Below, one piece after another: positions 1 to 64,000 of a stretch of 64,000 nt of DNA. Both the position numbers and the translations under genes were made by a program. How positions within the stretch are numbered: the first letter of the stretch is position 1; every line of letters starts with the position of its first letter. This DNA is from Pseudomonas graminis (GTDB lineage: Bacteria > Pseudomonadota > Gammaproteobacteria > Pseudomonadales > Pseudomonadaceae), in contig NZ_MTSB01000001.1 in the NCBI RefSeq assembly GCF_002093745.1, positions 365,863 to 429,862 of the forward strand, given 5' to 3'. Below the pieces are notes generated by a model. The model saw only the letters and a program-made list of their open reading frames with translations, was not told the origin of the DNA and made no database searches.

Positions 1-1
1 T

Positions 2-937
2 AAAGTGCTGGTGCGCACCGTCAACGAGTTTCTTGACGACGAGATGTCCACCTACGCCTCTGCGCTGGCGTATCAGATGCTGTTTTCTTTGTTCCCGTTT
101 TTGCTGTTTCTGATTGCGCTGATCGGCTTTTTGCACCTGCCGGACTTCTTCTCCTGGCTGCGCCTGCAATCCGAGTTCCTGCTACCGCCTCAGGCGCTCG
201 AGCAGGTCAACCCGGTCATTGATCAGTTACAGCAATCCAAGGGCGGTTTGCTGTCGATCGGTATCGTGATCGCGTTATGGACCGCATCGGCGGGCGTTCG
301 CCTGATGATGAGCGCCATGAACGCGGCCTACGACGTGGTTGAAGGGCGCCCCATCTGGAAGCGTTTCCCGTTGTCGATCCTGTACACCGTGGGCATTGCC
401 GGCATGTTGCTGGCGGCTGCGGCGTTCATGGTGCTCGGGCCTCAGGTGATGAACTGGATCGCTGCGCAAGTCGGCATGGAAGAGTTCATCGTGACGCTGT
501 GGACCATCCTGCGCTGGCCCGCGATCATCATCTTGTTAATGGTCGCGGTGGCGCTGATCTACTACGTGATGCCTGACGTCAAACAGGAGTTTCGCTTCAT
601 CACGCCCGGTTCGGTGTTGGCCGTCGTGGTGTGGATCGTGGCGTCGCTGGCGTTTGGTTTCTACGTCAAGACCTTTGCCGATTACAACGCCATGTACGGC
701 AGCATCGGCGCGATCATCGTGCTGTTGTTGTACTTTTATATTTCTGCCGCCGTGCTGTTGTTAGGGGCAGAAATGAATGCCGTGATCGAGCACATGTCCG
801 CAGAAGGCAAGGAAGCGGGCGAGAAAGAGCCGGGCGACGGTCTGGGCGACGAGCAGAATGAGGCCGGCGGCAAACAGCATGTTTCCGGACTGGGTCGTGA
901 TCATTCCGTGCCGCTGCCGAAGGCTGACGAAACCTGA
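2..937 (+). CDS. YihY/BrkB-family inner-membrane protein (5' end outside window)
   Basis: The reading frame is open to the left edge of the window, so the first few codons are missing; a GTG at position 5 is the first possible start inside. About 310 residues are visible. Several hydrophobic helices follow the family-typical opening [16 protein letters not shown], and a conserved RPIWKRFP loop lies after helix three. The last ~50 residues are charged, Gly/Glu-rich and probably cytoplasmic. The family (YihY, once called ribonuclease BN in error) consists of multi-pass inner-membrane proteins with no firmly established biochemical role. The peptide deformylase gene follows 46 bp downstream on the same strand, so the two may be co-transcribed. 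The family call is confident, the function is not known. Confidence 0.9.
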
Positions 938-983
938 TGGCCATCTGTGGCAAGATCGCTTTTTATTCGAAGGGCTGGCAGCC

Positions 984-1523
984 ATGATCCGTAACATTCT
1001 CAAGATGGGCGATGAGCGTCTGTTGCGCATTGCTCCGCCCGTTCCCATAGAGATGTTCGGCAGCAGCGAACTCGAAACGCTGATTGCCGACATGTTCGAA
1101 ACCATGCACAGCGTGGGGGGCGTCGGCCTGGCCGCACCGCAGATCGGCATCGACCTGCAACTGGTGATCTTCGGCTTCGAGCGCAGTGAGCGCTATCCGC
1201 AAGCCGAGGCTGTGCCCCAGACCATTCTGCTCAATCCTCTGATCACCCCGTTGTCGCCAAACCTGGAAGAAGGCTGGGAAGGCTGCCTGTCCGTGCCGGG
1301 GTTGCGGGGCATGGTTGATCGTTATCAAAGCATTCGTTATGAAGGGTTTGACCCGGCTGGCCAGCCCATCGAGCGTGTTGCTCATGGCTTTCATGCGCGG
1401 GTTGTCCAGCACGAATGCGATCACCTGATCGGTCGTCTGTACCCCTCGCGAATCACCGATTTCAGCAAATTCGGCTTCATGGACGTGATGTTTCCGGACA
1501 TGGACCCCAATGCGGATGAATGA
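984..1523 (+). CDS. def: Peptide deformylase
   Basis: 179-residue metalloenzyme that removes the N-formyl group from nascent proteins. All three signature motifs are visible: [10 protein letters not shown] near residue 47, EGCLSVPG near residue 98, and QHECDHL near residue 142. Together these supply the Cys and two His metal ligands and the catalytic Glu. The frame is open further upstream, but the ATG at 984 gives the family's normal N-terminus ([14 protein letters not shown]). Pseudomonads carry more than one deformylase. This copy is not next to fmt, so it is probably the secondary paralogue. It is convergent with the acetyltransferase gene 24 bp away. Confidence 0.95.
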
Positions 1524-1547
1524 CAGGCCCCCGTTTCCCTCCGTCCG

Positions 1548-1958
1548 CTAAGCTTCCCGAGACAGCGCGATCAACGGCTTGCTGCGGCTGTAGCGCATCA
1601 AGCGCTCGCCGAGCGCCTGTGGCAGGCGTTGCGCCGTATCAAACCCGGCGAGCTGATAAAAACCCAGCAAGTCGGGATGACAGAACAGCCAGACAGGTCC
1701 TGACAGTGGCAGCAGCGCAGCATCGATCAAGCGTTGTGCTACTGATTTGCCGCGATGCGCAGGTGCGACAAACAGCCCGGTCAGCCAATGGCCCTCCGCC
1801 ACGGGCGACAGGCATAAGGCACCGATGATTTCATCCTGCTTCGCCACCCAGACAGGCCCTTTGCTGGCCGCGCGCATTGAGGACTGGTGTTCGCGATAGA
1901 ACTTGCCCAGCAGCGGGCGGCACACATCGGGCAACAGGGAAAACTGGATGTCGGACAT
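1548..1958 (-). CDS. GNAT-family N-acetyltransferase
   Basis: 136-residue protein with the acetyl-CoA-binding core of the GNAT fold: LTGLFVAPAHRGKSVAQRLID around residues 65-85 matches motif A (V-x-P-x-x-R-G-K-G-type loop), followed by a FYQLAGF segment near the C-terminus that is typical of the last strands. The frame extends upstream to about 2240, but the start at 1958 (MSDIQFSLL) gives a normal domain length and leaves room for the promoter of the divergent binding-protein gene. The substrate cannot be told from sequence. Convergent with def. Confidence 0.8.
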   Translation of the reverse strand: MSDIQFSLLPDVCRPLLGKFYREHQSSMRAASKGPVWVAKQDEIIGALCLSPVAEGHWLTGLFVAPAHRGKSVAQRLIDAALLPLSGPVWLFCHPDLLGFYQLAGFDTAQRLPQALGERLMRYSRSKPLIALSREA

Positions 1959-2091
1959 CGCAAGCGGGCTCGCCGGCACGGAATAATGGCCGTGGATCAT
2001 ACAGAGGTCCACGTTGCTACAACTAATGGCAACGCGTCGATGTCGATAGCCTTGACCACACTTTTTTCTTTCCGCGCCATTCGAGGTGAGC

Positions 2092-3105
2092 ATGAGATCA
2101 ATAACACGACTGCTGGGTTGTTCACTTCTGGCGCTGGGATTGTTCGGGCCGCCCGCGATGGCGGCTGAAAAAACCACGCCGATCCAGTTCGGTGCGTTGA
2201 CCTGGGAAAGTGGCAGTCTGATTACTGAAGTCTTGCGCACCCTGGTCGAAAAGGGCTACGGCTACCCGACCGATACATTGCCCGGCAGCACGGTCAGCCT
2301 GGAAACCGCGCTGGCCAAAAATGATATTCAAGTGATCGCCGAAGAATGGACCGGACGCAGCCCGGTGTGGGTCAAGGCCGAGGCCGACGGCAAGGTAATC
2401 GGGCTGGGTAACATCGTCAAAGGCGCGACTGAAGGCTGGTGGGTGCCTGAATACGTGATCAAGGGGGATGCCGCCAAAGGCATCAAGCCTATGGCACCTG
2501 ACCTGAAGTCGGTGACTGATCTGGTTCGTTACAAAGATGTGTTCAAAGACCCCGAGTCGCCAGACAAGGGGCGTTTCCTCAACAGCCCGAGCGGCTGGAC
2601 CTCCGAGATCGTCAATACCCAGAAGCTCAAGGCCTATGGGTTGAACGACAGCTTCGTCAACTTTCGTACAGGCTCGGGCGCCGCACTGGATGCCGAGGTC
2701 GGATCCGCCATTCGCCGCGGCAAGCCGGTGCTGTTCTACTACTGGTCGCCGACCCCGCTGCTGGGCAGCTACAAATTGATCAAGCTCGACGAGCCACCGT
2801 TCAACGCCGATGCCTGGAAAACCCTGACCGACGCCAGTGATCCGAACCCGCGCGGCTCGGCCTCACTGGAAGCCACGCTTTCTATCGGTGTGTCCGCAGC
2901 GTTCAGCAAGCAGTATCCGGAACTGGTGAGCTTCTTCAAACGCGTGGATTTCCCCATTGACCTGCTCAACCGGACACTGGGTGAAATGAGCGAAAAACAC
3001 CAGGACCCACGCGTGGTCGCCAAGGCGTTTCTCGAGCAGCACCCCGAGGTCTGGAAAGCCTGGCTGCCGGCCGATGTGGCGGCCCGCGTCAGCAGTGGTT
3101 TGTAA
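2092..3105 (+). CDS. Glycine betaine/choline-type ABC substrate-binding protein (OpuAC family)
   Basis: 337-residue periplasmic binding protein. A signal peptide (RSITRLLGCSLLALGLFGPPAMA) ends near residue 24. The mature part carries the OpuAC-type pattern: an early LTWESGSLITEVL, EEWTGRSPVW in the first lobe, and FYYWSPTPLLG in the hinge/second lobe, with tryptophans that could form an aromatic cage for a quaternary amine. The ATG at 2092 is preceded by GAGGTGAG, a good ribosome site; the GTG two codons earlier is less likely. No permease or ATPase gene is adjacent, so it probably feeds a transporter encoded elsewhere. The ligand (betaine, choline, carnitine or other) is inferred from family only. 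Confidence 0.85.
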   Translation: MRSITRLLGCSLLALGLFGPPAMAAEKTTPIQFGALTWESGSLITEVLRTLVEKGYGYPTDTLPGSTVSLETALAKNDIQVIAEEWTGRSPVWVKAEADGKVIGLGNIVKGATEGWWVPEYVIKGDAAKGIKPMAPDLKSVTDLVRYKDVFKDPESPDKGRFLNSPSGWTSEIVNTQKLKAYGLNDSFVNFRTGSGAALDAEVGSAIRRGKPVLFYYWSPTPLLGSYKLIKLDEPPFNADAWKTLTDASDPNPRGSASLEATLSIGVSAAFSKQYPELVSFFKRVDFPIDLLNRTLGEMSEKHQDPRVVAKAFLEQHPEVWKAWLPADVAARVSSGL

Positions 3106-3238
3106 GCCGCTGACCGGGGCAGATGAGGTCAGGCATAGCTGATAGCGTCACTCATGGCCGTTATGCGACGTGTTCAGTGGTAAAGCCTTGTCGAGCTGAT
3201 AGGTTCAGGGTTCAGTCAATCAATGCGTGGGAGGGGTC

Positions 3239-3739
3239 ATGACTGATCATATCCAGGGCTCGCGCAGGATGTGGGCAGGTCTTGTGCTGATGATTGCCTG
3301 CCTGGGCCTGGACGCTCTGCAACCGGCAGGCGCCGAGGAGGTCGACGACACGGCGCTGGCATTGGTCGAGGAGCGAAACCTTGGCGAGGGTCTGGCCTGG
3401 CTGGGTTATCAGGTCGCCTCGCGTACGGTCGCGTTTGCCGGTATCGTGAAAGCCGTTGGCAAGATCGAGGCCCAGACGCTGGTGCAAAAGGAACTGCAGG
3501 ATCTGCAGCCTGATTATCAGGTCCAGTGGGATCGCAACCTCGCAGCGTCCTATGCGCATTCGTTCACGGCCGAAGAATTGCGCTCGCTCAATCAGGGCGA
3601 AGGGTCATCCACACTGGCAAGCCGGTTCAGGGCCAGGAACGCTCGGGTCAGCGCCGACATGAAGGCCCGCTCCTCTGAACTGCTGGAACAATTCGTGGCA
3701 CGTGCGCTGGGCAATGCTCAAATGACACTGCAACACTGA
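3239..3739 (+). CDS. Small exported protein, DUF2059-like
   Basis: 166 residues. A hydrophobic signal segment (MWAGLVLMIACLGLDALQPAGA) covers about residues 11-32, so the protein is probably periplasmic. The mature part is helical and contains SFTAEELRSLNQ, resembling the DUF2059 domain in which an FT-x-x-EL-x-x-L motif precedes a small helical bundle. The start was chosen at the ATG directly after GGGAGGGGTC, a strong ribosome site. The cytosine deaminase gene follows after 28 bp on the same strand. The function is unknown; the DUF assignment is tentative. Confidence 0.65.
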   Translation: MTDHIQGSRRMWAGLVLMIACLGLDALQPAGAEEVDDTALALVEERNLGEGLAWLGYQVASRTVAFAGIVKAVGKIEAQTLVQKELQDLQPDYQVQWDRNLAASYAHSFTAEELRSLNQGEGSSTLASRFRARNARVSADMKARSSELLEQFVARALGNAQMTLQH

Positions 3740-3767
3740 TACCTACTCAACGACACGAGGCAACATC

Positions 3768-4205
3768 ATGGACGCATTCATGCAGGCTGCATTCGACGAA
3801 GCGCAGCTCGGGCAGAAAGAGGGGGGGATTCCCATCGGCTCGGTCATCGTCCATAACGGCAAGATCATCGGTCGTGGCCGCAATCGTCGTGTGCAAAAAG
3901 CCAGCCCTACCTTGCACGGAGAAATGGACGCGCTGGAAAATGCCGGTCGCCAGCCGGCCAGCGTGTACCGCGAGGCGGTGCTTTACACAACGCTGTCACC
4001 TTGCGCCATGTGCAGTGGCGCGATCCTGCTTTACGGCATTCGCAAGGTGATTATCGGCGAGAACCAGTCCTTCATGGGCGAGGAAGCGCTGCTGCGTTCA
4101 CGCGGTGTGCAGATCGATGTGCTTGATAACGCTGAGTGCCGGCACATGATGCGGGACTTCATTACCGACAAGCCTGAGCTGTGGAACGAAGACATCGGCG
4201 AGTAA
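3768..4205 (+). CDS. Cytosine deaminase of the fungal Fcy1 type (CMP/dCMP deaminase fold)
   Basis: 145-residue zinc hydrolase. Zinc ligands are the His of HGEMDALENAGR (with the catalytic Glu) and the two Cys of SPCAMCSGAI. From memory of the family, the best match is yeast Fcy1: LYTTLSPC-x-MC-x-GAI, the YGI and GEN blocks and the final W-x-EDIGE are nearly the same in both. That C-terminal tail covers the active site in Fcy1. It is unlike TadA, and unlike the amidohydrolase-type CodA of E. coli. The likely reaction is cytosine to uracil in pyrimidine salvage. The start ATG lies 7 bp after GAGGC. Substrate assignment is an inference from this similarity. Confidence 0.85.
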   Translation: MDAFMQAAFDEAQLGQKEGGIPIGSVIVHNGKIIGRGRNRRVQKASPTLHGEMDALENAGRQPASVYREAVLYTTLSPCAMCSGAILLYGIRKVIIGENQSFMGEEALLRSRGVQIDVLDNAECRHMMRDFITDKPELWNEDIGE

Positions 4206-4308
4206 CGCGCTGACGGCTGATTGTCGGCTGTTCCGAGTGTGGATCCCGTGCTGCGCGGTGCCCCTGCATTTAATCCGGCACTGCGGTTTGTGCCACTAGT
4301 GTGCCTTT

Positions 4309-4337
4309 AAGGATGATAATCTCCTCTCATTATCCTT
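4309..4337. promoter_or_regulatory. AT-rich inverted repeat upstream of the RsbQ-like gene
   Basis: Left arm AAGGATGATAAT and right arm ATTATCCTT, separated by CTCCTCT; the arms pair over nine bases if GAT in the left arm is bulged. It ends 50 bp before the RsbQ-like start codon, where an operator or a short mRNA hairpin could act. No regulator is identified. Confidence 0.35.
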
Positions 4338-4386
4338 AGTGCATGCACACCGTGGCGGTGGCGTGGTCATTTTTTCGGAGCCTGAT

Positions 4387-5208
4387 ATGTCGGTCCAGCA
4401 GCGCAATAACGTCAATGTCATGGGCGAGGGACCGGCCACCCTGATTTTCGCTCATGGATTTGGTTGCGATCAGCACATGTGGCGGTTCATGGCGCCGCAC
4501 TTCGCCGAGCGCTTCAAAGTCGTGCTGTTTGATCTGGTGGGCAGTGGTCAGTCGGAAGTTTCGGCCTGGTATCCGCACAAATATGCCTCGCTCAAGGGCT
4601 ACGCAACTGACCTGTTGGAAGTGGTGAGCGAGTTTGCCGACAGCGGGCCCGTCATCCATGTCGGGCACTCGGTCAGTTGCATGATTGCCGTACTCGCCGA
4701 GCTTCAATCACCTGGCCGGTTCGACGGCCATATCATGGTCGGCCCGTCACCTCACTACCTCAACGACGGTGATTACGTGGGGGGATTCACGCGCGCCGAT
4801 GTCGATTCATTGCTGGAAACCCTCGAAAGCAACTACCTGGGCTGGTCCAGTACGATGGCGCCCACCCTTATGGGCGCCTCGGACCGGCCGGAGTTGAGCG
4901 AGGAGCTGGCCAGCAGTCTGTGCCGCACCAATGCCGAGATCGCCAAGCAGTTCGCCCGGGTGACATTTCTGTCTGATCATCGTGCCGATGTCGAAAGGCT
5001 CACCAGTAAAACGCTGATCCTGCAAAGCAGTGATGACCTTGTGGTGCCGGTTCAGGTGGGTGAATATCTGCACCGGGTCATCCCCGACAGCACCTTGTAC
5101 ATGATCGACAACGTAGGGCATTACCCGCACATGAGCGCGCCGCAAGACTGCATCACGGCCATGAATCAATTTCTGGTGTCTTACGAGAGCGCTGCACATG
5201 CCGGTTGA
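4387..5208 (+). CDS. RsbQ-like alpha/beta hydrolase (sensor-hydrolase family)
   Basis: 273 residues, full length for the family. It resembles Bacillus RsbQ and the plant KAI2/D14 receptors: ANGFGCDQ-type block near the start (AHGFGCDQHMW), LFDLVGSGQS, GHSVSCMIA, MVGPSPHYLND, GGF, and a QFARVTFLSDHR block. The expected catalytic triad is visible: Ser95 in GHSVS, Asp216/217 in SSDDLVVP, His245 in VGHYPHM. RsbQ works with the PAS-domain phosphatase RsbP in the energy-stress pathway. Here the stop codon overlaps by 11 bp the start of a PAS histidine kinase, which suggests the same partnership with a kinase output. The start ATG has GGAG seven bases upstream. The small-molecule ligand or substrate is unknown. 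Confidence 0.88.
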   Translation: MSVQQRNNVNVMGEGPATLIFAHGFGCDQHMWRFMAPHFAERFKVVLFDLVGSGQSEVSAWYPHKYASLKGYATDLLEVVSEFADSGPVIHVGHSVSCMIAVLAELQSPGRFDGHIMVGPSPHYLNDGDYVGGFTRADVDSLLETLESNYLGWSSTMAPTLMGASDRPELSEELASSLCRTNAEIAKQFARVTFLSDHRADVERLTSKTLILQSSDDLVVPVQVGEYLHRVIPDSTLYMIDNVGHYPHMSAPQDCITAMNQFLVSYESAAHAG

Positions 5209-6373
5209 ACAGGTGAGCCTGCCGGTCACGGAAGACCTTTACGAGCATGCGGCCTGCGGGCTGGTCGTGACCCTGCCGAACGGCACCATCGAGCGTGCCA
5301 ACCTGACCTTCTGCCGCTGGCTGGGCCTGGAGCGCGAGGCGGTTCTGGGCCGCCGTTTTCAGGACCTGCTGAACCTTGCGGGAAAAGTCTTTCTGCAGAC
5401 CCACTGGGCTCCGCTGTTGCAGACCCAGGGCTCGATTGCCGAAGTCAAAGTCGAACTGCTTCATGCCGATGGCCATGCCGTGCCCATGATGCTCAACGCC
5501 GTGCGCCGCGAGTACCCGTCGGGGTTCCTGCACGAGGTGGCGGTGTTTCTGGCCGAGGAGCGTAACAAGTACGAACGTGAATTGCTGGCATCACGCAAAA
5601 TGGCGGAAGAGCTGCTGCAGCATCAGATGACGGTTCAGACCGAGTTGACCTCGGCGCGCAACCGCCTGCGTCTGGCCCATGCCGAAGCAGAAATACGCGC
5701 GATTTTTGCCGAACAGATGATCGGCATTGTCAGCCATGACCTGCGCAATCCACTGGCGGCCATCAAGATGGCTGCCGGGCTGCTGGAGCGGACTCAGCTC
5801 GAGTCGCGGCAGGAGCGGATTCTGGGGCATATTCACCATTCGACCGACCGTGCCGAGCGCATGATTGTCGACTTGCTGGATTTCACCCATGCCCGAGTCG
5901 GCAGCGGCATTGCCGTACTCCCCCAGCCTATCGACCTGCATGCCGTTGTCGCCCGAGGCGTAGAAGAGCAGCGTCACGCTTTTCCTCATCGCGTGCTGAC
6001 TCATCGCCGCGAAGGGCAGGGCGCGTGCTCGGCTGATCCGGATCGCCTGCTGCAGGTGCTCGGGAATCTGGTCAGCAACGCCGTCAACTATGGCACGGAG
6101 GGCAGCGACATTCTGATCACCTCGTCCTTCGAGACTTACCTGATCAAGCTCTCGGTACACAATTTTGGCGAGCCTATCCCGCTGGAGAAGGTCGACGATC
6201 TTTATGAGCCTGTGATGCATGTGGTCAACGACAGCGATGAAACCCGAACCGTCGGGCTTGGCCTGTTCATCGTTCGTGAGATCGTTCGGGCGCACTTGGG
6301 CGAGGTGACGGTCAGTTCCTCGGCCGAAGCAGGCACGACCTTCACGGTTACTTTTCCGCGGCCCGCCGTATAA
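5198..6373 (+). CDS. PAS-domain sensor histidine kinase, partner of RsbQ-like hydrolase
   Basis: 391 residues, no membrane segment, so cytoplasmic. A PAS domain spans about residues 14-115. A charged helical linker, probably coiled coil, runs from about 120 to 170. HisKA follows, with phospho-acceptor His180 in SHDLRNPLAAIK. HATPase_c has an N box (NLVSNAVNYG) and a G box (GLGLFIVREIV). No receiver domain or response regulator gene is nearby. Translational coupling to the upstream hydrolase mirrors the RsbQ-RsbP pair, in which the hydrolase is needed for the PAS protein to respond. The stimulus and the cognate regulator are unknown. Confidence 0.9.
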   Translation: MPVEQVSLPVTEDLYEHAACGLVVTLPNGTIERANLTFCRWLGLEREAVLGRRFQDLLNLAGKVFLQTHWAPLLQTQGSIAEVKVELLHADGHAVPMMLNAVRREYPSGFLHEVAVFLAEERNKYERELLASRKMAEELLQHQMTVQTELTSARNRLRLAHAEAEIRAIFAEQMIGIVSHDLRNPLAAIKMAAGLLERTQLESRQERILGHIHHSTDRAERMIVDLLDFTHARVGSGIAVLPQPIDLHAVVARGVEEQRHAFPHRVLTHRREGQGACSADPDRLLQVLGNLVSNAVNYGTEGSDILITSSFETYLIKLSVHNFGEPIPLEKVDDLYEPVMHVVNDSDETRTVGLGLFIVREIVRAHLGEVTVSSSAEAGTTFTVTFPRPAV

Positions 6374-6505
6374 GCAGGTGTTGACGCAACGGCAGTTTTG
6401 CCCCGCGTGCGGTGCTCATACGGGCTGATCCGTGAGCGCATAAAAAGCGCCAGGCACGTAGAATGCCGTGCTGCGCCATTACCTCCAGGCTAAAACAGGT
6501 CTTAC

Positions 6506-7702
6506 ATGCGGCAATCCATTTCACATGATGTAGCCACGATCAGCCGGATCAGCGCAGTGCCGGCGATCCTGCAAGTCATTACCGAATCCACCGGCTTGGG
6601 GTTCGCGGCAGTGGCGCGTGTAACCGAAGATTCCTGGACGGCCTGCGCAGTTCTGGACAACCTCGGTTTCGGGTTGAAACCCGGAGGCGAACTGGAGCTG
6701 ACCAGCACCATCTGCCACGAAATACGTTCCTCTCATAAGCCTGTGGTGATTGATCACGTCGCTGAGGACAAGCTGTTCTGCGCGCATCACACGCCGCGTC
6801 GCTACAACTTTCAGAGCTACATATCGATACCCATTTTTCTCACCGATGGCAGTTTTTTCGGCACCATCTGCGCGCTGGACCCCAAACCCGCCAAACTGAC
6901 CGGCACGCCTATCGAGGCTATGATGGTGTCGTTCGCGCGCCTGTTGGCGTTGCAGATCGAGGCCGAGGAAAACATGCAGCGGGTGCAGGCTGATCTGCTG
7001 GCCGAACGGGAAGTGGCCGAACTGCGTGATCAGTTCATCGCGGTTCTGGGGCATGACTTGCGTAATCCGCTGTTCGCCATCAATGCGAGCGCCGAGCTGC
7101 TGTTGCGCCGCCCGCTGGATGACAAGACGCTGCAGGTTGCCCGGCACATCCTGACGTCGGGCAATCGTGCCTCGCAATTGGTCGATGATGTGCTGGATTT
7201 CGCCCGCGGCCGTATGGGGCATGGCATTCCGTTGAGCATCCAGAACGCTCATGGTCTGGATAAAACGCTTGAGCATGTTGTGTCCGAGATACAGCGTGTG
7301 CATCCAGACCGGCTGATTCGATCGGACATCGGAGCGCTGGAGCTTATTCGCTGTGACCATGAGCGGATCGCCCAATTGCTCTCCAACCTGGTGTCCAACG
7401 CAATCACTCATGGCGCCTCCGAAAGCTCGGTCGAGGTGGTTGCCGGAGTACGCGGCGATCTGTTTGTGCTCAGCGTTGCCAATCAGGGCGAGCCCATTCC
7501 CGAGTCGGTTCGCTCGCAACTGTTCCTGCCTTACTCGCGGCCTATCACCAGTGAACCGCAGGCCGGACTGGGGCTGGGTCTGTATATCGCCAGCCAGATA
7601 GCCTTGGCCCACGGTGGCACGCTTGAGGTGAACTCAACGCACGAGGGCGGCACCGTATTCACCTTCAGCATGCCTTTGAAGCCGGCCAGTGCCTGCTCCT
7701 AG
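6506..7702 (+). CDS. GAF-domain sensor histidine kinase
   Basis: 398 residues, cytoplasmic. GAF domain at about residues 15-155 (with SYISIPIFLTDGSFFGTICALD), a helical linker, HisKA with phospho-acceptor His183 in GHDLRNPLFAI, and HATPase_c with NLVSNAITHG and GLGLGLYIAS. It is similar in its kinase half to the preceding PAS kinase (SHDLRNPL versus GHDLRNPL; a NLVSNA N box in both), so the two probably share descent and perhaps a common response regulator encoded elsewhere. It starts 132 bp after the PAS kinase. The stop codon abuts a MITE-like element, so the last residues may have been set by that insertion. Confidence 0.9.
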   Translation: MRQSISHDVATISRISAVPAILQVITESTGLGFAAVARVTEDSWTACAVLDNLGFGLKPGGELELTSTICHEIRSSHKPVVIDHVAEDKLFCAHHTPRRYNFQSYISIPIFLTDGSFFGTICALDPKPAKLTGTPIEAMMVSFARLLALQIEAEENMQRVQADLLAEREVAELRDQFIAVLGHDLRNPLFAINASAELLLRRPLDDKTLQVARHILTSGNRASQLVDDVLDFARGRMGHGIPLSIQNAHGLDKTLEHVVSEIQRVHPDRLIRSDIGALELIRCDHERIAQLLSNLVSNAITHGASESSVEVVAGVRGDLFVLSVANQGEPIPESVRSQLFLPYSRPITSEPQAGLGLGLYIASQIALAHGGTLEVNSTHEGGTVFTFSMPLKPASACS

Positions 7703-7842
7703 GCTCTGTACGAAAGTGGCTGCGCTCGGTGATGCTGCGTTAAAAACAGGCTCAGAATGCTCATTTACAACACACAGACTCCGCTTCCTCGTCTGTTTTT
7801 GCCTTGCCTGACCTTTGCTCGCCGACTTTTCGTACAAAACCT
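7701..7842. mobile_element. MITE-like element / IS remnant with imperfect terminal inverted repeats
   Basis: The left end AGGCTCTGTACGAAA (7701-7715) matches the complement of the right end TTTCGTACAAAACCT (7828-7842) at all but two positions. The similarity continues inward for ~40 bp with gaps, down to AAAAACAG on each side. The element is ~142 bp, has no convincing gene, and begins next to the stop codon of the GAF kinase. Short palindromic-ended elements of this kind are usually non-autonomous derivatives of insertion sequences. No clean target duplication is visible (flanks CTCCT and TGCCT). Confidence 0.6.
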
Positions 7843-8051
7843 TGCCTGCCGGCTCAGGTCGTGCGGAAAACATCGCCTGCCTGGCGTCTTGCTTTACAGG
7901 CGCATCGGGCTTTGACCATCCTTGTTACAAACTCGCGCATCGCTTTACTTGCTCATCGACGGTCTCGGGTCGAACCTGACGCCTCGGTTGCCATCAAAGG
8001 GCTGAGTCTCCATCGTTACCCGGAGTCTTCACCTGTACCCAGAGGTATGTG
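7843..8051. other. Non-coding spacer after the MITE-like element
   Basis: No gene is supported here. The short open frames have no ribosome site and no recognisable protein. AGAGG at 8041-8045 is the ribosome site of the following gene. Confidence 0.5.
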
Positions 8052-8372
8052 ATGAACAGTTTTGTGCGCAAGTGTGTGGGCGTTGTGCTCGTGGCACTGG
8101 CCGGTGTCAGCGCCATTCAGGCGCAGACCTTGCCGAACAGCACCCTGAACAACGGTGCCTCCAGCAACCCCTACAACAGCCCGATCAAACGGTCCAACCC
8201 CAACAGCCGTCAAGGCACAGAATCGAGCACGCCGCGTGCCCCCGGTCCCAACATTGCGCCACCCGTGCGCAAACCCACCCTGGAGAACGGCGGCATCGGA
8301 AACGGTTACCCGACGCGCCAGACGGCACCGCGTCCGTCCACGCCGACAACCGACCCCAAACGCGGCAACTGA
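8052..8372 (+). CDS. Small exported Pro/Asn-rich protein of unknown function
   Basis: 106 residues. A classical signal peptide (FVRKCVGVVLVALAGVSAIQA) is followed by a mature part of ~80 residues that is low in complexity: rich in Pro, Asn, Thr, Ser and Gly, with no Cys and almost no hydrophobic stretches. It is therefore probably disordered and periplasmic or cell-wall associated. The start ATG has AGAGG six bases upstream. The PQQ-type dehydrogenase gene follows on the same strand. No domain is recognised. Confidence 0.6.
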   Translation: MNSFVRKCVGVVLVALAGVSAIQAQTLPNSTLNNGASSNPYNSPIKRSNPNSRQGTESSTPRAPGPNIAPPVRKPTLENGGIGNGYPTRQTAPRPSTPTTDPKRGN

Positions 8373-8434
8373 ATTTTCAATCAAGCGGTCCCGTTGCCTG
8401 ACGGGACGCCGACTCAATGCATAAGGAAACGCTC

Positions 8435-9598
8435 ATGCTTAAAAAAACCCTGATCGCGACATGGTGTACAGCGGCCGTTCTGAGCCTGCCGATGGCGGCG
8501 AACGCTGCCACGGAACAATACAAAAGCGAGCTGGGCACTGTGACGGTCAGCTCAGTGGCTGAAGGGCTGGACCATCCGTGGGCGCTGGCGTTCTTACCTG
8601 ACCGGCAGGGCATATTGGTGACCGAGCGTTCCGGCAACCTGCGCCTGGTGTCGGCTGACGGCAAGCTGTCCAAACCGCTTTCCGGCGTGCCGGAAGTCTG
8701 GGCGCGTAAGCAAGGTGGCCTGCTTGATGTCGTGCTTTCGCCGGACTTCGCCAAGGACCGCATGGTGTACCTGACCTATTCCGAGGGCAGCGGCAAAACC
8801 GCCGCCGAAGGCGACACGGCAGGCACCGCGGCAGGCCGTGGTCGTCTGTCGGCTGACATGACCCGGCTGGAAGACTTTGAAGTGATCTTCCGCCAGCAAC
8901 CTAAACTGTCGGTCGGCAATCATTTTGGCGCGCGGATGGTCTTTGATCGCGACGGTTACCTGTTTATCGCGCTGGGCGAGAACAATGATCGGCCTACCGC
9001 ACAAGACCTGGACAAGCTGCAAGGCAAAGTGGTGCGTATCTACCCGGATGGCAGCGTGCCGAAAGACAACCCTTTTGTGGGACAGAAAAACGTCCGCCCC
9101 GAGATATGGTCCTACGGACACCGCAACCAGCAGGGTGCAGCGCTGAATCCGTGGACCGGCACAGTGTGGACCAATGAGCACGGCCCCAAGGGCGGCGACG
9201 AGTTGAACATCATCGAGCGTGGTCAGAACTACGGCTGGCCGCTTGCAACCCACGGTATCAATTACTCGGGCGAGCCGATTCCAGAAGCCAAAGGCAAGTT
9301 TGTCGAAGGCACTAAAGTACCGTTCCAGGTCTGGGAAGTGTCACCGGGCGTCAGCGGCATGGCGTTTTATGACCACAGCCTGATCAAGGACTGGGATCAC
9401 AACCTGTTCATCGGCGCGCTGGCCACCGAAGAACTGATCAGGCTGCAATTCGATGGCGACAAGATCGTTCATGAGGAGCGGATGCTCAAAGATATGAAAC
9501 AGCGTATACGCGATGTGCGTCAGGGGCCGGACGGTTACTTGTACCTGTTGACCGATGACGACAAGGGAAGTGTGCTGAAGGTTGGGTTGGCCAAGTAA
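8435..9598 (+). CDS. Periplasmic PQQ-dependent sugar dehydrogenase family protein (YliI/Asd-like)
   Basis: 387 residues, beta-propeller aldose dehydrogenase family. The signal peptide ends at ANA near residue 24. Family blocks are visible: GLDHPWALAFLPD, VTERSGNLRLV, QGGLLDVVLSPDF, GNHFGARMVF, SYGHRNQQGAALNPWTG, NEHGPKGGDELN and NYGWP. In YliI the last three surround the PQQ site. It probably oxidises aldoses in the periplasm with PQQ as cofactor and feeds electrons to the respiratory chain. The start was set at the ATG after AAGGAAACGCTC rather than the ATG six codons earlier, which overlaps the ribosome site. A bidirectional terminator follows. Confidence 0.88.
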   Translation: MLKKTLIATWCTAAVLSLPMAANAATEQYKSELGTVTVSSVAEGLDHPWALAFLPDRQGILVTERSGNLRLVSADGKLSKPLSGVPEVWARKQGGLLDVVLSPDFAKDRMVYLTYSEGSGKTAAEGDTAGTAAGRGRLSADMTRLEDFEVIFRQQPKLSVGNHFGARMVFDRDGYLFIALGENNDRPTAQDLDKLQGKVVRIYPDGSVPKDNPFVGQKNVRPEIWSYGHRNQQGAALNPWTGTVWTNEHGPKGGDELNIIERGQNYGWPLATHGINYSGEPIPEAKGKFVEGTKVPFQVWEVSPGVSGMAFYDHSLIKDWDHNLFIGALATEELIRLQFDGDKIVHEERMLKDMKQRIRDVRQGPDGYLYLLTDDDKGSVLKVGLAK

Positions 9599-9620
9599 TA
9601 AAGCATTAAAGGCCTAAAAC

Positions 9621-9650
9621 GAAAATTCCCACAATTACGTGGGAATTTTC
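9621..9650. terminator. Bidirectional rho-independent terminator
   Basis: Perfect 12-bp stem GAAAATTCCCAC / GTGGGAATTTTC with a six-base loop, A-rich on the left and T-rich on the right. It lies between the convergent sugar dehydrogenase and PepSY genes and can serve both. Confidence 0.85.
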
Positions 9651-9692
9651 TTATGCGCGCTACAGGCCTGATTCAAGTATCAGGCTGCGGGA

Positions 9693-10001
9693 TTAATGGT
9701 CTTCCGCGTCACGCATCACTTTGCCCGTCTTGGCGTCAACGTCGTAGTTCCATTCAACGCGATTAGGGCCTTTGAGTTCGATCTGGTAAACAAGTTGGCC
9801 GGTGGCGGTTTTGTCCAGCTCGGTGTCGTGAATCGTGAAACCGGGGTGGGCGGCCAGCGCATCTTTGTTGAACTGTTCGAAATCACCGACTGTGCCGGCC
9901 TTGTGCAAGCGTACTACTTCATCGGGACCGATATCGGCTTGAGCAACACCGGCAGCAGCAGTAAGGGCAACAGCAGCGAAGAGGGCAGACATACGTTTCA
10001 T
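9693..10001 (-). CDS. PepSY-domain exported protein
   Basis: 102 residues. Signal peptide MKRMSALFAAVALTAAAGVAQA, then a single PepSY domain: a helix with VVRLHKAGTVGDFEQFNKDAL, followed by the typical beta pattern with GQLVYQIELKG and WNYDVDAKTGKVMRDAEDH, the canonical family end. PepSY proteins of this size are periplasmic. In pseudomonads they are often controlled by metal- or cation-sensing two-component systems, which fits the TTAAG tandem box ~90 bp upstream of the start. The molecular role is not known. Confidence 0.85.
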   Translation of the reverse strand: MKRMSALFAAVALTAAAGVAQADIGPDEVVRLHKAGTVGDFEQFNKDALAAHPGFTIHDTELDKTATGQLVYQIELKGPNRVEWNYDVDAKTGKVMRDAEDH

Positions 10002-10091
10002 ACGGTGTTCCTTCTGATTGATCTGTTTTAATGGATTCGTGAAACCCTGATGAGTTCAGCGGTTTTGTTGAATTCAGATTAGCCACGCTTA

Positions 10092-10108
10092 CTTAATTCA
10101 CGCTTAAT
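10092..10108 (-). promoter_or_regulatory. Tandem TTAAG box (PmrA/BqsR-type response regulator site)
   Basis: The plus strand reads CTTAAT-TCACG-CTTAAT. On the minus strand this is TTAAG-N6-TTAAG, the arrangement reported for the BqsR/CarR site in P. aeruginosa; read as CTTAAT-N5-CTTAAT it is the PmrA box. It sits ~90 bp upstream of the PepSY start codon, in the right place to activate it, and ~190 bp upstream of the divergent TonB receptor. The match is seen; the regulator is inferred. Confidence 0.55.
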
Positions 10109-10300
10109 TATTTCGCTCCGCTGCGCTTTTTGCACCCGCGTGTGTGTTGCCTGTTTTGTCAGCGATGTTTTCCAGTGCAATGTGTTTAACCGCTGACTGC
10201 ACGTAAAGGTTGAAAAAAAACGGTGGTGAACGTAAAAGGTTGCCCCTGCCGGAAGGTGCATCGCGTCTGTCCGGGCGCCTGTCCTTGCGGAGTCTGATCG

Positions 10301-12472
10301 ATGAGTACGCCCTACCGACCTGCCATGCGTTACGCCTGGCGTTTGTTGCCTCTGGGCATGGCCGTGGCCTCGCCGCTGCTGGCTGCCGAGCCGGTCAGTC
10401 TGGAGGCGGTCAATGTGACGGGCTTCAGCGAGCAGGACAGCAGGTCCGACTATAAAGCTGATCGCGCCTCGGTCGCCGGGTCTGAGCAAGCATTGCTGGA
10501 CACGCCCGCGTCGGTTTCGGTCTTCAGCGAAGCGCTGATCAAGGACCGTCAGGCAAAACTGCTGAGCGACGTGCTGCGCAACGACGCGTCGGTAGGCGAC
10601 GGCTATGCACCGGTGGGGTATTACGAAAATTTTGTGGTGCGTGGCTTTGCGTTGAACGCAGCCAACAGCTATCGCATCAATGGTCGCAGCATTGCCGGCG
10701 AGCAAAATGTTGCACTGGAAAACAAGCAGCAGGTCGAGTTGCTCAAAGGGTTGTCTGGCCTGCAGAGCGGCGTGTCCGAACCTGGCGGCGTCGTCAATTA
10801 TCAGACCAAGCGCCCGCAGGACGTCCGCTCTGTGACGGTCTCCACCAATGAGCATGGCGAGCGTTACCTCGCGACCGATATCGGCGGCTGGTTCGGCAGC
10901 GAACAACAGTTCGGCCTGCGCGCCAATCTGGCTCATGAAGACATTCGCTCGTACGTGGAGCACGCCGACGGCCAGCGTGATTTTGCCTCGCTGGCGTTTG
11001 ACTGGACCATCAGCGAGCGTGCCTCGCTGCAACTGGACGTCGAGTACCAGAACAAACAACAGCGCTCGGTGCCCGGCTATCAGCTGCTTGGCGGCACCGC
11101 GCTGCCTCACGACGCTTCGCCACGTAAGTTGTTGGGTTATCAGTCCTGGTCCAACCCGGTAGGCATTGACTCGTTGAACATGAACGGGCGGTTCGAATAC
11201 CAATTCAACGACAGCTGGAAGGGCAGCCTCAGCGCGTCGCGCAGCCGGGTGGTCATTGATGACTACAGCGCCTTCGCCTGGGGCTGCTACGGTTCGGCCA
11301 GTTGTGCGACAGAGGCCGTGCCCAACCACTTCAGCGCCGAAGGCGGTTACGACATCTATGACTTCCGCAGCCCCGACGACACGCGTCGCAACGATGAGGT
11401 CGAGGCGGCGATGTCTGGCACATTCGCGACCGGGGCTCTCGAACATCAACTGACTTTCGGCACCAGTGCCTACCGCCGCACCGTGGACACGCGCGGCACC
11501 TTCAACGAATTTGTGGGCTCGGGCAACATCAATGAACCGCCTGAGTCGGTCGAGCCGTCCAGCCTGCCTCTGCCGCACACCGAGCGCCGCCTGGACAGCC
11601 GCCAGTACGGGCTGTTCGTCACCGACCGGATCAGCTTCAACGAACACTGGCAAACCGTGCTCGGCGGACGTCAGGTACGGCTCGACGAGCAGGCGTTCAA
11701 CGAAGACGGCAGCGACGCGCGGCACACCGAACGCTACGTGTTCCTGCCCCAAGCCGCGCTGATCTACATGCCGCTGGACAACGTTTCGTTGTACACCCGC
11801 TACAGCAAGGGCCTTTCGCTGGGCGGGACAGCGGCCTGGTTCACCACCAATGCGAGCGAAACCCTCGCGCCGACGGTCTCGCGTCAGCTCGAAGCGGGCA
11901 TCAAGTATGACTGGCAACGCATGAGCTTCACGGCAGCGCTGTTTCAGGCCCGTCAGGCCTACCAGTATTCCCGGCCCAACGATGACGGCACCTTTACCTA
12001 CGTGCAGCAGGGCGAACAGAAAAACACAGGGCTGGAACTGGGCGCGAGCTGCTGGTTGACCGACCGCTTGCAGGTGTCCGCCAGTGCGGCGGCCATTAAG
12101 GCTCGGGTCGACGGCAGCGGCACCGAGGCTTATGAAGGCCATCAGGCGCTCAACGTGCCCAAGTACCGCGGTACGCTGCAAGCCGATTACAGCCTGCCGA
12201 TTCGCGGCCTGGCGTTACTCGGCGGCGTGCAGTACAGCGCCAGCAAATACGCTGATCGCGAAGGCTCGGTGCAGGTCAATGACTACGCGCTGTTCAACAT
12301 CGGCAGTCGATACAGCACTCAGGTGGGCGGGTACGACACTGTTTTGCGCTTCACCGTCGACAATGTGTTCGACAAGCGCTACTGGCGCGATGCCGGTGAG
12401 TACCTGGGCGACGATTACCTGTTCATGGGCGCGCCCAGAACCGCCAGATTATCCGCGTCGGTCAATTTCTAA
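10301..12472 (+). CDS. TonB-dependent siderophore receptor
   Basis: 723-residue outer-membrane receptor. The signal peptide ends near residue 30 (SPLLAAEP). A plug domain (about 40-175) contains DTPASVSVFSEALIKD, FVVRGFALN, YRINGRS and LKGLSGLQSGVSEPGGVVNYQTKRP. A 22-strand beta-barrel follows, ending in the expected terminal Phe (ARLSASVNF). The family imports Fe(III)-siderophores using TonB energy. No sigma/anti-sigma pair or siderophore gene is adjacent, and there is no N-terminal signalling (STN) domain, so regulation is probably by Fur. The ligand is unknown. The divergent neighbour is the PepSY gene. Confidence 0.9.
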   Translation: MSTPYRPAMRYAWRLLPLGMAVASPLLAAEPVSLEAVNVTGFSEQDSRSDYKADRASVAGSEQALLDTPASVSVFSEALIKDRQAKLLSDVLRNDASVGDGYAPVGYYENFVVRGFALNAANSYRINGRSIAGEQNVALENKQQVELLKGLSGLQSGVSEPGGVVNYQTKRPQDVRSVTVSTNEHGERYLATDIGGWFGSEQQFGLRANLAHEDIRSYVEHADGQRDFASLAFDWTISERASLQLDVEYQNKQQRSVPGYQLLGGTALPHDASPRKLLGYQSWSNPVGIDSLNMNGRFEYQFNDSWKGSLSASRSRVVIDDYSAFAWGCYGSASCATEAVPNHFSAEGGYDIYDFRSPDDTRRNDEVEAAMSGTFATGALEHQLTFGTSAYRRTVDTRGTFNEFVGSGNINEPPESVEPSSLPLPHTERRLDSRQYGLFVTDRISFNEHWQTVLGGRQVRLDEQAFNEDGSDARHTERYVFLPQAALIYMPLDNVSLYTRYSKGLSLGGTAAWFTTNASETLAPTVSRQLEAGIKYDWQRMSFTAALFQARQAYQYSRPNDDGTFTYVQQGEQKNTGLELGASCWLTDRLQVSASAAAIKARVDGSGTEAYEGHQALNVPKYRGTLQADYSLPIRGLALLGGVQYSASKYADREGSVQVNDYALFNIGSRYSTQVGGYDTVLRFTVDNVFDKRYWRDAGEYLGDDYLFMGAPRTARLSASVNF

Positions 12473-12589
12473 GTCAGTGGATTCGCGTGTGCCGGGTGCG
12501 GAACTTCGCAGTACACGCGCTGCAAGCTTTGCTATTCTTCGCGCCCTGTGAGCGCCAGACGCTTTTTTCAGCCATGTTTCGGGGGCTTC

Positions 12590-13906
12590 ATGACGGCCAT
12601 CGTTCAACCCACTCCCCAACCGTTCACCAAAGCCGATTACAAGACCCTGAGTCTTGCGGCGTTGGGCGGGGCGCTGGAAATCTACGACTTCATCATCTTC
12701 GTCTTTTTTGCGCTGACCCTCAGCCAGCTGTTTTTTCCGCCCGACATGCCCGAGTGGCTGCGCCTGCTGCAAAGCTTCGGGATCTTCGTGACCGGTTACC
12801 TTGCACGCCCGCTGGGCGGGATCCTGATGGCGCATTTCGCCGACCGCTTAGGGCGCAAGCGGGTGTTCAGCCTCAGTATCCTGATGATGGCGCTGCCGTG
12901 TCTGCTGATCGGCGTCATGCCCACTTACGCACAGATCGGCTATTGGGCGCCGCTGGTGCTGCTGGCATTGCGTATCCTGCAGGGCGCTGCGGTCGGTGGC
13001 GAGGTGCCAAGTGCCTGGGCCTTCGTGGCGGAACATGCCCCCACAGGGCATCGAGGTTACGCACTCGGGGTGCTGCAAGCGGGGTTGACCTTCGGTTATC
13101 TGCTCGGCGCGCTGACCGCCACGTGGCTGGCGCGCGTCTTCAGCCCGGCAGAGATTCTTGAATGGGCCTGGCGTATCCCTTTTCTGCTGGGGGGCGTGTT
13201 CGGCGTGGTGGGGGTCTGGCTCCGACGCTGTCTGAGTGAAACGCCGGTGTTCATCGCCATGCACGCCCAGCGTGAAAATACGCCAGAACTGCCGTTGGGC
13301 CAGGTCTTGCGTAATCACCGACGGTCTCTGCTGCCCGCAGCCTTGCTGACGTTCGTGCTGACCTCTGCCGTGGTCGTGCTGGTGGTGATCACCCCGACCG
13401 TCATGCAGCAGCGCTTTGGCATCAGCGCCAGCCAGACCTTTACCCTGAGCGCTGTCGGCATCGTGTTTCTCAATATCGGTTGCGTGCTGGCCGGCATGCT
13501 GGTCGACCGCATCGGTGCCTGGCGCGGGGTCATGATCTACAGCCTGCTGCTGCCAGCGGGGATCGGCGTGCTTTACGCCAGTCTCATCCAGCAATGGCTG
13601 CCGCTCGGTCTTGCCTATGCGATTGCCGGCCTTGGCTGCGGAATCGTCGGGGTGGTGCCTTCGGTGATGGTCGGACTGTTCCCCGCACACATTCGCGTGT
13701 CGGGTATTTCCTTCACCTACAACATCGCCTATGCGTTTTGGGCCAGCACCACGCCGCTGCTGCTGATCGCACTGATGCCCTGGAATCTCTGGGTGTGCGT
13801 GTGGTACAGCGTGATCATGGGCATCGTGGGCCTGACGACCGCTGCGGTGTTCGGCCTGCGCCGTGGAGTCAGCGTGGACGCTATCGAAGGCTGCAAAGCC
13901 GGATAA
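12590..13906 (+). CDS. MFS transporter, metabolite:H+ symporter (MHS) family
   Basis: 438 residues, about 12 membrane helices. MHS-family marks are ALEIYDFIIFVFFA in helix 1 and ARPLGGILMAHFADRLGRKR in the first cytoplasmic loop, followed by LRILQGAAVGGE. Relatives carry citrate, proline/betaine, shikimate or alpha-ketoglutarate with protons; the substrate here cannot be assigned. The start was taken at the ATG at 12590. The frame is open for another 14 codons upstream, but those residues (SARRFFQPCFGG) are not conserved-looking. Confidence 0.85.
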   Translation: MTAIVQPTPQPFTKADYKTLSLAALGGALEIYDFIIFVFFALTLSQLFFPPDMPEWLRLLQSFGIFVTGYLARPLGGILMAHFADRLGRKRVFSLSILMMALPCLLIGVMPTYAQIGYWAPLVLLALRILQGAAVGGEVPSAWAFVAEHAPTGHRGYALGVLQAGLTFGYLLGALTATWLARVFSPAEILEWAWRIPFLLGGVFGVVGVWLRRCLSETPVFIAMHAQRENTPELPLGQVLRNHRRSLLPAALLTFVLTSAVVVLVVITPTVMQQRFGISASQTFTLSAVGIVFLNIGCVLAGMLVDRIGAWRGVMIYSLLLPAGIGVLYASLIQQWLPLGLAYAIAGLGCGIVGVVPSVMVGLFPAHIRVSGISFTYNIAYAFWASTTPLLLIALMPWNLWVCVWYSVIMGIVGLTTAAVFGLRRGVSVDAIEGCKAG

Positions 13907-14408
13907 CAATCACCGGACAGTTGCAGTGTCTGCTCGAAACACCGTGACATCCCTCCGCTCACCTTCGTGGGCGGAGTGGTCACATAACGGATATCAGGAA
14001 AGTTTGCTCTTCACCGGTTTCAATTGTAACAACTGATTGTAATTCTGTTTGCTCAAGTCTATCTTGCGCCTGTCTATATCACTGACGCTTTTAATATGGT
14101 TTGTTCTCGAGTTTGTCCAGTATGAGCTATTCATACGGATCGCCTGTTTGCGATTTTTATACACAAGTCGCAGTGATTGTTCCTTATATGGTGTAGGAAA
14201 TTTCTTTGGTACTTAGCTGTTGGTAAGAACTTTCTTACACATGGGCTTGTTCTTTCTGTGCGTCAGGCTACGTAATCGGGAGAAGCGCGAAAACAATACT
14301 CAATAAAACGATCTCTGTGCCGATTCAGTATTCAAGTCATGGAGGACAGATGTAAGAAGCATCCTACAAGAATTGCCTTTAGGCAAAATGATGGCAAGAG
14401 GGAAGATC
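13907..14408. other. 500-bp AT-rich spacer upstream of the HTH-only LuxR gene
   Basis: No gene is supported. It contains a weak hairpin CTCCGC (13953-13958) / GCGGAG (13971-13976) that may end the transporter transcript. From ~14000 on there is AT-rich DNA suited to carry the promoter of the regulator. I looked for a HrpL-type box (GGAACC-N15/16-CCAC) and found none. Confidence 0.4.
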
Positions 14409-14627
14409 ATGTCGGTGACAATCAGAGAGCAAGAGGTACTCGGCCTGTTACTGCAGGGCTGTACGAACAAGGAAATAGCCAGGCAGCTCAGTATCAGTGA
14501 CTATACCGTGCGTGACCACGTGTCTTCGCTGCTCAGAAAGAATCAGGTAAAGACGCGTGTCGAGCTCATGGCTCGTTGTGTTTCTTTGCTGCTGCCCAGG
14601 AAAAACTTTGACCCCCTACATCTGTAG
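14409..14627 (+). CDS. LuxR-type helix-turn-helix protein lacking a sensor domain
   Basis: 72 residues that consist almost wholly of a LuxR/GerE DNA-binding domain: REQEVLGLLLQGCTNKEIARQL, then SISDYTVRDHVSSLLRK for the recognition helix, and the closing VKTRVELMARC. There is no receiver, PAS or autoinducer domain. The start ATG has GAGGGAAG just upstream; an in-frame ATG twelve codons earlier is possible. Stand-alone GerE-type proteins act as small transcription factors. The two downstream genes of unknown function on the same strand are possible targets or partners. Its regulation is unknown. Confidence 0.75.
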   Translation: MSVTIREQEVLGLLLQGCTNKEIARQLSISDYTVRDHVSSLLRKNQVKTRVELMARCVSLLLPRKNFDPLHL

Positions 14628-14841
14628 GATTGTGTAACGCGTGATTCGCTACATAATGAGTTCTGTCACTTCTGCTGTTTACTAGTTCAGTCAGCAGGGC
14701 AGTAGCGCTGCCGGGCAGCGTCTACTTATGCCTAGTGCGCTGTCGTTGCTGAATGTGCAGGCATCGGCTACTTATCCGAAACGTATGGTGTTAAAAGACT
14801 TGCTTGCACGCCCTATCGTCAACAATAAAAAGGAGCAACTC

Positions 14842-15561
14842 ATGACTGTTTGTTTTCTTCGGAGCGAATCAGAATCCGATCAGTCATTGCGGCTGGATCC
14901 GCATCGGCCTGGCTTGAATCTGACGACGGACTTCCATCGCCTCGCCACCCGGCAGGCCGCACTGTCTGTCGTGCAACTCGTCGAGCAACAGGCACAACTG
15001 TCGGGTCCCGTTGGCGTGTTCGTGAAGCTTTCTCGACAGCTCCGTTCCTCGGGGCGTCTGTCGCCGCTGCTGCAGGACGTCGAACGGCTGAAAGGGCGCA
15101 AGCGCCAGTGGCTGGCCGAGCGGGCGGTGCAATTCGCACTCGGCAAGCATTGTCGCCGACCCGAAGTCGACAACCCTTTCAAGGATAGGCTGCGAGAGGA
15201 CCTGTGCTGCATCGTGTTCGATGATGCCTCAATGCACACACTGGTCGAGCGTTATGCCGCCTTTGAAGCGTTGCGGCGTCAGGACGGCGAGTATTTCGTC
15301 AAACTCATCGCCACCACACGAAACACTGTCGAGCGACGGCTTGTCTTTCATGGTTTGCTCGAACACTTCGACCGTTTGCTGCCCATTGAGAAAAGCATCT
15401 ATCCGCTGGATTACCGCGCCGTTCAACTGGCCTACCTGGAACAGGAAGAAGCCCTGTACGGCAAGTTGATCATGGAACAGCCCATCACCGCATTGCTTAA
15501 GGTTCACACCCCCGAGTGGTTGTTGAAGAACCTGTCTTCGTTTGAACTTTCGATTGATTGA
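14842..15561 (+). CDS. Unknown protein, 239 residues
   Basis: Not recognised. The start ATG follows AAGGAGCAACTC, a near-ideal ribosome site; the frame extends upstream without one. There is no signal peptide and no membrane segment, and the protein is predicted mainly helical with many charged residues. Motif-like stretches: FVKLSRQLRSSGRLSPLLQD, RKRQWLAERAVQFALGKH and ERLVFHGLLEHFD-type helices. It lies between the HTH-only LuxR gene and another unknown gene in a segment whose base composition is slightly lower in GC than the surroundings. A cytoplasmic or type III-secreted role are both conceivable, but no HrpL box precedes it. Confidence 0.6.
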   Translation: MTVCFLRSESESDQSLRLDPHRPGLNLTTDFHRLATRQAALSVVQLVEQQAQLSGPVGVFVKLSRQLRSSGRLSPLLQDVERLKGRKRQWLAERAVQFALGKHCRRPEVDNPFKDRLREDLCCIVFDDASMHTLVERYAAFEALRRQDGEYFVKLIATTRNTVERRLVFHGLLEHFDRLLPIEKSIYPLDYRAVQLAYLEQEEALYGKLIMEQPITALLKVHTPEWLLKNLSSFELSID

Positions 15562-15764
15562 ACCTGCGCTGTTCGGGTGCTGCGATGTTCCACGAGTGTG
15601 TGGGTCTCTGTCGGCAATACGCCGAGTATGGCGTTAGGTCCCAGTCGAATGAGTGTTCTTAAGTTTGATGAGTTCAGGCGAGTACTCATCATTCTCTTTT
15701 AACCCAGTGATGGTGAGCCTTCGGCGATCGCTGCCAGGGACTTGATCCATCAGGAGTCAGCATT

Positions 15765-16637
15765 ATGCGAGTTATAAGTTCTGGCGCAGAAGCACTGATC
15801 GCCGCGCAACAACTTGATGACAAAAGGACAGCAAAAACTACGTCTACATTGACCGATACTTCCCGGCGATTCAGTTCGCCAGACTCAGCAGTGACCATCA
15901 GCGGTCAGGCCCTTCTCAAACAAAGGGTGTTCGGGCTCGTGGACCCCAATCGTTCCGCACCTTTGCTCGGAAAGAGCGAATGCGGAACGTCGATGCCTCA
16001 AGCCTCTTTTTTAAACCGGGATGATAGAAGGCTACTGGGCGACGTTTATGAGTGGGCGGCTGATCAGGGTGCTGATCTGGGTTATGTCGATGATCTGGCC
16101 TTTGGGCTGGCATCGTATAGGGAGAAAGATGATGGAAGAGTATGGTCTCGTCATAATCAAGGCAAAACCTATGACATGGAAGGTCACAAGGTGTTCTACC
16201 GTTTTACCGATCGGCACGCGGCCACGGCCCAGCGCATTATCGAGGGCGATGCGTTAAAGACGACGCGGCTGGATCAGGGTTTTATTCGCTTTATCACTGA
16301 CAGGGACTACGGAGCGATAGGCCACAATAATTTTGAGTTCATGGAAAAAGTGATCAACCGGTTTTCAACGTCGGGGGAGAGGAGTCAGCCACTGGGCGCT
16401 GAGTTCGCCGTGTTTAAAAGCGAGAAAAACGACTATATAAGAACCTTGTCCAAGGAAACCTACACACCCGGCGAGGGTGACACCCTGGACATTCTGACGC
16501 CCACAAAAAAAGCCGTAAAGCCAAAAGAAATAACCCTGGAAAGCCTGCGCGACGACATGCGCAAGGCGTTCTTTAAAGCGATGGGGGTCGAGAGCTTTTC
16601 GTCTCTGTTCGATACCCTGTTCAAGGACCGGCGTTGA
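15765..16637 (+). CDS. Unknown protein, 290 residues, Ser/Thr-rich N-terminus
   Basis: Not assigned to a known function. The first ~45 residues are Ser/Thr/Ala-rich and polar (KRTAKTTSTLTDTSRRFSS), followed by AVTISGQALLKQRVFG. A similar SGQALL-x-x-R-x-F stretch occurs, from memory, in a set of Pseudomonas paralogues of unknown role. The centre contains a compact domain with DVYEWAADQGADLGYVDDLAFGLA, and the C-terminus ends MRKAFFKAMGVESFSSLFDTLF. No signal peptide is seen. The start ATG is preceded by AGGAGT. It is convergent with the GGDEF gene only 3 bp away. Confidence 0.6.
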   Translation: MRVISSGAEALIAAQQLDDKRTAKTTSTLTDTSRRFSSPDSAVTISGQALLKQRVFGLVDPNRSAPLLGKSECGTSMPQASFLNRDDRRLLGDVYEWAADQGADLGYVDDLAFGLASYREKDDGRVWSRHNQGKTYDMEGHKVFYRFTDRHAATAQRIIEGDALKTTRLDQGFIRFITDRDYGAIGHNNFEFMEKVINRFSTSGERSQPLGAEFAVFKSEKNDYIRTLSKETYTPGEGDTLDILTPTKKAVKPKEITLESLRDDMRKAFFKAMGVESFSSLFDTLFKDRR

Positions 16638-16640
16638 AGC

Positions 16641-17717
16641 TCAGGCCTTGGCGCCCAGGGTCAGTTGTTCCGGCGACTCGTTCTGGGCGATGACCACGCG
16701 ATTGCGGCCGGTGCTTTTGGCGAGGTAGAGCGCCTTGTCGGCCTCATGCAGCCATGAAGCGGCATCGGACATTTCCGGCGTGTAGGCAGCAATGCCGATA
16801 CTGAGGCTTACCCTGAGATCGCAATGCAGCGAGTAAGTCATTTCATCAATGGCCAGGCGCATGCGCTCAAGGATTTCCCTTGCTTGAACCAGGCTGGTAT
16901 CGGGCAGAATGACGCAAAATTCATCCCCGCCGCAGCGCCCGATCAGGTCGGAGTCGCGCAGGTTACCAAGTAGCGCCTCGCTGATATTTTGCAGCACGGT
17001 ATCACCCATGAGGTGGCCATAAGTGTCATTGACGATCTTGAAGTGATCGATGTCGATCAAGGCAATCACGCATTTCTGATAGGCGTTCTGGCTTTTGGTG
17101 AATTCCAGATCGAGTAGATCCTTCCACGCGCCATGATTGAGAAGGCCGGTCAGGCTGTCCGTGCGGCTTAGTTTGCGCAGGATGTTGCGGTGTTCCCAGA
17201 GCTTGAGCGTGACCTGGTGGCTCAGCCAGCCGATGACGATGGGATAGATCACCAGTACCGGTACGCAGGCGTAGATTTGCGCCATATTACCTTGCAGATT
17301 GACGACCGGGTTGAGCACCGCCAGCGATATCAGAACCCCCAGGGCCTGTGCGCATACGCCCTGCAGCATCAGACGCGGACCGGCGGCGGCCATGTTATGC
17401 ATGGCCATCATGGCGATGATCGTGACGCACGGAAGTATGCTGAACCCGATGGCACCCATCCAGAAGCCGCCGAACAGTGAGTCGGTCAACAAGTTGCGCC
17501 ATTCGGCCTCGTAGGGCTGCCGTGAGCGGCGGGCAATCTGATAGGCGATATGTGGCCATATCAATGAGTTGAGCAGCGCCAGGTACCAGACCCAGTGCGC
17601 AGCATTCACGTAATACAAAGACACGGCAATGGTAAAAAAGCCAATGCCGACACCGAGTATCCTCGGGGCATAAATCCGCTTGGCGAATGCCAGTCCCCTG
17701 CGGTGATATGTACTCAT
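16641..17717 (-). CDS. MASE2-GGDEF diguanylate cyclase (AdrA/DgcC-like)
   Basis: 358-residue inner-membrane enzyme that makes cyclic di-GMP. The N-terminal ~170 residues hold about five membrane helices with the MASE2 pattern (PRILGVGIGFFTIAVSLY, IWPHIAYQIARRSRQP). The GGDEF domain follows from ~190: RTDSLTGLLNHGAW, DIDHFKIVNDTYGHLMGD, and an intact active site RCGGDEFCVIL. An RxxD inhibitory site (RDSD) lies five residues before it, so product feedback is likely. This is the domain layout of AdrA, which drives cellulose synthesis in enterics. No partner genes are adjacent. The start has a usable upstream site and gives the complete MASE2 domain. Confidence 0.9.
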   Translation of the reverse strand: MSTYHRRGLAFAKRIYAPRILGVGIGFFTIAVSLYYVNAAHWVWYLALLNSLIWPHIAYQIARRSRQPYEAEWRNLLTDSLFGGFWMGAIGFSILPCVTIIAMMAMHNMAAAGPRLMLQGVCAQALGVLISLAVLNPVVNLQGNMAQIYACVPVLVIYPIVIGWLSHQVTLKLWEHRNILRKLSRTDSLTGLLNHGAWKDLLDLEFTKSQNAYQKCVIALIDIDHFKIVNDTYGHLMGDTVLQNISEALLGNLRDSDLIGRCGGDEFCVILPDTSLVQAREILERMRLAIDEMTYSLHCDLRVSLSIGIAAYTPEMSDAASWLHEADKALYLAKSTGRNRVVIAQNESPEQLTLGAKA

Positions 17718-18009
17718 GGTTTCTTACCGAACATTGCTTTTGAATCGGTCAGAATTGCCACCCCGTGACCGAAAGGCAGGAGTTTGAGCGTTCACTAGTG
17801 TCATGGGAAGAGTATTTTGCCGGGGAGTGTCAAATAACTACATCTTGGCAAGGCTTGACTGTCTTAGAGTCAATTAACTGACAGAAAGGGCTGTAAAAGC
17901 GGTTCAAAAATATGACGAAACATAAGGGAAGAGGCATGTTTGCATCGTTGGCAACCGGACTATGAGTGATAGCCCGGTTGACCGGTGATGCAGGAAGGGC
18001 AACTGAGTG
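17718..18009. other. Spacer between GGDEF and MFS genes
   Basis: Nearly 300 bp with no gene. It holds the promoter of the diguanylate cyclase on the minus strand and the 3' end of the MFS transcript. No distinct terminator or binding site stands out. Confidence 0.4.
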
Positions 18010-19212
18010 TTAAGCGGAAACCTTGTTTTTCTGAAGCTTGGTCACCCAGGCGACGGCAATGGCCAGTAACGCCACGATGGCCGCTACATACCCCACTGCG
18101 CCCAGGCCCAGGTGTTCGATAGTCAGGCCGCCGATGATAGAACCCAGCCCGATACCGGCATTGGCCGCCGACACGTTCAGGGTACCGGCCAGGGCCTGTG
18201 CCTGAGGTGCGGCTTTCATGACGCGGATCTGGCAGATCGGGAACAATGCGGTGTGCGCGATGCCCCAGACCGCCAACACCACAGCCAGCAACGGCATGGA
18301 GCCAGCGGCGGGTACGCTGGCCGTCATGCCCAGTGCCAGCAGCAGGGCGAACGCCACGGTCGAGCCCAGTGGGCTTTGATCGACATAACGGCCGCCCAGC
18401 GCGTTACCGATCAGTCCTACGGCACCGAAGCCCATCAGCCACCAGCCTACCTGAGCGGATTCGATACCGGCGATGCGCTCCAGAGTGTCGGCGAGGTAGG
18501 TGTAGGCACCGAACATCGCCGTGAACAGCAGAATCGACAGCAGCAGATTGGCGATGAAGTGCGGGTCACGCAGAATTTTCGCCTGCTCGGCGAGACCCAC
18601 CTTGGCGGTGGGCTCCAGGCGCGGCATCGACAGCGCCAGTAGCACGGCCATCAAGCCAGACAGCAGGGTCAAAGCCCAGAATGCGCCACGCCAGCCCACT
18701 GCGTCGGCAAACACCGTGCCCAGCGGGATGCCGAACAGCATGGCAGCGGAAATCCCGAGATACACCTGCGCGACGGCCTTGCCCGCACGCTTAGGCCCTG
18801 CCAGCAGGCTGGCGGTTTCACTGGCGGTGCCCCAGAACACAGGCAGTGCTAGCGCCGGAATGAATCGCGCGAAGGCCAGCACCCAGATATTGCTCGAAAC
18901 TGCCGCCAGTGCGTTGGAAGCCGCGAAGATCAGCAGGATGACGATGAACGTTCGTTTACGATCCAGGTGCGACAGCATGGCCGTCAGCGGCGGGCCGAAC
19001 AGCATGACAGTGAACGCGAAAAGCGTGACCAGCAAGCCGGCGGTCGAGATGGAAATTCCCAAATCGCGCGCCAGTGAAGGCAGCAATCCGATGATGAGAA
19101 ATTCAGTGGTCACGATCACGAAACCGGCCAGGGCCAGAATCGCGATGGACAAGCCAGCACCGGACGCGCTTTCGCGTGTGGTGCCGGAGGCGGCAGTTTC
19201 CAGAGACGGCAT
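18010..19212 (-). CDS. MFS efflux transporter, DHA1/AraJ type
   Basis: 400 residues, 12 predicted membrane helices. The family pattern FVIVTTEFLIIGLLPSLARDLG opens the protein, followed by GPPLTAMLSHLDRKRTFI as loop 2-3 and LGTVFADAVGWRGAFW before helix 6. It belongs to the sugar/drug efflux branch (AraJ, YdhP). It is divergent from a LysR gene with ~110 bp between the starts, the usual layout for a regulator and its target. The substrate is not determinable. Confidence 0.85.
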   Translation of the reverse strand: MPSLETAASGTTRESASGAGLSIAILALAGFVIVTTEFLIIGLLPSLARDLGISISTAGLLVTLFAFTVMLFGPPLTAMLSHLDRKRTFIVILLIFAASNALAAVSSNIWVLAFARFIPALALPVFWGTASETASLLAGPKRAGKAVAQVYLGISAAMLFGIPLGTVFADAVGWRGAFWALTLLSGLMAVLLALSMPRLEPTAKVGLAEQAKILRDPHFIANLLLSILLFTAMFGAYTYLADTLERIAGIESAQVGWWLMGFGAVGLIGNALGGRYVDQSPLGSTVAFALLLALGMTASVPAAGSMPLLAVVLAVWGIAHTALFPICQIRVMKAAPQAQALAGTLNVSAANAGIGLGSIIGGLTIEHLGLGAVGYVAAIVALLAIAVAWVTKLQKNKVSA

Positions 19213-19321
19213 GATACAAACCCATGAAAAAATAAGTCCGCCAGCTTATTGCAGAAATCGTTTCCTATCTTTGGCGAATATTCCGTACATTGTGGAATTA
19301 AATTCAAGAACAGGGCTTTCC

Positions 19322-20230
19322 GTGTTGTCCACAGACCGCCTCAAAGGCATCGAAACATTTGTCGCCGTTGCCCACGCAGGCAGCTTTACCGCAGCGGCGG
19401 AGCGTCTGAACCTGACCAACTCTGCGGTCAGCAAAAGTGTGGCGCGTCTGGAAAGCCGTCTCGGTATGCGACTGTTCGAGCGAACCACCCGCAGCCTGGC
19501 GCTGACAGAGGAGGGCGCTACCTATCACGCGGTGTGTACGCGTATGCTTGCCGAACTGGACGACGCCGAAACTGCATTGGCGGCGCAGCGCTCTGAGCCC
19601 GCCGGGCAACTGCGCATCGATTTGCCTGCCACTTTTGGCCGTTTGCATGTGCTGCCGCTCATTCTTGAGTTCGCGGGCCAGCATCCGAAGCTGCGCCCCC
19701 GCGTGACGTTCACCGACCGCTTCGTGGACCTTCTTGAAGACGGCATTGATCTGGCGGTACGCATTGGCGGGCCGCAGGTCTGGCCTGCCGGCGTTGCACA
19801 TCGTTATCTGGGCACCGAGCGGGTGATCTTCTGCGCAGCCCCGGCGTATTTGCATCGGCACGGTACGCCGCAGACCTTTGATGACCTGGCCGGACATGCC
19901 TGCATTCTGTTTGGTCGCGGGGATGGCAGCACAAGCCCCTGGCTGTTCGTTGATGAGCAGGGGCAGCAGGAGGCTCGCGCCGTCGAAGCGCGGCTGGTGA
20001 TCGGCAATGGCGAGGCTCAGGTTGCGGCGGTCAAGTCGGCCTGGGGCATTGCGCAACTGGCGACCTGGCTGATAAAGGAGCAATTGCAGCGCGGCGAACT
20101 GGTAGAGATCCTGCCGCAACTGGCCACGGCAGGTCTTGATCTGCACCTGGCCTGGCCGCGCAGTCGCGAGTCATTGCCCAAGGTGCAGGTATTGGTTGAG
20201 TTGCTGTCCGATGCGCTGCGAGTGGACTGA
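19322..20230 (+). CDS. LysR-family transcriptional regulator
   Basis: 302 residues, usual LysR length. N-terminal winged helix: LKGIETFVAVAHAGSFTAAAERL, NLTNSAVSKSVARLESRLG, RLFERTTRSLALTEEG. The C-terminal effector domain has GQLRIDLPATFGRLHVLP and the DLAVRIG motif. The frame runs several hundred bases upstream, but that part lies over the divergent transporter and is not LysR-like; the GTG at 19322, or the TTG next to it, gives the normal start. It probably controls the divergent MFS gene and itself. Confidence 0.85.
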   Translation: MLSTDRLKGIETFVAVAHAGSFTAAAERLNLTNSAVSKSVARLESRLGMRLFERTTRSLALTEEGATYHAVCTRMLAELDDAETALAAQRSEPAGQLRIDLPATFGRLHVLPLILEFAGQHPKLRPRVTFTDRFVDLLEDGIDLAVRIGGPQVWPAGVAHRYLGTERVIFCAAPAYLHRHGTPQTFDDLAGHACILFGRGDGSTSPWLFVDEQGQQEARAVEARLVIGNGEAQVAAVKSAWGIAQLATWLIKEQLQRGELVEILPQLATAGLDLHLAWPRSRESLPKVQVLVELLSDALRVD

Positions 20231-20269
20231 CCCGATGGCCGAATCCGGCATCAACATCCGGGGTTCAAC

Positions 20270-20857
20270 TCATTGACCGATGACGGTTTTAACCAGTGCT
20301 GCGTGCTCTTTCGGGTTCTCGATTCTGGACAGCACATTCAGTGTTGCTGCCCGTGAGCCGGAAGCGGCAAAAACAGTAGTGCTCAACACTTTCATGTCGC
20401 TCATCGTGGCTGAGGTATCGACCTGACGAACGCCCAGCCCGTTCTTCTTGAGGATCGTGCGCTCGTTCAGCTTCTTGAAATCCTTGTAGCTGGTGCGCTG
20501 TTGAGCAAGCGTGCCGGTGGCCATGCCACTCAGTACGATTTCGTCGTTATCGCTGGCCTCAACGCCCATCGGGATAGGTGTCTCAGTGACGATGATTACC
20601 CGCTTTTCAGCCTTGTTGGTGTAGGTCATACCGGATATACCCTGAGCTTTTGCCTTCTCGTCAATTTCCGGTATCTCGGCCGCGACATAGCCCGCAGGCA
20701 CGGTAAACGCCAGTTTGCCGCCCAGCAGCGAAACCTTTTGAGCGGCAGCGGCCGGTACGCCAGCCTGAGGCTTGGTGGCTGCCTGCACATGGATGGCGGC
20801 CTGGCCAGCGGCCAGCGCGATACATACAACCATTGCCTTGAAACCGAACGACTTCAT
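20270..20857 (-). CDS. Exported protein of unknown function
   Basis: 195 residues. Signal peptide KSFGFKAMVVCIALAAGQAAIHVQA, cleaved near residue 26. The mature domain begins KVSLLGGKLAFTVPAGY, and its alternating strands (KRVIIVTETPIP, LGVRQVDTSATM, KVLSTTVFAAS) suggest a small alpha/beta lipocalin- or DcrB-like fold. AAGGAATTCC upstream of ATG 20857 decides the start; the frame extends 34 codons further without a site. It lies downstream of the mlaA operon on the same strand but is separated from it by a strong terminator. Confidence 0.65.
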   Translation of the reverse strand: MKSFGFKAMVVCIALAAGQAAIHVQAATKPQAGVPAAAAQKVSLLGGKLAFTVPAGYVAAEIPEIDEKAKAQGISGMTYTNKAEKRVIIVTETPIPMGVEASDNDEIVLSGMATGTLAQQRTSYKDFKKLNERTILKKNGLGVRQVDTSATMSDMKVLSTTVFAASGSRAATLNVLSRIENPKEHAALVKTVIGQ

Positions 20858-20936
20858 GGAAATTCCTTTTCTGATGGGGTATCGAGCCGAGGGCGTAGTG
20901 TGCCTCGGCCCTGGAATTGTCAGGGACTGTAGAAAC

Positions 20937-20977
20937 AAAAAAACGGCCAGCCCGATCACCCTGGCTGGCCGTTTTTC
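20937..20977. terminator. Rho-independent terminator of the mlaA operon
   Basis: Stem AAAAACGGCCAGCC / GGCTGGCCGTTTTT (14 bp) with a ten-base loop, and poly-A on the left that reads as poly-U for the minus strand. It ends the hydrolase-mlaA transcript just past the mlaA stop codon. Confidence 0.85.
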
Positions 20978-20989
20978 AAAGCGGCTCGC

Positions 20990-21802
20990 TTATTCGGCGA
21001 CCTGCAGTTTGCGCGACTCGGTGTACACGTAACGGACCTTCTCGTACTCGAACGGCGAGTTCAACTGGCCATAGCGGAAGCTGGTCACGTAACGGCGATC
21101 AACCGCGCGCAATACAGTGATTTCCGGATGGTCACTGCTGACTTCCGCAACGTTCAGGAAGTTGATCTGGTTTTCAGCGGTGTAGTCGAACAGCATGCCG
21201 CCCGTGTCACGCAGGTTCGAGGGGCCGAACAGGGGCAACACCAGATAAGGCCCGGCAGGCACACCGTAAAAGCCCAGTGTCTGGCCAAAGTCTTCGGGTT
21301 GGCGCGGCAACCCCATCATGGTCGCCGGGTCCCAGAGGCCCGCGATGCCAATGGTGGTATTGAGCAACAGACGACCGGTGGTATCCAGTGAGCGTTCGCC
21401 CTTGAACTGCAGCAGGCTGTTCAGCAGGTTGGAGACGTCGCCCAGGTTGCTGAAAAAGTTGCTCACGCCGCTGCGCACGAAGCCTGGGGTGACATAGCGG
21501 TAGCCGTCAACGACCGGCAGGAACACCCATTCATCAAAACGGTAATTGAAGTGATAGACCCGACGGTTCCAGGACTCCAGCGGGTCGTAGACTTCCAGCG
21601 CGTTGATGGACGCACGCTCGAACTCGCGCTGATCCAGCCCCGGGTTGAACTGCAGCGACTTGAGCGGCTGAGTGAAACCGTCCGCGTCTGTCTGGCGGGC
21701 CACGGTGGCCGGGTGCTGAGCTTTGTTGCTGGTATCCGCGTCAGCGGCCTGGACTGTGCCGGCACAGAGCAGAGCAGCAAGTAATAAAAGACGTTTAGCC
21801 AC
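20990..21802 (-). CDS. mlaA: MlaA/VacJ-family outer-membrane lipid-asymmetry protein
   Basis: 270 residues. The MlaA domain is clear: YDPLESWNRRVYHFNYRFDEW, a VTPGFVRSGVSNFFSNLGD helix pair, LLNTTIGIAGLWDPA, EDFGQTLGFYGVPAGPYLVLPLFGPSNLRDT. MlaA sits in the outer membrane with porins and removes misplaced phospholipid for return by MlaC. Oddly, no lipobox is evident: the signal region LLLLAALLCAGTVQA lacks the small residue before Cys expected for lipoproteins and looks like a signal peptidase I site. It is translationally coupled to the upstream alpha/beta hydrolase (8-bp overlap). The mlaFEDCB genes are not here. Confidence 0.9.
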   Translation of the reverse strand: MAKRLLLLAALLCAGTVQAADADTSNKAQHPATVARQTDADGFTQPLKSLQFNPGLDQREFERASINALEVYDPLESWNRRVYHFNYRFDEWVFLPVVDGYRYVTPGFVRSGVSNFFSNLGDVSNLLNSLLQFKGERSLDTTGRLLLNTTIGIAGLWDPATMMGLPRQPEDFGQTLGFYGVPAGPYLVLPLFGPSNLRDTGGMLFDYTAENQINFLNVAEVSSDHPEITVLRAVDRRYVTSFRYGQLNSPFEYEKVRYVYTESRKLQVAE

Positions 21803-23093
21803 GGAAAAACTCCAGCATGGCGTCGGTGTTGACGCGGTAATTAAGGTTGCCGCAGTGGCCGCCGTAAGGATAGACGGTCAGACGGTCACCAAAAGTCTTG
21901 CGCAGGAAGCCCAGGTCGCCCGAGCCCAGGATCACGTCGTCGGCATTGTGCATGACGGCGATCTTGGTGTTGCTGTGCAAGTAGTCCTTGAGTGCATACA
22001 GGCTCACCTGATCCACCAGTTGCAGCAGGCTGCCACCGTCGGTGCGTGCGCGCCACATCGGGATGACTTGTTCGGTCAGGTAGCAATCGAAGTCGCATTG
22101 CAGGGCGCGCTTGAGAAACGGCGTCAGGCTGGTGCCTTCGGAAATCGGGAATTTCGGTGGCGTGATCAGGCCGCGACGGTTGATCAGGTCGGACGTGAAC
22201 GCGATGTCGGCCGACGAGAAGCGGAATGACGTGCCGATCAGCATGGCCATCTGTTCGTTGGTCAGGTGCTGTTTGGACTGCTGGAAGTCGAACAGCAGCG
22301 CGTCGTTCAGGTCGATGTAACCTTTTTGCCGGAAGTAGCGCGTCAGCTTGGCGAGCACCAGCTCATAGAATGTGGTGGTGTTGTTGATGCCCTTGACGTT
22401 GGTCTGGACCAGTTTGTCCAGGTTACTGATCGAGGTGTACAGGTTGACCGGCGGGTTGAGCAGCAACACTTTCTTGAAGTTGAAGCTGCGTCGCGTTTCA
22501 TCCAGCTTGCTGACGAAGGCGGCGTCCAGCGCCCCAAGGCTGTAGCCGGTGAGGTAGTAGTCGGTCACCGGCAATTTCGCCTGCTGGGCACGAATGGCCT
22601 GCATGACGCGGTAAAGGTCTTCTGCATCGTCCGACGAGATGCCCGGGGTCGCAAAACGCGATGCCGAGGTCATGAAGTCATAGCTGGTCGGCGACGACAG
22701 CTGCACAACGTGGTAGCCCGCGCCGTAGTAGAGCTTTTTCAGGAACTCGTTGATGGTGCTGTTATACGGCGCACCGGTACCGGCGATCAGGAAGATCAAC
22801 GGTGCGGCGTGGTCCTGTTTGGCCAGACGGTAGTGCAACTTTTTCACGGCCCAGAAGTTGTCCGGCAGTGTGAACTCGCGTTCAGGGTGCAGGTTCAGCG
22901 TGTAGACGTCCTGATCGATATCCTCATCGTCAGGCAAGTCGGGACGCAGATCGGGCGGCGTGGTGGCAATGGTCGCTTCAAACGGATTAGTCAGCGGATA
23001 GCCATAGGTGGCGGGGTCGACATTGGTCGCCAGAGCGGACGCACTTAAACACAAGCCACCTATAACGGTAGCGAAGCGCAGAAAACGGAGCAT
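21795..23093 (-). CDS. Exported alpha/beta-hydrolase-like protein coupled to mlaA
   Basis: 432 residues. The signal peptide ends at ALA near residue 22. An alpha/beta hydrolase core is suggested by LIFLIAGTGAPYN, the nucleophile elbow GYSLGALDA (Ser near residue 197), a late MHNADDVILGSGD (candidate Asp) and YGGHCGNLNY (candidate His). Relatives are often mislabelled as serine/threonine kinase; no kinase motif is present. Its stop overlaps the mlaA start by 8 bp, so both are made from one mRNA, which points to a role in outer-membrane lipid metabolism, for example as a lipase or esterase. Substrate unknown. Confidence 0.75.
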   Translation of the reverse strand: MLRFLRFATVIGGLCLSASALATNVDPATYGYPLTNPFEATIATTPPDLRPDLPDDEDIDQDVYTLNLHPEREFTLPDNFWAVKKLHYRLAKQDHAAPLIFLIAGTGAPYNSTINEFLKKLYYGAGYHVVQLSSPTSYDFMTSASRFATPGISSDDAEDLYRVMQAIRAQQAKLPVTDYYLTGYSLGALDAAFVSKLDETRRSFNFKKVLLLNPPVNLYTSISNLDKLVQTNVKGINNTTTFYELVLAKLTRYFRQKGYIDLNDALLFDFQQSKQHLTNEQMAMLIGTSFRFSSADIAFTSDLINRRGLITPPKFPISEGTSLTPFLKRALQCDFDCYLTEQVIPMWRARTDGGSLLQLVDQVSLYALKDYLHSNTKIAVMHNADDVILGSGDLGFLRKTFGDRLTVYPYGGHCGNLNYRVNTDAMLEFFRG

Positions 23094-23339
23094 GACTAAA
23101 TCCCTTGGGAAAGAAGTGCTGATGAGATACGCAGGCTATGACCAAGGTGTAGTGCCAAAGTGCCGCATCCACCGGTTAACCGTGTAAATATGACGGAACA
23201 ATACACGGTCTGGGGATTTTTCAATGCAGGTCTGCGGTTTATTTTTCGCACAGAGCGGGAATGAGCTGCTTTGATCAGCCCGTTGGGGCGTCTTGAGCGT
23301 CATGGCATTCAGCGACCGGCAGGCGCGCGGGACGGCAGA

Positions 23340-23735
23340 AAGCACAAAGGAGAGCTTTCGCTCTCCTCCAATGTGTTTACGTGCTCTTTTTATTGTTATC
23401 GGTCGGCCTGTTATTGTTGTTGGCGGCCAACCGTTTACAGCGTTCTTGCGCGACCCCCACTCAGGGTCAAGAGCAAACGTATTTTTTTGAGCGCTGACTT
23501 GCTTTAATCATCTGTCTGCACAACATCATGATCCCACCGGTACTGGCGCTACCTGACGGTAGTGTTGTTGTTCTCTGCCCGGTCGCGAGGCCTTTCTATG
23601 AAAGGTCCCTGTAAAGCTGATCCACTCCAAAAAAATCTGTTAGCTGCGTCTCTGTCCGTGTTGTTCTTGTTGTCTCAGAGCCGTTACGTCTTATTGTTGT
23701 TATGGGGTGCTGCGTCATTTCTTGTTTTTGTTGTA
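23340..23735 (-). ncRNA. crcX: CrcZ/CrcX-family regulatory RNA (probably CrcX)
   Basis: Minus-strand RNA of ~395 nt in a gap without genes. It carries six A-rich clusters of the Hfq/Crc-binding type (AA-N-AA-N-AA), for example ACAACAAAAACAAG at its start, AACAACAATAAG (~23691-23705), AACAAGAACAAC (~23659-23674), AACAACAAC (~23562-23573), AACAACAATAAC (~23409-23421) and AACAATAAAAA (~23386-23399). A sigma-54 promoter precedes it and a GAAA-loop terminator ends it. CrcZ-family RNAs titrate Hfq/Crc and so lift catabolite repression; CbrB with RpoN drives them. P. syringae has CrcZ beside cbrB and a second one called CrcX. cbrB is absent here, hence CrcX. The ends are estimates. Confidence 0.82.
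23349..23366 (-). terminator. Rho-independent terminator of the Crc-family RNA
   Basis: On the minus strand: GGAGAGC-GAAA-GCTCTCC followed by TTTGTGCTTTCT. A seven-base-pair stem with a GAAA tetraloop and a broken U tract. Confidence 0.8.
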
Positions 23736-23746
23736 CAAGAGCTATA

Positions 23747-23761
23747 GCAGAAGCCGTGCCA
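23747..23761 (-). promoter_or_regulatory. Sigma-54 (RpoN) promoter of the Crc-family RNA
   Basis: The minus strand reads TGGCACGGCTTCTGC. GG at -24 and GC at -12 are separated by exactly ten bases, with the conserved TGGCAC block. The start of transcription is expected ~12 bases beyond, near 23735, just before the first A-rich cluster. Confidence 0.85.
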
Positions 23762-23843
23762 GTTTTATAAATTCCTTTTAAAACATAGGGTTGGTGTGAT
23801 TGGCGTAAATCACGCGGCTTGAGTGACACAAAAAATGTTTCCG

Positions 23844-23884
23844 TGTTACCCGTTCAGGCTGGCCACTGTCATGCTGCGGTAACA
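23844..23884. promoter_or_regulatory. Candidate enhancer site for the sigma-54 activator (CbrB)
   Basis: Inverted repeat TGTTAC (23844-23849) / GTAACA (23879-23884), 110-150 bp upstream of the predicted RNA start. Bacterial enhancer-binding proteins usually bind in this range. CbrB is the expected activator from knowledge of the RNA family. Half-site spacing is wide (29 bp), so the exact site is uncertain. Confidence 0.5.
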
Positions 23885-24271
23885 CATCCTGTTTCCTTTG
23901 CCGCGTGGGCCAGGATGGTGCGCAGCCGGACTTGCACGACGGTGCGACGATCCTCCATTCCCCGGTAACCCTGACGCGCCTTGGCGCGCTTGAATGTACC
24001 GCCTCTTCTGAAACCTGACGTTTTTCCGGTCGGCGTGTCGCTGCTGACTGTCTGTTGTCGTTTCCCGTTGTCCCGGTGTCGCAGACAGAGCATGTCGGGT
24101 GGCCCGGCAGGTTGATGATCAAGGTGACGTTGCAGTGTGTGTCACTGCGCACGTCGTCGATCAAAGCGTGCAGGGTGCGGCGTGCCCCAAAGACGGGCGT
24201 GGGTGCGGTCCTGAAAAAACAACGTTAACGATGCCCGACAACCGTCGGTGCAGACTTCCGGGGAAGCCACA

Positions 24272-25126
24272 ATGATGATGCGAAAAATACTGGGGGCGGG
24301 CGCCGCTCTGGTAGTTGCTGTCAGCTCCACGCTGGCGATAGCTGAAACCAAGACCCTGACCATCGGTTATGTAGAAGGCTGGTCCGACAGTGTCGCCACC
24401 ACGTACGTGGCTTCTGAAGTGATCAAGCAAAAGCTGGGATACGACGTCAAGTTGCAATCCGTGGCGGCGGGGATCATGTGGCAGGCGGTGGCCTCCGACA
24501 AGCTGGACCTGATGCTGTCTGCCTGGCTGCCCGGCACCCACGGTGAGTACTACGCCAAGTACAAGGACCAGGTCGTCAACTACGGTCCCAACTTCAAGGA
24601 CGCCAAGATCGGCCTCATCGTGCCTGAGTACGTGAAAGCCAAGACCATCGAAGACCTCAAGACGGATGCCTCTTTCAACAAGAAGATTACCGGCATCGAC
24701 GCCGGTTCGGGGGTCATGCTCAAGACCGATCAGGCCATCAAGGATTACGGGCTGGACGGCTACAAACTGCAGGCCAGTTCCGGCGCGGGCATGATTGCCG
24801 AACTCACCCGTGCCGAGAAGGCGCAAAAATCCATTGTCGTCACTGGTTGGGTGCCGCACTGGATGTTCGCCAAATGGAAGCTGCGCTTCCTGGATGATCC
24901 CAAAGGCGTCTATGGCGCTGCCGAGACAGTTGACAGCGTCGGCAGCCTCGGCCTGGAGAAGAAAGCGCCAGACGTCGTGGCGTTTCTGAAGAAATTCCAG
25001 TGGGCATCCAAAGACGAAATCGGTGAGGTCATGCTGGCGATTCAGGAAGGTGCAAAACCTGAAGCGGCTGCCAAGGACTGGTTGGCCAAACACCCGGATC
25101 GCGTCGCTGCCTGGACCGCCAAATAA
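24272..25126 (+). CDS. Glycine betaine-type ABC substrate-binding protein (OpuAC family)
   Basis: 284 residues. The signal peptide ends at AIA near residue 23. The mature protein has the betaine-binding pattern: TLTIGYVEGWSDSVATTYVASEVI, LMLSAWLPGTHGEYY, then ITGIDAGSGVMLKTDQAI and VVTGWVPHWMFAKW. Tryptophans in GW, AWLPGTH and GWVPHW would form the aromatic box for the trimethylammonium head. Three ATGs in a row occur at 24272-24280; the first is 6 bases after GGGGAAG. It is a single gene bounded by a strong terminator, with no permease, so it depends on a core transporter elsewhere. It is a different protein from the longer binding protein at 2092-3105. Confidence 0.9.
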   Translation: MMMRKILGAGAALVVAVSSTLAIAETKTLTIGYVEGWSDSVATTYVASEVIKQKLGYDVKLQSVAAGIMWQAVASDKLDLMLSAWLPGTHGEYYAKYKDQVVNYGPNFKDAKIGLIVPEYVKAKTIEDLKTDASFNKKITGIDAGSGVMLKTDQAIKDYGLDGYKLQASSGAGMIAELTRAEKAQKSIVVTGWVPHWMFAKWKLRFLDDPKGVYGAAETVDSVGSLGLEKKAPDVVAFLKKFQWASKDEIGEVMLAIQEGAKPEAAAKDWLAKHPDRVAAWTAK

Positions 25127-25153
25127 TCAGACACTCTCTGCAATGAGGTTCTC

Positions 25154-25187
25154 AAGGCCGCCTGACGTTATCGTCAGGCGGCCTTTT
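25154..25187 (+). terminator. Rho-independent terminator
   Basis: Stem AAGGCCGCCTGACG / CGTCAGGCGGCCTT (14 bp) with a TTAT loop and a short T run, 28 bp after the binding-protein stop codon. Confidence 0.9.
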
Positions 25188-25353
25188 GCAGTTCTGGAGC
25201 CATGTATTTTGGGTATGACCGACTGGCGGTACGTCGCGCCCGTGCGTGTGGCGCGATCGACGACTAATGTCGTTCTAATACTAAGGTCGTCTGGAGTGCG
25301 CGCCGGACCCGACTAAAGTGCATTACGTAACATCTCATCTGTGCTGCGAGGAC

Positions 25354-25361
25354 AAAAACAA
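25354..25361 (+). promoter_or_regulatory. Hfq/Crc-type A-rich motif at the yjcH start
   Basis: AAAAACAA lies between the ribosome site (GAGG) and the ATG of yjcH and fits AA-N-AA-N-AA. Crc-regulated mRNAs carry such motifs at the translation start, so yjcH-actP is a likely catabolite-repression target, relieved by the RNA encoded 1.6 kb away. Confidence 0.6.
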
Positions 25362-25672
25362 TGAACGACAGCATTTACCTCTCGATTCAAAACAGCCCCC
25401 GTTTCAAGGAGCTGGTCTCAAAAAGAGAGCGTTTCGCCTGGATTCTCTCGGCGATCATGCTTGGCCTGTATGCGGCCTTTATTCTTTTGATTGCTTACGG
25501 ACCCCATATTCTGGGCGCCAAACTAAGCCCCACGTCGACCATTACCTGGGGAATGCCGATAGGGGTAGGGCTGATCCTTTCCGCGTTCGTGCTCACCGCC
25601 ATCTATGTTCGTCGTGCAAACGGCGAATTCGATGACCTGAACAACGCGATCCTGAAGGAGGCTCAGCAATGA
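25361..25672 (+). CDS. yjcH: DUF485 inner-membrane protein (YjcH)
   Basis: 103 residues with two membrane helices: [22 protein letters not shown] and a second around [20 protein letters not shown]. The N-terminus ([16 protein letters not shown]) and the FDDLNNAIL tail match DUF485. The gene is conserved directly upstream of actP in many proteobacteria, and here its stop overlaps the actP start (ATGA), so the two are translationally coupled. The role is presumed to be assembly or function of the acetate permease. Confidence 0.92.
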
Positions 25673-27327
25673 TCCGGCGCCTATCAGCAGCACTTGGCCT
25701 TGCCGCATTCGCTCCGACCCTCTGGGCGGCAGACGCTTTGACCGGCGCAGTACAGAAACAACCCCTCAACGTTGCCGCGATTGTCATGTTCGTCGTGTTT
25801 GTCGCTTTCACGCTGTACATCACGTACTGGGCATCGAAAAAGAACAAGACTGCGTCGGACTATTACTCGGCAGGCGGCAAGATCACCGGTTTCCAGAATG
25901 GTCTGGCGATTGCCGGTGACTACATGTCGGCAGCCTCCTTTCTGGGTATTTCCGCGCTGGTGTACACCTCCGGCTATGACGGCCTGATCTACTCCATCGG
26001 CTTCCTGGTGGGCTGGCCGATCATTCTGTTCCTGATTGCCGAGCGCCTGCGTAACCTGGGCAAGTACACGTTCGCCGACGTGGCGTCCTACCGCCTCAAG
26101 CAAAAAGAGATTCGCACCCTGTCTGCCTGCGGTTCGCTGGTGGTGGTGGCGTTCTATCTGATTGCGCAGATGGTCGGTGCCGGCAAGCTCATCCAGTTGC
26201 TGTTCGGTCTGGACTACACCGTCGCGGTGGTGCTGGTCGGTATCCTGATGTGCCTGTATGTGCTGTTCGGCGGCATGCTGGCCACCACCTGGGTGCAGAT
26301 CATCAAGGCCGTGATGCTGCTGTCCGGTGCGTCGTTCATGGCGCTGATGGTCATGAAACACGTCAACTTCGACTTCAACATGCTGTTCTCCGAGGCAATC
26401 AAGGTTCACCCCAAAGGTGAAGCGATCATGAGCCCTGGCGGCCTTGTGAAAGACCCTATCTCGGCGTTCTCGCTGGGCCTGGCGCTGATGTTCGGTACTG
26501 CCGGTCTGCCACACATTCTGATGCGCTTCTTCACCGTGAGCGATGCCAAGGAAGCCCGCAAGTCGGTGCTGTATGCCACTGGCTTCATCGGTTACTTCTA
26601 CATTCTGACCTTCATCATCGGTTTCGGCGCGATCCTGCTGGTCAGCACCAACCCGGCGTTCAAGGATGCGGCGGGTGCCTTGCTGGGCGGTAACAACATG
26701 GCGGCGGTTCACCTCGCCGATGCGGTCGGTGGCAGCCTGTTCCTGGGCTTCATCTCCGCTGTGGCATTCGCCACCATCCTGGCGGTGGTTGCGGGCTTGA
26801 CCCTGGCCGGTGCGTCGGCGGTGTCCCATGACCTGTACGCCAGCGTGATCAAGGCGGGCAAAGCCAACGAGAAAGATGAGATCCGTATCTCGAAGATGAC
26901 CACCATTGCGTTGGCTGTAGTGGCGATTCTTCTGGGTATCGCTTTCGAAAGTCAGAACATCGCGTTCATGGTAGGCCTGGCATTCTCGGTGGCGGCCAGC
27001 TGTAACTTCCCGGTCCTGCTGCTTTCCATGTACTGGAAAAACCTGACCACCCGTGGTGCCATGATTGGCGGCTGGATGGGGCTGATCAGCGCCGTGGTAT
27101 TGATGGTGCTCGGGCCGACCATCTGGGTGCAGATCCTGCACAACCCTAAAGCCATTTTCCCTTACGAATACCCGGCGCTGTTCTCCATCGCCATTGCATT
27201 CGTGGGTATCTGGTTCTTCTCCATCACCGACAAGTCGAAAGCGGCAGAGGGCGAGCGTGCCTTGTTCTACCCGCAATTCGTACGGTCGCAAACGGGGCTG
27301 GGTGCCAGCGGCGCGGTGTCGCATTAA
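25669..27327 (+). CDS. actP: Cation/acetate symporter ActP
   Basis: 552 residues, sodium:solute symporter family with about 13 membrane helices after a cleavable signal sequence ([16 protein letters not shown]). Family marks: [30 protein letters not shown], then [42 protein letters not shown] and [15 protein letters not shown]. It takes up acetate and other short monocarboxylates. It forms an operon with yjcH. Two consecutive terminators follow. Expression is probably under catabolite control through the A-rich motif at the yjcH start. Confidence 0.95.
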
Positions 27328-27345
27328 CTCAACGGTGTAGTGAAG

Positions 27346-27370
27346 AAAGCAGCCTTATGGCTGCTTTTTT
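27346..27370 (+). terminator. Terminator of the yjcH-actP operon
   Basis: AAAGCAGCC-TTAT-GGCTGCTTT followed by TTT, 18 bp after the actP stop codon. Confidence 0.9.
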
Positions 27371-27380
27371 CATGGGCCAT

Positions 27381-27415
27381 AAAAAACCCCGCGTAGCCAC
27401 GCGGGGTTTCTTTTT
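27381..27415. terminator. Bidirectional terminator between actP and the DUF3309 gene
   Basis: Stem AAACCCCGCG / CGCGGGGTTT with a six-base loop, flanked by A6 on the left and T5 on the right. It can stop transcripts from both sides. Confidence 0.9.
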
Positions 27416-27438
27416 ACTGCCGGTGGCAGGCGCTGCCG

Positions 27439-27597
27439 TTATATCTTGCCGAGCAACACCAGAATCAGCAGGATCACCAGGATCGTACCGATGATGCCCG
27501 ACGGACCGTAGCCCCAGCTGCGGGAGTGCGGGAATACTGGCAGACCGCCGACCAGCAGCAGAATCAGAACGATGATAAGAATAGTGCCGATGCCCAT
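27439..27597 (-). CDS. DUF3309 small membrane protein
   Basis: 52 residues, read directly from the minus strand: two hydrophobic helices (MGIGTILIIVLILLLVGG and GIIGTILVILLILVLLG) joined by LPVFPHSRSWGYGPS. This is the complete DUF3309 family pattern, with the conserved P-x-x-x-HSR-x-WGYGPSG loop. Function unknown; such genes are often stress-induced. An AAGGA site lies 8 bases before the ATG. A shared bidirectional terminator separates it from actP. Confidence 0.88.
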   Translation of the reverse strand: MGIGTILIIVLILLLVGGLPVFPHSRSWGYGPSGIIGTILVILLILVLLGKI

Positions 27598-27915
27598 GGG
27601 TGAGTTCCTTCTTTAAAGTCCAGGTAAATAATGAATGCCATTCAGCTCTTCAAACCGTGCGGTAAGAAATTGATCAGCTTGACGTATCCGACTGCGCTCT
27701 TTCGGGAAAGGTTCGGGGTATTTTTAATAAAACCTTACACATTTTAAAAATCATCCAAATCATAGGCTTAGCTTGATTTTGTCCGACAATAAATCCGTGG
27801 GATTTGCCGTTTATCGGACTAAACGGTCTTAAAAAACGTTGAACTAAAAAATCGATAAAGTATCCGGGTTGGTCGTGGGGCCGGTGAAGCAAGTGTTCCC
27901 CTGGAGGTGGTGCTG
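27598..27915. other. AT-rich intergenic stretch
   Basis: No gene is supported. It holds the divergent promoters of the DUF3309 gene (minus) and the DUF2784 gene (plus), with several AT-rich blocks (for example TTTTTAATAAAACC near 27721). No clear operator is seen. Confidence 0.4.
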
Positions 27916-28293
27916 ATGGTGTATCGAATAGCCGCCGATGCGGTGGTTGTATTCCACTTGGTGTTCATTCTGTTCGTGTTGTTCGGTGGTCTGCTGGTGC
28001 TGAGAAGGCCCTGGCTGGCGTTGCTGCATGTCCCGGCCATTGCGTGGGGGGCAGCGGTCGAGTTTCTGCACTTGTATTGCCCGCTGACGCCCTTGGAGAA
28101 CGCTCTGCGCGCCAGCGCCGGCGAGCAAGGTTACGACGGCGGTTTTGTAGAGCACTACCTGATTCCGCTGATCTATCCCGCTGGGCTCACGCCGGGCATA
28201 CAGCTTTGGCTGGGCAGCATTGTCCTGCTGGTCAACGTGTTCGTGTATGGCGTTTTGCTTGTGCGAAGCGCAGCCCGGATCAGGCGAACGTAA
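27916..28293 (+). CDS. DUF2784 inner-membrane protein
   Basis: 125 residues, about four membrane helices. The family pattern is evident: DAVVVFHLVFILFVLFGGLLVLRRPW, AAVEFLHLYCPLTPLENALR and FVEHYLIPLIYP. A GGAGG site eight bases before ATG 27916 sets the start. Function unknown. The SDR gene follows after ~100 bp. Confidence 0.88.
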   Translation: MVYRIAADAVVVFHLVFILFVLFGGLLVLRRPWLALLHVPAIAWGAAVEFLHLYCPLTPLENALRASAGEQGYDGGFVEHYLIPLIYPAGLTPGIQLWLGSIVLLVNVFVYGVLLVRSAARIRRT

Positions 28294-28397
28294 AGCCGCA
28301 GGTTTGCTCCAGTCATTCAGCGCCTTGATGGTGGGGTTGCCGGGCCTCGGCTGTGTTTACACTCAGGCGACTCCTGCACATCACAAGGCATTCGGCT

Positions 28398-29213
28398 ATG
28401 CATAACCGCATCATGATTACTGGCGCCGGCTCAGGTCTGGGCCGTGAAATTGCACTGCGCTGGGCGCGCGAAGGGTGGCGACTGGCGTTGTCCGACGTCA
28501 ATGACGCAGGTTTGCAGGAGACCCTCAGGCTGGTGCGCGAGGCGGGCGGTGACGGCTTCGTCCAACGCTGCGATGTTCGTGATTACAGCCAGCTCACCGC
28601 GTTTGCACAGGCGTGCGAGGAACGCTTCGGCGGCATCGACGTCATCGTCAATAACGCAGGTGTGGCGTCGGGCGGCTTTTTCAACGAGCTGTCACTGGAG
28701 GACTGGGACTGGCAGATCGCGATCAACCTCATGGGTGTGGTCAAAGGCTGCAAGGCGTTTCTGCCGATGCTGCAGGCGAGCAAGGGCAAGATCATCAACA
28801 TCGCTTCGATGGCTGCACTGATGCAGGCACCTGCCATGAGCAACTACAACGTTGCCAAGGCAGGCGTCGTGGCGCTTTCCGAAAGCCTGCTGGTGGAACT
28901 GCACGATCAGGAGGTGAGCGTGCATGTCGTCTGCCCATCGTTCTTTCAGACCAACCTGCTGGATTCCTTCCGGGGACCGACCCCCGCGATGAAAGCGCAG
29001 ATTGGCAGGTTACTGGAGAAATCGCCGATTACTGCGGCCGACATTGCCGACTGCATCTTCAACGAAGTTGCCAAAGGCGAATTCATGATCCTGCCCCACG
29101 ACGAAGGCCGTATGGCCTGGGACATGAAGCGCAGGCAGCCTCAGGCAATGTACGACGAAATGACCCTCATGTGCGCAAAAATGCGCGCCAAGGCCCAGAA
29201 AGGGCATGCCTGA
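28398..29213 (+). CDS. Short-chain dehydrogenase/reductase (SDR)
   Basis: 271 residues, classical SDR. Cofactor loop TGAGSGLGREIA near the N-terminus (acidic D after strand 2 in LALSDVND suggests NAD(H) preference), structural NNAG motif, catalytic Ser in NIASMAALMQ and YNVAK motif with Tyr and Lys. The C-terminal ~70 residues form an extra helical part. It probably oxidises or reduces an alcohol/ketone; substrate unknown. The start ATG has only a weak AAGG upstream. Confidence 0.85.
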   Translation: MHNRIMITGAGSGLGREIALRWAREGWRLALSDVNDAGLQETLRLVREAGGDGFVQRCDVRDYSQLTAFAQACEERFGGIDVIVNNAGVASGGFFNELSLEDWDWQIAINLMGVVKGCKAFLPMLQASKGKIINIASMAALMQAPAMSNYNVAKAGVVALSESLLVELHDQEVSVHVVCPSFFQTNLLDSFRGPTPAMKAQIGRLLEKSPITAADIADCIFNEVAKGEFMILPHDEGRMAWDMKRRQPQAMYDEMTLMCAKMRAKAQKGHA

Positions 29214-29394
29214 CGCGGGGCGCCAGCACCGAATGCGGAGCGTGGGCACGATTGCAATGGCCTCTTCGTGAGCAGGCTCACTCTCACAAGTGGGTAGTGG
29301 TCTTGGTTGAGATGCCCGAAGCCATCTCGGTCATGACCGCCCGGTTTTCTGATAGGGTTGCGGGCATCTTGCAGCCCTGTCCTGAGAACCCTTC

Positions 29395-29727
29395 ATGCTC
29401 AATTACCTGTGGTTCTTCCTCGCCGCCTTGTTCGAGATATTCGGCTGCTACGCCTTCTGGCTGTGGTTGCGTCAGGGTAAAAGTGCCTTGTGGGTCATTC
29501 CGGCGCTGATCAGCCTGACCGTGTTTGCGTTGCTGCTGACACGCGTGGAAGCAGCGTATGCCGGGCGTGCCTATGCGGCGTATGGCGGGATTTACATCGT
29601 GGCGTCGATTGCCTGGCTGGGGCTGGTCGAGCGGATCAGGCCTCTGGGCACCGATTGGCTGGGGCTGGCGTTCTGTGTCATCGGCGCGACCATTATTCTG
29701 CTGGGGCCGCGATGGTCGGCGTCCTGA
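29395..29727 (+). CDS. YnfA family (UPF0060) membrane protein
   Basis: 110 residues with four membrane helices, full family length. Conserved features: [18 protein letters not shown] with the Glu in helix 1, then [19 protein letters not shown] and [20 protein letters not shown]. It resembles small multidrug resistance proteins, and some relatives have been linked to drug efflux, but a physiological role is not settled. It stands alone between the SDR and CsrA genes. Confidence 0.92.
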
Positions 29728-29898
29728 GGAAGAGCGCGCTACCTAAGGACTTTTCCTACAGATTTGGCTTGAAAGTAAGACATATCCTTCAGTCAATTCC
29801 GACGACCTTGCAGGACGTTACTGATTTGCCATCATCACATTGAAGCCACTGCGTGCGGCATGCACCCTGACTCTTTTGCGCACCAAGAGGGCAGGACG

Positions 29899-30093
29899 AT
29901 GCTGGTACTGACACGGGAAATTGGCGAGACATTTTCGATCGGTGATGACATCACCGTGCAGATTCTGGGGGTGAACGGCAATCAGGTCAGGCTCGGGATC
30001 AATGCGCCCAAGCACATCAAGGTCCACCGCGCCGAGGTGTACAAGCGAATCGCCCACAAGCTTTCGCAACAAACCTCCGCACCTCCCCAATAA
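29899..30093 (+). CDS. CsrA/RsmA-family RNA-binding regulator (paralogue)
   Basis: 64 residues. Complete CsrA fold: [50 protein letters not shown]. The two RNA-contact regions (N-terminal LTRE and the VHRAEV arginine) are intact. It binds GGA motifs at ribosome sites. The tail QQTSAPPQ differs from the canonical protein, and it lacks the usual alaS/lysC neighbours, so it is an accessory member of the several CsrA copies known in P. syringae. The start was set at the ATG of MLVLT; upstream in-frame residues are not CsrA-like. Confidence 0.92.
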
Positions 30094-30112
30094 CGCCATC
30101 GGGCAGCAAGCC

Positions 30113-30340
30113 TTACTCGAAGAACTCCTTGGGTACATCGTGCTTGAGCATCAACTGACACTGCTGGCTCTCAAGGTCGAAAAAGATCACCGCCTGGCCT
30201 TTGGTCAGCGCATGCCGAACACGCAGGACACGGGTTTGCAGCGGTGTTTCGTCGCCATTGTCAGTGCCCTCGCGGGTGACAAAATCCTCGATCAGGCGGG
30301 TGAGGGTGTCAGGTTCCAGTTGATCGTAGGGGATAAGCAT
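30113..30340 (-). CDS. YheU family (UPF0270) protein
   Basis: 75 residues. MLIPYDQLEPDTLTRLIEDFVTREGTD and GQAVIFFDLESQQCQLML are the family blocks. Small soluble protein of unknown function, common in gamma-proteobacteria. The start at 30340 is the family's usual first Met. It is convergent with csrA, 19 bp apart. Confidence 0.88.
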   Translation of the reverse strand: MLIPYDQLEPDTLTRLIEDFVTREGTDNGDETPLQTRVLRVRHALTKGQAVIFFDLESQQCQLMLKHDVPKEFFE

Positions 30341-30376
30341 GAGGGATCTCTTGTCGATGAGCGGCGATGATAGAAC

Positions 30377-30395
30377 TGCGGTGCCACGCACCGCA
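30377..30395. terminator. Possible terminator of the osmoprotectant operon
   Basis: Perfect hairpin TGCGGTGC-CAC-GCACCGCA between the M42 peptidase stop and the YheU start. There is no T tract on either side, so termination is only a possibility. Confidence 0.4.
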
Positions 30396-30434
30396 ATTCA
30401 ATTCACCTGGGGGCTGCGGTAACAGACCCTGGCC

Positions 30435-31631
30435 TCAACTCTCTTCGCGATTCTGACCGATCAGGCTGTCGACCGGCGGCACGCGGGTATCGGACTCCAT
30501 CTGCGCGTCGTGTTCGAGCTGATGGCTAAACCGCTCCAGTGATGTCTGCGCCGGTTTGGCGTCGCTGGCAAACACCGGCGGGCTAAGGATGTACGCCCCC
30601 AGCAGTTTGCTGAGCGCTGCCAGGCTGTCAATGTGCGTGCGCTCATAGCCATGAGTTGCGTCGCAGCCGAATGCCAGCAGGGCGGTGCGAATGTCGTGCC
30701 CCGAGGTCACTGCCGAATGCGCATCGCTGTAGTAGTAGCGGAACAGGTCGCGACGCACCGGCAATTCGTTTTCCACACCCAGGCGCAGCAGATGGCGAGA
30801 CAGGTGATAGTCGTAAGGACCACCGGAATCCTGCATCGCCACGCTGACCGCATGCTCGCTCGAGTGCTGGCCGGGTGCGACGGGGGCGATGTCGATGCCG
30901 ACGAATTCGCTCACGTCCCAAGGCAGGACACCCGCCGCCCCCGTGCCGGTTTCTTCGGTGATGGTGAACAGCGGATGGCAGTCGATCAACGGCTCGGCAC
31001 CGCTTTCGACAATCGACTTGAGCGCCGCCAGCAGCGCCGCAACGCCGGCTTTGTCATCCAGGTGGCGAGCACTGATGTGGCCGCTTTCAGTGAACTCCGG
31101 CAGTGGATCGAATGCCACGAAGTCACCGATACCGATGCCCAATGATTCGCAGTCGGCGCGCGTGGTGCAATACGCGTCCAGGCGCAATTCGACGTGATCC
31201 CAACTGATCGGCATTTCATCGACAGCGGTGTTGAACGCATGACCGGAAGCCATCAACGGCAGAACGCTGCCGCGAATCACGCCCGTGTCCGTGAACACGC
31301 TGACGCGGCTGCCCTCGGCAAACCGGCTGGACCAGCACCCGACTGCGGCAAGCGCCAGTCGGCCGTTGTCTTTGACTTCACGAACGCTGGCACCAATGGT
31401 GTCGAGGTGCGCTGAAACAGCGCGGTCCGGGCTGTTCTGTTTGCCCTTCAGCGTGGCGCGAATCGTGCCGCGACGGGTCAGCTCGAACGGGATACCCAGT
31501 TCTTCGAGGCGCTCGGCCACGTAACGTACGATGGTGTCGGTAAAGCCCGTGGGGCTTGGGATCGCGAGCATTTCCAACAGAACTTTCTGCAGGTATTTCA
31601 GATCCGGATCGGGAATGGTTGCAGGGGTCAT
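30435..31631 (-). CDS. M42-type peptidase of the NAGGN osmoprotectant operon
   Basis: 398 residues, co-catalytic metallopeptidase fold. Metal-site motifs visible: AVSAHLDTIG (first His/Asp), ARHLDDKAGVAALL (bridging Asp), TITEETGTGAAG (catalytic Glu pair), GIDIAP, and the late THGYERTH His. It is the third gene of the asnO-ngg-peptidase operon found across pseudomonads. In the family it is thought to trim or turn over the dipeptide, but its exact reaction is not established. AAGGAGCATTC precedes the ATG, an excellent ribosome site. Confidence 0.88.
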   Translation of the reverse strand: MTPATIPDPDLKYLQKVLLEMLAIPSPTGFTDTIVRYVAERLEELGIPFELTRRGTIRATLKGKQNSPDRAVSAHLDTIGASVREVKDNGRLALAAVGCWSSRFAEGSRVSVFTDTGVIRGSVLPLMASGHAFNTAVDEMPISWDHVELRLDAYCTTRADCESLGIGIGDFVAFDPLPEFTESGHISARHLDDKAGVAALLAALKSIVESGAEPLIDCHPLFTITEETGTGAAGVLPWDVSEFVGIDIAPVAPGQHSSEHAVSVAMQDSGGPYDYHLSRHLLRLGVENELPVRRDLFRYYYSDAHSAVTSGHDIRTALLAFGCDATHGYERTHIDSLAALSKLLGAYILSPPVFASDAKPAQTSLERFSHQLEHDAQMESDTRVPPVDSLIGQNREES

Positions 31632-31661
31632 GAATGCTCCTTATGGAGCAGTTGCAAGCCG

Positions 31662-31696
31662 CAGGCTGCCTGGGTCGAAACCCTGTTGGCAGCCTG
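31662..31696. other. Intercistronic hairpin between ngg and the M42 peptidase gene
   Basis: CAGGCTGCC (31662-31670) pairs with GGCAGCCTG (31688-31696); inside it GGGT and ACCC can also pair. No T tract. It may tune expression or mRNA stability within the operon rather than end it. Confidence 0.5.
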
Positions 31697-31712
31697 TTAC
31701 TCGCAGCTGCGA

Positions 31713-33461
31713 TCAGATATGCACAGGCAAACTGTGCGGAAACAGCAGATCGACGAAGCGTTCGGCAGTGGGTTGCGGTTCGTGATTGGCCAGCCCGACG
31801 CGCTCATTGGCTTCAATGAACACGTACTCGGGCTGATCGGCGGCAGGCACCATCAGGTCCAGGCCGACCACCGGAATATCCAGTGCTCGCGCAGCGCGCA
31901 CCGCCGCATCACTGAGCACCGGGTGCAGAATCGCGGTGACGTCTTCCAGGCAGCCACCGGTGTGCAGATTGGCAGCGCGGCGCACGGCCAGACGCTGATC
32001 CATCGGCAGCACATCGGCGTAGTCATAGCCGGCTTCACGCACTGTGCGCTCGGTTTCCTGGTCCATCGGGATACGGCTTTCGCCATCGGTGGCTGCCGCA
32101 CGACGACGACTCTGGGCCTCGATCAATTGCTTGATGGTGTGACGGCCATCGCCAATGATTTCTGCCGGGCGACGTATCGCTGCGGCCACCACTTGAAAGC
32201 CGATCACCACGATGCGCAGGTCCAGACCTTCGTGGAAGCTTTCCAGAATCACACGGCTGTCGAACTGACGCGCCTGTTCGATGGCGCTCTGCACATCGTC
32301 CGGCGTGCGCAGATCAACCGCAACGCCCTGGCCTTGCTCACCGTCCAGCGGCTTGACCACGACCTGTTTGTGCTCTTCCAGAAACGCGCGATTGTCAGCC
32401 TCGTCACCTGCGCGTTGTTGCGCCGGCAAACGCAGCCCGGCTGCTTTCAACGCACGATGCGTCAGGCTCTTGTCCTGGCACAACGTCATGCTGACCGCGC
32501 TGGTCAGGTCGCTCAACGATTCCCGGCAACGAATGCGGCGGCCGCCGTAGCTGAGCGTGAACAGACCGGCGTCGGCATCGTCCACTTGCACATCGATACC
32601 GCGACGATGAGCCTCTTCGACAATGATCCGCGCGTAAGGGTTAAAGTCCGCCTGCGGGCCTGGCCCGAGGAACAGCGATTCGTTGATGCCGTTCTTGCGC
32701 TTGATGGCGAAGGTCGGCAGGTTGCGAAAGCTCAGCTTGGCGTACAGCGCCTTCGCCTGTTCGTTGTCGTGCAGCACCGACAGGTCAAGGTAGCTCAGGC
32801 CGCGACTCATGAAATGCTCGATCAGGTGCCGAACCAGCACTTCACCCACGCCTGGGCGTGTGCATTGCGGGTCAACCGCCAGGCACCATAGGCTGCTGCC
32901 TTTTTCCGGGTCGTTGAACGCCTTTTGATGGTTCAGGCCCATGACGCTGCCGATGATCGTGTTGCTGCCTTCGTCCTCGGCCACCCAGTACACCGGGCCG
33001 CCTTGGTGACGCGGCGTGAGCAGGGCAGGGTCGATGGGCAGCATGCCTCGCGCCAGGTACAGGTTGTTGATGGCCTGCCAGTCGGCTTCGTTTTGCGCCC
33101 GACGAATGCGATAACCCCGAAACACACGCTGTGCCGGGCGATAGTCACTGAACCACAGGCGCAGCGTGTCTGACGGGTCGAGAAACAGCTGCTGCGGCGC
33201 TTGCGCCAGCACCTGCTGTGGCGCTGCCACGTACAGGGCAATGTCGCGCTCGCCGGCTTTTTCGTTCAGCAAGTCCTGCGCCAGCGCTGCCGGATCAGGA
33301 TACGTGTGACCGATCAGCAGGCGCCCCCAGCCACAATGCAGTGCCAGAGGCTCCGCATCGATCTGGCTGCCATCTTCGGCGAGACGCGCTTGCAGACGTT
33401 CGTACGAGGGCGACTGTCCGCGCAACAGGCGTTGGCTATAAGTCGTCGCGTTCTGTTTCAT
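31713..33461 (-). CDS. ngg: N-acetylglutaminylglutamine synthetase
   Basis: 582 residues. The N-terminal half holds a GNAT acetyltransferase domain (about 100-290, with LWCLAVDPQCTRPGVGEVLV as the acetyl-CoA loop). The C-terminal half is an ATP-grasp ligase related to cyanophycin synthetase (DKSLTHRALKAAGLRLPAQ, VVVKPLDGEQGQGVAVDL, FIEANERVGLANH). It makes N-acetyl-Gln-Gln from glutamine, the precursor of NAGGN, a dipeptide osmolyte of salt-stressed pseudomonads. It starts 3 bp after the asnO stop, so the two are translationally coupled. Confidence 0.93.
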   Translation of the reverse strand: MKQNATTYSQRLLRGQSPSYERLQARLAEDGSQIDAEPLALHCGWGRLLIGHTYPDPAALAQDLLNEKAGERDIALYVAAPQQVLAQAPQQLFLDPSDTLRLWFSDYRPAQRVFRGYRIRRAQNEADWQAINNLYLARGMLPIDPALLTPRHQGGPVYWVAEDEGSNTIIGSVMGLNHQKAFNDPEKGSSLWCLAVDPQCTRPGVGEVLVRHLIEHFMSRGLSYLDLSVLHDNEQAKALYAKLSFRNLPTFAIKRKNGINESLFLGPGPQADFNPYARIIVEEAHRRGIDVQVDDADAGLFTLSYGGRRIRCRESLSDLTSAVSMTLCQDKSLTHRALKAAGLRLPAQQRAGDEADNRAFLEEHKQVVVKPLDGEQGQGVAVDLRTPDDVQSAIEQARQFDSRVILESFHEGLDLRIVVIGFQVVAAAIRRPAEIIGDGRHTIKQLIEAQSRRRAAATDGESRIPMDQETERTVREAGYDYADVLPMDQRLAVRRAANLHTGGCLEDVTAILHPVLSDAAVRAARALDIPVVGLDLMVPAADQPEYVFIEANERVGLANHEPQPTAERFVDLLFPHSLPVHI

Positions 33462-33464
33462 CAA

Positions 33465-35237
33465 TCACAGTCCTTGTTCGCTGAGCCACAGGTTCAGCGC
33501 AGCCAACTGCCACAACTTGGAGCCGCGCAGCGGCGTGAGCTGGCCTTCGGGGTTGGTCAGCAGTTTGTCGACCATGACCGGATTGAACAGGCCACGATTC
33601 TGACTCGGATCGGTCAGCAGCTCGCGTACCCAGTTCAAGGTATCGCCCTGCAAATGCTTGAGGCCGGGAACCGGGAAGTAGCCCTTCTTGCGGTCGATCA
33701 CTTCCGAAGGGATGACCAGCCGTGCAGCTTCTTTCAATACTTGCTTGCCACCATCCGGCAGCTTGAACTTGCCGGGAATACGGGCAGACAACTCAACCAG
33801 ACGATAGTCGAGAAACGGCGTACGTGCTTCAAGGCCCCAGGCCATGGTCATGTTGTCGACGCGTTTGACCGGGTCATCGACCAGCATCACGGTGCTGTCC
33901 AGACGCAATGCCTTGTCCACCGCAGCGCTGGCGCCCGGCTGGGCGAAGTGATCGCGAACGAAGTCGCCCGCAGCATCGTTGGCTGTGCGCCATTTTGGCT
34001 GAACGGTATCAGCGTATTCGGCATAACTGCGGTCCACGAACGCATCGCGGTAGGCTGCAACCGGGTCGCTCGCGCCGTCGACTTGCGGGTACCAGTGGTA
34101 ACCGGCAAACAGCTCGTCAGCACCCTGGCCGCTTTGCACCACTTTGCAGTGCTTGGCCACTTCGCGCGACAACAGATAGAAGGCGATACAGTCGTGGCTG
34201 ACCATCGGTTCGCTCATGGCGCGAAACGCCGCAGGCAACTGATCGATGATCTCGCTTTCCTGAATGCGCAACTGATGGTGGCGCGTGCCGTAATGCTTGG
34301 CGATCAGGTCCGAGTACTGGAATTCGTCGCCACGTTCGCCGCCGGCATCCTGAAAGCCGATGGAGAACGTCGACAGGTCTTCGACGCCCACTTCACGCAG
34401 CAGACCCACCAGCATGCTGGAGTCGACACCGCCTGAAAGCAGTACACCGACATCCACGGCGGCACGCTGACGAATCGCCACCGCTTCACGCGTGCTGTCC
34501 AGCACACGGTCACGCCAGTCCTCGAGGGTCAGGTTTTTTTCGTCTTCATGCGGGCCGTAAGGCAAGGTCCACCAGACTTTCTGCTCGACCTTGCCGCTGG
34601 CGTCGATACGCATCCAGCTGGCAGGCGGCAACTTCTCGACGCCCGCCAGCAGCGTGCGCGGCGCCGGCACAACAGCGTGGAAGTTGAGGTAATGATTGAG
34701 CGCCACCGGATCAAGCATCCCGCTGATATCACCGCCCTTGAGCAGGGCAGGCAGCGAGGATGCGAAGCGCAGACGCTTGTCGGTTTTCGACAGGTACAAC
34801 GGCTTGACGCCGAGGCGGTCCCGGGCGATGAACAGCTGCTTGCTGTCGCGCTCCCAGATGGCAAAGGCGAACATGCCGTTGAGCTTGGGCAGCATGTCTG
34901 CGCCCCATGCGTGATAGCCCTTGAGCAGCACCTCGGTGTCGCCACCGGAATGGAACTGATAGCCAAGGCTTTCTAGCTCGGCACGCAGTTCGGGAAAGTT
35001 GTAGATCGCACCGTTGAAGGCCATCGACAGGCCGAGGTTGCTGTCGATCATCGGCTGCGCCGACCCATCCGACAGGTCCATGATTTTCAGACGGCGATGC
35101 CCAAGGGCAATCGGCCCCTGGCTATGAAAACCCCACGCATCCGGGCCGCGAGGCGCCAGCTCATGGGTAATGCGTTCAACCGCGGCGAGGTCCGCTGGTT
35201 GATGGTCGAAACGAAGTTCACCTGCTAATCCGCACAT
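33465..35237 (-). CDS. asnO: Asparagine synthetase-like amidotransferase, NAGGN biosynthesis
   Basis: 590 residues. N-terminal class II glutamine amidotransferase with nucleophile Cys2 (MCGLAGE) and the RGPDAWG and FNGAIYN motifs; C-terminal ATP-pyrophosphatase domain with the PP-loop LLSGGVDSSMLVG and GQGADELFAGY. In the NAGGN pathway it converts the C-terminal carboxylate of N-acetylglutaminylglutamine to the amide. First gene of the operon. Its promoter lies in 35238-35440, where osmotic control would act; no specific site is recognised. Confidence 0.92.
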   Translation of the reverse strand: MCGLAGELRFDHQPADLAAVERITHELAPRGPDAWGFHSQGPIALGHRRLKIMDLSDGSAQPMIDSNLGLSMAFNGAIYNFPELRAELESLGYQFHSGGDTEVLLKGYHAWGADMLPKLNGMFAFAIWERDSKQLFIARDRLGVKPLYLSKTDKRLRFASSLPALLKGGDISGMLDPVALNHYLNFHAVVPAPRTLLAGVEKLPPASWMRIDASGKVEQKVWWTLPYGPHEDEKNLTLEDWRDRVLDSTREAVAIRQRAAVDVGVLLSGGVDSSMLVGLLREVGVEDLSTFSIGFQDAGGERGDEFQYSDLIAKHYGTRHHQLRIQESEIIDQLPAAFRAMSEPMVSHDCIAFYLLSREVAKHCKVVQSGQGADELFAGYHWYPQVDGASDPVAAYRDAFVDRSYAEYADTVQPKWRTANDAAGDFVRDHFAQPGASAAVDKALRLDSTVMLVDDPVKRVDNMTMAWGLEARTPFLDYRLVELSARIPGKFKLPDGGKQVLKEAARLVIPSEVIDRKKGYFPVPGLKHLQGDTLNWVRELLTDPSQNRGLFNPVMVDKLLTNPEGQLTPLRGSKLWQLAALNLWLSEQGL

Positions 35238-35440
35238 AAGTCCTTACCGGGTTTCCGTTGGGGAAGTGACTGAGAAAGTGCAGTCACCCAGAAACTGACC
35301 TAACGAGAGCGGGGTAGTTTTAGATCAAAAAGTTATAAGGGATTGCTCGGCCCCGTCGAGCCGACGCTTCCAGGCCATGTGGAATGTTGGTGCGCACTTC
35401 CCCGTCTGCATTTGAAACGAGCTGTATTGGAATAAAAAAC

Positions 35441-35491
35441 ATAACCCCAGGCTCATATTTTTGTATTGCTTTAATATGCGCCCAGGGTTAT
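35441..35491. promoter_or_regulatory. 51-bp near-perfect palindrome upstream of hicA
   Basis: Left arm ATAACCCCAGGCTCATATT and right arm AATATGCGCCCAGGGTTAT pair at 16 of 19 positions around a short T-rich centre. It ends 29 bp before the hicA start. HicB antitoxins repress their own operon by binding palindromes at the promoter, so this is a likely operator. A run of seven T follows the right arm, so a terminator for an upstream transcript is an alternative. Confidence 0.6.
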
Positions 35492-35520
35492 TTTTTTGTA
35501 TCGGTTGCGAGGAAGGCCAC

Positions 35521-35703
35521 GTGCAAAGCAGGCAATTGATAAGGGAGCTTGAGGCCGATGGTTGGGTTCTTGATCGTATTACCGGCAGTCACCATATGTT
35601 CAAACACCCCGAAAAAAATCAGACGGTTCCTGTGCCGCATCCCAAAAAAGACTTGCCATTCGGGACGGTAAAAGCCATCAGAAAGCTTGCCGGATTGGTG
35701 TAA
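35521..35703 (+). CDS. hicA: HicA mRNA-interferase toxin
   Basis: 60 residues, dsRNA-binding-like HicA fold. The start is GTG 35521 after GAGGAAGG; residues encoded upstream are not part of the family. It shows SRQLIRELEADGW, the catalytic His in GSHHMFKHP, and the basic C-terminus VPHPKKDLPFGTVKAIRKLAGL. HicA cleaves mRNA until HicB binds it. It is followed after 35 bp by hicB. Confidence 0.92.
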   Translation: MQSRQLIRELEADGWVLDRITGSHHMFKHPEKNQTVPVPHPKKDLPFGTVKAIRKLAGLV

Positions 35704-35738
35704 TCCATCATTGCCCTGCAACCTTTTCGGAGAAGAAA

Positions 35739-36143
35739 ATGAAATATCCAATGTGCATAGAGTGGGGAGACGAGACCACAGCATTCGGTATCCAGATCCC
35801 CGATATCCCCGGTGCAATCACCGCAGGCGATACCTTTGAAGACGCTCACGCGGCGGCGGTGGAAATTGCCCATATCATGTTGCAGGAGATCGCAGCCAGC
35901 GGCGGCTCCATTCCGAAAGCCCGGGCAGTTGCCGAGCATGCCAAAAATCCGGATTTTGCCGGAATGGGCTGGGGCATGCTCGAAATAGACATAACGCCTT
36001 ATCTAGGCAAAACGGAGAAAGTAAACGTCACTTTGCCGGGTTTTGTCATCAAGCAGATCGACCGTTATGTGAGGGATCACAGCATCAAGAGTCGTTCGAC
36101 CTTCCTGGCCGATGCAGCACTGGAAAAACTCGGTCGAGCGTAA
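35739..36143 (+). CDS. hicB: HicB antitoxin
   Basis: 134 residues. The N-terminal degenerate RNase H-like HicB domain binds the toxin (FGIQIPDIPGAITAGDTFEDA). The C-terminal part (KVNVTLPGFVIKQIDRYV, SRSTFLADAALEKL) is a ribbon-helix-helix DNA-binding domain, so autorepression through the upstream palindrome is expected. GGAGAAGAAA precedes the ATG. Confidence 0.92.
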   Translation: MKYPMCIEWGDETTAFGIQIPDIPGAITAGDTFEDAHAAAVEIAHIMLQEIAASGGSIPKARAVAEHAKNPDFAGMGWGMLEIDITPYLGKTEKVNVTLPGFVIKQIDRYVRDHSIKSRSTFLADAALEKLGRA

Positions 36144-36164
36144 CGTAGGCTGGCGTTGAAACAA

Positions 36165-37247
36165 TCAATACCCCGTCATCTCCAGATACCCGACCCCCTT
36201 CTGGCTGCCGCTGAAACTCACCGGGCCTTCCCAGTAGGGAATGCTGGTGCCCATCCAGGCCTTGGGGTTCAGTGCTTCGGTGGTGATGTCGAGGTTCCTG
36301 CCGGGAACCCTGATCGCCCAGCGGGTCGGCACTTTGTGGTCGTCGATCGAGGTTTCGTTCAGGGGGTCGAGGCTGATCTCGTTGGCGTGCAGTAGCGTGG
36401 TCGTGCCGTCGGCGCCGATCCAGTTGCCGGTCAGGTAAGGGGCGCCATTCTTGTAACGGATGCGGTAGAGCATCAGTCGGTCGCCGTCTGCCAGTTGCAG
36501 GGAAAACCAGTCCCAGCCGCTCTGATTGGCGGTCAGTGGCTGACTGCTCCATTCCCGATCCAGCCAGGCTTTGCCGCTGACCTGATGGGTTTTGCCCTCA
36601 ATGACAACGCTGCCTTTGGCATCGAAAAACGGCTGGCTGTAATAGTAGGAAGCCTGGCCCGCCTCGGATTTCTGGCTGAAGCCCTGTTCGCCCTGTAATA
36701 CCAGCGGTTTGCTGGAGGTCAGGTGCAGGTCGTAGCGAAAATCCTTGCCGCTGGCTTTCAACTGCATGGAGGTGAGCGGGTCTCCGGTGTGTGCGTCGCT
36801 GGTGAATGCCCAGTCGTCGATCCAGGCGGCGAAGGGTGTCCGCGTTACGTTGGCCTGTCCGATTCCGCCCCGCGCAAAGCGCTCTGCCACGTAATGACCG
36901 CTGCCCGACGTCGCCGCCGCATGGCCCAGCCAGATCGTGCCTTCGTTCCAGCCGCTGCCGGCCTGCGTTCCGGGTCGCAAGGCGCTGCGGAACAGGGTCC
37001 ATTGCACACCGAATGGCTGGCCGGTGTCATCTTTCAAGGTGGCGGTGATGTACCACCACTCGATGCGAAAGCCGGGGTGTTGGCCGTGGTCTTCGGGAAA
37101 TGAGAAAACCTTGCCAGGCGTGACCTGCGTGTAGGCGTCGGCTTCGTTGCCCAGCCCGGCGAAACCGCTTTCGGGTTGCGGCGGTTTGTCATCGCAGGCA
37201 GCGAGCAGCCACGCGACGGCCAGCGGCATCAGCCACTTAATGTTCAT
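36165..37247 (-). CDS. AttH/CrtC-like lipocalin lipoprotein of an ABC system
   Basis: 360 residues. Lipoprotein signal with lipobox LAAC, Cys18, followed by Asp-Asp, which in E. coli would favour inner-membrane retention. Two lipocalin-like halves of the AttH/CrtC superfamily: PEDHGQHPGFRIEWWYITATL, FGVQWTLFRSA and, later, DREWSSQPLTANQSGWDWFSLQL. It is the last gene of a three-gene operon (ATPase, permease, AttH) whose start overlaps the permease stop by 11 bp. The AttEFGH system of Agrobacterium is the reference. The cargo is unknown, probably a lipid or lipoprotein. Confidence 0.85.
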   Translation of the reverse strand: MNIKWLMPLAVAWLLAACDDKPPQPESGFAGLGNEADAYTQVTPGKVFSFPEDHGQHPGFRIEWWYITATLKDDTGQPFGVQWTLFRSALRPGTQAGSGWNEGTIWLGHAAATSGSGHYVAERFARGGIGQANVTRTPFAAWIDDWAFTSDAHTGDPLTSMQLKASGKDFRYDLHLTSSKPLVLQGEQGFSQKSEAGQASYYYSQPFFDAKGSVVIEGKTHQVSGKAWLDREWSSQPLTANQSGWDWFSLQLADGDRLMLYRIRYKNGAPYLTGNWIGADGTTTLLHANEISLDPLNETSIDDHKVPTRWAIRVPGRNLDITTEALNPKAWMGTSIPYWEGPVSFSGSQKGVGYLEMTGY

Positions 37248-39717
37248 TGGCGAACGTCCTCAGGAGATCCGCAGGTCGGCTGCGATACAGCTTCAGCAGC
37301 GGCCACGCCGAGGCCAGCAAGGTCGCCAGCATTGCGAGTGCCATTAATTGCAGCAATTGCAGCGGGAACACCTGTAGCGGCAGGCGCCAGCCAAAGGCGC
37401 GAACGTTGATCACGGCGTCCAGACACCACGCCAGCAGGAGCCCTAGCGGCACTGCGAGCACGAGCGTCAGCACAGCCAGCAGCCAGGTCTGCCCCAGGTT
37501 GAGCAGCATCAACTGTCGTCGCGTTACCCCCAATGCCCACAGCGGTGCAAGTTGCCCGAGACGGCTCTGGCTCTGGGTCAGCAGGCTGATGAACAGCGCC
37601 ACGCCGGCCACGCCCAGTGTCAGGCTGTTAAGGGCGGCAGTGGCTGCAAACGTTCGCTCAAAGACCTGACTCGACCATTGCTTGAGCTGGCTTTGATCGA
37701 TGATGTGAGTATCGTCCAGCTTGAAACGTGCCTGCAGTGCGTTGACCAAGGGCGGGATGGCCGCCTGATCGATCCTCAGATTGAAACGGACCGGCGTCAG
37801 TTGCGGCCAGTGGGCGAGCACGTGTTTCGAATTCACCAGCAAGTGGCCTTTCGGATTGCCATAGTCGGCGTATATACCGACGATCCGCACCGTCCATTGG
37901 CCGTTGGGCACCGGGATATTCAGCGTGTCGTTCAGTCCCAGCCCGAGACGGCGCGCCAGTTGCTCGCTGAGCATGACCGTATCGTCGTCACGCAGAAGAC
38001 TCCACGCATCGCCGGTGACTGATTCCAGTAACGCCCAGTGTTGGCGATAAGTGGTGTGGTCAATCACCCCGAACAGATCGGCAGGCCAGCCCTCGATCTG
38101 AACCGGCACCTGCCAGTTGGGCAGCACGGCGCTGACATCGGGTTGCTGGCTCAGCCAGGTTTGCAGCGGCTCTGCCTGAGTCGGGTCTTGCGGGCTGACG
38201 TAAAGCTCGGCTGTCAACCGTTGCTCCAGCCAGCTGTTGAAAGTCTGGCGAAAGCCCGAGGTCATGCTGCCAGCGCCAATATTTGCGGCCATCGCCAACA
38301 GCAGCGCCATCAGCGCCAGGCTCAAGGCTGGCAACTGTTGACGGCAGTCGGCGAGAAACCACTGGCCCAGCACTGAGCGACTGCGCTTCAACAGCCCGCC
38401 AAGCAGTGCGTCCAGCAACACTGGAAGGCCCAACGCTGCGCTGAGCAGCAGGGCGGACATCATCACGAAGCCCAGCATCAGCGTGCTGCCGAACAGCAAG
38501 GCCGCCACGGCAATCACGGCACCGAATGCCGCCACCCACGCCTGCCGTCGCAGCCAACGCGCATGGGCCTGCTGCCAGGCCTGGGCATCAGCCAATGCCA
38601 GTAAGGGCATGCGGGCGGCGCGCAGCAGACTGTTGGCACCGGCCAACAAGGCGCCGAGCAGGCTCAGGCCGATCCCGCTGAGCCACCACCAGAGGCTGAG
38701 ATTCAATTGCCCCGCGACCTCAGCACCATAAAGCCCTCGCAGGCTGGCTGCGACATCTGGCAGTAGCAGGCTGGCCAGCAGATAGCCGCTGACCACGCCG
38801 AACAGCCCGCCCAGCAAAGCCAGCGCACCCAGCTCGACGCCTAGCGCGATGATCAGCAAGCGGGCGCTGACCCCGCAAGCGCGCAAGTTGCGCAGCAGGC
38901 CGCGACGTTGTTCCAGTGCCAGGCCAATGGCGGCGTGGACGATGAACAGGCCGACGATAAATGACAGTACCCCGAGCGCATTCAGGTTCAGGTGAAAGCT
39001 TTCGGTCAGGCGCTCCAGGTTGTTTTCTTCGCCACTTTTCTTGATGACCAGCAGGTTGCTCAAGGCGGGCGGCAGCACTGAATCCTGCGCGGCAAAGTCC
39101 TTGGCCAGCAGCATTCTGGACAACTGCCCAGGCTGGCCGAGCAGCGATTGCGCAAAGCCTATGTCGGTAAGCAGAACGCCGGGTGCCATGTCGGTTTTGG
39201 TGCGCAGTGGCGGCAGTGGCATGCCGTGTTCAGTCAGTGGTTGCTGGCCTTCCTCAAGCCCCAAGGTTTGCAACGTCTGCGGCGCAATCCAGGTGGTGCC
39301 CGGCGGCGTGAGGAAGTCGACGATTTGATCGGAATCCAGGGTCTGCCCGGCCAGTGCCGACCCCGGGGGAAGCGTCACCGGTTCGATGCCCATCAGTTGC
39401 AAGCGGCGATCTTCCAGCCCTTTAAGCACAATGCGCCCTTGCAGTACGGGCGACACAGGCCAGCCTTCGCGGCGCAACTGGATGAACAGCTCCTGAGCAA
39501 ACAACCCACCGCCGGTCGCGGTAATGCTGGTCTGCGGCTCGCCGCCGATCAACTGGCTCGCTCGCTGGTAGCTTTCACGTGCCTGGCTGTTGAGCGCCTG
39601 TACGCCGGTCAGCAGTGCGGTGGCCAGCCACAAGCCGGTCAGCACGCTGAAGAACTGCACCGGATGACGCCGCCAGTGGCTGAGCAATGCGCGCAGGGTC
39701 CAGTAGAAAACCCGCAC
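37237..39717 (-). CDS. FtsX-type ABC transporter permease (fused AttF-AttG-like)
   Basis: 826 residues from GTG 39717. One N-terminal helix, a large periplasmic domain, a three-helix FtsX block (about residues 245-400), further helices, a second periplasmic domain and a C-terminal FtsX block (about 700-820). Two FtsX units in one chain replace the two separate permeases of AttEFGH. MacB/LolCE-type exporters of this class move lipids or lipoproteins by mechanotransmission. The GTG lies just after the ATPase stop (TGAGGTG); an in-frame start 11 codons earlier would overlap it by 32 bp. Confidence 0.85.
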   Translation of the reverse strand: MRVFYWTLRALLSHWRRHPVQFFSVLTGLWLATALLTGVQALNSQARESYQRASQLIGGEPQTSITATGGGLFAQELFIQLRREGWPVSPVLQGRIVLKGLEDRRLQLMGIEPVTLPPGSALAGQTLDSDQIVDFLTPPGTTWIAPQTLQTLGLEEGQQPLTEHGMPLPPLRTKTDMAPGVLLTDIGFAQSLLGQPGQLSRMLLAKDFAAQDSVLPPALSNLLVIKKSGEENNLERLTESFHLNLNALGVLSFIVGLFIVHAAIGLALEQRRGLLRNLRACGVSARLLIIALGVELGALALLGGLFGVVSGYLLASLLLPDVAASLRGLYGAEVAGQLNLSLWWWLSGIGLSLLGALLAGANSLLRAARMPLLALADAQAWQQAHARWLRRQAWVAAFGAVIAVAALLFGSTLMLGFVMMSALLLSAALGLPVLLDALLGGLLKRSRSVLGQWFLADCRQQLPALSLALMALLLAMAANIGAGSMTSGFRQTFNSWLEQRLTAELYVSPQDPTQAEPLQTWLSQQPDVSAVLPNWQVPVQIEGWPADLFGVIDHTTYRQHWALLESVTGDAWSLLRDDDTVMLSEQLARRLGLGLNDTLNIPVPNGQWTVRIVGIYADYGNPKGHLLVNSKHVLAHWPQLTPVRFNLRIDQAAIPPLVNALQARFKLDDTHIIDQSQLKQWSSQVFERTFAATAALNSLTLGVAGVALFISLLTQSQSRLGQLAPLWALGVTRRQLMLLNLGQTWLLAVLTLVLAVPLGLLLAWCLDAVINVRAFGWRLPLQVFPLQLLQLMALAMLATLLASAWPLLKLYRSRPADLLRTFANEH

Positions 39718-39718
39718 C

Positions 39719-40387
39719 TCAGCGGCCGCCTTCGGTCGCCAGACGGCCATGATGCAACACCACCTGACGCGCCAGGCGTTCGGCGACCCGTGGGCTGTGG
39801 GTGACCATCAACAGGCTGGTGGTGCTGTCACCGAGCAGGTCCAGCAACAGCTGCAGCACTTCGTCACTGGTGGCCTCATCGAGATTGCCGGTGGGTTCGT
39901 CGGCCAACAGCAGGCCGGGACGTGAAGCCAGGGCGCGACCGATGGCGACCCGTTGCTGCTGGCCGCCAGACAGTTGCTCGGGGTAGCGGTCAAGCAGATC
40001 GCCCAGCCCGAGTCGCTCGATCAATTGTGCCTGCCAGACGGCATCGAAACGCCCCGCCAGTCGCGCCTGAAATGCCAGGTTGTCAGCTATTTTCAGGCTG
40101 CCGATCAGGTTGAACTGCTGAAACACCAGACCGATTTCGGTACGTCGCCAGTTAGCCAGCTGGCTTTCGTTCATCAGGTCCAGACGCTGGCCCGCGACGT
40201 CGATACTGCCCTCATCGACCTGATCAAGGCCCGCCACCAGGTGCAGCAACGTACTCTTGCCACTGCCGGATTCGCCCATCAGCGCCAGGCTTTCGCCCTG
40301 TGACAGGTGCAGATCCACCCCCCGCAACACAGCCAGAGGCCCCTGTGCCGTGGTATAGCGCTTGAATACGTTTCGCACTTGCAACAT
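39719..40387 (-). CDS. ABC transporter ATPase, LolD/MacB type (AttE-like)
   Basis: 222 residues. Walker A GESGSGKST, Q-loop FQQFNLI, signature LSGGQQQRVAIGRAL, Walker B LLLADEPTGNLD and H-loop VTHS are all present and intact. It powers the FtsX-type permease whose gene follows immediately. The ATG at 40387 (MLQVRNVFKRY) gives the usual start; a TTG ten codons earlier is possible. Confidence 0.92.
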   Translation of the reverse strand: MLQVRNVFKRYTTAQGPLAVLRGVDLHLSQGESLALMGESGSGKSTLLHLVAGLDQVDEGSIDVAGQRLDLMNESQLANWRRTEIGLVFQQFNLIGSLKIADNLAFQARLAGRFDAVWQAQLIERLGLGDLLDRYPEQLSGGQQQRVAIGRALASRPGLLLADEPTGNLDEATSDEVLQLLLDLLGDSTTSLLMVTHSPRVAERLARQVVLHHGRLATEGGR

Positions 40388-40580
40388 GAGTGGCTCAATT
40401 GTCTGACTGAGGTTCAAGAGTAGCGCCTGAGCGACCGCGCGTCGCGGCTGATGGTAATTGTTGTCGCGCAGGGCCTTGGAACGAGAGTCGAAAGCCCTGA
40501 CACCTTTTCGTTACGCGTGCTCTGCACAGGAAACGGGGTATTCGCTATCGTGCGACGCTCCGCGTCGTCATGCCGTTCAG

Positions 40581-40614
40581 GACGCTCTGCGTCCTCTTTG
40601 CGGCGCAGAGCGTC
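40581..40614. repeat. REP-like palindromic element
   Basis: Perfect 11-bp stem GACGCTCTGCG / CGCAGAGCGTC with a 12-base loop, between the ATPase gene and the mnmC stop. The same GACGCTCTGCGTC core recurs at ~52878. The surrounding 40450-40660 has no gene, and several imperfect copies of the core (GACGCTCCGCGTCGTC at ~40554). Confidence 0.75.
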
Positions 40615-40660
40615 GCGACCAGCATGCCCACACCGGAGCGTGCGCAACGAGAATCCTAAA

Positions 40661-42643
40661 CTACTTCCCGCCGCCGCGAATCAGCCCGCGCAGCGCAAAC
40701 CGATTGGGGTGGCAGGCTTCCGTCACGCTGCGCGGCAACGGCAGCGGTTCGTTGTCGAGCCAGGCGGCGATCAACTCTGCGGACAGCGGGGCAGTGATCA
40801 GCCCGCGAGAGCCATGACCGCTGTTGACGTACAGCCCCTCAAGCCACGGGCAGGCGATGTCCGGTACTTGGCGCGCATCCTTGCCCAGCGCCGCATAGGC
40901 CTGAACGAATGCGTCGCGGTCTGCCAACGGCCCGACAATGGGCAGGTAATCCGGACTGGTGCAGCGAAACGCCGCACGGCCTTGCAACTGCTCGGGCGGC
41001 AGGTCGGCGGCTGCAAGGCGCGCAGCGAGGTCTTTCGATATCTCCTGCAACAGCTCCAGATTCCCGACGTGATCGGCCAGACTCGGCGTCAGGTCTACAC
41101 TGTTGAAATCGAAACTGGCCCCCAGCGTGTGTTCGCCCAGCCGGGCTGGCGCCACATAACCTTCGGCGCAGACCACGCTGCGCAGCCCCATGCTGGCCGG
41201 GGTCTGTGGCAGGCGGGTGATCTGCCCGCGAATGCGTTTGAGCGGCAAGTCGGCACTTTGCGAAAACTGCTTGATGTCAGCCGCCCCGGCCAGCACCACG
41301 ACAGGCGCGCTGTCGATCAACTGTTCATCACTCCAAACCTGCCACTGATCATCGACACGCCGCAGCTCCAGCGCCTGCTGATGGGCGATCAGCTGAATGT
41401 TCGGGTGTTCGCTCTGTGCGTGGCACAACGCAGGCGGATGCACCCAGCCGCCTTCGGGGTAGAACAGCCCGCCGCTGTCGAGCGCGATGCCGCTTTGTGC
41501 TTCGGCTGCGGGCTGGTCCAGCAAACGCAGGAGTGATTCGGGAAAGGCCTCGGTCAGTTGCTTCTGGCGCTGGGCTTCCTTGTCGTCGAAGGTCAGTTGC
41601 AGCACGCCGCACGCTTCCCAGTCCACACCGCGCTGCAAGCGTTCGAGCAGTCGGCGGGTATGGCCGAAACCACTCAGGATCAGTTGTGACAAGGCGGTGC
41701 CGTGAGCCGAGAGTTTCAGGTACAGCACGCCTTGCGGATTGCCCGATGCTTCCTGCGCCGGTGCCGCATGACGCTCCAGCAGGCTGACCTGCCAGCCGCG
41801 CTGCGCCAGGCTCTCGGCGGTGGCGCACCCGGCCAGCCCGGCGCCGATCACCAGCGCCTTGCGTTCGCCTGCAACCCGGGGAGGGCGGGCAAACCACGGC
41901 TTGGCGGCTGGAGCCGAAGCAACGTCCAGCGGCCAGGCAATGAAGACGCCGCGCAGCACCTCCCACTTATGGCCGATGCCCGGCACCCGTTTCATCTTGA
42001 AACCTGCTGCGTTCAGCGAGCGTCGCACCCAGCCGGTACTGGTGAACGTGCCGATGGTGGTGGTGGGCGCAGACAGCCGCGCCAGCTCGGCAAACAGTTC
42101 CGGGGTCCACATCTCAGGGTTCTTCGCCGGAGCAAAGCCGTCGAGAAACCATGCGTCGATCTGCCCGTCCAGTTGCGGCAACATCTGCAAGGCATCGCCA
42201 ATCAGCAGCGTCAGGGTCACACGCCCGTTATCGAACACCAGGCGCTGAAAGCCCTCATGTATCGCCACGTACTGCTCCAGCAACGGCTGAGCGAGCCTCG
42301 ACAGTTCCGGCCACAACACAAGCGCCCGTTGCAGGTCGGCATGGCTCAGCGGGTACTTCTCGACACTGACGAAATGCAGGCGTGCATCGACAGGCGCGCA
42401 CTCATCGAACAACTGCCAGGCACAAAGAAAATTCAGCCCCGTGCCAAAACCGGTCTCGCCAATGATCAGCCGTCCGCCAGCCGGCAATTCGGTAAAGCGC
42501 CGATGCAGGTCGTTCTGCACCAGAAACACATGGCGCGTTTCGTCCAGGCCGGATTCAGTGGAAAAATACACGTCGGAAAAGTCGCGGGAACGCGGGTTGC
42601 CGTGTTCGTCCCAGTCGATCTGGGCGTGGCGGGTAATAGTCAT
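40661..42643 (-). CDS. mnmC: Bifunctional tRNA mnm5U34 enzyme MnmC
   Basis: 660 residues. The N-terminal SAM-dependent methyltransferase domain (about 1-240) has GETGFGTGLNFL and AWFLDGFAPAKNPEMW. The C-terminal FAD oxidoreductase (about 260-660) has the dinucleotide motif VIGAGLAGCATAESLAQRG, and GHGSRGLITAPLSAELIA near the end. It converts cmnm5U to nm5U to mnm5U at the wobble base of tRNAs. It is a single gene; the divergent pap gene starts ~150 bp away. Confidence 0.95.
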   Translation of the reverse strand: MTITRHAQIDWDEHGNPRSRDFSDVYFSTESGLDETRHVFLVQNDLHRRFTELPAGGRLIIGETGFGTGLNFLCAWQLFDECAPVDARLHFVSVEKYPLSHADLQRALVLWPELSRLAQPLLEQYVAIHEGFQRLVFDNGRVTLTLLIGDALQMLPQLDGQIDAWFLDGFAPAKNPEMWTPELFAELARLSAPTTTIGTFTSTGWVRRSLNAAGFKMKRVPGIGHKWEVLRGVFIAWPLDVASAPAAKPWFARPPRVAGERKALVIGAGLAGCATAESLAQRGWQVSLLERHAAPAQEASGNPQGVLYLKLSAHGTALSQLILSGFGHTRRLLERLQRGVDWEACGVLQLTFDDKEAQRQKQLTEAFPESLLRLLDQPAAEAQSGIALDSGGLFYPEGGWVHPPALCHAQSEHPNIQLIAHQQALELRRVDDQWQVWSDEQLIDSAPVVVLAGAADIKQFSQSADLPLKRIRGQITRLPQTPASMGLRSVVCAEGYVAPARLGEHTLGASFDFNSVDLTPSLADHVGNLELLQEISKDLAARLAAADLPPEQLQGRAAFRCTSPDYLPIVGPLADRDAFVQAYAALGKDARQVPDIACPWLEGLYVNSGHGSRGLITAPLSAELIAAWLDNEPLPLPRSVTEACHPNRFALRGLIRGGGK

Positions 42644-42791
42644 GTCAGGCTCAGCGAAGGCAGTGGCGGCATTTTAGCCGTCTGCGCGTATAAAAGTGCT
42701 ATCAAGGCTGCGCGGATTGACCGATGCCCGCAATCAGTGGTCACACTCTCCATCGGGCGTTCACTGAGCCACCCCCCATCAGGAGTTGTGC

Positions 42792-44288
42792 ATGTTTGAA
42801 TCTGCTGAAATCGGTCATGCCATTGACGATGAGACCTACGAAGCCGCGCTGCCTGAATTGCGTGAAGCGTTGCTGGAAGCACAGATAGACCTGCACGAGC
42901 AGGCCGGTCGGCAGATTATCGTGCTGATCAATGGCATAGAAGGCGCGGGCAAGGGCGAGACCGTCAAACTGCTGAGCGAATGGATGGACCCGCGGCTGAT
43001 AGAAGTGCGCACCTTTGATCAGCAGACCGACGAAGAACTGGCACACCCGCCTGCCTGGCGGTATTGGCGACAACTGCCCGCCAAGGGCCGCATGGGGATT
43101 TTCTTCGGCAACTGGTACAGCCAGATGCTTCAGGATCGCGTGCATGGCCGGTACAAGGACGCTGTGCTCGATCAGGCCATCAGTGGCGCTGAACGCCTGG
43201 AAAAAATGCTCTGCGACGAGGGCGCGCTGATCTTCAAGTTCTGGTTTCACCTGTCCAAGAAGCAGATGAAACTACGCCTCAAGACCCTCAAGGATGACCC
43301 GCTGCACAGTTGGCGCATCAGCCCGCTGGACTGGCAGCAATCCAAGACTTACGACAAGTTCGTGCGCTTTGGCGAGCGGGTACTGCGTCGCACCAGTCGC
43401 GAGTACGCGCCTTGGCATGTCATCGAGGGCGTGAACGCCAACTACCGTAGCCTGACGGTGGGTCGCCTGCTGCTGGAAGGCATGCAGGCCGCGCTCAACA
43501 AAGTCGAGCCCGAACCCAGCGCACTGACGGTCGGGCCGCTGGCGATTCACAATGATGAGCGCACCTTGCTGGACAGCCTCGACCTGAGCCTGCACTTGAG
43601 CAAGGATGACTATCAGCAACAACTGATTACCGAACAAGCGCGGCTGGCAGGTCTCATGCGCGACAAACGCATGAAAACCCATGCGCTGGTGGCGGTGTTC
43701 GAAGGCAACGATGCGGCCGGCAAGGGCGGGGCGATCCGCCGAGTCGCGGCAGCGCTGGACCCGCGTCAGTACGCCATCGTGCCGATTGCTGCACCCACGC
43801 AGGACGAACGGGCGCAACCGTACTTGTGGCGTTTCTGGCGGCAGATACCGGCGCGCGGCAAATTCACCATTTTCGACCGCTCCTGGTACGGCCGGGTGCT
43901 GGTCGAGCGAGTCGAGGGTTTTTGCAGCGACTCCGACTGGAAGCGCGCGTACGCCGAAATCAACGATTTCGAAGAGCAGCTCACGGACGCTGGCGTAGTG
44001 GTCGTCAAATTCTGGCTGGCCATTGATCAGCAGACCCAGCTGGAGCGCTTTCAAGAGCGTGAAAAGATCCCCTTCAAGCGCTACAAGATCACCGAAGACG
44101 ACTGGCGCAACCGCAAGAAATGGCCTGAATACCGTCAGGCTGTAGGTGACATGGTGGACCGCACCAGCACCGAGATTGCGCCCTGGACGCTGATCGAAGC
44201 CAATGACAAGCGCTGGGCCAGGGTCAAGGTCTTGCGCACGATCAATGAAGCGCTGGAAGCCGCGTTCGCCAGAGACAAGAAGAAGTGA
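42792..44288 (+). CDS. pap: Polyphosphate:AMP phosphotransferase (two fused PPK2 domains)
   Basis: 498 residues in two homologous halves. Each has a Walker A: NGIEGAGKGE near residue 50 and EGNDAAGKGG near residue 305. Each also has a YWRQLPAKGRMGIFFGNWY / FWRQIPARGKFTIFDRSWYG block and a lid region. It transfers phosphate from polyphosphate to AMP to give ADP. AGGAG lies six bases before ATG 42792. This double-domain form is the class II PPK2 known from Acinetobacter and Pseudomonas. Confidence 0.93.
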   Translation: MFESAEIGHAIDDETYEAALPELREALLEAQIDLHEQAGRQIIVLINGIEGAGKGETVKLLSEWMDPRLIEVRTFDQQTDEELAHPPAWRYWRQLPAKGRMGIFFGNWYSQMLQDRVHGRYKDAVLDQAISGAERLEKMLCDEGALIFKFWFHLSKKQMKLRLKTLKDDPLHSWRISPLDWQQSKTYDKFVRFGERVLRRTSREYAPWHVIEGVNANYRSLTVGRLLLEGMQAALNKVEPEPSALTVGPLAIHNDERTLLDSLDLSLHLSKDDYQQQLITEQARLAGLMRDKRMKTHALVAVFEGNDAAGKGGAIRRVAAALDPRQYAIVPIAAPTQDERAQPYLWRFWRQIPARGKFTIFDRSWYGRVLVERVEGFCSDSDWKRAYAEINDFEEQLTDAGVVVVKFWLAIDQQTQLERFQEREKIPFKRYKITEDDWRNRKKWPEYRQAVGDMVDRTSTEIAPWTLIEANDKRWARVKVLRTINEALEAAFARDKKK

Positions 44289-44318
44289 TCGCCTGAGCAG
44301 CAGCGTGCCTGTGGCGCA

Positions 44319-44723
44319 TCATTTGCGAGGCGGGCGCGTCTTTTGCCGGAGGATGTAAATCGTCACCAGCACGGCGCTCGTCAGCATGAACGTGCGCGCC
44401 CAGACCGATGGCACCAGGTAGCACGACAGGCTGATGCTGGCCCACATCAGTGCTATCGCCCAGACCTTGCCTTTGAGCGGAATGCCGTTGCCTTCAAGGT
44501 AATCGCGAATCCACGGGCCAAGTTGCCGATGGTTGACCAGCCAGTGGTAGAAGCGGGGAGAGCTGCGGGCGAAACAGGCGGCGGCCAACAGAAGAAAGGG
44601 CGTGGTGGGCAGCACCGGCAGGAAGATACCGATGACGCCCAGTGCAACGCTCAACCAGCCGACCGCGATAAGCAGGTAGCGCACCCACCAGTGCCGGCTG
44701 GTGCGCGGTGAGTCTTGCGCCAT
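44319..44723 (-). CDS. DUF454 (YbaN) inner-membrane protein
   Basis: 134 residues, three or four membrane helices. The family block is LGVIGIFLPVLPTTPFLLLAAACFARSSPRFYHWL, followed by GPWIRDYLEGNGIP. Function unknown. It lies 10 bp downstream of the YecA-family gene on the same strand, so the two are probably co-transcribed. Confidence 0.88.
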   Translation of the reverse strand: MAQDSPRTSRHWWVRYLLIAVGWLSVALGVIGIFLPVLPTTPFLLLAAACFARSSPRFYHWLVNHRQLGPWIRDYLEGNGIPLKGKVWAIALMWASISLSCYLVPSVWARTFMLTSAVLVTIYILRQKTRPPRK

Positions 44724-44733
44724 AGGCGCCGAC

Positions 44734-45321
44734 TCAGTGATGGCGGGGCTTGAGGATCGCCGGCTTTTCGTCCGGGGCCTGGCACAGCAGGTAAAGCGCA
44801 GTCAGCGCTTCCGGGATCTGCACGATCATGTCGTCCATCAGGTTGGCGTTCTGAGCGATGTCGGCAAATTCAGGTTGCTCGTCGAACAGGCCCGAACCGA
44901 CCATGATTGGCAGAAGCATTTCGCTGACTTCTTCCTCGGCACTTTCAAACCAGGCGTTTTCACGCAGGAACACGCCTTCCATGAAGCCGATGCACCAGCC
45001 GCGAAGGTCCGAATCATCCGGGTCGTCGCCCAGGTCCAGATCGCACGGCAGTTCGAACTCTTCGTCCGATGCCAGTTGGCGGGCAATGTGCGCCTTCAAC
45101 AGCACCAGCGTGGTTTCGACTTCTTCACGCTCGATGTCGCTGCTGTATTTCGGTTCCTCGGAGAACAGGGCGTCGATCCACTCGCGCTCCGGCACCTCTT
45201 CGGCGCAGATGGACAGGGCGGTCAGGTAGCCATGCGCGGCCACATAGTCCAGTGCTTCATCGTGCAGCTCATCTGCATCGAGGAAGACTTGCAGGCGGGT
45301 TAATTGCTCAGCGAAGGACAT
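44734..45321 (-). CDS. YecA/YgfB-family (UPF0149) protein
   Basis: 195 residues, acidic and helical. The core is [34 protein letters not shown], then [18 protein letters not shown], the conserved GW-x-x-GF-x-x-G motif. No C-terminal SEC-C zinc motif is present; the chain ends in a short KPRHH tail. Function unknown. Divergent from recQ with ~175 bp between. Confidence 0.85.
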
Positions 45322-45497
45322 GGAGGCACTACCTTGAAAATAAACGATGCTGGATTCTAGGCCTTGAGCGTCCGTGGCGCCAGCGCGCAGGCCAATTGCA
45401 GTTAATTTTGACCGCTGATGTCCCAGTCATCCATTGCTCGCGAGCGCTCGGGTATACTCCCCCGTTTTGCAGTGCAGCAGGATATTCCGGGGTTTTT

Positions 45498-47627
45498 ATG
45501 CTTGAGCAGGCACAACGCGTACTTAAAGACATCTTCGGTTACGACAGCTTTCGTGGTCGCCAGGGTGCCATTATTGAGCGTGTAGCCAACGGCGGCGATG
45601 CACTGGTGCTGATGCCGACCGGTGGCGGAAAATCCCTGTGCTTTCAAGTGCCGGGGCTGTTGCGCGACGGTCTGTGCGTGGTTGTGTCGCCGCTCATTGC
45701 GCTGATGGACGATCAGGTGGCCACGCTGGACGAGCTGGGCGTTTCCGCCGCTGCGCTCAATTCGACTCTCAGTGCCGAGCAGCAGCGCGAGCTGGCCAAC
45801 CGCATCCGCCTCGGCGAAGTGAAAATGCTGTACCTCGCCCCGGAGCGTCTGGTTCAGCCACGCATGCTGTCGTTCCTGCAAAACCTGAAAATCGCCCTGT
45901 TTGCCATTGATGAAGCGCATTGCGTGTCGCAATGGGGCCATGATTTCCGTCCCGAATACCTGCAACTGGGGCAACTGGCCGGGCTGTTTCCGGACGTGCC
46001 GCGCATCGCGCTCACTGCCACCGCCGACAAGCGCACCCGGGAAGAAATCGTCACGCGCCTGCACCTGCAGAATGCCGAGCGTTTTCTGTCCAGCTTCGAC
46101 CGGCCCAACATCTTCTATCGCATCGTGCCCAAGGAACAGCCGCGCAAACAGTTGCTGGCGTTCCTGTCCGAGCGGCGCAGCGATGCGGGCATTGTCTACT
46201 GCCTGTCGCGCAAGAAAGTCGATGAAGTGGCCGTGTTCCTGAGTGACAACGGTTACCCCGCACTGCCGTACCACGCCGGGCTGCCCTCGGAAACCCGCGC
46301 CGCCAATCAGAAGCGCTTCCTGAATGAGGAAGGCCTGATCATGGTGGCAACCATCGCATTCGGCATGGGCATCGACAAACCCAACGTGCGTTTCGTGGCG
46401 CACATGGACCTGCCCAAATCGCTGGAGGCCTACTATCAGGAAACCGGCCGGGCAGGGCGCGACGGTCTGCCCGCCGATGCCTGGATGGCCTACGGCCTGC
46501 AAGACGTGCTGATGCTCAAGCAGATGTTGCAGAACTCCGAGGGCGACGAGCGACACAAGCGGCTGGAGCAGCACAAGCTCGACGCCATGCTGGCCCTGTG
46601 CGAAGAAACCCGCTGCCGCCGTCAGACTCTGCTGGCCTATTTCGACGAAGACATGCCCAACCCCTGCGGCCATTGCGACAACTGTGTCGATGGCGTGCAG
46701 ACCTGGGACGCCACCGAGCCTGCGCGTCAGGCGTTGTCGGCCATCTACCGCACCGGCCAACGCTATGGCGTGGGGCATCTGGTGGATGTACTGCTCGGCA
46801 AATCCAACGACAAGGTGGAAAGCTTCGGTCATCAGCACCTGTCGGTGTTCGGGGTGGGCAAGGCGCGTACCGAAGCCGAGTGGCGTTCGCTGTTCCGCCA
46901 GTTGGTCGCGCGCGGGCTCGCGGACATCGACCTGGAAGGCTACGGCGGCCTGCGCCTGAGCGACACCTGCCGTCCGTTATTGCGTGGTGAAGTTTCTCTG
47001 GAACTGCGCCGCGACCTCAAACCACAAACCACATCGAGAAGCAGCTCCGGCAGCCCGGCCAGTCAACTGGTGCGAGGCGAAGAGCGCGAGCAGTGGGAAG
47101 CCCTGCGCGCCCTGCGCCGCAAACTGGCCGAAGAACACGGCGTGCCGCCTTATGTCATTTTTCCGGACTCGACGCTGCTGGAAATGCTGCGCAGCAAGCC
47201 GGGATCGATGGCCGAAATGGCCCGCGTCAGCGGCGTCGGTGCCCGCAAGCTGGAGCGTTACGGCGAGGCGTTTCTCGAGGTCCTCAGCGGCAAGGCCGAG
47301 GCACCTCGCGTAGTGGCCGATGTGCGCCACGAGCTGATCAGCCTGGCGCGAGCCGGGATGACGCCGACGCAGATTGCTGGCCAGTTGCAGTGTTCGGAGA
47401 AAAACGTGTACACCCTGCTGGCCGAGGCCATCGGCAAGCAGCAATTGTCCATCGAGCAGGCGCTGGACCTGCCGGAAGATTTGCTGGGTGAGGTTCAGGA
47501 CGCCTTTCTCGACGGCGAAGGCGAGTTGCCGCCGGTGTCGGCCATTGCCGAACAATTCGCCGGGCGGGTCCCGGAAGGCGTGTTGTATTGCGTGCGTGCG
47601 GCGCTGCAATCGGAATTTGAGGTATAA
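45498..47627 (+). CDS. recQ: ATP-dependent DNA helicase RecQ
   Basis: 709 residues, superfamily 2 helicase, 3'-5'. Motif 0 [10 protein letters not shown], Walker [17 protein letters not shown] box with [15 protein letters not shown], motif [12 protein letters not shown], a zinc-binding region (CxxC pairs in [13 protein letters not shown] and CGHCDNC), RQC winged helix and an HRDC domain (~515-600). The last ~100 residues form an extra helix-turn-helix-like segment ([21 protein letters not shown]). The frame is open for 143 codons upstream, but the ATG at 45498 is the family start ([15 protein letters not shown]). Confidence 0.95.
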
Positions 47628-47689
47628 CGGCGTGCGACGAATCGTCACCGCCTCCTGCTTGCCTGATCATAAGGACCATGCTTAGCTCG

Positions 47690-47700
47690 CTAATAATTAG
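47690..47700. promoter_or_regulatory. Possible MarR-family operator
   Basis: Perfect palindrome CTAATAATTAG, nine bases before the start codon of the MarR-type gene. Such AT-rich palindromes near the start are typical autoregulatory sites of this family. Confidence 0.4.
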
Positions 47701-47708
47701 TTTGAATC

Positions 47709-48155
47709 ATGAGTTCCCTTATGCCATTGACTGATGAACACCGTTTCGGGATGCAACTTGGCCACCTGACCCGGGGCTGGCGCGCCGAGCTGGATCGTCG
47801 GCTGGTCGATCTGGGCCTGTCACAGGCTCGCTGGCTGGTTCTTCTGCACCTTGCGCGCTTCAACGAACCGCCGACCCAGCGCGAGCTGGCGCAGAGTGTC
47901 GGGGTTGAAGGTCCGACCCTGGCGCGTTTGCTCGACAGCCTTGAAAAGCAAGGCCTGGTTCAACGCGTGGCGGTCGCCGAAGACCGTCGGGCAAAGAAGA
48001 TTCTGCTCTGTGACACGGCGTTCCCCCTGATCGAGAAAATCGAGAACATTGCCAATGTCTTGCGTGTGGAACTGTTGCAAGGCGTGAGCGAAGACGATCT
48101 GCGCGTCAGCATGCGGGTGCATTCACAGATTCTGGCCAATCTGGAAAGATCCTGA
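47709..48155 (+). CDS. MarR/SlyA-family transcriptional regulator
   Basis: 148 residues, full MarR winged helix: ELDRRLVDLGLSQARWLVLLHLARF, TQRELAQSVGVEGPTLARLLDSLEKQGLVQR, then the wing with EDRRAKKILL. Closest in pattern to SlyA. No clear ribosome site precedes either ATG 47709 or ATG 47721, so the start is uncertain by four codons. It is flanked by recQ and the FimV-like gene; the target is unknown. Confidence 0.88.
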   Translation: MSSLMPLTDEHRFGMQLGHLTRGWRAELDRRLVDLGLSQARWLVLLHLARFNEPPTQRELAQSVGVEGPTLARLLDSLEKQGLVQRVAVAEDRRAKKILLCDTAFPLIEKIENIANVLRVELLQGVSEDDLRVSMRVHSQILANLERS

Positions 48156-48229
48156 GACGAAGCGGCGAGTTCTCAACCATACTCTCGCAATGGATACTGA
48201 CGTCCATCTGATTACGTGAGAAGCCTGCT

Positions 48230-50467
48230 GTGGTTTCCATAAGGGTTCGCATTTTGAAGAATTCCCTGGCTGCTGTCGAAGGTGCAGGCCGCACGGCACG
48301 CGCAGTGTTTTGCAAGAGCGTCATGGCGTTCTCGCTGTTGACCTGTTCTACCCTGGCGTCGGCACTGGGGCTGGGTGAAATCACTCTGCATTCGGCGCTC
48401 AATCAGCCGTTGAACGCTGAAATCGAGGTGCTGGAAACGGACGGGCTCAGCAACGAAGACGTTGTGGCCCGGCTCGCGTCTCCCGAGGCGTTCGCCAAGG
48501 CAGGCATCGAGCGGGTGTTCTTCCTTAACGACCTGCGTTTCACCCCGGTGCTGCGTGGCAATCGTGGTGTGATCCGGGTGGTGTCCAGCAAGCCGGTCAC
48601 CGAGCCTTACCTGAGTTTTCTCGTGCAACTGGCGCGGCCCAATGGCGACCTGCTGCACGAATACACCTTGCTGCTTGACCCGGCCACGTCCCCGCAAGGC
48701 CTGGCCGCGACCCGCAGCCGCAATCAGCCGCGCCTGGCGAACGCCGCGCAGGAAACCCGCATGCCGGTTGCGCCGCCCGCTGCGGTGCAGGGCAAACATT
48801 ACACAGTTGTCAGTGGCGACACGCTCAATGGCATCGCCAGCCGCCTGCAAGGGCCGGGCAACAAGGTGTCGGCGAGTCAGTTGGCGGACGGCATCCGTTC
48901 GCTCAACCCGCAGGTGTTCGCGGCCGGTGCCGGGGCAGGGCTTAAAGTCGGTCAGGATCTGCTGCTACCGGATTCAGCAACGCTGCCTGGTGCTGCGGCC
49001 CCCGCTGCAAACGCCGCGGCACCGCAAGCGAAACCTGCCGAATTGCAGCGCACCGCCGAACAGCTCTCGGCGGCGGCCATCGAAAACCAGCAACTGGAAC
49101 AATCGCTGGAAGCCCTCAAGGTGCAGACTCAGGAACTGCAAGAACAGATGAGCGGCAAGGACAAGCAGATCACCGCCTTGCGCAGCGATCTGGCCCTGGC
49201 GCAATCCGCCGCTCGGCCGGTCGCGCCGGCAACGCCTGCACCATCGCCCGCCACGCCTGCCGCTGTTCCGGTTCAGCCTGCGGCGGCGGTCGCGCCAGGC
49301 AGTGAATCGTTTGTCAGCCTGCCGATACTGCTCGCCGCCGTGCTGATCGTGCTTCTGCTGCTGGCGTTTGCCTATTCGAAACAACGCCAGCAGCGTGCCT
49401 TGGCTGCAGCAGCGCCGACCACCCCTGATGATCCGTTGATCAAACCCGCCCAAGCCTCAATGCTGCCGGTGTTTGAAGTGCCTGCCGTTGCGCCGCAAGT
49501 CAGCCCTGATACAGCGCCTGCACCGGTCAGGCCCGCTGCGTCGCAACGTCAGGCGGGCGCAGCGCCCGACGCGCTGGACGGTGTCAGTATCTACATCGCC
49601 TACGGACGGTTCAGCGAGGCGATGGGCATTCTGCGCAGTGCGTTGGAGACGCAGCCGGAGCGTGGCGACATTCGCATCAGGTTGCTGGAGTTGCTGGCAG
49701 AGCAGGGCGACGGCAGCGGGTTTGTCCGCGAAGAGCAAGCGGCGCTGGAACATGGCGTCGACCCGCAGACCATTCAGGACATCCGCGACCGCTTTCCGCA
49801 AATCAAAGCCGCTGAAATCCCTGCGGCTGCGGCTTTGGTGCCTGCTGCTGCCGTTGCGGCCAGCGGGCTGTCGTTCGATAAGCCCGAGCCGGCGGCAGCC
49901 GAACGTGTTCAGCCTGATCTGCTGCCTGATCTTGAACCCGAGCCAGCAGCGCAACTGGACGAAACAACCGCTGCGGCCCTGAACCCGCAACATGCCGACG
50001 AATTCCAGTTGAACCTCGACGACCTGTCGATGGACGCCGACTGGGACCTGGTCGACCCGTTCGACAGCCCGCCGCCGCGCAACAAAGCTCCCGCGACGGT
50101 CGCACCTGTCGACGTCGACCCCGGCTTCTCTTCTGACCTGACTCAGTTGCCTGAAGTGTTCGAACTCTCGGATGAGCAGTTCCTCAGCGACTTCTCGGAG
50201 CCTGAGGTGATTGAGCCCGTCGAGGTGGTCGCGCCCGTCGCTGCAGACGACTTGAGCGACGAGTTTCTCGACAGTTTCATGAGCGATGATTCCGATTTTG
50301 ACCTGCTGGACCTTGAAGAGCCGCCGCTCAGCCAGATCAATCAGGCTCAGGTATTGATCGAGGAGGGCGACATCGAGTCGGCTCGGGAAATCCTGCAACA
50401 GGTCATTGCCGAGTCAGACGACGAACACCGGCGCATGGCGCGGGAACTGCTGGCCGGGATCAGCTGA
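48230..50467 (+). CDS. FimV-like LysM protein (second FimV paralogue)
   Basis: 745 residues from a GTG start. After a signal sequence comes the FimV N-terminal domain (LGLGEITLHSALNQPLNAEIEVL, about 45-150). A LysM peptidoglycan-binding motif follows (HYTVVSGDTLNGIASRL, ~185-235), then a coiled coil (~275-325), a Pro/Ala linker and one membrane helix (LPILLAAVLIVLLLLAFAYS, ~365). The acidic cytoplasmic region has TPR-like repeats and ends in the FimV C-terminal domain (QVLIEEGDIESAREILQQVI). FimV anchors polar machinery such as type IV pili. This gene is not beside truA or asd, so it is likely a paralogue. Confidence 0.85.
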   Translation: MVSIRVRILKNSLAAVEGAGRTARAVFCKSVMAFSLLTCSTLASALGLGEITLHSALNQPLNAEIEVLETDGLSNEDVVARLASPEAFAKAGIERVFFLNDLRFTPVLRGNRGVIRVVSSKPVTEPYLSFLVQLARPNGDLLHEYTLLLDPATSPQGLAATRSRNQPRLANAAQETRMPVAPPAAVQGKHYTVVSGDTLNGIASRLQGPGNKVSASQLADGIRSLNPQVFAAGAGAGLKVGQDLLLPDSATLPGAAAPAANAAAPQAKPAELQRTAEQLSAAAIENQQLEQSLEALKVQTQELQEQMSGKDKQITALRSDLALAQSAARPVAPATPAPSPATPAAVPVQPAAAVAPGSESFVSLPILLAAVLIVLLLLAFAYSKQRQQRALAAAAPTTPDDPLIKPAQASMLPVFEVPAVAPQVSPDTAPAPVRPAASQRQAGAAPDALDGVSIYIAYGRFSEAMGILRSALETQPERGDIRIRLLELLAEQGDGSGFVREEQAALEHGVDPQTIQDIRDRFPQIKAAEIPAAAALVPAAAVAASGLSFDKPEPAAAERVQPDLLPDLEPEPAAQLDETTAAALNPQHADEFQLNLDDLSMDADWDLVDPFDSPPPRNKAPATVAPVDVDPGFSSDLTQLPEVFELSDEQFLSDFSEPEVIEPVEVVAPVAADDLSDEFLDSFMSDDSDFDLLDLEEPPLSQINQAQVLIEEGDIESAREILQQVIAESDDEHRRMARELLAGIS

Positions 50468-50506
50468 GTTCGCAGTATTTTCTGAAACGGCAGGCCGGTC
50501 TTGCGC

Positions 50507-50857
50507 TCAGCGAAAGATCGGCCGAATACCCCGACACGCCGGATATGCGGCACACCCCCAGAACTCCCCGGCGTTCTTGCCGGTCCGGGCCACTTTGATC
50601 ACCATCGTTTTTTTGCAATGCGGGCACGCGGGCGCTGAAGGTGCGGGTGCAGGTTTTGGCACGTCGCGCGCGCGAGGCTTTTTGATACGCCGGGCAGGCT
50701 GGACGTCGACAGGCTGAGCGGAGGGCGTCGGCTCAACAGCAGGTGCATCCGGCTGTTGATCAGGGGCGCGAGCCACCGGTGTATCCGCGGTGCGGCGCAA
50801 GAGCCTGCGCAATTTTCTGATGAACCCTGTCAGCGCGGACGTCGTATCGCGTGTCAT
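50507..50857 (-). CDS. Protein with a topoisomerase-type C4 zinc finger
   Basis: 116 residues. The N-terminal part is basic, the centre is Pro/Ala-rich linker, and the C-terminus carries CPHCKKTMVIKVARTGKNAGEFWGC-type spacing with CAAYPACRGI: four Cys in the pattern of the DNA-binding zinc ribbons of topoisomerase I. It probably binds nucleic acid. The start at 50857 (MTRDTTSAL) avoids 24 less likely upstream residues. Role unknown. Confidence 0.75.
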   Translation of the reverse strand: MTRDTTSALTGFIRKLRRLLRRTADTPVARAPDQQPDAPAVEPTPSAQPVDVQPARRIKKPRARDVPKPAPAPSAPACPHCKKTMVIKVARTGKNAGEFWGCAAYPACRGIRPIFR

Positions 50858-51075
50858 GGAAATGCCTGAGGTGGAATCGCTGTCGAGGCCGGCATGGTGC
50901 AGACATCCCCATGACGATGCAAACGCCAATCCCGCACCAATGACCGGCCAGCACTAAAGACCCGACGGCCACGGGCGATAACCCCTGCGATGACTCACCG
51001 GTTGCCACTTCAAGAGGCTGTGCTACACCTTCAAGACTGGCCCGGACTATCGAGCATTCAACGGAGTGGTTTTTA

Positions 51076-52641
51076 ATGCGCGTCAATATGCCCATTACGC
51101 AGACTGAACGGACTTTCCCGGCATCTGAACGTCTCATTTCCACCACCGACCTCAACAGCAAGATCACCTACTGCAACGACGCCTTTGTGACCCTCAGCGG
51201 CTTTACCCGTGAAGAGCTGATCGGGCAGCCGCATAATCTGGTGCGCCATCCGGACATGCCTGCTTCGGTGTTTGCCCACATGTGGGAAACCATCAAACAG
51301 GGCAAACCCTGGATGGGCGTGGTCAAGAATCGCTCCAAGCAAGGCGATTATTACTGGGTCAGCGCCTACGTCACCGCCGTTTACGAGAATGGCCGCGTCG
51401 TCGGTTATGAGTCCGTACGTTCGCTGCCGACCCGCGATCAGGTTCGGCGTGCCGACGCGTTGTATGCACGCCTGCGCGAGGGGAAGCCAGCAGTGTCTGC
51501 CATCAGCACGGCGGCTTATCACCTGATTCGCCAATTGCCGATGATCATCTGCGCCCTCGCCCTGGCGAGCGGTGTGTACCTGCTGGACGATCTGCCGTCG
51601 ATCATCATGATTCCGGTCGTGTTGGTGGTGTTGGGCGGTTTTCTGGAAATGCGTCAGCGCAGCAGCATTCGCAAGACGCTTGAAGACCACCCGAAGGCCT
51701 TCACCAGCACACTGGTGGCGTTGACCTACAGCGACAACCGTGGCCCGCAGGCGCAACTCGACCTGGCGATGCTCAGTGAAGAAGCCCGCCTGCAGACGGC
51801 CCTGACACGGCTGGCGGATACTGGCGAAAGCGTTCGCCAGCACGCCGGACGCTCCGCGCAGTTGTCGTTGCGTCAGGCGGAATCGCTGGATCAGCAGCGC
51901 AGCGAAGCGGATCAGTCGGCGACCGCGATCAACCAGATGGCAGCGACCATTCAGGAAGTGACCCACAACGTGCAGAACACGGCGCACGCCGCCGAAGAGG
52001 CTGACAAGCTGGCGCAGCAGGGGCGCGGTCTGGCCGATGAAAGCCTGCTGGCGATTCGGCACATGGCCAATTCGGTCACCGACATCGGCAGCGCGGTGGG
52101 TGAACTGGCCGAGGCGACGCAGTCGATTGTCAGCGTGGTGGACGTGATCAATGCCATCGCCCAGCAAACCAACCTGCTGGCGCTCAACGCGGCCATCGAA
52201 GCGGCCCGTGCGGGCGAGCAGGGGCGTGGCTTTGCGGTGGTGGCCGATGAGGTCCGCTCGCTGGCTTCACGCACCCAGTCTTCGACCGAGCAAATCCAGC
52301 AGATCATCACCAGCCTGCGCGACAACGCCAACCGTGCGGTGCTGACGGCCAACAAAGGCGAGCAGATATCACTGGAGAGCGTGGCCAGCGTCGAGGCGGT
52401 GCAGAAGGCGCTGGACGGCATCAGCCAGGCCGTGTCCCGCATCACCGGCATGAGCCAGCAAATGGCCTCGGCGTCCGAAGAACAGAGCCACGTGGCGGAA
52501 AACATCAGCCAGCAAATCACCCGCATCGCGCAACTCTGTGACCAAAGCGCCGGTCAGGCGCAGCAAGGCTCGCAGATCAGCACCGAACTGGAAGAAATGG
52601 CCCAGTACCTGCACAGCCTGGCGGAACGGTTCAGTCGGTAG
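51076..52641 (+). CDS. PAS-containing methyl-accepting chemoreceptor, Aer-like
   Basis: 521 residues. N-terminal PAS domain (~10-125): [64 protein letters not shown] short hydrophobic hairpin (~150-195) anchors it, followed by the signalling domain with the hairpin tip [37 protein letters not shown]. This is the layout of Aer, whose PAS binds FAD and senses redox state for aerotaxis. FAD binding here is an inference. GGAG lies ten bases before the ATG. Confidence 0.9.
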
Positions 52642-52720
52642 CGTCATTCGCTCCAATGAGGCGCGGAGGGGACGTAGATCGCCCGGAATGTATTCCATGC
52701 GTGGCAACGAGAACCAGGTG

Positions 52721-52867
52721 TGTGCTCCAGCCACGCACACGGCCGCCGAACTCAACACGTATCGTGCCCATCGCTTCGCGTGGGCATGAGGATCTGTTGT
52801 GTGCTCCAGCCACGTACACGGCTGCCGAATTCAACGCGTATCGTGCCCATCGCTCCGCGTGGGCATG
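52721..52867. repeat. Tandem direct repeat with REP-like palindrome
   Basis: Two copies of a ~68-bp unit (52721-52788 and 52800-52867, 79-bp period) differ at only a few positions. Each ends in the palindrome TGCCCA-N10-TGGGCA. A GACGCTCTGCGTC-like core follows at ~52878. The unit is non-coding; short open frames in it are not credible genes. Confidence 0.8.
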
Positions 52868-52889
52868 CAGTTCGTGACGCTCTGCGTCA

Positions 52890-53242
52890 TCTCTTGGGCA
52901 GATCAGAATTCCATGTTGATCAACTATTGTTGGACAACTTCTACAGGCTTAGATAAGTAAGGCGCTTAACCGGTTGTTGCTGTAAATACGCCTCATCAAA
53001 GAGCGAAAATGCAATTGCGTGCAATTATATAGCCACTATCCGTGAGCGGTAGAAACCCTTGTTCATCCTGATAAATTCAATAGATTCAAACGGATATCAC
53101 TGATGTATATAAGCAGCAATGTGCTATTCATATACCTGAGCCTTTGTATCAGAATTGAAATAAATCTGTTGCCAAGTGTGTAACTGCGGATTATGTTCTG
53201 GACTCGCTCAATTACGAGCCGACCATGATCAGGTAAGCAGGG
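52890..53242. other. AT-rich region upstream of the first autotransporter
   Basis: About 350 bp with no gene. Base composition is markedly AT-rich compared with the flanking genes (for example 53080-53170). It is the likely promoter region of the autotransporter and may bind a silencer such as an H-NS-like MvaT. No specific site is recognised. Confidence 0.4.
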
Positions 53243-56200
53243 ATGCAAAAGTCGACGTGCGTTAATGCTGTCCGTTATTCGTTCAAGCCTGTAGCCACCG
53301 GCGCACTGTGTGCCCTGTCTTTTACGTTTGGCTGTTCTGCTCAGGCCGATTATGTCGAGCAGGGCAAGTTGGGCAATGCCGCCAGTTGGCGCTCGGCAGA
53401 ATTTCAAAGCGATTGGGGCCTGGGCCGCATTCAGGCGGATCAGGCCTACGCCGCTGGTATCACCGGCGCAGGGGTCAAGATCGGCGCGCTGGACTCGGGT
53501 TTCGATCCGTCCCACCCAGAAGCCAGCCCGTCCCGCTATCACGCAGTGACCGCCACAGGCACCTACGTCAACGGCTCGCCGTTCAGTATCACTGGCGCCA
53601 TCAACCCGAATAACGACACCCACGGCACACACGTCACCGGCACGATGGGTGCTGCGCGTGATGGCGTGGAAATGCATGGTGTGGCGTACAACGCGCAAAT
53701 CTACGTTGGCAACACCAACCAGAACGACAGCTTCCTGTTCGGCCCCAACCCTGACCCGCAGTATTTCAAGGCGGTGTACGGCGCGTTGGCCGATGCTGGC
53801 GTGCGCGCCATCAACAACAGCTGGGGCAGCCAGCCGTCCGATGTGACTTACGCCACCGAAGCAGGGGTGCGCGCTGCCTACGCTCAGCATTACAACCGCG
53901 GCACCTGGCTGGACGAAGCCGCTAACGTCTCGCGCAAAGGCGTGATCAACGTGTTTAGCGCGGGCAACAGCGGTTACGCCAACGCCAGTGTGCGGGCGTC
54001 GCTGCCGTTTTTTGAACCGGACCTCGAAGGTCACGGGCTGGCCGTGTCGGGCCTCGACAGTAGCAACGGTCAACGCTACAACCAGTGCGGCCTCTCCAAA
54101 TACTGGTGCATCACCATGCCCGGTCGGCTGATCAACAGCACCGTGCCGGGCGGCGGTTACGGCATCAAGTCCGGCACCTCGATGTCCGCGCCCCATGCGA
54201 CCGGTGCGCTGGCGCTGGTGATGGAACGCTTCCCGTACATGAACAACGAGCAGGCGCTGCAAGTGCTGCTGACCACGGCGACCCAGCTGGACGGCTCGGT
54301 CACTCAAGCGCCGACCAACAGCGTCGGTTGGGGTGTGGCGAACCTGGAGCGGGCGATGCGCGGTCCCGGTCAATTGCTCGGCACCTTCGATGCCAATCTG
54401 GGCGCAGGCCTGAGCGACGTGTGGAGCAACAACATCTCCGATCAGGCGCTGATTCAGCGTCAGTCCGAAGACTCCGCCGAGCAGGCCACCTGGCGGCAAA
54501 CACTGATCAGCAAAGGCTGGCAAAACGGCGTCGCCAGCACCGCCAGTCAACAGGATCAAGCTGACTACGCCACTGGCACCGCCCGCGCTGCCGCCGCGGC
54601 GCAGCGTCAGTATCAGGGCAGCCTGGTCAAATCCGGCGCAGGCCGACTGATTCTGGACGGCGCCAACACCTATCGCGGTGACACACTGGTCAACGGTGGC
54701 GTGTTGTCGGTCAACGGCTCGCTGGTATCGGCCGTACAGGTCAACGCGGGCGGCACGTTGGGTGGCAATGGCCAGGTCGGCGGGCTGACGGCGCGCAGCG
54801 GCGGTGTCGTTGCGCCGGGCAATTCCATCGGCACCCTGCGGGTCAACGGTGATCTCACCCTTGAGCCGGGTTCGACCTACGCCGTGGAGCTTTCGCCCAC
54901 CGCCAGCGATCGTATCGTCGCGACTGGCAGTGCGACGGTGTCAGGCGCAAACATGACGCTGGAGCTGGATAACACGCCGGTTGCCTTGAGTTCTGCGCCG
55001 ATCCAGAGCGTGGTGGGCCGTCAATACAACGTGTTGCAGGCCGCCAATGGCGTCAATGGCCAGTTCGGCACGGTAACGTCCAATTACGCGTTTCTGGGTG
55101 GCCGACTGGATTATGCCGCCACCGGCGTTGCCTTGAACGTCGAGCAAACAACCGCCTTCAGCAGCGTTGCACAAACCCCCAACCAAGCCGCCGTGGCCAC
55201 TGCTGCCGAGCAACTGGGTGCAGGCAACGCGGTGTATGAAAACCTGTTGCTGACTCAAAGCGCAGCTGCTGCCCGAGACAGCTTTCAGCAATTGTCCGGT
55301 GAAATCTACCCGGCCATTGGCAGCGTGTTGATCAACGACAGCCGCCAGGTTCGCGATGCGGTCGTTGAGCGCCTGGGGGGCAGTGCATTCGGCACCGACG
55401 GCCACACCACCGCGCAAGACAACTTCTGGCTCAAAGCCTTGGGCGCCTGGGGCAAGACCGATTCACGTGACGACACCGCCGGTTACACCAGTTCGATTGG
55501 CGGTCTGTTGGCGGGTGTCGATGGCAACGTTGCCGACGACACGCGTCTGGGCGTCGTGGCGGGTTACAGCGACAGCTCGCTGAACATGGGCTCGGGCACG
55601 CATTCCCGAGCCTCGGTGGACAGCTACCACCTGGGCGCTTATGTAGGCCATGAAATCGGCGCGTTGCGCCTGACCCTCGGCGGCGCGCACAGCTGGCACC
55701 GCATCGATGCGCAACGTGACGTGCAGGTCGGCGGCGCAGCCGGCAAGCAGAAAACCAGGCACGATGCCCAGAGTACGCAAGTGTTCACCGAAGCGGCCTA
55801 CCGCATCCGCCTGCAACCGGCGACCCTCGAACCGTTCGCCCATCTGGCCTACGTCCACCTCAACACTGACGGTTTCACCGAGAAGGGCGATGCAGCGGCG
55901 CTGTCTGCCGGCAGCGATAACCGGGATGCGGTGCTCAGCACCCTCGGCGTGCGTGCGTTGAAAACCATCGCGATCACCGAGCGGCAGAAAGTCGACCTGT
56001 CCGGCAGCCTTGGCTGGCAGCACAACCTGAGCAACACCGATGCCGAGCAGCACCTGGCCTTTGCCTCGGGTGGCGGCAGCTTCGGCATCGAAAGCTCGCC
56101 GCTGGTGCGCGATGCCGCGCTGGTCGGTGCTCACGCCAGCCTTGCGCTGAGCAAAGACGCGAGGATCAGCCTCGATTACAGCGGCCAACTGGCCAGCCGT

Positions 56201-56245
56201 GAAAAAAGCCACGGTGTCGGCCTGAGCCTCAACTGGCAGTTTTAA
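53243..56245 (+). CDS. Subtilisin-type autotransporter serine protease (first copy)
   Basis: 1000 residues. Extended signal peptide ending at SAQA (~36). The S8 peptidase domain (~45-375) has an intact triad: Asp84 in ALDSGFD, His127 in HGTHVTG, Ser313 in GTSMSAPHATG. A passenger beta-helix with a PATR-type repeat follows (GAGRLILDGANTYRGDTLVNGG, ~465-520). The C-terminal autotransporter beta-barrel (~725-1000) ends in Phe (SLNWQF). It is exported by type V secretion and may act on host or surface proteins. The next gene is a paralogue on the same strand. The substrate is unknown. Confidence 0.92.
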   Translation: MQKSTCVNAVRYSFKPVATGALCALSFTFGCSAQADYVEQGKLGNAASWRSAEFQSDWGLGRIQADQAYAAGITGAGVKIGALDSGFDPSHPEASPSRYHAVTATGTYVNGSPFSITGAINPNNDTHGTHVTGTMGAARDGVEMHGVAYNAQIYVGNTNQNDSFLFGPNPDPQYFKAVYGALADAGVRAINNSWGSQPSDVTYATEAGVRAAYAQHYNRGTWLDEAANVSRKGVINVFSAGNSGYANASVRASLPFFEPDLEGHGLAVSGLDSSNGQRYNQCGLSKYWCITMPGRLINSTVPGGGYGIKSGTSMSAPHATGALALVMERFPYMNNEQALQVLLTTATQLDGSVTQAPTNSVGWGVANLERAMRGPGQLLGTFDANLGAGLSDVWSNNISDQALIQRQSEDSAEQATWRQTLISKGWQNGVASTASQQDQADYATGTARAAAAAQRQYQGSLVKSGAGRLILDGANTYRGDTLVNGGVLSVNGSLVSAVQVNAGGTLGGNGQVGGLTARSGGVVAPGNSIGTLRVNGDLTLEPGSTYAVELSPTASDRIVATGSATVSGANMTLELDNTPVALSSAPIQSVVGRQYNVLQAANGVNGQFGTVTSNYAFLGGRLDYAATGVALNVEQTTAFSSVAQTPNQAAVATAAEQLGAGNAVYENLLLTQSAAAARDSFQQLSGEIYPAIGSVLINDSRQVRDAVVERLGGSAFGTDGHTTAQDNFWLKALGAWGKTDSRDDTAGYTSSIGGLLAGVDGNVADDTRLGVVAGYSDSSLNMGSGTHSRASVDSYHLGAYVGHEIGALRLTLGGAHSWHRIDAQRDVQVGGAAGKQKTRHDAQSTQVFTEAAYRIRLQPATLEPFAHLAYVHLNTDGFTEKGDAAALSAGSDNRDAVLSTLGVRALKTIAITERQKVDLSGSLGWQHNLSNTDAEQHLAFASGGGSFGIESSPLVRDAALVGAHASLALSKDARISLDYSGQLASREKSHGVGLSLNWQF

Positions 56246-56281
56246 CCTGAGCATTACCCAAGCCTGAACCAAAAAGAACGA

Positions 56282-56303
56282 CGCGCATGCAGAGGCATGC
56301 GCG
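56282..56303. other. Hairpin between the two autotransporter genes
   Basis: Nine-base-pair perfect stem CGCGCATGC-AGAG-GCATGCGCG, no T tract, 37 bp after the first stop. It may protect or partly terminate the first transcript. Confidence 0.55.
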
Positions 56304-56340
56304 CAGAGACTCGTGCGCGTTAACTAAGGACGGTCGTTAC

Positions 56341-59300
56341 ATGAAAGATGCATCCAACACCCGCCATACCGCTGTCAAACCCCTGCGCCAGGCCATTCGG
56401 GCGATCAATCGCGCTTCCTGCGGCGCGCTGGCCTGTTACCTCGCCAGCATGGGCGTGGCCCATGCAGCGCCTTATGTGGAAGCCGGTCAGGCCGGCAATC
56501 CCGCCAGTTGGCGCAGTGCCGAATTCAAGGCCGACTGGGGCATTGGCGCGATCAACGCCGATCAGGCCTATGCCGCGGGTTACTCCGGCAAGGGCATCAA
56601 ACTGGGCATCTTCGACCAGCCGGTCTACGCCCCGCACCCGGAATTCTCCAGCGCCAACAAGGTGGTCAACCTGGTCACCAGCGGCCTCCGCGAGTACACC
56701 GACCCGTACATCCCGGTGAAGGCGGGCGACGCCTTCCGCTACGACGGTGCGCCGACCCTGGACTCCGGCGGCAAACTCGGCAACCACGGCACCCACGTGG
56801 GCGGTATCGCGGGTGGCGATCGTGATGGCGGACCGATGCACGGCGTGGCCTACAACGCGCAGATCATCAGTGCCGACAATGGCGACCCAGGCCCGGAAGA
56901 CGGCATCGTGCTGGGCAACGACGGCGCGGTGTATCAGGCCGGCTGGAATGCGCTGGTCAACAGCGGCGCACGGGTCATCAACAACAGCTGGGGCATCGGC
57001 ATCACTGATCGCTTCGACAAGGGCGGTCGCGATCCGGCCTTTCCGCACTTCACCGTGCAGGACGCGCAAGTGCAGTTCGACCAGATCCGCCAGATCCTCG
57101 GCACCCGTCCGGGCGGCGCGTATCAGGGCGCTATCGATGCCGCGCGCAGCGGTGTGGTGACTATCTTCGCCGCGGGCAACGATTACAACCTCAACAACCC
57201 CGACGCGATGGCCGGGCTCGGTTACTTCGTACCGGACATCGCCCCGAACTGGCTGACCGTTGCCGCCCTGCAACAAAACCCCAACGCCGCCGACGCCGCG
57301 ACCACGCCTTACACGCTCAGCACCTTCTCGTCGCGCTGCGGCTACACCGCCAGTTTCTGTGTCTCGGCACCGGGCACGCGCATCTACAGCTCGGTCCTCA
57401 ACGGCACCAGCCTTGAAGACCTGACCGTCGGCTGGGCCAACAAGAACGGCACCTCAATGGCTGCGCCGCATGTGGCGGGCAGCATGGCCGTGTTGATGGA
57501 GCGCTTTCCGTACATGACCGGCGCACAGGTCGCCGACGTGCTGAAAACCACCGCGACCGACCTTGGCGCACCCGGCGTGGATGCGTTGTACGGCTGGGGC
57601 ATGATCAACCTCGGCAAAGCCGTCAACGGCCCGAGCCTGTTCGTCACCGAAGCGGACATTCCGGCCGAGTTCCGCATCGACGGTGCCTACGGCGACAGTC
57701 AGTTCGTTGCGGACCTGCCAGGCGTCGGCGCGATTGTCGATGCCGGCAAGCCGACCCAACGCACTTGCACCGGCCCGCAGTGCGGGCTGGATGTGTGGAG
57801 CAATAACATTGCCGGCCACGGCGGCCTGACCAAACAAGGCATCGGCACTCTGGTGCTGACCGGGGCCAACAGCTACAGCGGCCCGACGCTGGTCAATCAA
57901 GGTCGCCTGGCGATCAACGGCTCGCTGGCTTCGGCGGTCACCGTCAACAGCGGCGGCGTGCTGGGCGGCAACGGCAGCGTTGCGTCGCTGACCGCCAACC
58001 AGGGCGGCACCGTCGCGCCGGGCAACTCCATCGGCACCCTTCAAGTGGCGGGCGACCTCAACCTGGCACCCGGTTCGACCTACGCGGTGGAATTGTCGCC
58101 CACCGCCAGTGACCGCCTCGTGGTCGGCGGCACCGCGACCGTCAGCGGCGCCAACATGGCCCTGACGCTGGAAAACGACAACGCCGCACTGCTGAGCAGC
58201 AACCAGACCCCCAGCGTCATCGGTCGTCAATACAACGTGTTGCAAGCGGCGGGCGGCATTCAGGGCCAGTTCGGTTCGGTCACAGACGACTACGCGTTCC
58301 TCGCCGGCAACCTGGCGTACACCGGCACCGGCCTGACCCTGGCCCTCGAGCGCAACGGCGACAGCTTCGCCAGCGCTGCACAAACCGACAACCAGCGCAG
58401 CGTGGCCCAGGCCATCGAGCAACTGAGTGCGGGCAACTCGGTGTACGAAAGCGTGATCCTCAGCCCGGACACCGCGACCGCACGCCGTGCGTTCACCCAG
58501 CTGTCGGGCGAAGTGCATCCGGCCATCGCCACGCAACTGATCAACGACAGCCGCCAACTGCGCGACGCCGTAGGTGACCGTCTGCGCGTAGAAGGCTTGT
58601 ACGACCCGCCAGCACCGGGCGCTGAAGACAACTCGGTGTGGGTCAAAGCACTGGGTGCTTGGGGCAAAAACAGCGGCAGCAGCGACAGCGCCAGCTCGAC
58701 TTCATCCTTGGGCGGCTTGCTCGCCGGTGTCGACGGCCTGATCAGCGAGCACACCCGTTTGGGCGCGATGGCCGGTTACAGCGACACCTCGCTGAGTTTG
58801 GGCGACTACACCCATTCGCGTGCCTCGGCAGACAGCTACCACCTGGGCGCCTACATCGGCCACGAACAGGGCGCACTCCGCCTGACCGCAGGCGCGTCGC
58901 ACAGCTGGCACCGCATCGACGTGAAACGCGACCTGCAATTCGGCGAGTTTTCCGACCGCCAGAAAGTCAAACGTGACGCCCAGTCGAGCCAGGTCTTCAC
59001 CGAAGCCGCCTACCGCCTCAACCTGCAACCGTTGGCACTGGAGCCATTCGCCAACCTGGCTTACGTCCATTTTGACAGCGACAGCTTCACCGAAAAAGGC
59101 GGCGCCACAGCCCTCAAAGGCGGTGACGACACCCGCGACACCGTGCTTTCCACTCTGGGCCTGCGCGCGGTCAACCGCTTCAACCTCAACGACACCCAAA
59201 AACTCGACGTCTCCGCCATCCTCGGCTGGCAGCACAACCTGAGCGACACCTCGTCGGAACAACACCTGGCCTTCGCCAGCGCAGGCAACAGCTTCAACAC

Positions 59301-59457
59301 ACAAAGCGTCTCAATGGACCGCGACGCCGCCGTCGTCGGCGCCCGCGCCAGCCTGGCACTGGGCAAGGACGCCCGCATCAACCTGGACTACAACGGCCTG
59401 CTCGGCGCACGGGATAAAACCCACGGCGTAGGCTTGTCGCTGGATTGGCAGTTCTGA
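56341..59457 (+). CDS. Subtilisin-type autotransporter serine protease (second copy)
   Basis: 1038 residues from ATG 56341 (AAGGACGG upstream). Same architecture as the preceding gene: signal peptide (ends VAHA), S8 domain with Asp92, His149 (NHGTHVGG) and Ser372 (GTSMAAPHVAGS), PATR repeat (GIGTLVLTGANSYSGPTLVNQG), beta-barrel ending SLDWQF. The Asp motif is IFDQP rather than the usual D-S/T-G, and a longer insert precedes the His, so its cleft probably differs. Passenger and barrel blocks are near-identical to copy one (APGNSIGTL, GSTYAVELSPTASDR), which shows tandem duplication followed by divergence in the protease part. Confidence 0.92.
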   Translation: MKDASNTRHTAVKPLRQAIRAINRASCGALACYLASMGVAHAAPYVEAGQAGNPASWRSAEFKADWGIGAINADQAYAAGYSGKGIKLGIFDQPVYAPHPEFSSANKVVNLVTSGLREYTDPYIPVKAGDAFRYDGAPTLDSGGKLGNHGTHVGGIAGGDRDGGPMHGVAYNAQIISADNGDPGPEDGIVLGNDGAVYQAGWNALVNSGARVINNSWGIGITDRFDKGGRDPAFPHFTVQDAQVQFDQIRQILGTRPGGAYQGAIDAARSGVVTIFAAGNDYNLNNPDAMAGLGYFVPDIAPNWLTVAALQQNPNAADAATTPYTLSTFSSRCGYTASFCVSAPGTRIYSSVLNGTSLEDLTVGWANKNGTSMAAPHVAGSMAVLMERFPYMTGAQVADVLKTTATDLGAPGVDALYGWGMINLGKAVNGPSLFVTEADIPAEFRIDGAYGDSQFVADLPGVGAIVDAGKPTQRTCTGPQCGLDVWSNNIAGHGGLTKQGIGTLVLTGANSYSGPTLVNQGRLAINGSLASAVTVNSGGVLGGNGSVASLTANQGGTVAPGNSIGTLQVAGDLNLAPGSTYAVELSPTASDRLVVGGTATVSGANMALTLENDNAALLSSNQTPSVIGRQYNVLQAAGGIQGQFGSVTDDYAFLAGNLAYTGTGLTLALERNGDSFASAAQTDNQRSVAQAIEQLSAGNSVYESVILSPDTATARRAFTQLSGEVHPAIATQLINDSRQLRDAVGDRLRVEGLYDPPAPGAEDNSVWVKALGAWGKNSGSSDSASSTSSLGGLLAGVDGLISEHTRLGAMAGYSDTSLSLGDYTHSRASADSYHLGAYIGHEQGALRLTAGASHSWHRIDVKRDLQFGEFSDRQKVKRDAQSSQVFTEAAYRLNLQPLALEPFANLAYVHFDSDSFTEKGGATALKGGDDTRDTVLSTLGLRAVNRFNLNDTQKLDVSAILGWQHNLSDTSSEQHLAFASAGNSFNTQSVSMDRDAAVVGARASLALGKDARINLDYNGLLGARDKTHGVGLSLDWQF

Positions 59458-59464
59458 TGTGGGA

Positions 59465-59494
59465 TGCCTGCGGGGTTTAGTAGCCCCGCAGGCA
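59465..59494 (+). terminator. Strong hairpin after the autotransporter pair
   Basis: TGCCTGCGGGG / CCCCGCAGGCA, 11 bp with an eight-base loop, directly after the stop codon. The position is right for a terminator, but no T tract follows. Confidence 0.6.
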
Positions 59495-59552
59495 CTCGGT
59501 AATACCTATCGTGCCTATCGCTCCGCGTCACATCCAAGCCATCAGGCAAATG

Positions 59553-60430
59553 CTGCACAACTCACAGCCCTTTGCTTCTGGCCGGAGGCCGTGGGAGCGA
59601 ACGTGTTCGCGATCTGCCGGGAACCGGCAGCAAAACCTGTGTATCCGGTACATCAGGCACAACCGAGGTCACCAGTTTCAGGGCCGCTTCGCAGCCCATC
59701 GTAGCCGTCGTAACCTCCTGAAACTCCCACGCCCTCCGGGCAGAAGCCTGCTCTATGGGCATCTCAAAACGTGTGTGCAACTCTGATCACTCCGCTCGGT
59801 AACGCAATGCGTGAAGTTTTGCGTCAATCACCCAATCCTGCACAACTCACAGCCCTTTGCTTCTGGCCGGGAACCGGCAGCAAAACCTGTGCATGCGGTA
59901 CATCAGGCACAACCGAGGTCACCAGTTTCATAGCCGCTTCGCAGCCCATCGTAACCTCCTGAAACTCCCACGCCCTCCGGGCAGAAGCCTGCTCTATGAA
60001 CCTCTCAAAACGTGTGTGCAACTCTGATCACTCCGCGCGGCAACGCACTGCGTGAAGTTTTGCGTCAATCACGCAATGCTGCACAACTCACAGCCCTTTG
60101 CTTCTGGCCGAAGGCCGTGGGAGCGAACTTGTTCGCGATCTGCCGGGAACCGGCAGCAAAACCTGTGTATCCGGTACATCAGGCACAACCGAGGTCACCA
60201 GTTTCTGGGCCGCTTCGCAACCTTCGTAACTTTTCAACGCTAGAGGCAGAAGCCTGCTCTATGAACCTCTCAAAACGTGTGTGCAACTCTGATCACTCCG
60301 CGCGGCAACGCACTGCGTGAAGTTTTGCGTCAATCACGCAATGCTGCACAACTCACAGCCCTTTGCTTCTGGCCGAAGGCCGTGGGAGCGAACTTGTTCG
60401 CGATCTGCCGGGAACCGGCAGCAAAACCTA
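59553..60430. repeat. Tandem repeat array with embedded REP elements
   Basis: A ~240-285-bp unit starts CTGCACAACTCACAGCCC at 59553, 59838, 60079 and 60344; the fourth copy is cut off near 60430. Three copies contain the Pseudomonas REP core GTGGGAGCGAAC-N-TGTTCGCGAT (59591, 60117, 60382). Copy two lacks it through a deletion between short GCCGG repeats. Each unit also holds a second palindromic part and small open frames, which I regard as spurious. Non-coding. Confidence 0.85.
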
Positions 60431-60579
60431 TATATGCAGTACATCGTTTGCGAACCAGGTTTCAGGCTAGGCCTAGCCATGCTGCCCTCAATCACCTCAA
60501 TAAACAAAATTTGATGGCTCATTAACATCATGCTAAAACCTTGCAACAGACACTCGTCTGCACTCGCTAAGGAATAGCC

Positions 60580-60870
60580 ATGAAAAAGACAGGGACAGGT
60601 TTCGTCACCATATTGGCACTGCTCTGCGCCTTCTCCGCACAAGCCAGAGAAACCCAGGTAACAGACGCCTCAATCGTCAAAGCCATCATCCAGGAATCCA
60701 TCGACAGCTACTCCGGCAACTGCCCCTGCCCATACAACTCTGCCCGCAACGGCAGCCGGTGTGGCAAGCGCAGTGCCTATAGCCGTGAAGGTGGTGAGGA
60801 ACCGATCTGCTACAAGGAAGATGTCACCAAAGAAATGATCAGCGATTACCGACGCCGCCTGAAAGACTGA
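60580..60870 (+). CDS. Small exported Cys-containing protein of unknown function
   Basis: 96 residues. Signal peptide KKTGTGFVTILALLCAFSAQA; the mature part of ~74 residues has four Cys in the pattern NCPCPYNSARNGSRCGKRSAYSR and later EEPICYKEDV, probably two disulphides. Arg/Lys-rich; ends ISDYRRRLKD. The block CPCPYN-x-x-x-x-G-x-xCG-x-RSAYS-x-x-G is, from memory, conserved in many proteobacterial proteins of unknown role. The ATG has AAGGAATAGCC upstream. Confidence 0.78.
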   Translation: MKKTGTGFVTILALLCAFSAQARETQVTDASIVKAIIQESIDSYSGNCPCPYNSARNGSRCGKRSAYSREGGEEPICYKEDVTKEMISDYRRRLKD

Positions 60871-60922
60871 TTCCGCAAAAACACGATGGTCGTCACCTAG
60901 CGTCACGACCATCACGCCACAT

Positions 60923-61477
60923 TCAACCCATCCGAGCGACAGGCAAAACAGCCCGCCACCACGACTTCGCCAAACGACGCGGCCGCGCCTCAACCTGCAT
61001 CTGCGGATGCGCCAACAGCATCGGCATATCCCTCAACCGTATCCACGGCTCGCTGTGCCAGTGCAACAGACTCACCGACAACCCCGGCCACTGCAGCATG
61101 CTCAGGTTCGGTGTGCAGTCATCAAACGGCACTTGCCCATCCCGCAACGCAGGCACCACCTCATTGGTAATCCACTGTCGCAATCCACGATTCTCCGCAT
61201 GATAGTGATGCACCATCATCGCGTACGCCCCCGACTCACTGACCATCAGCTCCGGCTGTGCTTCGCCGTGCAGGTCGAGCGTGATCATCCGATGCTGGTC
61301 AGCGTCCAGCTTGCGCAGCGTCCGCTCGTTCAAAGGCCAGCCGATCATGCGACCCAGATCGCGGGCGCTGAACCAAGGTTGGTTTTCGAGGAGGAGGGCG
61401 AGGAGTTGGCGGTTGTGGCGGTGGAAGGGGGTTGGGGTGTGCGGCGTTGTCTGATTTAGGCTTGCGATGTGAGGCAT
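60923..61477 (-). CDS. BRO-N/antirepressor-like protein
   Basis: 184 residues. The N-terminal ~100 residues match the BRO-N fold of phage antirepressors: FSARDLGRMIGWPLNERTLRKL, ELMVSESGAYAMMVHHYHAENRGLRQWITNEVVPALR. The C-terminal part is unlike known KilA-C domains and ends in an Arg/Trp-rich tail. No integrase or other phage genes are near, so it is a stand-alone copy. It probably binds DNA; role unknown. Confidence 0.8.
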   Translation of the reverse strand: MPHIASLNQTTPHTPTPFHRHNRQLLALLLENQPWFSARDLGRMIGWPLNERTLRKLDADQHRMITLDLHGEAQPELMVSESGAYAMMVHHYHAENRGLRQWITNEVVPALRDGQVPFDDCTPNLSMLQWPGLSVSLLHWHSEPWIRLRDMPMLLAHPQMQVEARPRRLAKSWWRAVLPVARMG

Positions 61478-61487
61478 CTAGGTAATC

Positions 61488-61545
61488 TCTACATTTTTAG
61501 CTTTTTGAGAGCTAGGCGTCGGGAGCTAAGAAACCCCAATGTAGA
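61488..61545. repeat. Nested inverted repeat upstream of the BRO-N gene
   Basis: Outer arms TCTACATT (61488-61495) / AATGTAGA (61538-61545); inner arms TTAGCT (61497-61502) / AGCTAA (61524-61529). It lies 10-70 bp before the BRO-N start codon on the minus strand. An open frame of 48 codons (ending SGLFYIGVS) reads into it from the right without a clear start; it may be a leader peptide or a gene remnant. Confidence 0.45.
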
Positions 61546-61549
61546 AAAG

Positions 61550-61801
61550 GCCGGACGTATTCCCCTTGCGGGTCTTGTATTGGTCCACTCCCGACATATC
61601 AGAGATTTTAGGACGCGCAGCCGAAGGCCGCAGGTACAAAAAGCCGCATTTTATCGGAAGCGGTCAGGCCGCTACATTTGAGTTTCTTGGGCGTTTCTTA
61701 GGCGCGGCGCAAGGGTAAGGCAGGCTTTATGACTGTGAAAGGCTTTATAGTGTAGGACTTTTCTGAAAATATCCGAAGCATCAGCTTGTGGGGCGTAGCC
61801 T
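61550..61801. other. Spacer marking the change to AT-rich DNA
   Basis: No confident gene. On the minus strand a frame without an evident start encodes a short stretch ending LRPSAARPKISDMSGVDQ and onward; it could be the 3' remnant of a small phage-type ORF. Confidence 0.3.
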
Positions 61802-62095
61802 TCATTTAGGGATAATGCAAATCGCTGTGATGTGCTGATCTGGTATGTCTTCAAGAGGGACGCCCAGTCCGGTAATCTCGACCGCTCCGTAGTTATCATC
61901 AGCGTAGAAGAACTCTTCGGTCTCATCGAGCTCAAGCCGGGTGTAGGGTAGAAGTTCGGAAACCAGACTCCCAAACCCTATATTTTCAGGGAGAGTTCCT
62001 TTGTGAATATAGTTCTGAACCGCATCTCCAGAGAAACTAAAGTTATAAATTTTTATAAGAGTAACTCCATAGTTTCTTAATGAAATAGACAGCAC
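61802..62095 (-). CDS. Small protein of unknown function (immunity-like)
   Basis: 97 residues from a GTG start with AGG upstream; a later start is possible. Acidic (ELDETEEFFYADDNYGAVEITG), no signal peptide. It lies in the AT-rich island with the toxin tail and, like the gene at 63033, has the size and acidity of polymorphic-toxin immunity proteins. No family is recognised; the immunity role is an inference from context. Confidence 0.5.
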   Translation of the reverse strand: MLSISLRNYGVTLIKIYNFSFSGDAVQNYIHKGTLPENIGFGSLVSELLPYTRLELDETEEFFYADDNYGAVEITGLGVPLEDIPDQHITAICIIPK

Positions 62096-62484
62096 TGGTT
62101 TACCTGTGCGACGATTAACGCTAATGAAGGCGAGGCAAGAGATTAGCTATTCTGTTGGTCGTAGAGAAGGACGCTGTTTTTATAAAAGTTAGGTATGGAT
62201 ATATTTGAAGGTTATATATTAAATTTTACACCGTAATAGCGGTTGACTTTTTGATGTCATATACTGGATTTCTCATGTGCTCACAAGGAGGCTTAATGGC
62301 GTGAGTAACGTCTCCTCGGTGCTTGGCAATGGCAGTATAAAATACTTGTTCCTAATTGAGCAGGTAGCAATATTCGTTTTTTAAAACTGCCGTTTGGGAA
62401 TTATTTTGCAAAATTTAGGTTGATTTTTTTGCCATGGGGCTTTAAGTTCTGATCGTGGTGTTAGGTATGAAAAAGGATTTAAGT
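62096..62484. other. AT-rich spacer upstream of kptA
   Basis: About 390 bp without a credible gene and with the lowest GC of the window. It may be the remains of deleted toxin or immunity cassettes as well as the kptA promoter. Confidence 0.4.
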
Positions 62485-63036
62485 ATGAGTAAGAAAAGAT
62501 TTGACGAGCTTAGTAAGTTTCTCAGCTATGTTTTGCGGCATGAGCCAGAAGCCATTGGCCTAGAACTTAATCAAGAGGGGTGGGCAGATATAGATATGCT
62601 TATTGTATGTGCCGCGAGAAAAGAGCAAGTTTTTGATCGGGAATTCTTGGAAAGGGTTGTCATTGAGAGTGAGAAAAAGCGATTCATTATTTCTGAAGAT
62701 AAACGGTATGTTCGTGCTGCACAAGGTCATTCAACTCGTAACGTCAACATTCAATATGTGCAGATGATACCTCCCGAATTCTTATATCACGGAACAGCCA
62801 CGCGATTTCTTGAGTCAATTTACAAAGAAGGAATTATTGCTGGAGCTCGTCATTATGTTCATTTGTCAGAAAGTACAGAGACGGCTTATTCCGTAGGGCT
62901 TCGATATGGGAAAGCGGTTGTTTTGGAAGTTGAAGCCCTTCGTATGCACGACTTGGGCTTCAAGTTTTTTCAGGCTGAAAACAACGTGTGGCTTATCGAT
63001 AAAGTTCCTGCAGATTGGCTGATTCTGAAAAGCTAA
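62485..63036 (+). CDS. kptA: RNA 2'-phosphotransferase KptA/Tpt1
   Basis: 183 residues. All family motifs: LSKFLSYVLRHEPEAIGL with the catalytic RH, GWADIDMLI, RYVRAAQGHS with the second Arg, LYHGTATRFLESI, HYVHLSES, VGLRYGKAVVLEV and the late NNVWLIDKVP. The enzyme moves a 2'-phosphate from RNA to NAD+, releasing ADP-ribose cyclic phosphate. Bacteria have no known tRNA-splicing need for it. Start at ATG 62485 after AAGGA; an ATG six codons earlier is possible. AT-rich codon use marks it as recently acquired. It overlaps the next gene by 4 bp, convergently. Confidence 0.9.
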   Translation: MSKKRFDELSKFLSYVLRHEPEAIGLELNQEGWADIDMLIVCAARKEQVFDREFLERVVIESEKKRFIISEDKRYVRAAQGHSTRNVNIQYVQMIPPEFLYHGTATRFLESIYKEGIIAGARHYVHLSESTETAYSVGLRYGKAVVLEVEALRMHDLGFKFFQAENNVWLIDKVPADWLILKS

Positions 63037-63431
63037 TCTATAATTTCAAAAGATTGTGCAATTATGTGAATTGCTGCTCCTTCAGATTGGAGGTATAACC
63101 TATAGTGTTTAAAGTTAGGCGATCCGGAGATTTTATTAGCGATGTCTAACATGTCCGAATTTTTATATTCGACTAAGCAGTTAAGGAGCGATAAGTCTCG
63201 ATCTTCAGGGCAGCTAAAAAAACTATGGCCGGGAAAAGGTGTTTTTATAAAGTAGTTTGGCCACAAAAAACGAATGCTTTTTTTGGCTCTTGTAATGTCA
63301 GGAAGCTCGGGATCATAAAATATGTTAAGCGTTAAATAGTTATCTATATAGGACAGGTCAAAACCATCTTCACCGTCTGGAGGTAAAAAGGTATCCAAAT
63401 CTAAAAGCTTTTGAGGTTGAGAGAGCTTCAT
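63033..63431 (-). CDS. Probable immunity protein for the adjacent toxin
   Basis: 132 residues, acidic at the N-terminus (LLDLDTFLPPDGEDGFDLSYIDN), soluble, AT-rich codon use. It starts 6 bp after the stop codon of the toxin C-terminal gene, the typical toxin-immunity spacing. No immunity family is recognised by eye, so the role rests on position and size. Confidence 0.6.
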   Translation of the reverse strand: MKLSQPQKLLDLDTFLPPDGEDGFDLSYIDNYLTLNIFYDPELPDITRAKKSIRFLWPNYFIKTPFPGHSFFSCPEDRDLSLLNCLVEYKNSDMLDIANKISGSPNFKHYRLYLQSEGAAIHIIAQSFEIID

Positions 63432-63437
63432 GTTTTA

Positions 63438-64000
63438 TTACCTCCTTGCATTAAGTGCGGAGCCGCCGTAGTTTTTTCTGAGTTGATCTCGAACAAGATC
63501 ATCAAAAGTTATACTGTCATAGGCTATAACGCCCGTTTTATTAGCGCCATACCATTGGCTTTTGGGTATTCCTGCATTAATGAGTGCCGTGGAGCTACGA
63601 GTGTTAGCTATAACGTTGTGCCCGTCTATGCTAACGTAATCAAGAGGCACTTGGCTAGGCTTTATAATACCTTTTTTCAAAGCGCTTGTGAGGTCGGCCA
63701 CTGTTTTTATAGGTTGACCCGCAGCTTGCGAATAAATATTTTGTCCTTCTTTACTGAAGGCTTTAGTTGGTTTTGAGATTTTTTGTGCGAAGACACTATC
63801 TTCTAATACCCCTAAGAGCGGATTTCTGTTTGGAGGAGGAAGTTCATCCTCTTTATCAATGGGTTTCTGTCTTTTTGACTCTTTGGGAGCCAATATTTCT
63901 GCTTCTTTTTTAGCCAGTGGAGTTGGCTCATTTGCTCGCAATTCTGGATGAGCCAGCAGCTTCTGCTCATTACGAGCCAACCAACCTGCAATTTGCTTGT
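63438..64000 (-). CDS. Polymorphic toxin C-terminus (CdiA/Rhs/FHA-type), partial
   Basis: 187 codons are visible and the frame is open to the window edge, so this is only the C-terminal end of a larger protein. A Lys/Glu/Pro-rich linker (PLAKKEAEILAPKESKRQK) leads to PPPNRNPLLG and the tip domain: AAGQPIKTVADLTSALKKG, VPLDYVSIDGHNVIANTRSS, ALINAGIPKSQWYGANKTG. The last two blocks resemble a toxin domain seen, from memory, at the end of filamentous haemagglutinin-like proteins (NTR-S-x-AL-x-x-AGIP-x-SQW). The activity is not known to me. The immunity gene follows immediately. Confidence 0.75.
   Translation of the reverse strand, partial: KQIAGWLARNEQKLLAHPELRANEPTPLAKKEAEILAPKESKRQKPIDKEDELPPPNRNPLLGVLEDSVFAQKISKPTKAFSKEGQNIYSQAAGQPIKTVADLTSALKKGIIKPSQVPLDYVSIDGHNVIANTRSSTALINAGIPKSQWYGANKTGVIAYDSITFDDLVRDQLRKNYGGSALNARR

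Follow-up and report, generated by a model that had tools for sequence, protein, structure and literature searches.

A crcX gene of the CrcZ/CrcY/CrcX regulatory RNA family between a hydrolase and a choline/betaine-binding protein gene in Pseudomonas graminis

The locus and its elements

The window analysed here is a 64-kb stretch of the Pseudomonas graminis genome, in which an MlaA-linked hydrolase gene and a divergent gene for a choline/betaine ABC binding protein enclose a gap occupied on the minus strand by a match to the Rfam CrcZ covariance model, RF01675 (Table 1). Spanning all model positions, 1-398, the match scores 297.1 bits (gathering score 95; E = 3.5e-83). The initial annotation had proposed a search of 23300-23800 of the minus strand with this model and had read the gene-free gap as a whole regulatory-RNA gene; all the elements that it named are present, and no open reading frame of at least 100 aa overlaps 23315-23734. 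The RNA folds better than its dinucleotide shuffles (z = -2.9, with one of 100 as good). Its 5' end is predicted near 23735, and its 3' end is likely to lie near 23340.

The A-rich clusters, also six in the earlier count, are far from a chance feature: six AANAANAA clusters occur in 420 nt, and none of 1000 dinucleotide shuffles reaches that number (mean 0.55, maximum 3). Six is the rule among the relatives as well, being found in 27 of 33 CrcX, 39 of 41 CrcY, 39 of 42 CrcZ and 7 of 9 other copies. A AANAANAA motif at 24215, in the leader of the divergent gene, was considered as a local Crc target and is not claimed, the motif being present in just 14 of 76 aligned leaders of relatives.

Comparison of the nucleotide sequences establishes the gene structure, the lineage, and the conserved promoter, half-sites, A-rich clusters and hairpin. 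On these comparative grounds we regard it as confirmed that the gap holds a complete and conserved crcX gene, ordinary for its group. The best explanation of the whole, to which we assign a probability of roughly 0.93, is that the locus is crcX, encoding a CbrB- and sigma-54-activated RNA of the CrcZ/CrcY/CrcX family.

Table 1. Features at the crcX locus, numbered by position in the window
Feature	Position	Strand	Basis or remark
Downstream neighbour, hydrolase (432 aa), co-directional, MlaA-linked	21795..23093	-	No NCBIfam family; marker of the CrcX locus
crcX RNA gene	23315..23734	-	RF01675 match and tree position in the CrcX lineage; ends predicted
3' hairpin, probable terminator	23345..23370	-	11 pairs, GAAA loop; stem conserved in 33 CrcX copies
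A-rich cluster 6	23387..23397	-	AANAANAA cluster scan
A-rich cluster 5	23411..23421	-	AANAANAA cluster scan
A-rich cluster 4	23565..23572	-	AANAANAA cluster scan
A-rich cluster 3	23661..23671	-	AANAANAA cluster scan
A-rich cluster 2	23691..23701	-	AANAANAA cluster scan
A-rich cluster 1	23719..23732	-	AANAANAA cluster scan
Sigma-54 -24/-12 promoter, TGGCACGGCTTCTGCT	23746..23761	-	GG-N10-GC spacing; same place in 34/34 CrcX copies
Degenerate half-site GAAACA, about -107, place of R2	23836..23841	-	One mismatch to GTAACA; aligned block in 34 CrcX copies
CbrB-type half-site GTAACA, about -115, place of P. putida crcY R'	23844..23849	-	Perfect reverse site in 33/34 CrcX copies; predicted
CbrB-type half-site F1, TGTTAC, about -150	23879..23884	-	Perfect F1 in 34/34 CrcX copies; predicted
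Upstream neighbour, choline/betaine ABC binding protein, divergent	24248..25126	+	TIGR03414, 155 bits, under the cut-off of 379

Lineage and distribution of CrcX

The genome carries three family members: CrcZ by cbrB (contig C14), CrcY by mvaB (contig C33) and the window copy, whose place between the hydrolase and binding-protein genes is a third locus. The initial annotation had called the window copy CrcX, the second copy, on the ground that cbrB is not nearby. The absence of cbrB is insufficient to separate CrcX from CrcY, and therefore the flanking genes and the tree decide; by these the name CrcX stands, although the copy is the third of the genome and not the second.

The tree, like the cluster counts, comprises 125 of 132 copies and omits the CrcX and two CrcZ pieces of genome G384, two short pieces of G082, and the CrcY copies of G195 and G204, which are cut by contig ends. 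The window copy lies within CrcX-only starred sets of 2, 8 and 13 rows, and thus groups with CrcX copies while sitting at the hydrolase/binding-protein locus. CrcZ forms a separate clade (100/100), and the CrcX lineage branches among CrcY. The best tree requires two changes for CrcX, with the CrcX rows of G126, G250 and G299 grouping weakly with their own CrcY copies; a single origin of CrcX would therefore be unsupported by this tree, in which its rows stand in two groups. The 'other' copy of G204 is also cut by a contig end and has a long branch.

The two groups of CrcX rows would be compatible with a relocated CrcY (or CrcZ) at the locus rather than CrcX, as would the greater identity of the window copy to its own CrcY (73.6% over 398 columns) than to its own CrcZ (63.7% over 386 columns) and its CrcY-type half-site spacing. 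Such a relocation is nevertheless very improbable and already largely refuted, since a further CrcY is present in the genome next to mvaB, where crcY lies in P. putida according to extracts of PMC6292655, and since the window copy groups with CrcX copies. Moreover, when 42 genomes were re-searched and their copies typed by neighbour genes, CrcX, CrcY and CrcZ were found at the same three loci in 30, and one more had CrcX, CrcY and a split CrcZ.

CrcX shares with CrcY (that of P. putida and the C33 copy) the six-cluster design by rule, seven being counted in the genome's own CrcY, as well as the sigma-54 promoter and the N28-30 half-site spacing; it differs in that CrcY adjoins mvaB as a co-directional upstream gene, whereas the upstream gene of CrcX is divergent. 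With CrcZ (RF01675, and the C14 copy) it has in common the covariance model, six A-rich clusters and a sigma-54 promoter, but CrcZ is set apart by its own clade, its N14/15 spacing, its cbrB-pcnB neighbours and the lower identity given above. CrcX of P. syringae pv. tomato DC3000, likened here by description only, is likewise the third family member of its group and under RpoN/CbrB control, as described in parts of PMC8657755 and PMC8871633.

Among the 80 named loci closest in hydrolase likeness out of 552, a choice biased to relatives, a family RNA was found upstream of the hydrolase in 38 and not found in 42, two of which, L052 and L095, offer a short upstream sequence (237 and 731 nt). By record title, the carriers include P. 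tremae, floridensis, cerasi, asturiensis, amygdali, viridiflava, congelans, caricapapayae, cichorii, syringae, graminis, petrae, bohemica and abietaniphila, while an upstream family RNA is missing from L084, L085 and L105, which carry P. syringae or P. viridiflava labels. A 2013 paper on CrcX reportedly called it special to P. syringae strains. The literature searched gave no paper linking CrcX with Pseudomonas viridiflava. The recurrence of the CrcX locus beyond P. syringae, as judged from these loci, is an addition to known work. We take psr1 to be crcZ and psr2 to be crcX, psr2 presumably being the first name of the DC3000 gene. Captured 5' ends in DC3000 agree with the reported psr1 and psr2 starts in a section of PMC3247240. 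CrcZ, CrcY and CrcX are listed for P. syringae in extracts of PMC6296734, and RpoN regulates crcZ and crcX there with CbrB as activator in those of PMC8657755. CrcX is, by these partial accounts, already described in P. syringae; the gene belongs to a known family and the comparative additions are modest.

Several copies depart from the common pattern. G020 (L149-L151) is labelled 'same species' as the window genome, yet its hydrolase shares just 87% identity and its CrcX takes a different position among the CrcX branches of the tree. Tandem pairs of family RNAs occur at the mvaB locus of G051, G086, G287 and G387 (L162, L179, L233, L268). Family members at loci without marker genes (L172, L174, L191, L193, L195, L204, L218, L231, L258, L259) have long branches in some cases, and in G151 and G252 they fall near the CrcY of the same genome. 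In G384, CrcZ (L263, about 2511-4088) is split by about 1.2 kb with a 330-aa open reading frame that appears transposase-like by eye, an inserted stretch of about 210 nt, bearing imperfect inverted repeats, lies in CrcX (L262, about 2503-3102), and CrcY looks whole.

Sigma-54 promoter and CbrB-type half-sites

The -24/-12 promoter of exact spacing in the earlier reading is borne out. On its own, the sigma-54 pattern is weak evidence and non-significant in the window: two matches were found in 64 kb against 0.58 expected, and 10 of 100 shuffles had at least two. The match counts because it is conserved, TGGCAY-N6-TGC being at the same position in all 34 CrcX copies (that of the window and 33 others). 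No sigma-70-like promoter was found on either strand of 23050-24300.

The TGTTAC/GTAACA activator site of the initial annotation is also present, as TGTTAC-N29-GTAACA at 23884-23844, the sole window match to TGTTAC-N10-36-GTAACA (0.03 expected; 3 of 100 shuffles have one). Its spacing, however, is of the CrcY/CrcX type and not the published F1-N12-14-R1. In the alignment of the 34 CrcX copies, the promoter and half-site blocks stand out against variable sequence. A GTGATT-N6-AATCAC inverted repeat noticed by eye between enhancer and promoter was rejected, as it is unconserved across the same copies.

The consensus in the excerpted text of PMC8871633 is TGTTAC-N12-14-GTAACA-N15-19-GTAACA. The window crcX does not conform to it, R1 being absent at N12-14 and the perfect reverse site standing at N29. 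We compared 34 CrcX, 43 CrcZ, 43 CrcY and 9 other copies. Perfect sites are N14 or N15 apart in 41 of 43 CrcZ pairs, but N28-30 apart in 31 of 34 CrcX pairs and 32 of 34 CrcY pairs, for the most part in both as TGTTAC-N29-GTAACA; five of the 43 CrcY copies are without a perfect TGTTAC and four without a perfect GTAACA at that position. Because most CrcY copies also deviate, the N12-14 spacing of R1 characterizes CrcZ-type sites and not the family as a whole. That CrcX and CrcY share an enhancer spacing distinct from that of CrcZ is, on this alignment evidence, a further addition to known work.

In P. putida crcY, an extra site R' is centred at -112, and its substitution was without effect on expression, as stated in a portion of PMC6296734. 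Relative to the RNA start, the conserved reverse site of the window crcX is centred at about -112 and, judged by position alone, is taken to be R'; the best-kept reverse site would therefore be the one that was dispensable in the P. putida assay.

Transcript end, neighbours and proposed role

A scan of the region gave three terminator-like sites against 1.6 expected and is by itself no evidence; the site counts because its hairpin is conserved across CrcX copies. The stem is kept in 33 copies (the 3'-end alignment leaves out G384), with one pair being A-U in 13, G-C in 19 and G-U in 1, and exceptions in two or three copies each at four of ten stem pairs. Of the GAAA-loop terminator initially proposed, the hairpin and its conserved stem remain, but CrcX copies do not conserve the GAAA loop, and the stem is followed by a short, broken U-tract. 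Since the loop is variable and the T-run short, termination at the hairpin is graded as likely.

The weak U-tract, a hydrolase start about 250 nt past the hairpin and the co-direction of CrcX and hydrolase in 33 of 33 regions would suit an element that serves chiefly as a long 5' leader to the hydrolase-mlaA operon, the family likeness marking a shared promoter. We consider this highly unlikely, as the full-length match is to a free-standing RNA family and includes the 3' hairpin, the alignment of the CrcX copies collapses soon past that hairpin, and the hydrolase occurs in the 42 loci noted above where no upstream family RNA was found. Equally unlikely is a decayed, silent copy, for which three copies, one perhaps dispensable, and the disrupted CrcX and CrcZ of G384 could speak, given that the window copy retains an intact promoter, F1, clusters and hairpin and still matches the model in full.

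The partners are encoded in the genome: Hfq (100.6 bits), RpoN (235 bits), a CbrB-type regulator and Crc. The Crc protein, of 259 aa, has as its best PDB match 2myi (577 bits), an entry titled exodeoxyribonuclease III; next come 4jg3 and 4f1r (532 bits), titled catabolite repression control protein. NCBIfam assigns it to exodeoxyribonuclease III (TIGR00633, above cut-off). Hfq can be bound at its distal face by A-rich motifs, according to a section of PMC8395346, and the Crc protein of PAO1 reportedly does not bind RNA, as stated in extracts of PMC4063720. The 'Crc-sequestering' CrcZ-family RNA of the initial annotation is therefore better termed Hfq/Crc-sequestering.

By analogy with the relatives, crcX would be transcribed, bind CbrB in its upstream region and Hfq/Crc in its RNA, and affect metabolism. 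When the preferred carbon source is exhausted, CbrB would bind the half-sites, which lie between about -150 and -102, and would activate RNA polymerase with RpoN at the -24/-12 promoter. The resulting transcript of about 395 nt would present six A-rich stretches that sequester Hfq (with Crc), and this titration would free the repressed catabolic mRNAs. As for its origin, crcX probably derives from a duplicate of crcY that was placed in this gap, upstream of the hydrolase.

The neighbours suggest a difference in supply. All 33 CrcX regions have the binding-protein gene upstream in the opposite orientation, whereas a co-directional cbrB precedes CrcZ in 41 of 42 regions, the remaining one lacking it at a contig end, and a co-directional mvaB precedes CrcY in 38 of 38. 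In P. putida, crcZ and crcY also arise by processing of longer cbrB and mvaB transcripts, as reported in part of PMC6292655. Because its upstream neighbour is divergent, CrcX should be without such a read-through supply and need its own promoter, which predicts a strictly CbrB/RpoN-dependent expression; this applies to the 24 of 38 carriers with a short gap between the binding-protein gene and the hydrolase, as in the window. A large open reading frame lies between these two genes at L050 (2882-4681, 599 aa) and L094 (3745-5331, 528 aa) and is absent from the short gap of the window. That of L050 reads as co-directional with CrcX; by gap length, such a frame may be present in 14 of the 38 carriers.

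Carbon catabolite repression in Pseudomonas depends on the amount of Hfq/Crc sequestered by decoy RNAs, of which some species carry three. We tentatively suggest, while regarding it as rather doubtful, that CrcX is no mere spare: as the sole syringae-group decoy of the three without a co-directional upstream gene it might be purely CbrB-switched, and the F1-N28-30-reverse-site geometry of CrcY and CrcX, kept across species, might point to a CbrB arrangement tuned apart from that of CrcZ. Testable handles are provided by a CrcX lineage at one locus beyond P. syringae, by the spacing that separates CrcY and CrcX from CrcZ, and by a copy without a co-directional upstream gene.

Two Rfam families, RF01675 and one other, are over their cut-offs in the whole 64-kb window; far from crcX, RF02221 (sRNA-Xcc1) matches at 61510-61595 of the minus strand with 64.2 bits against a gathering score of 53.
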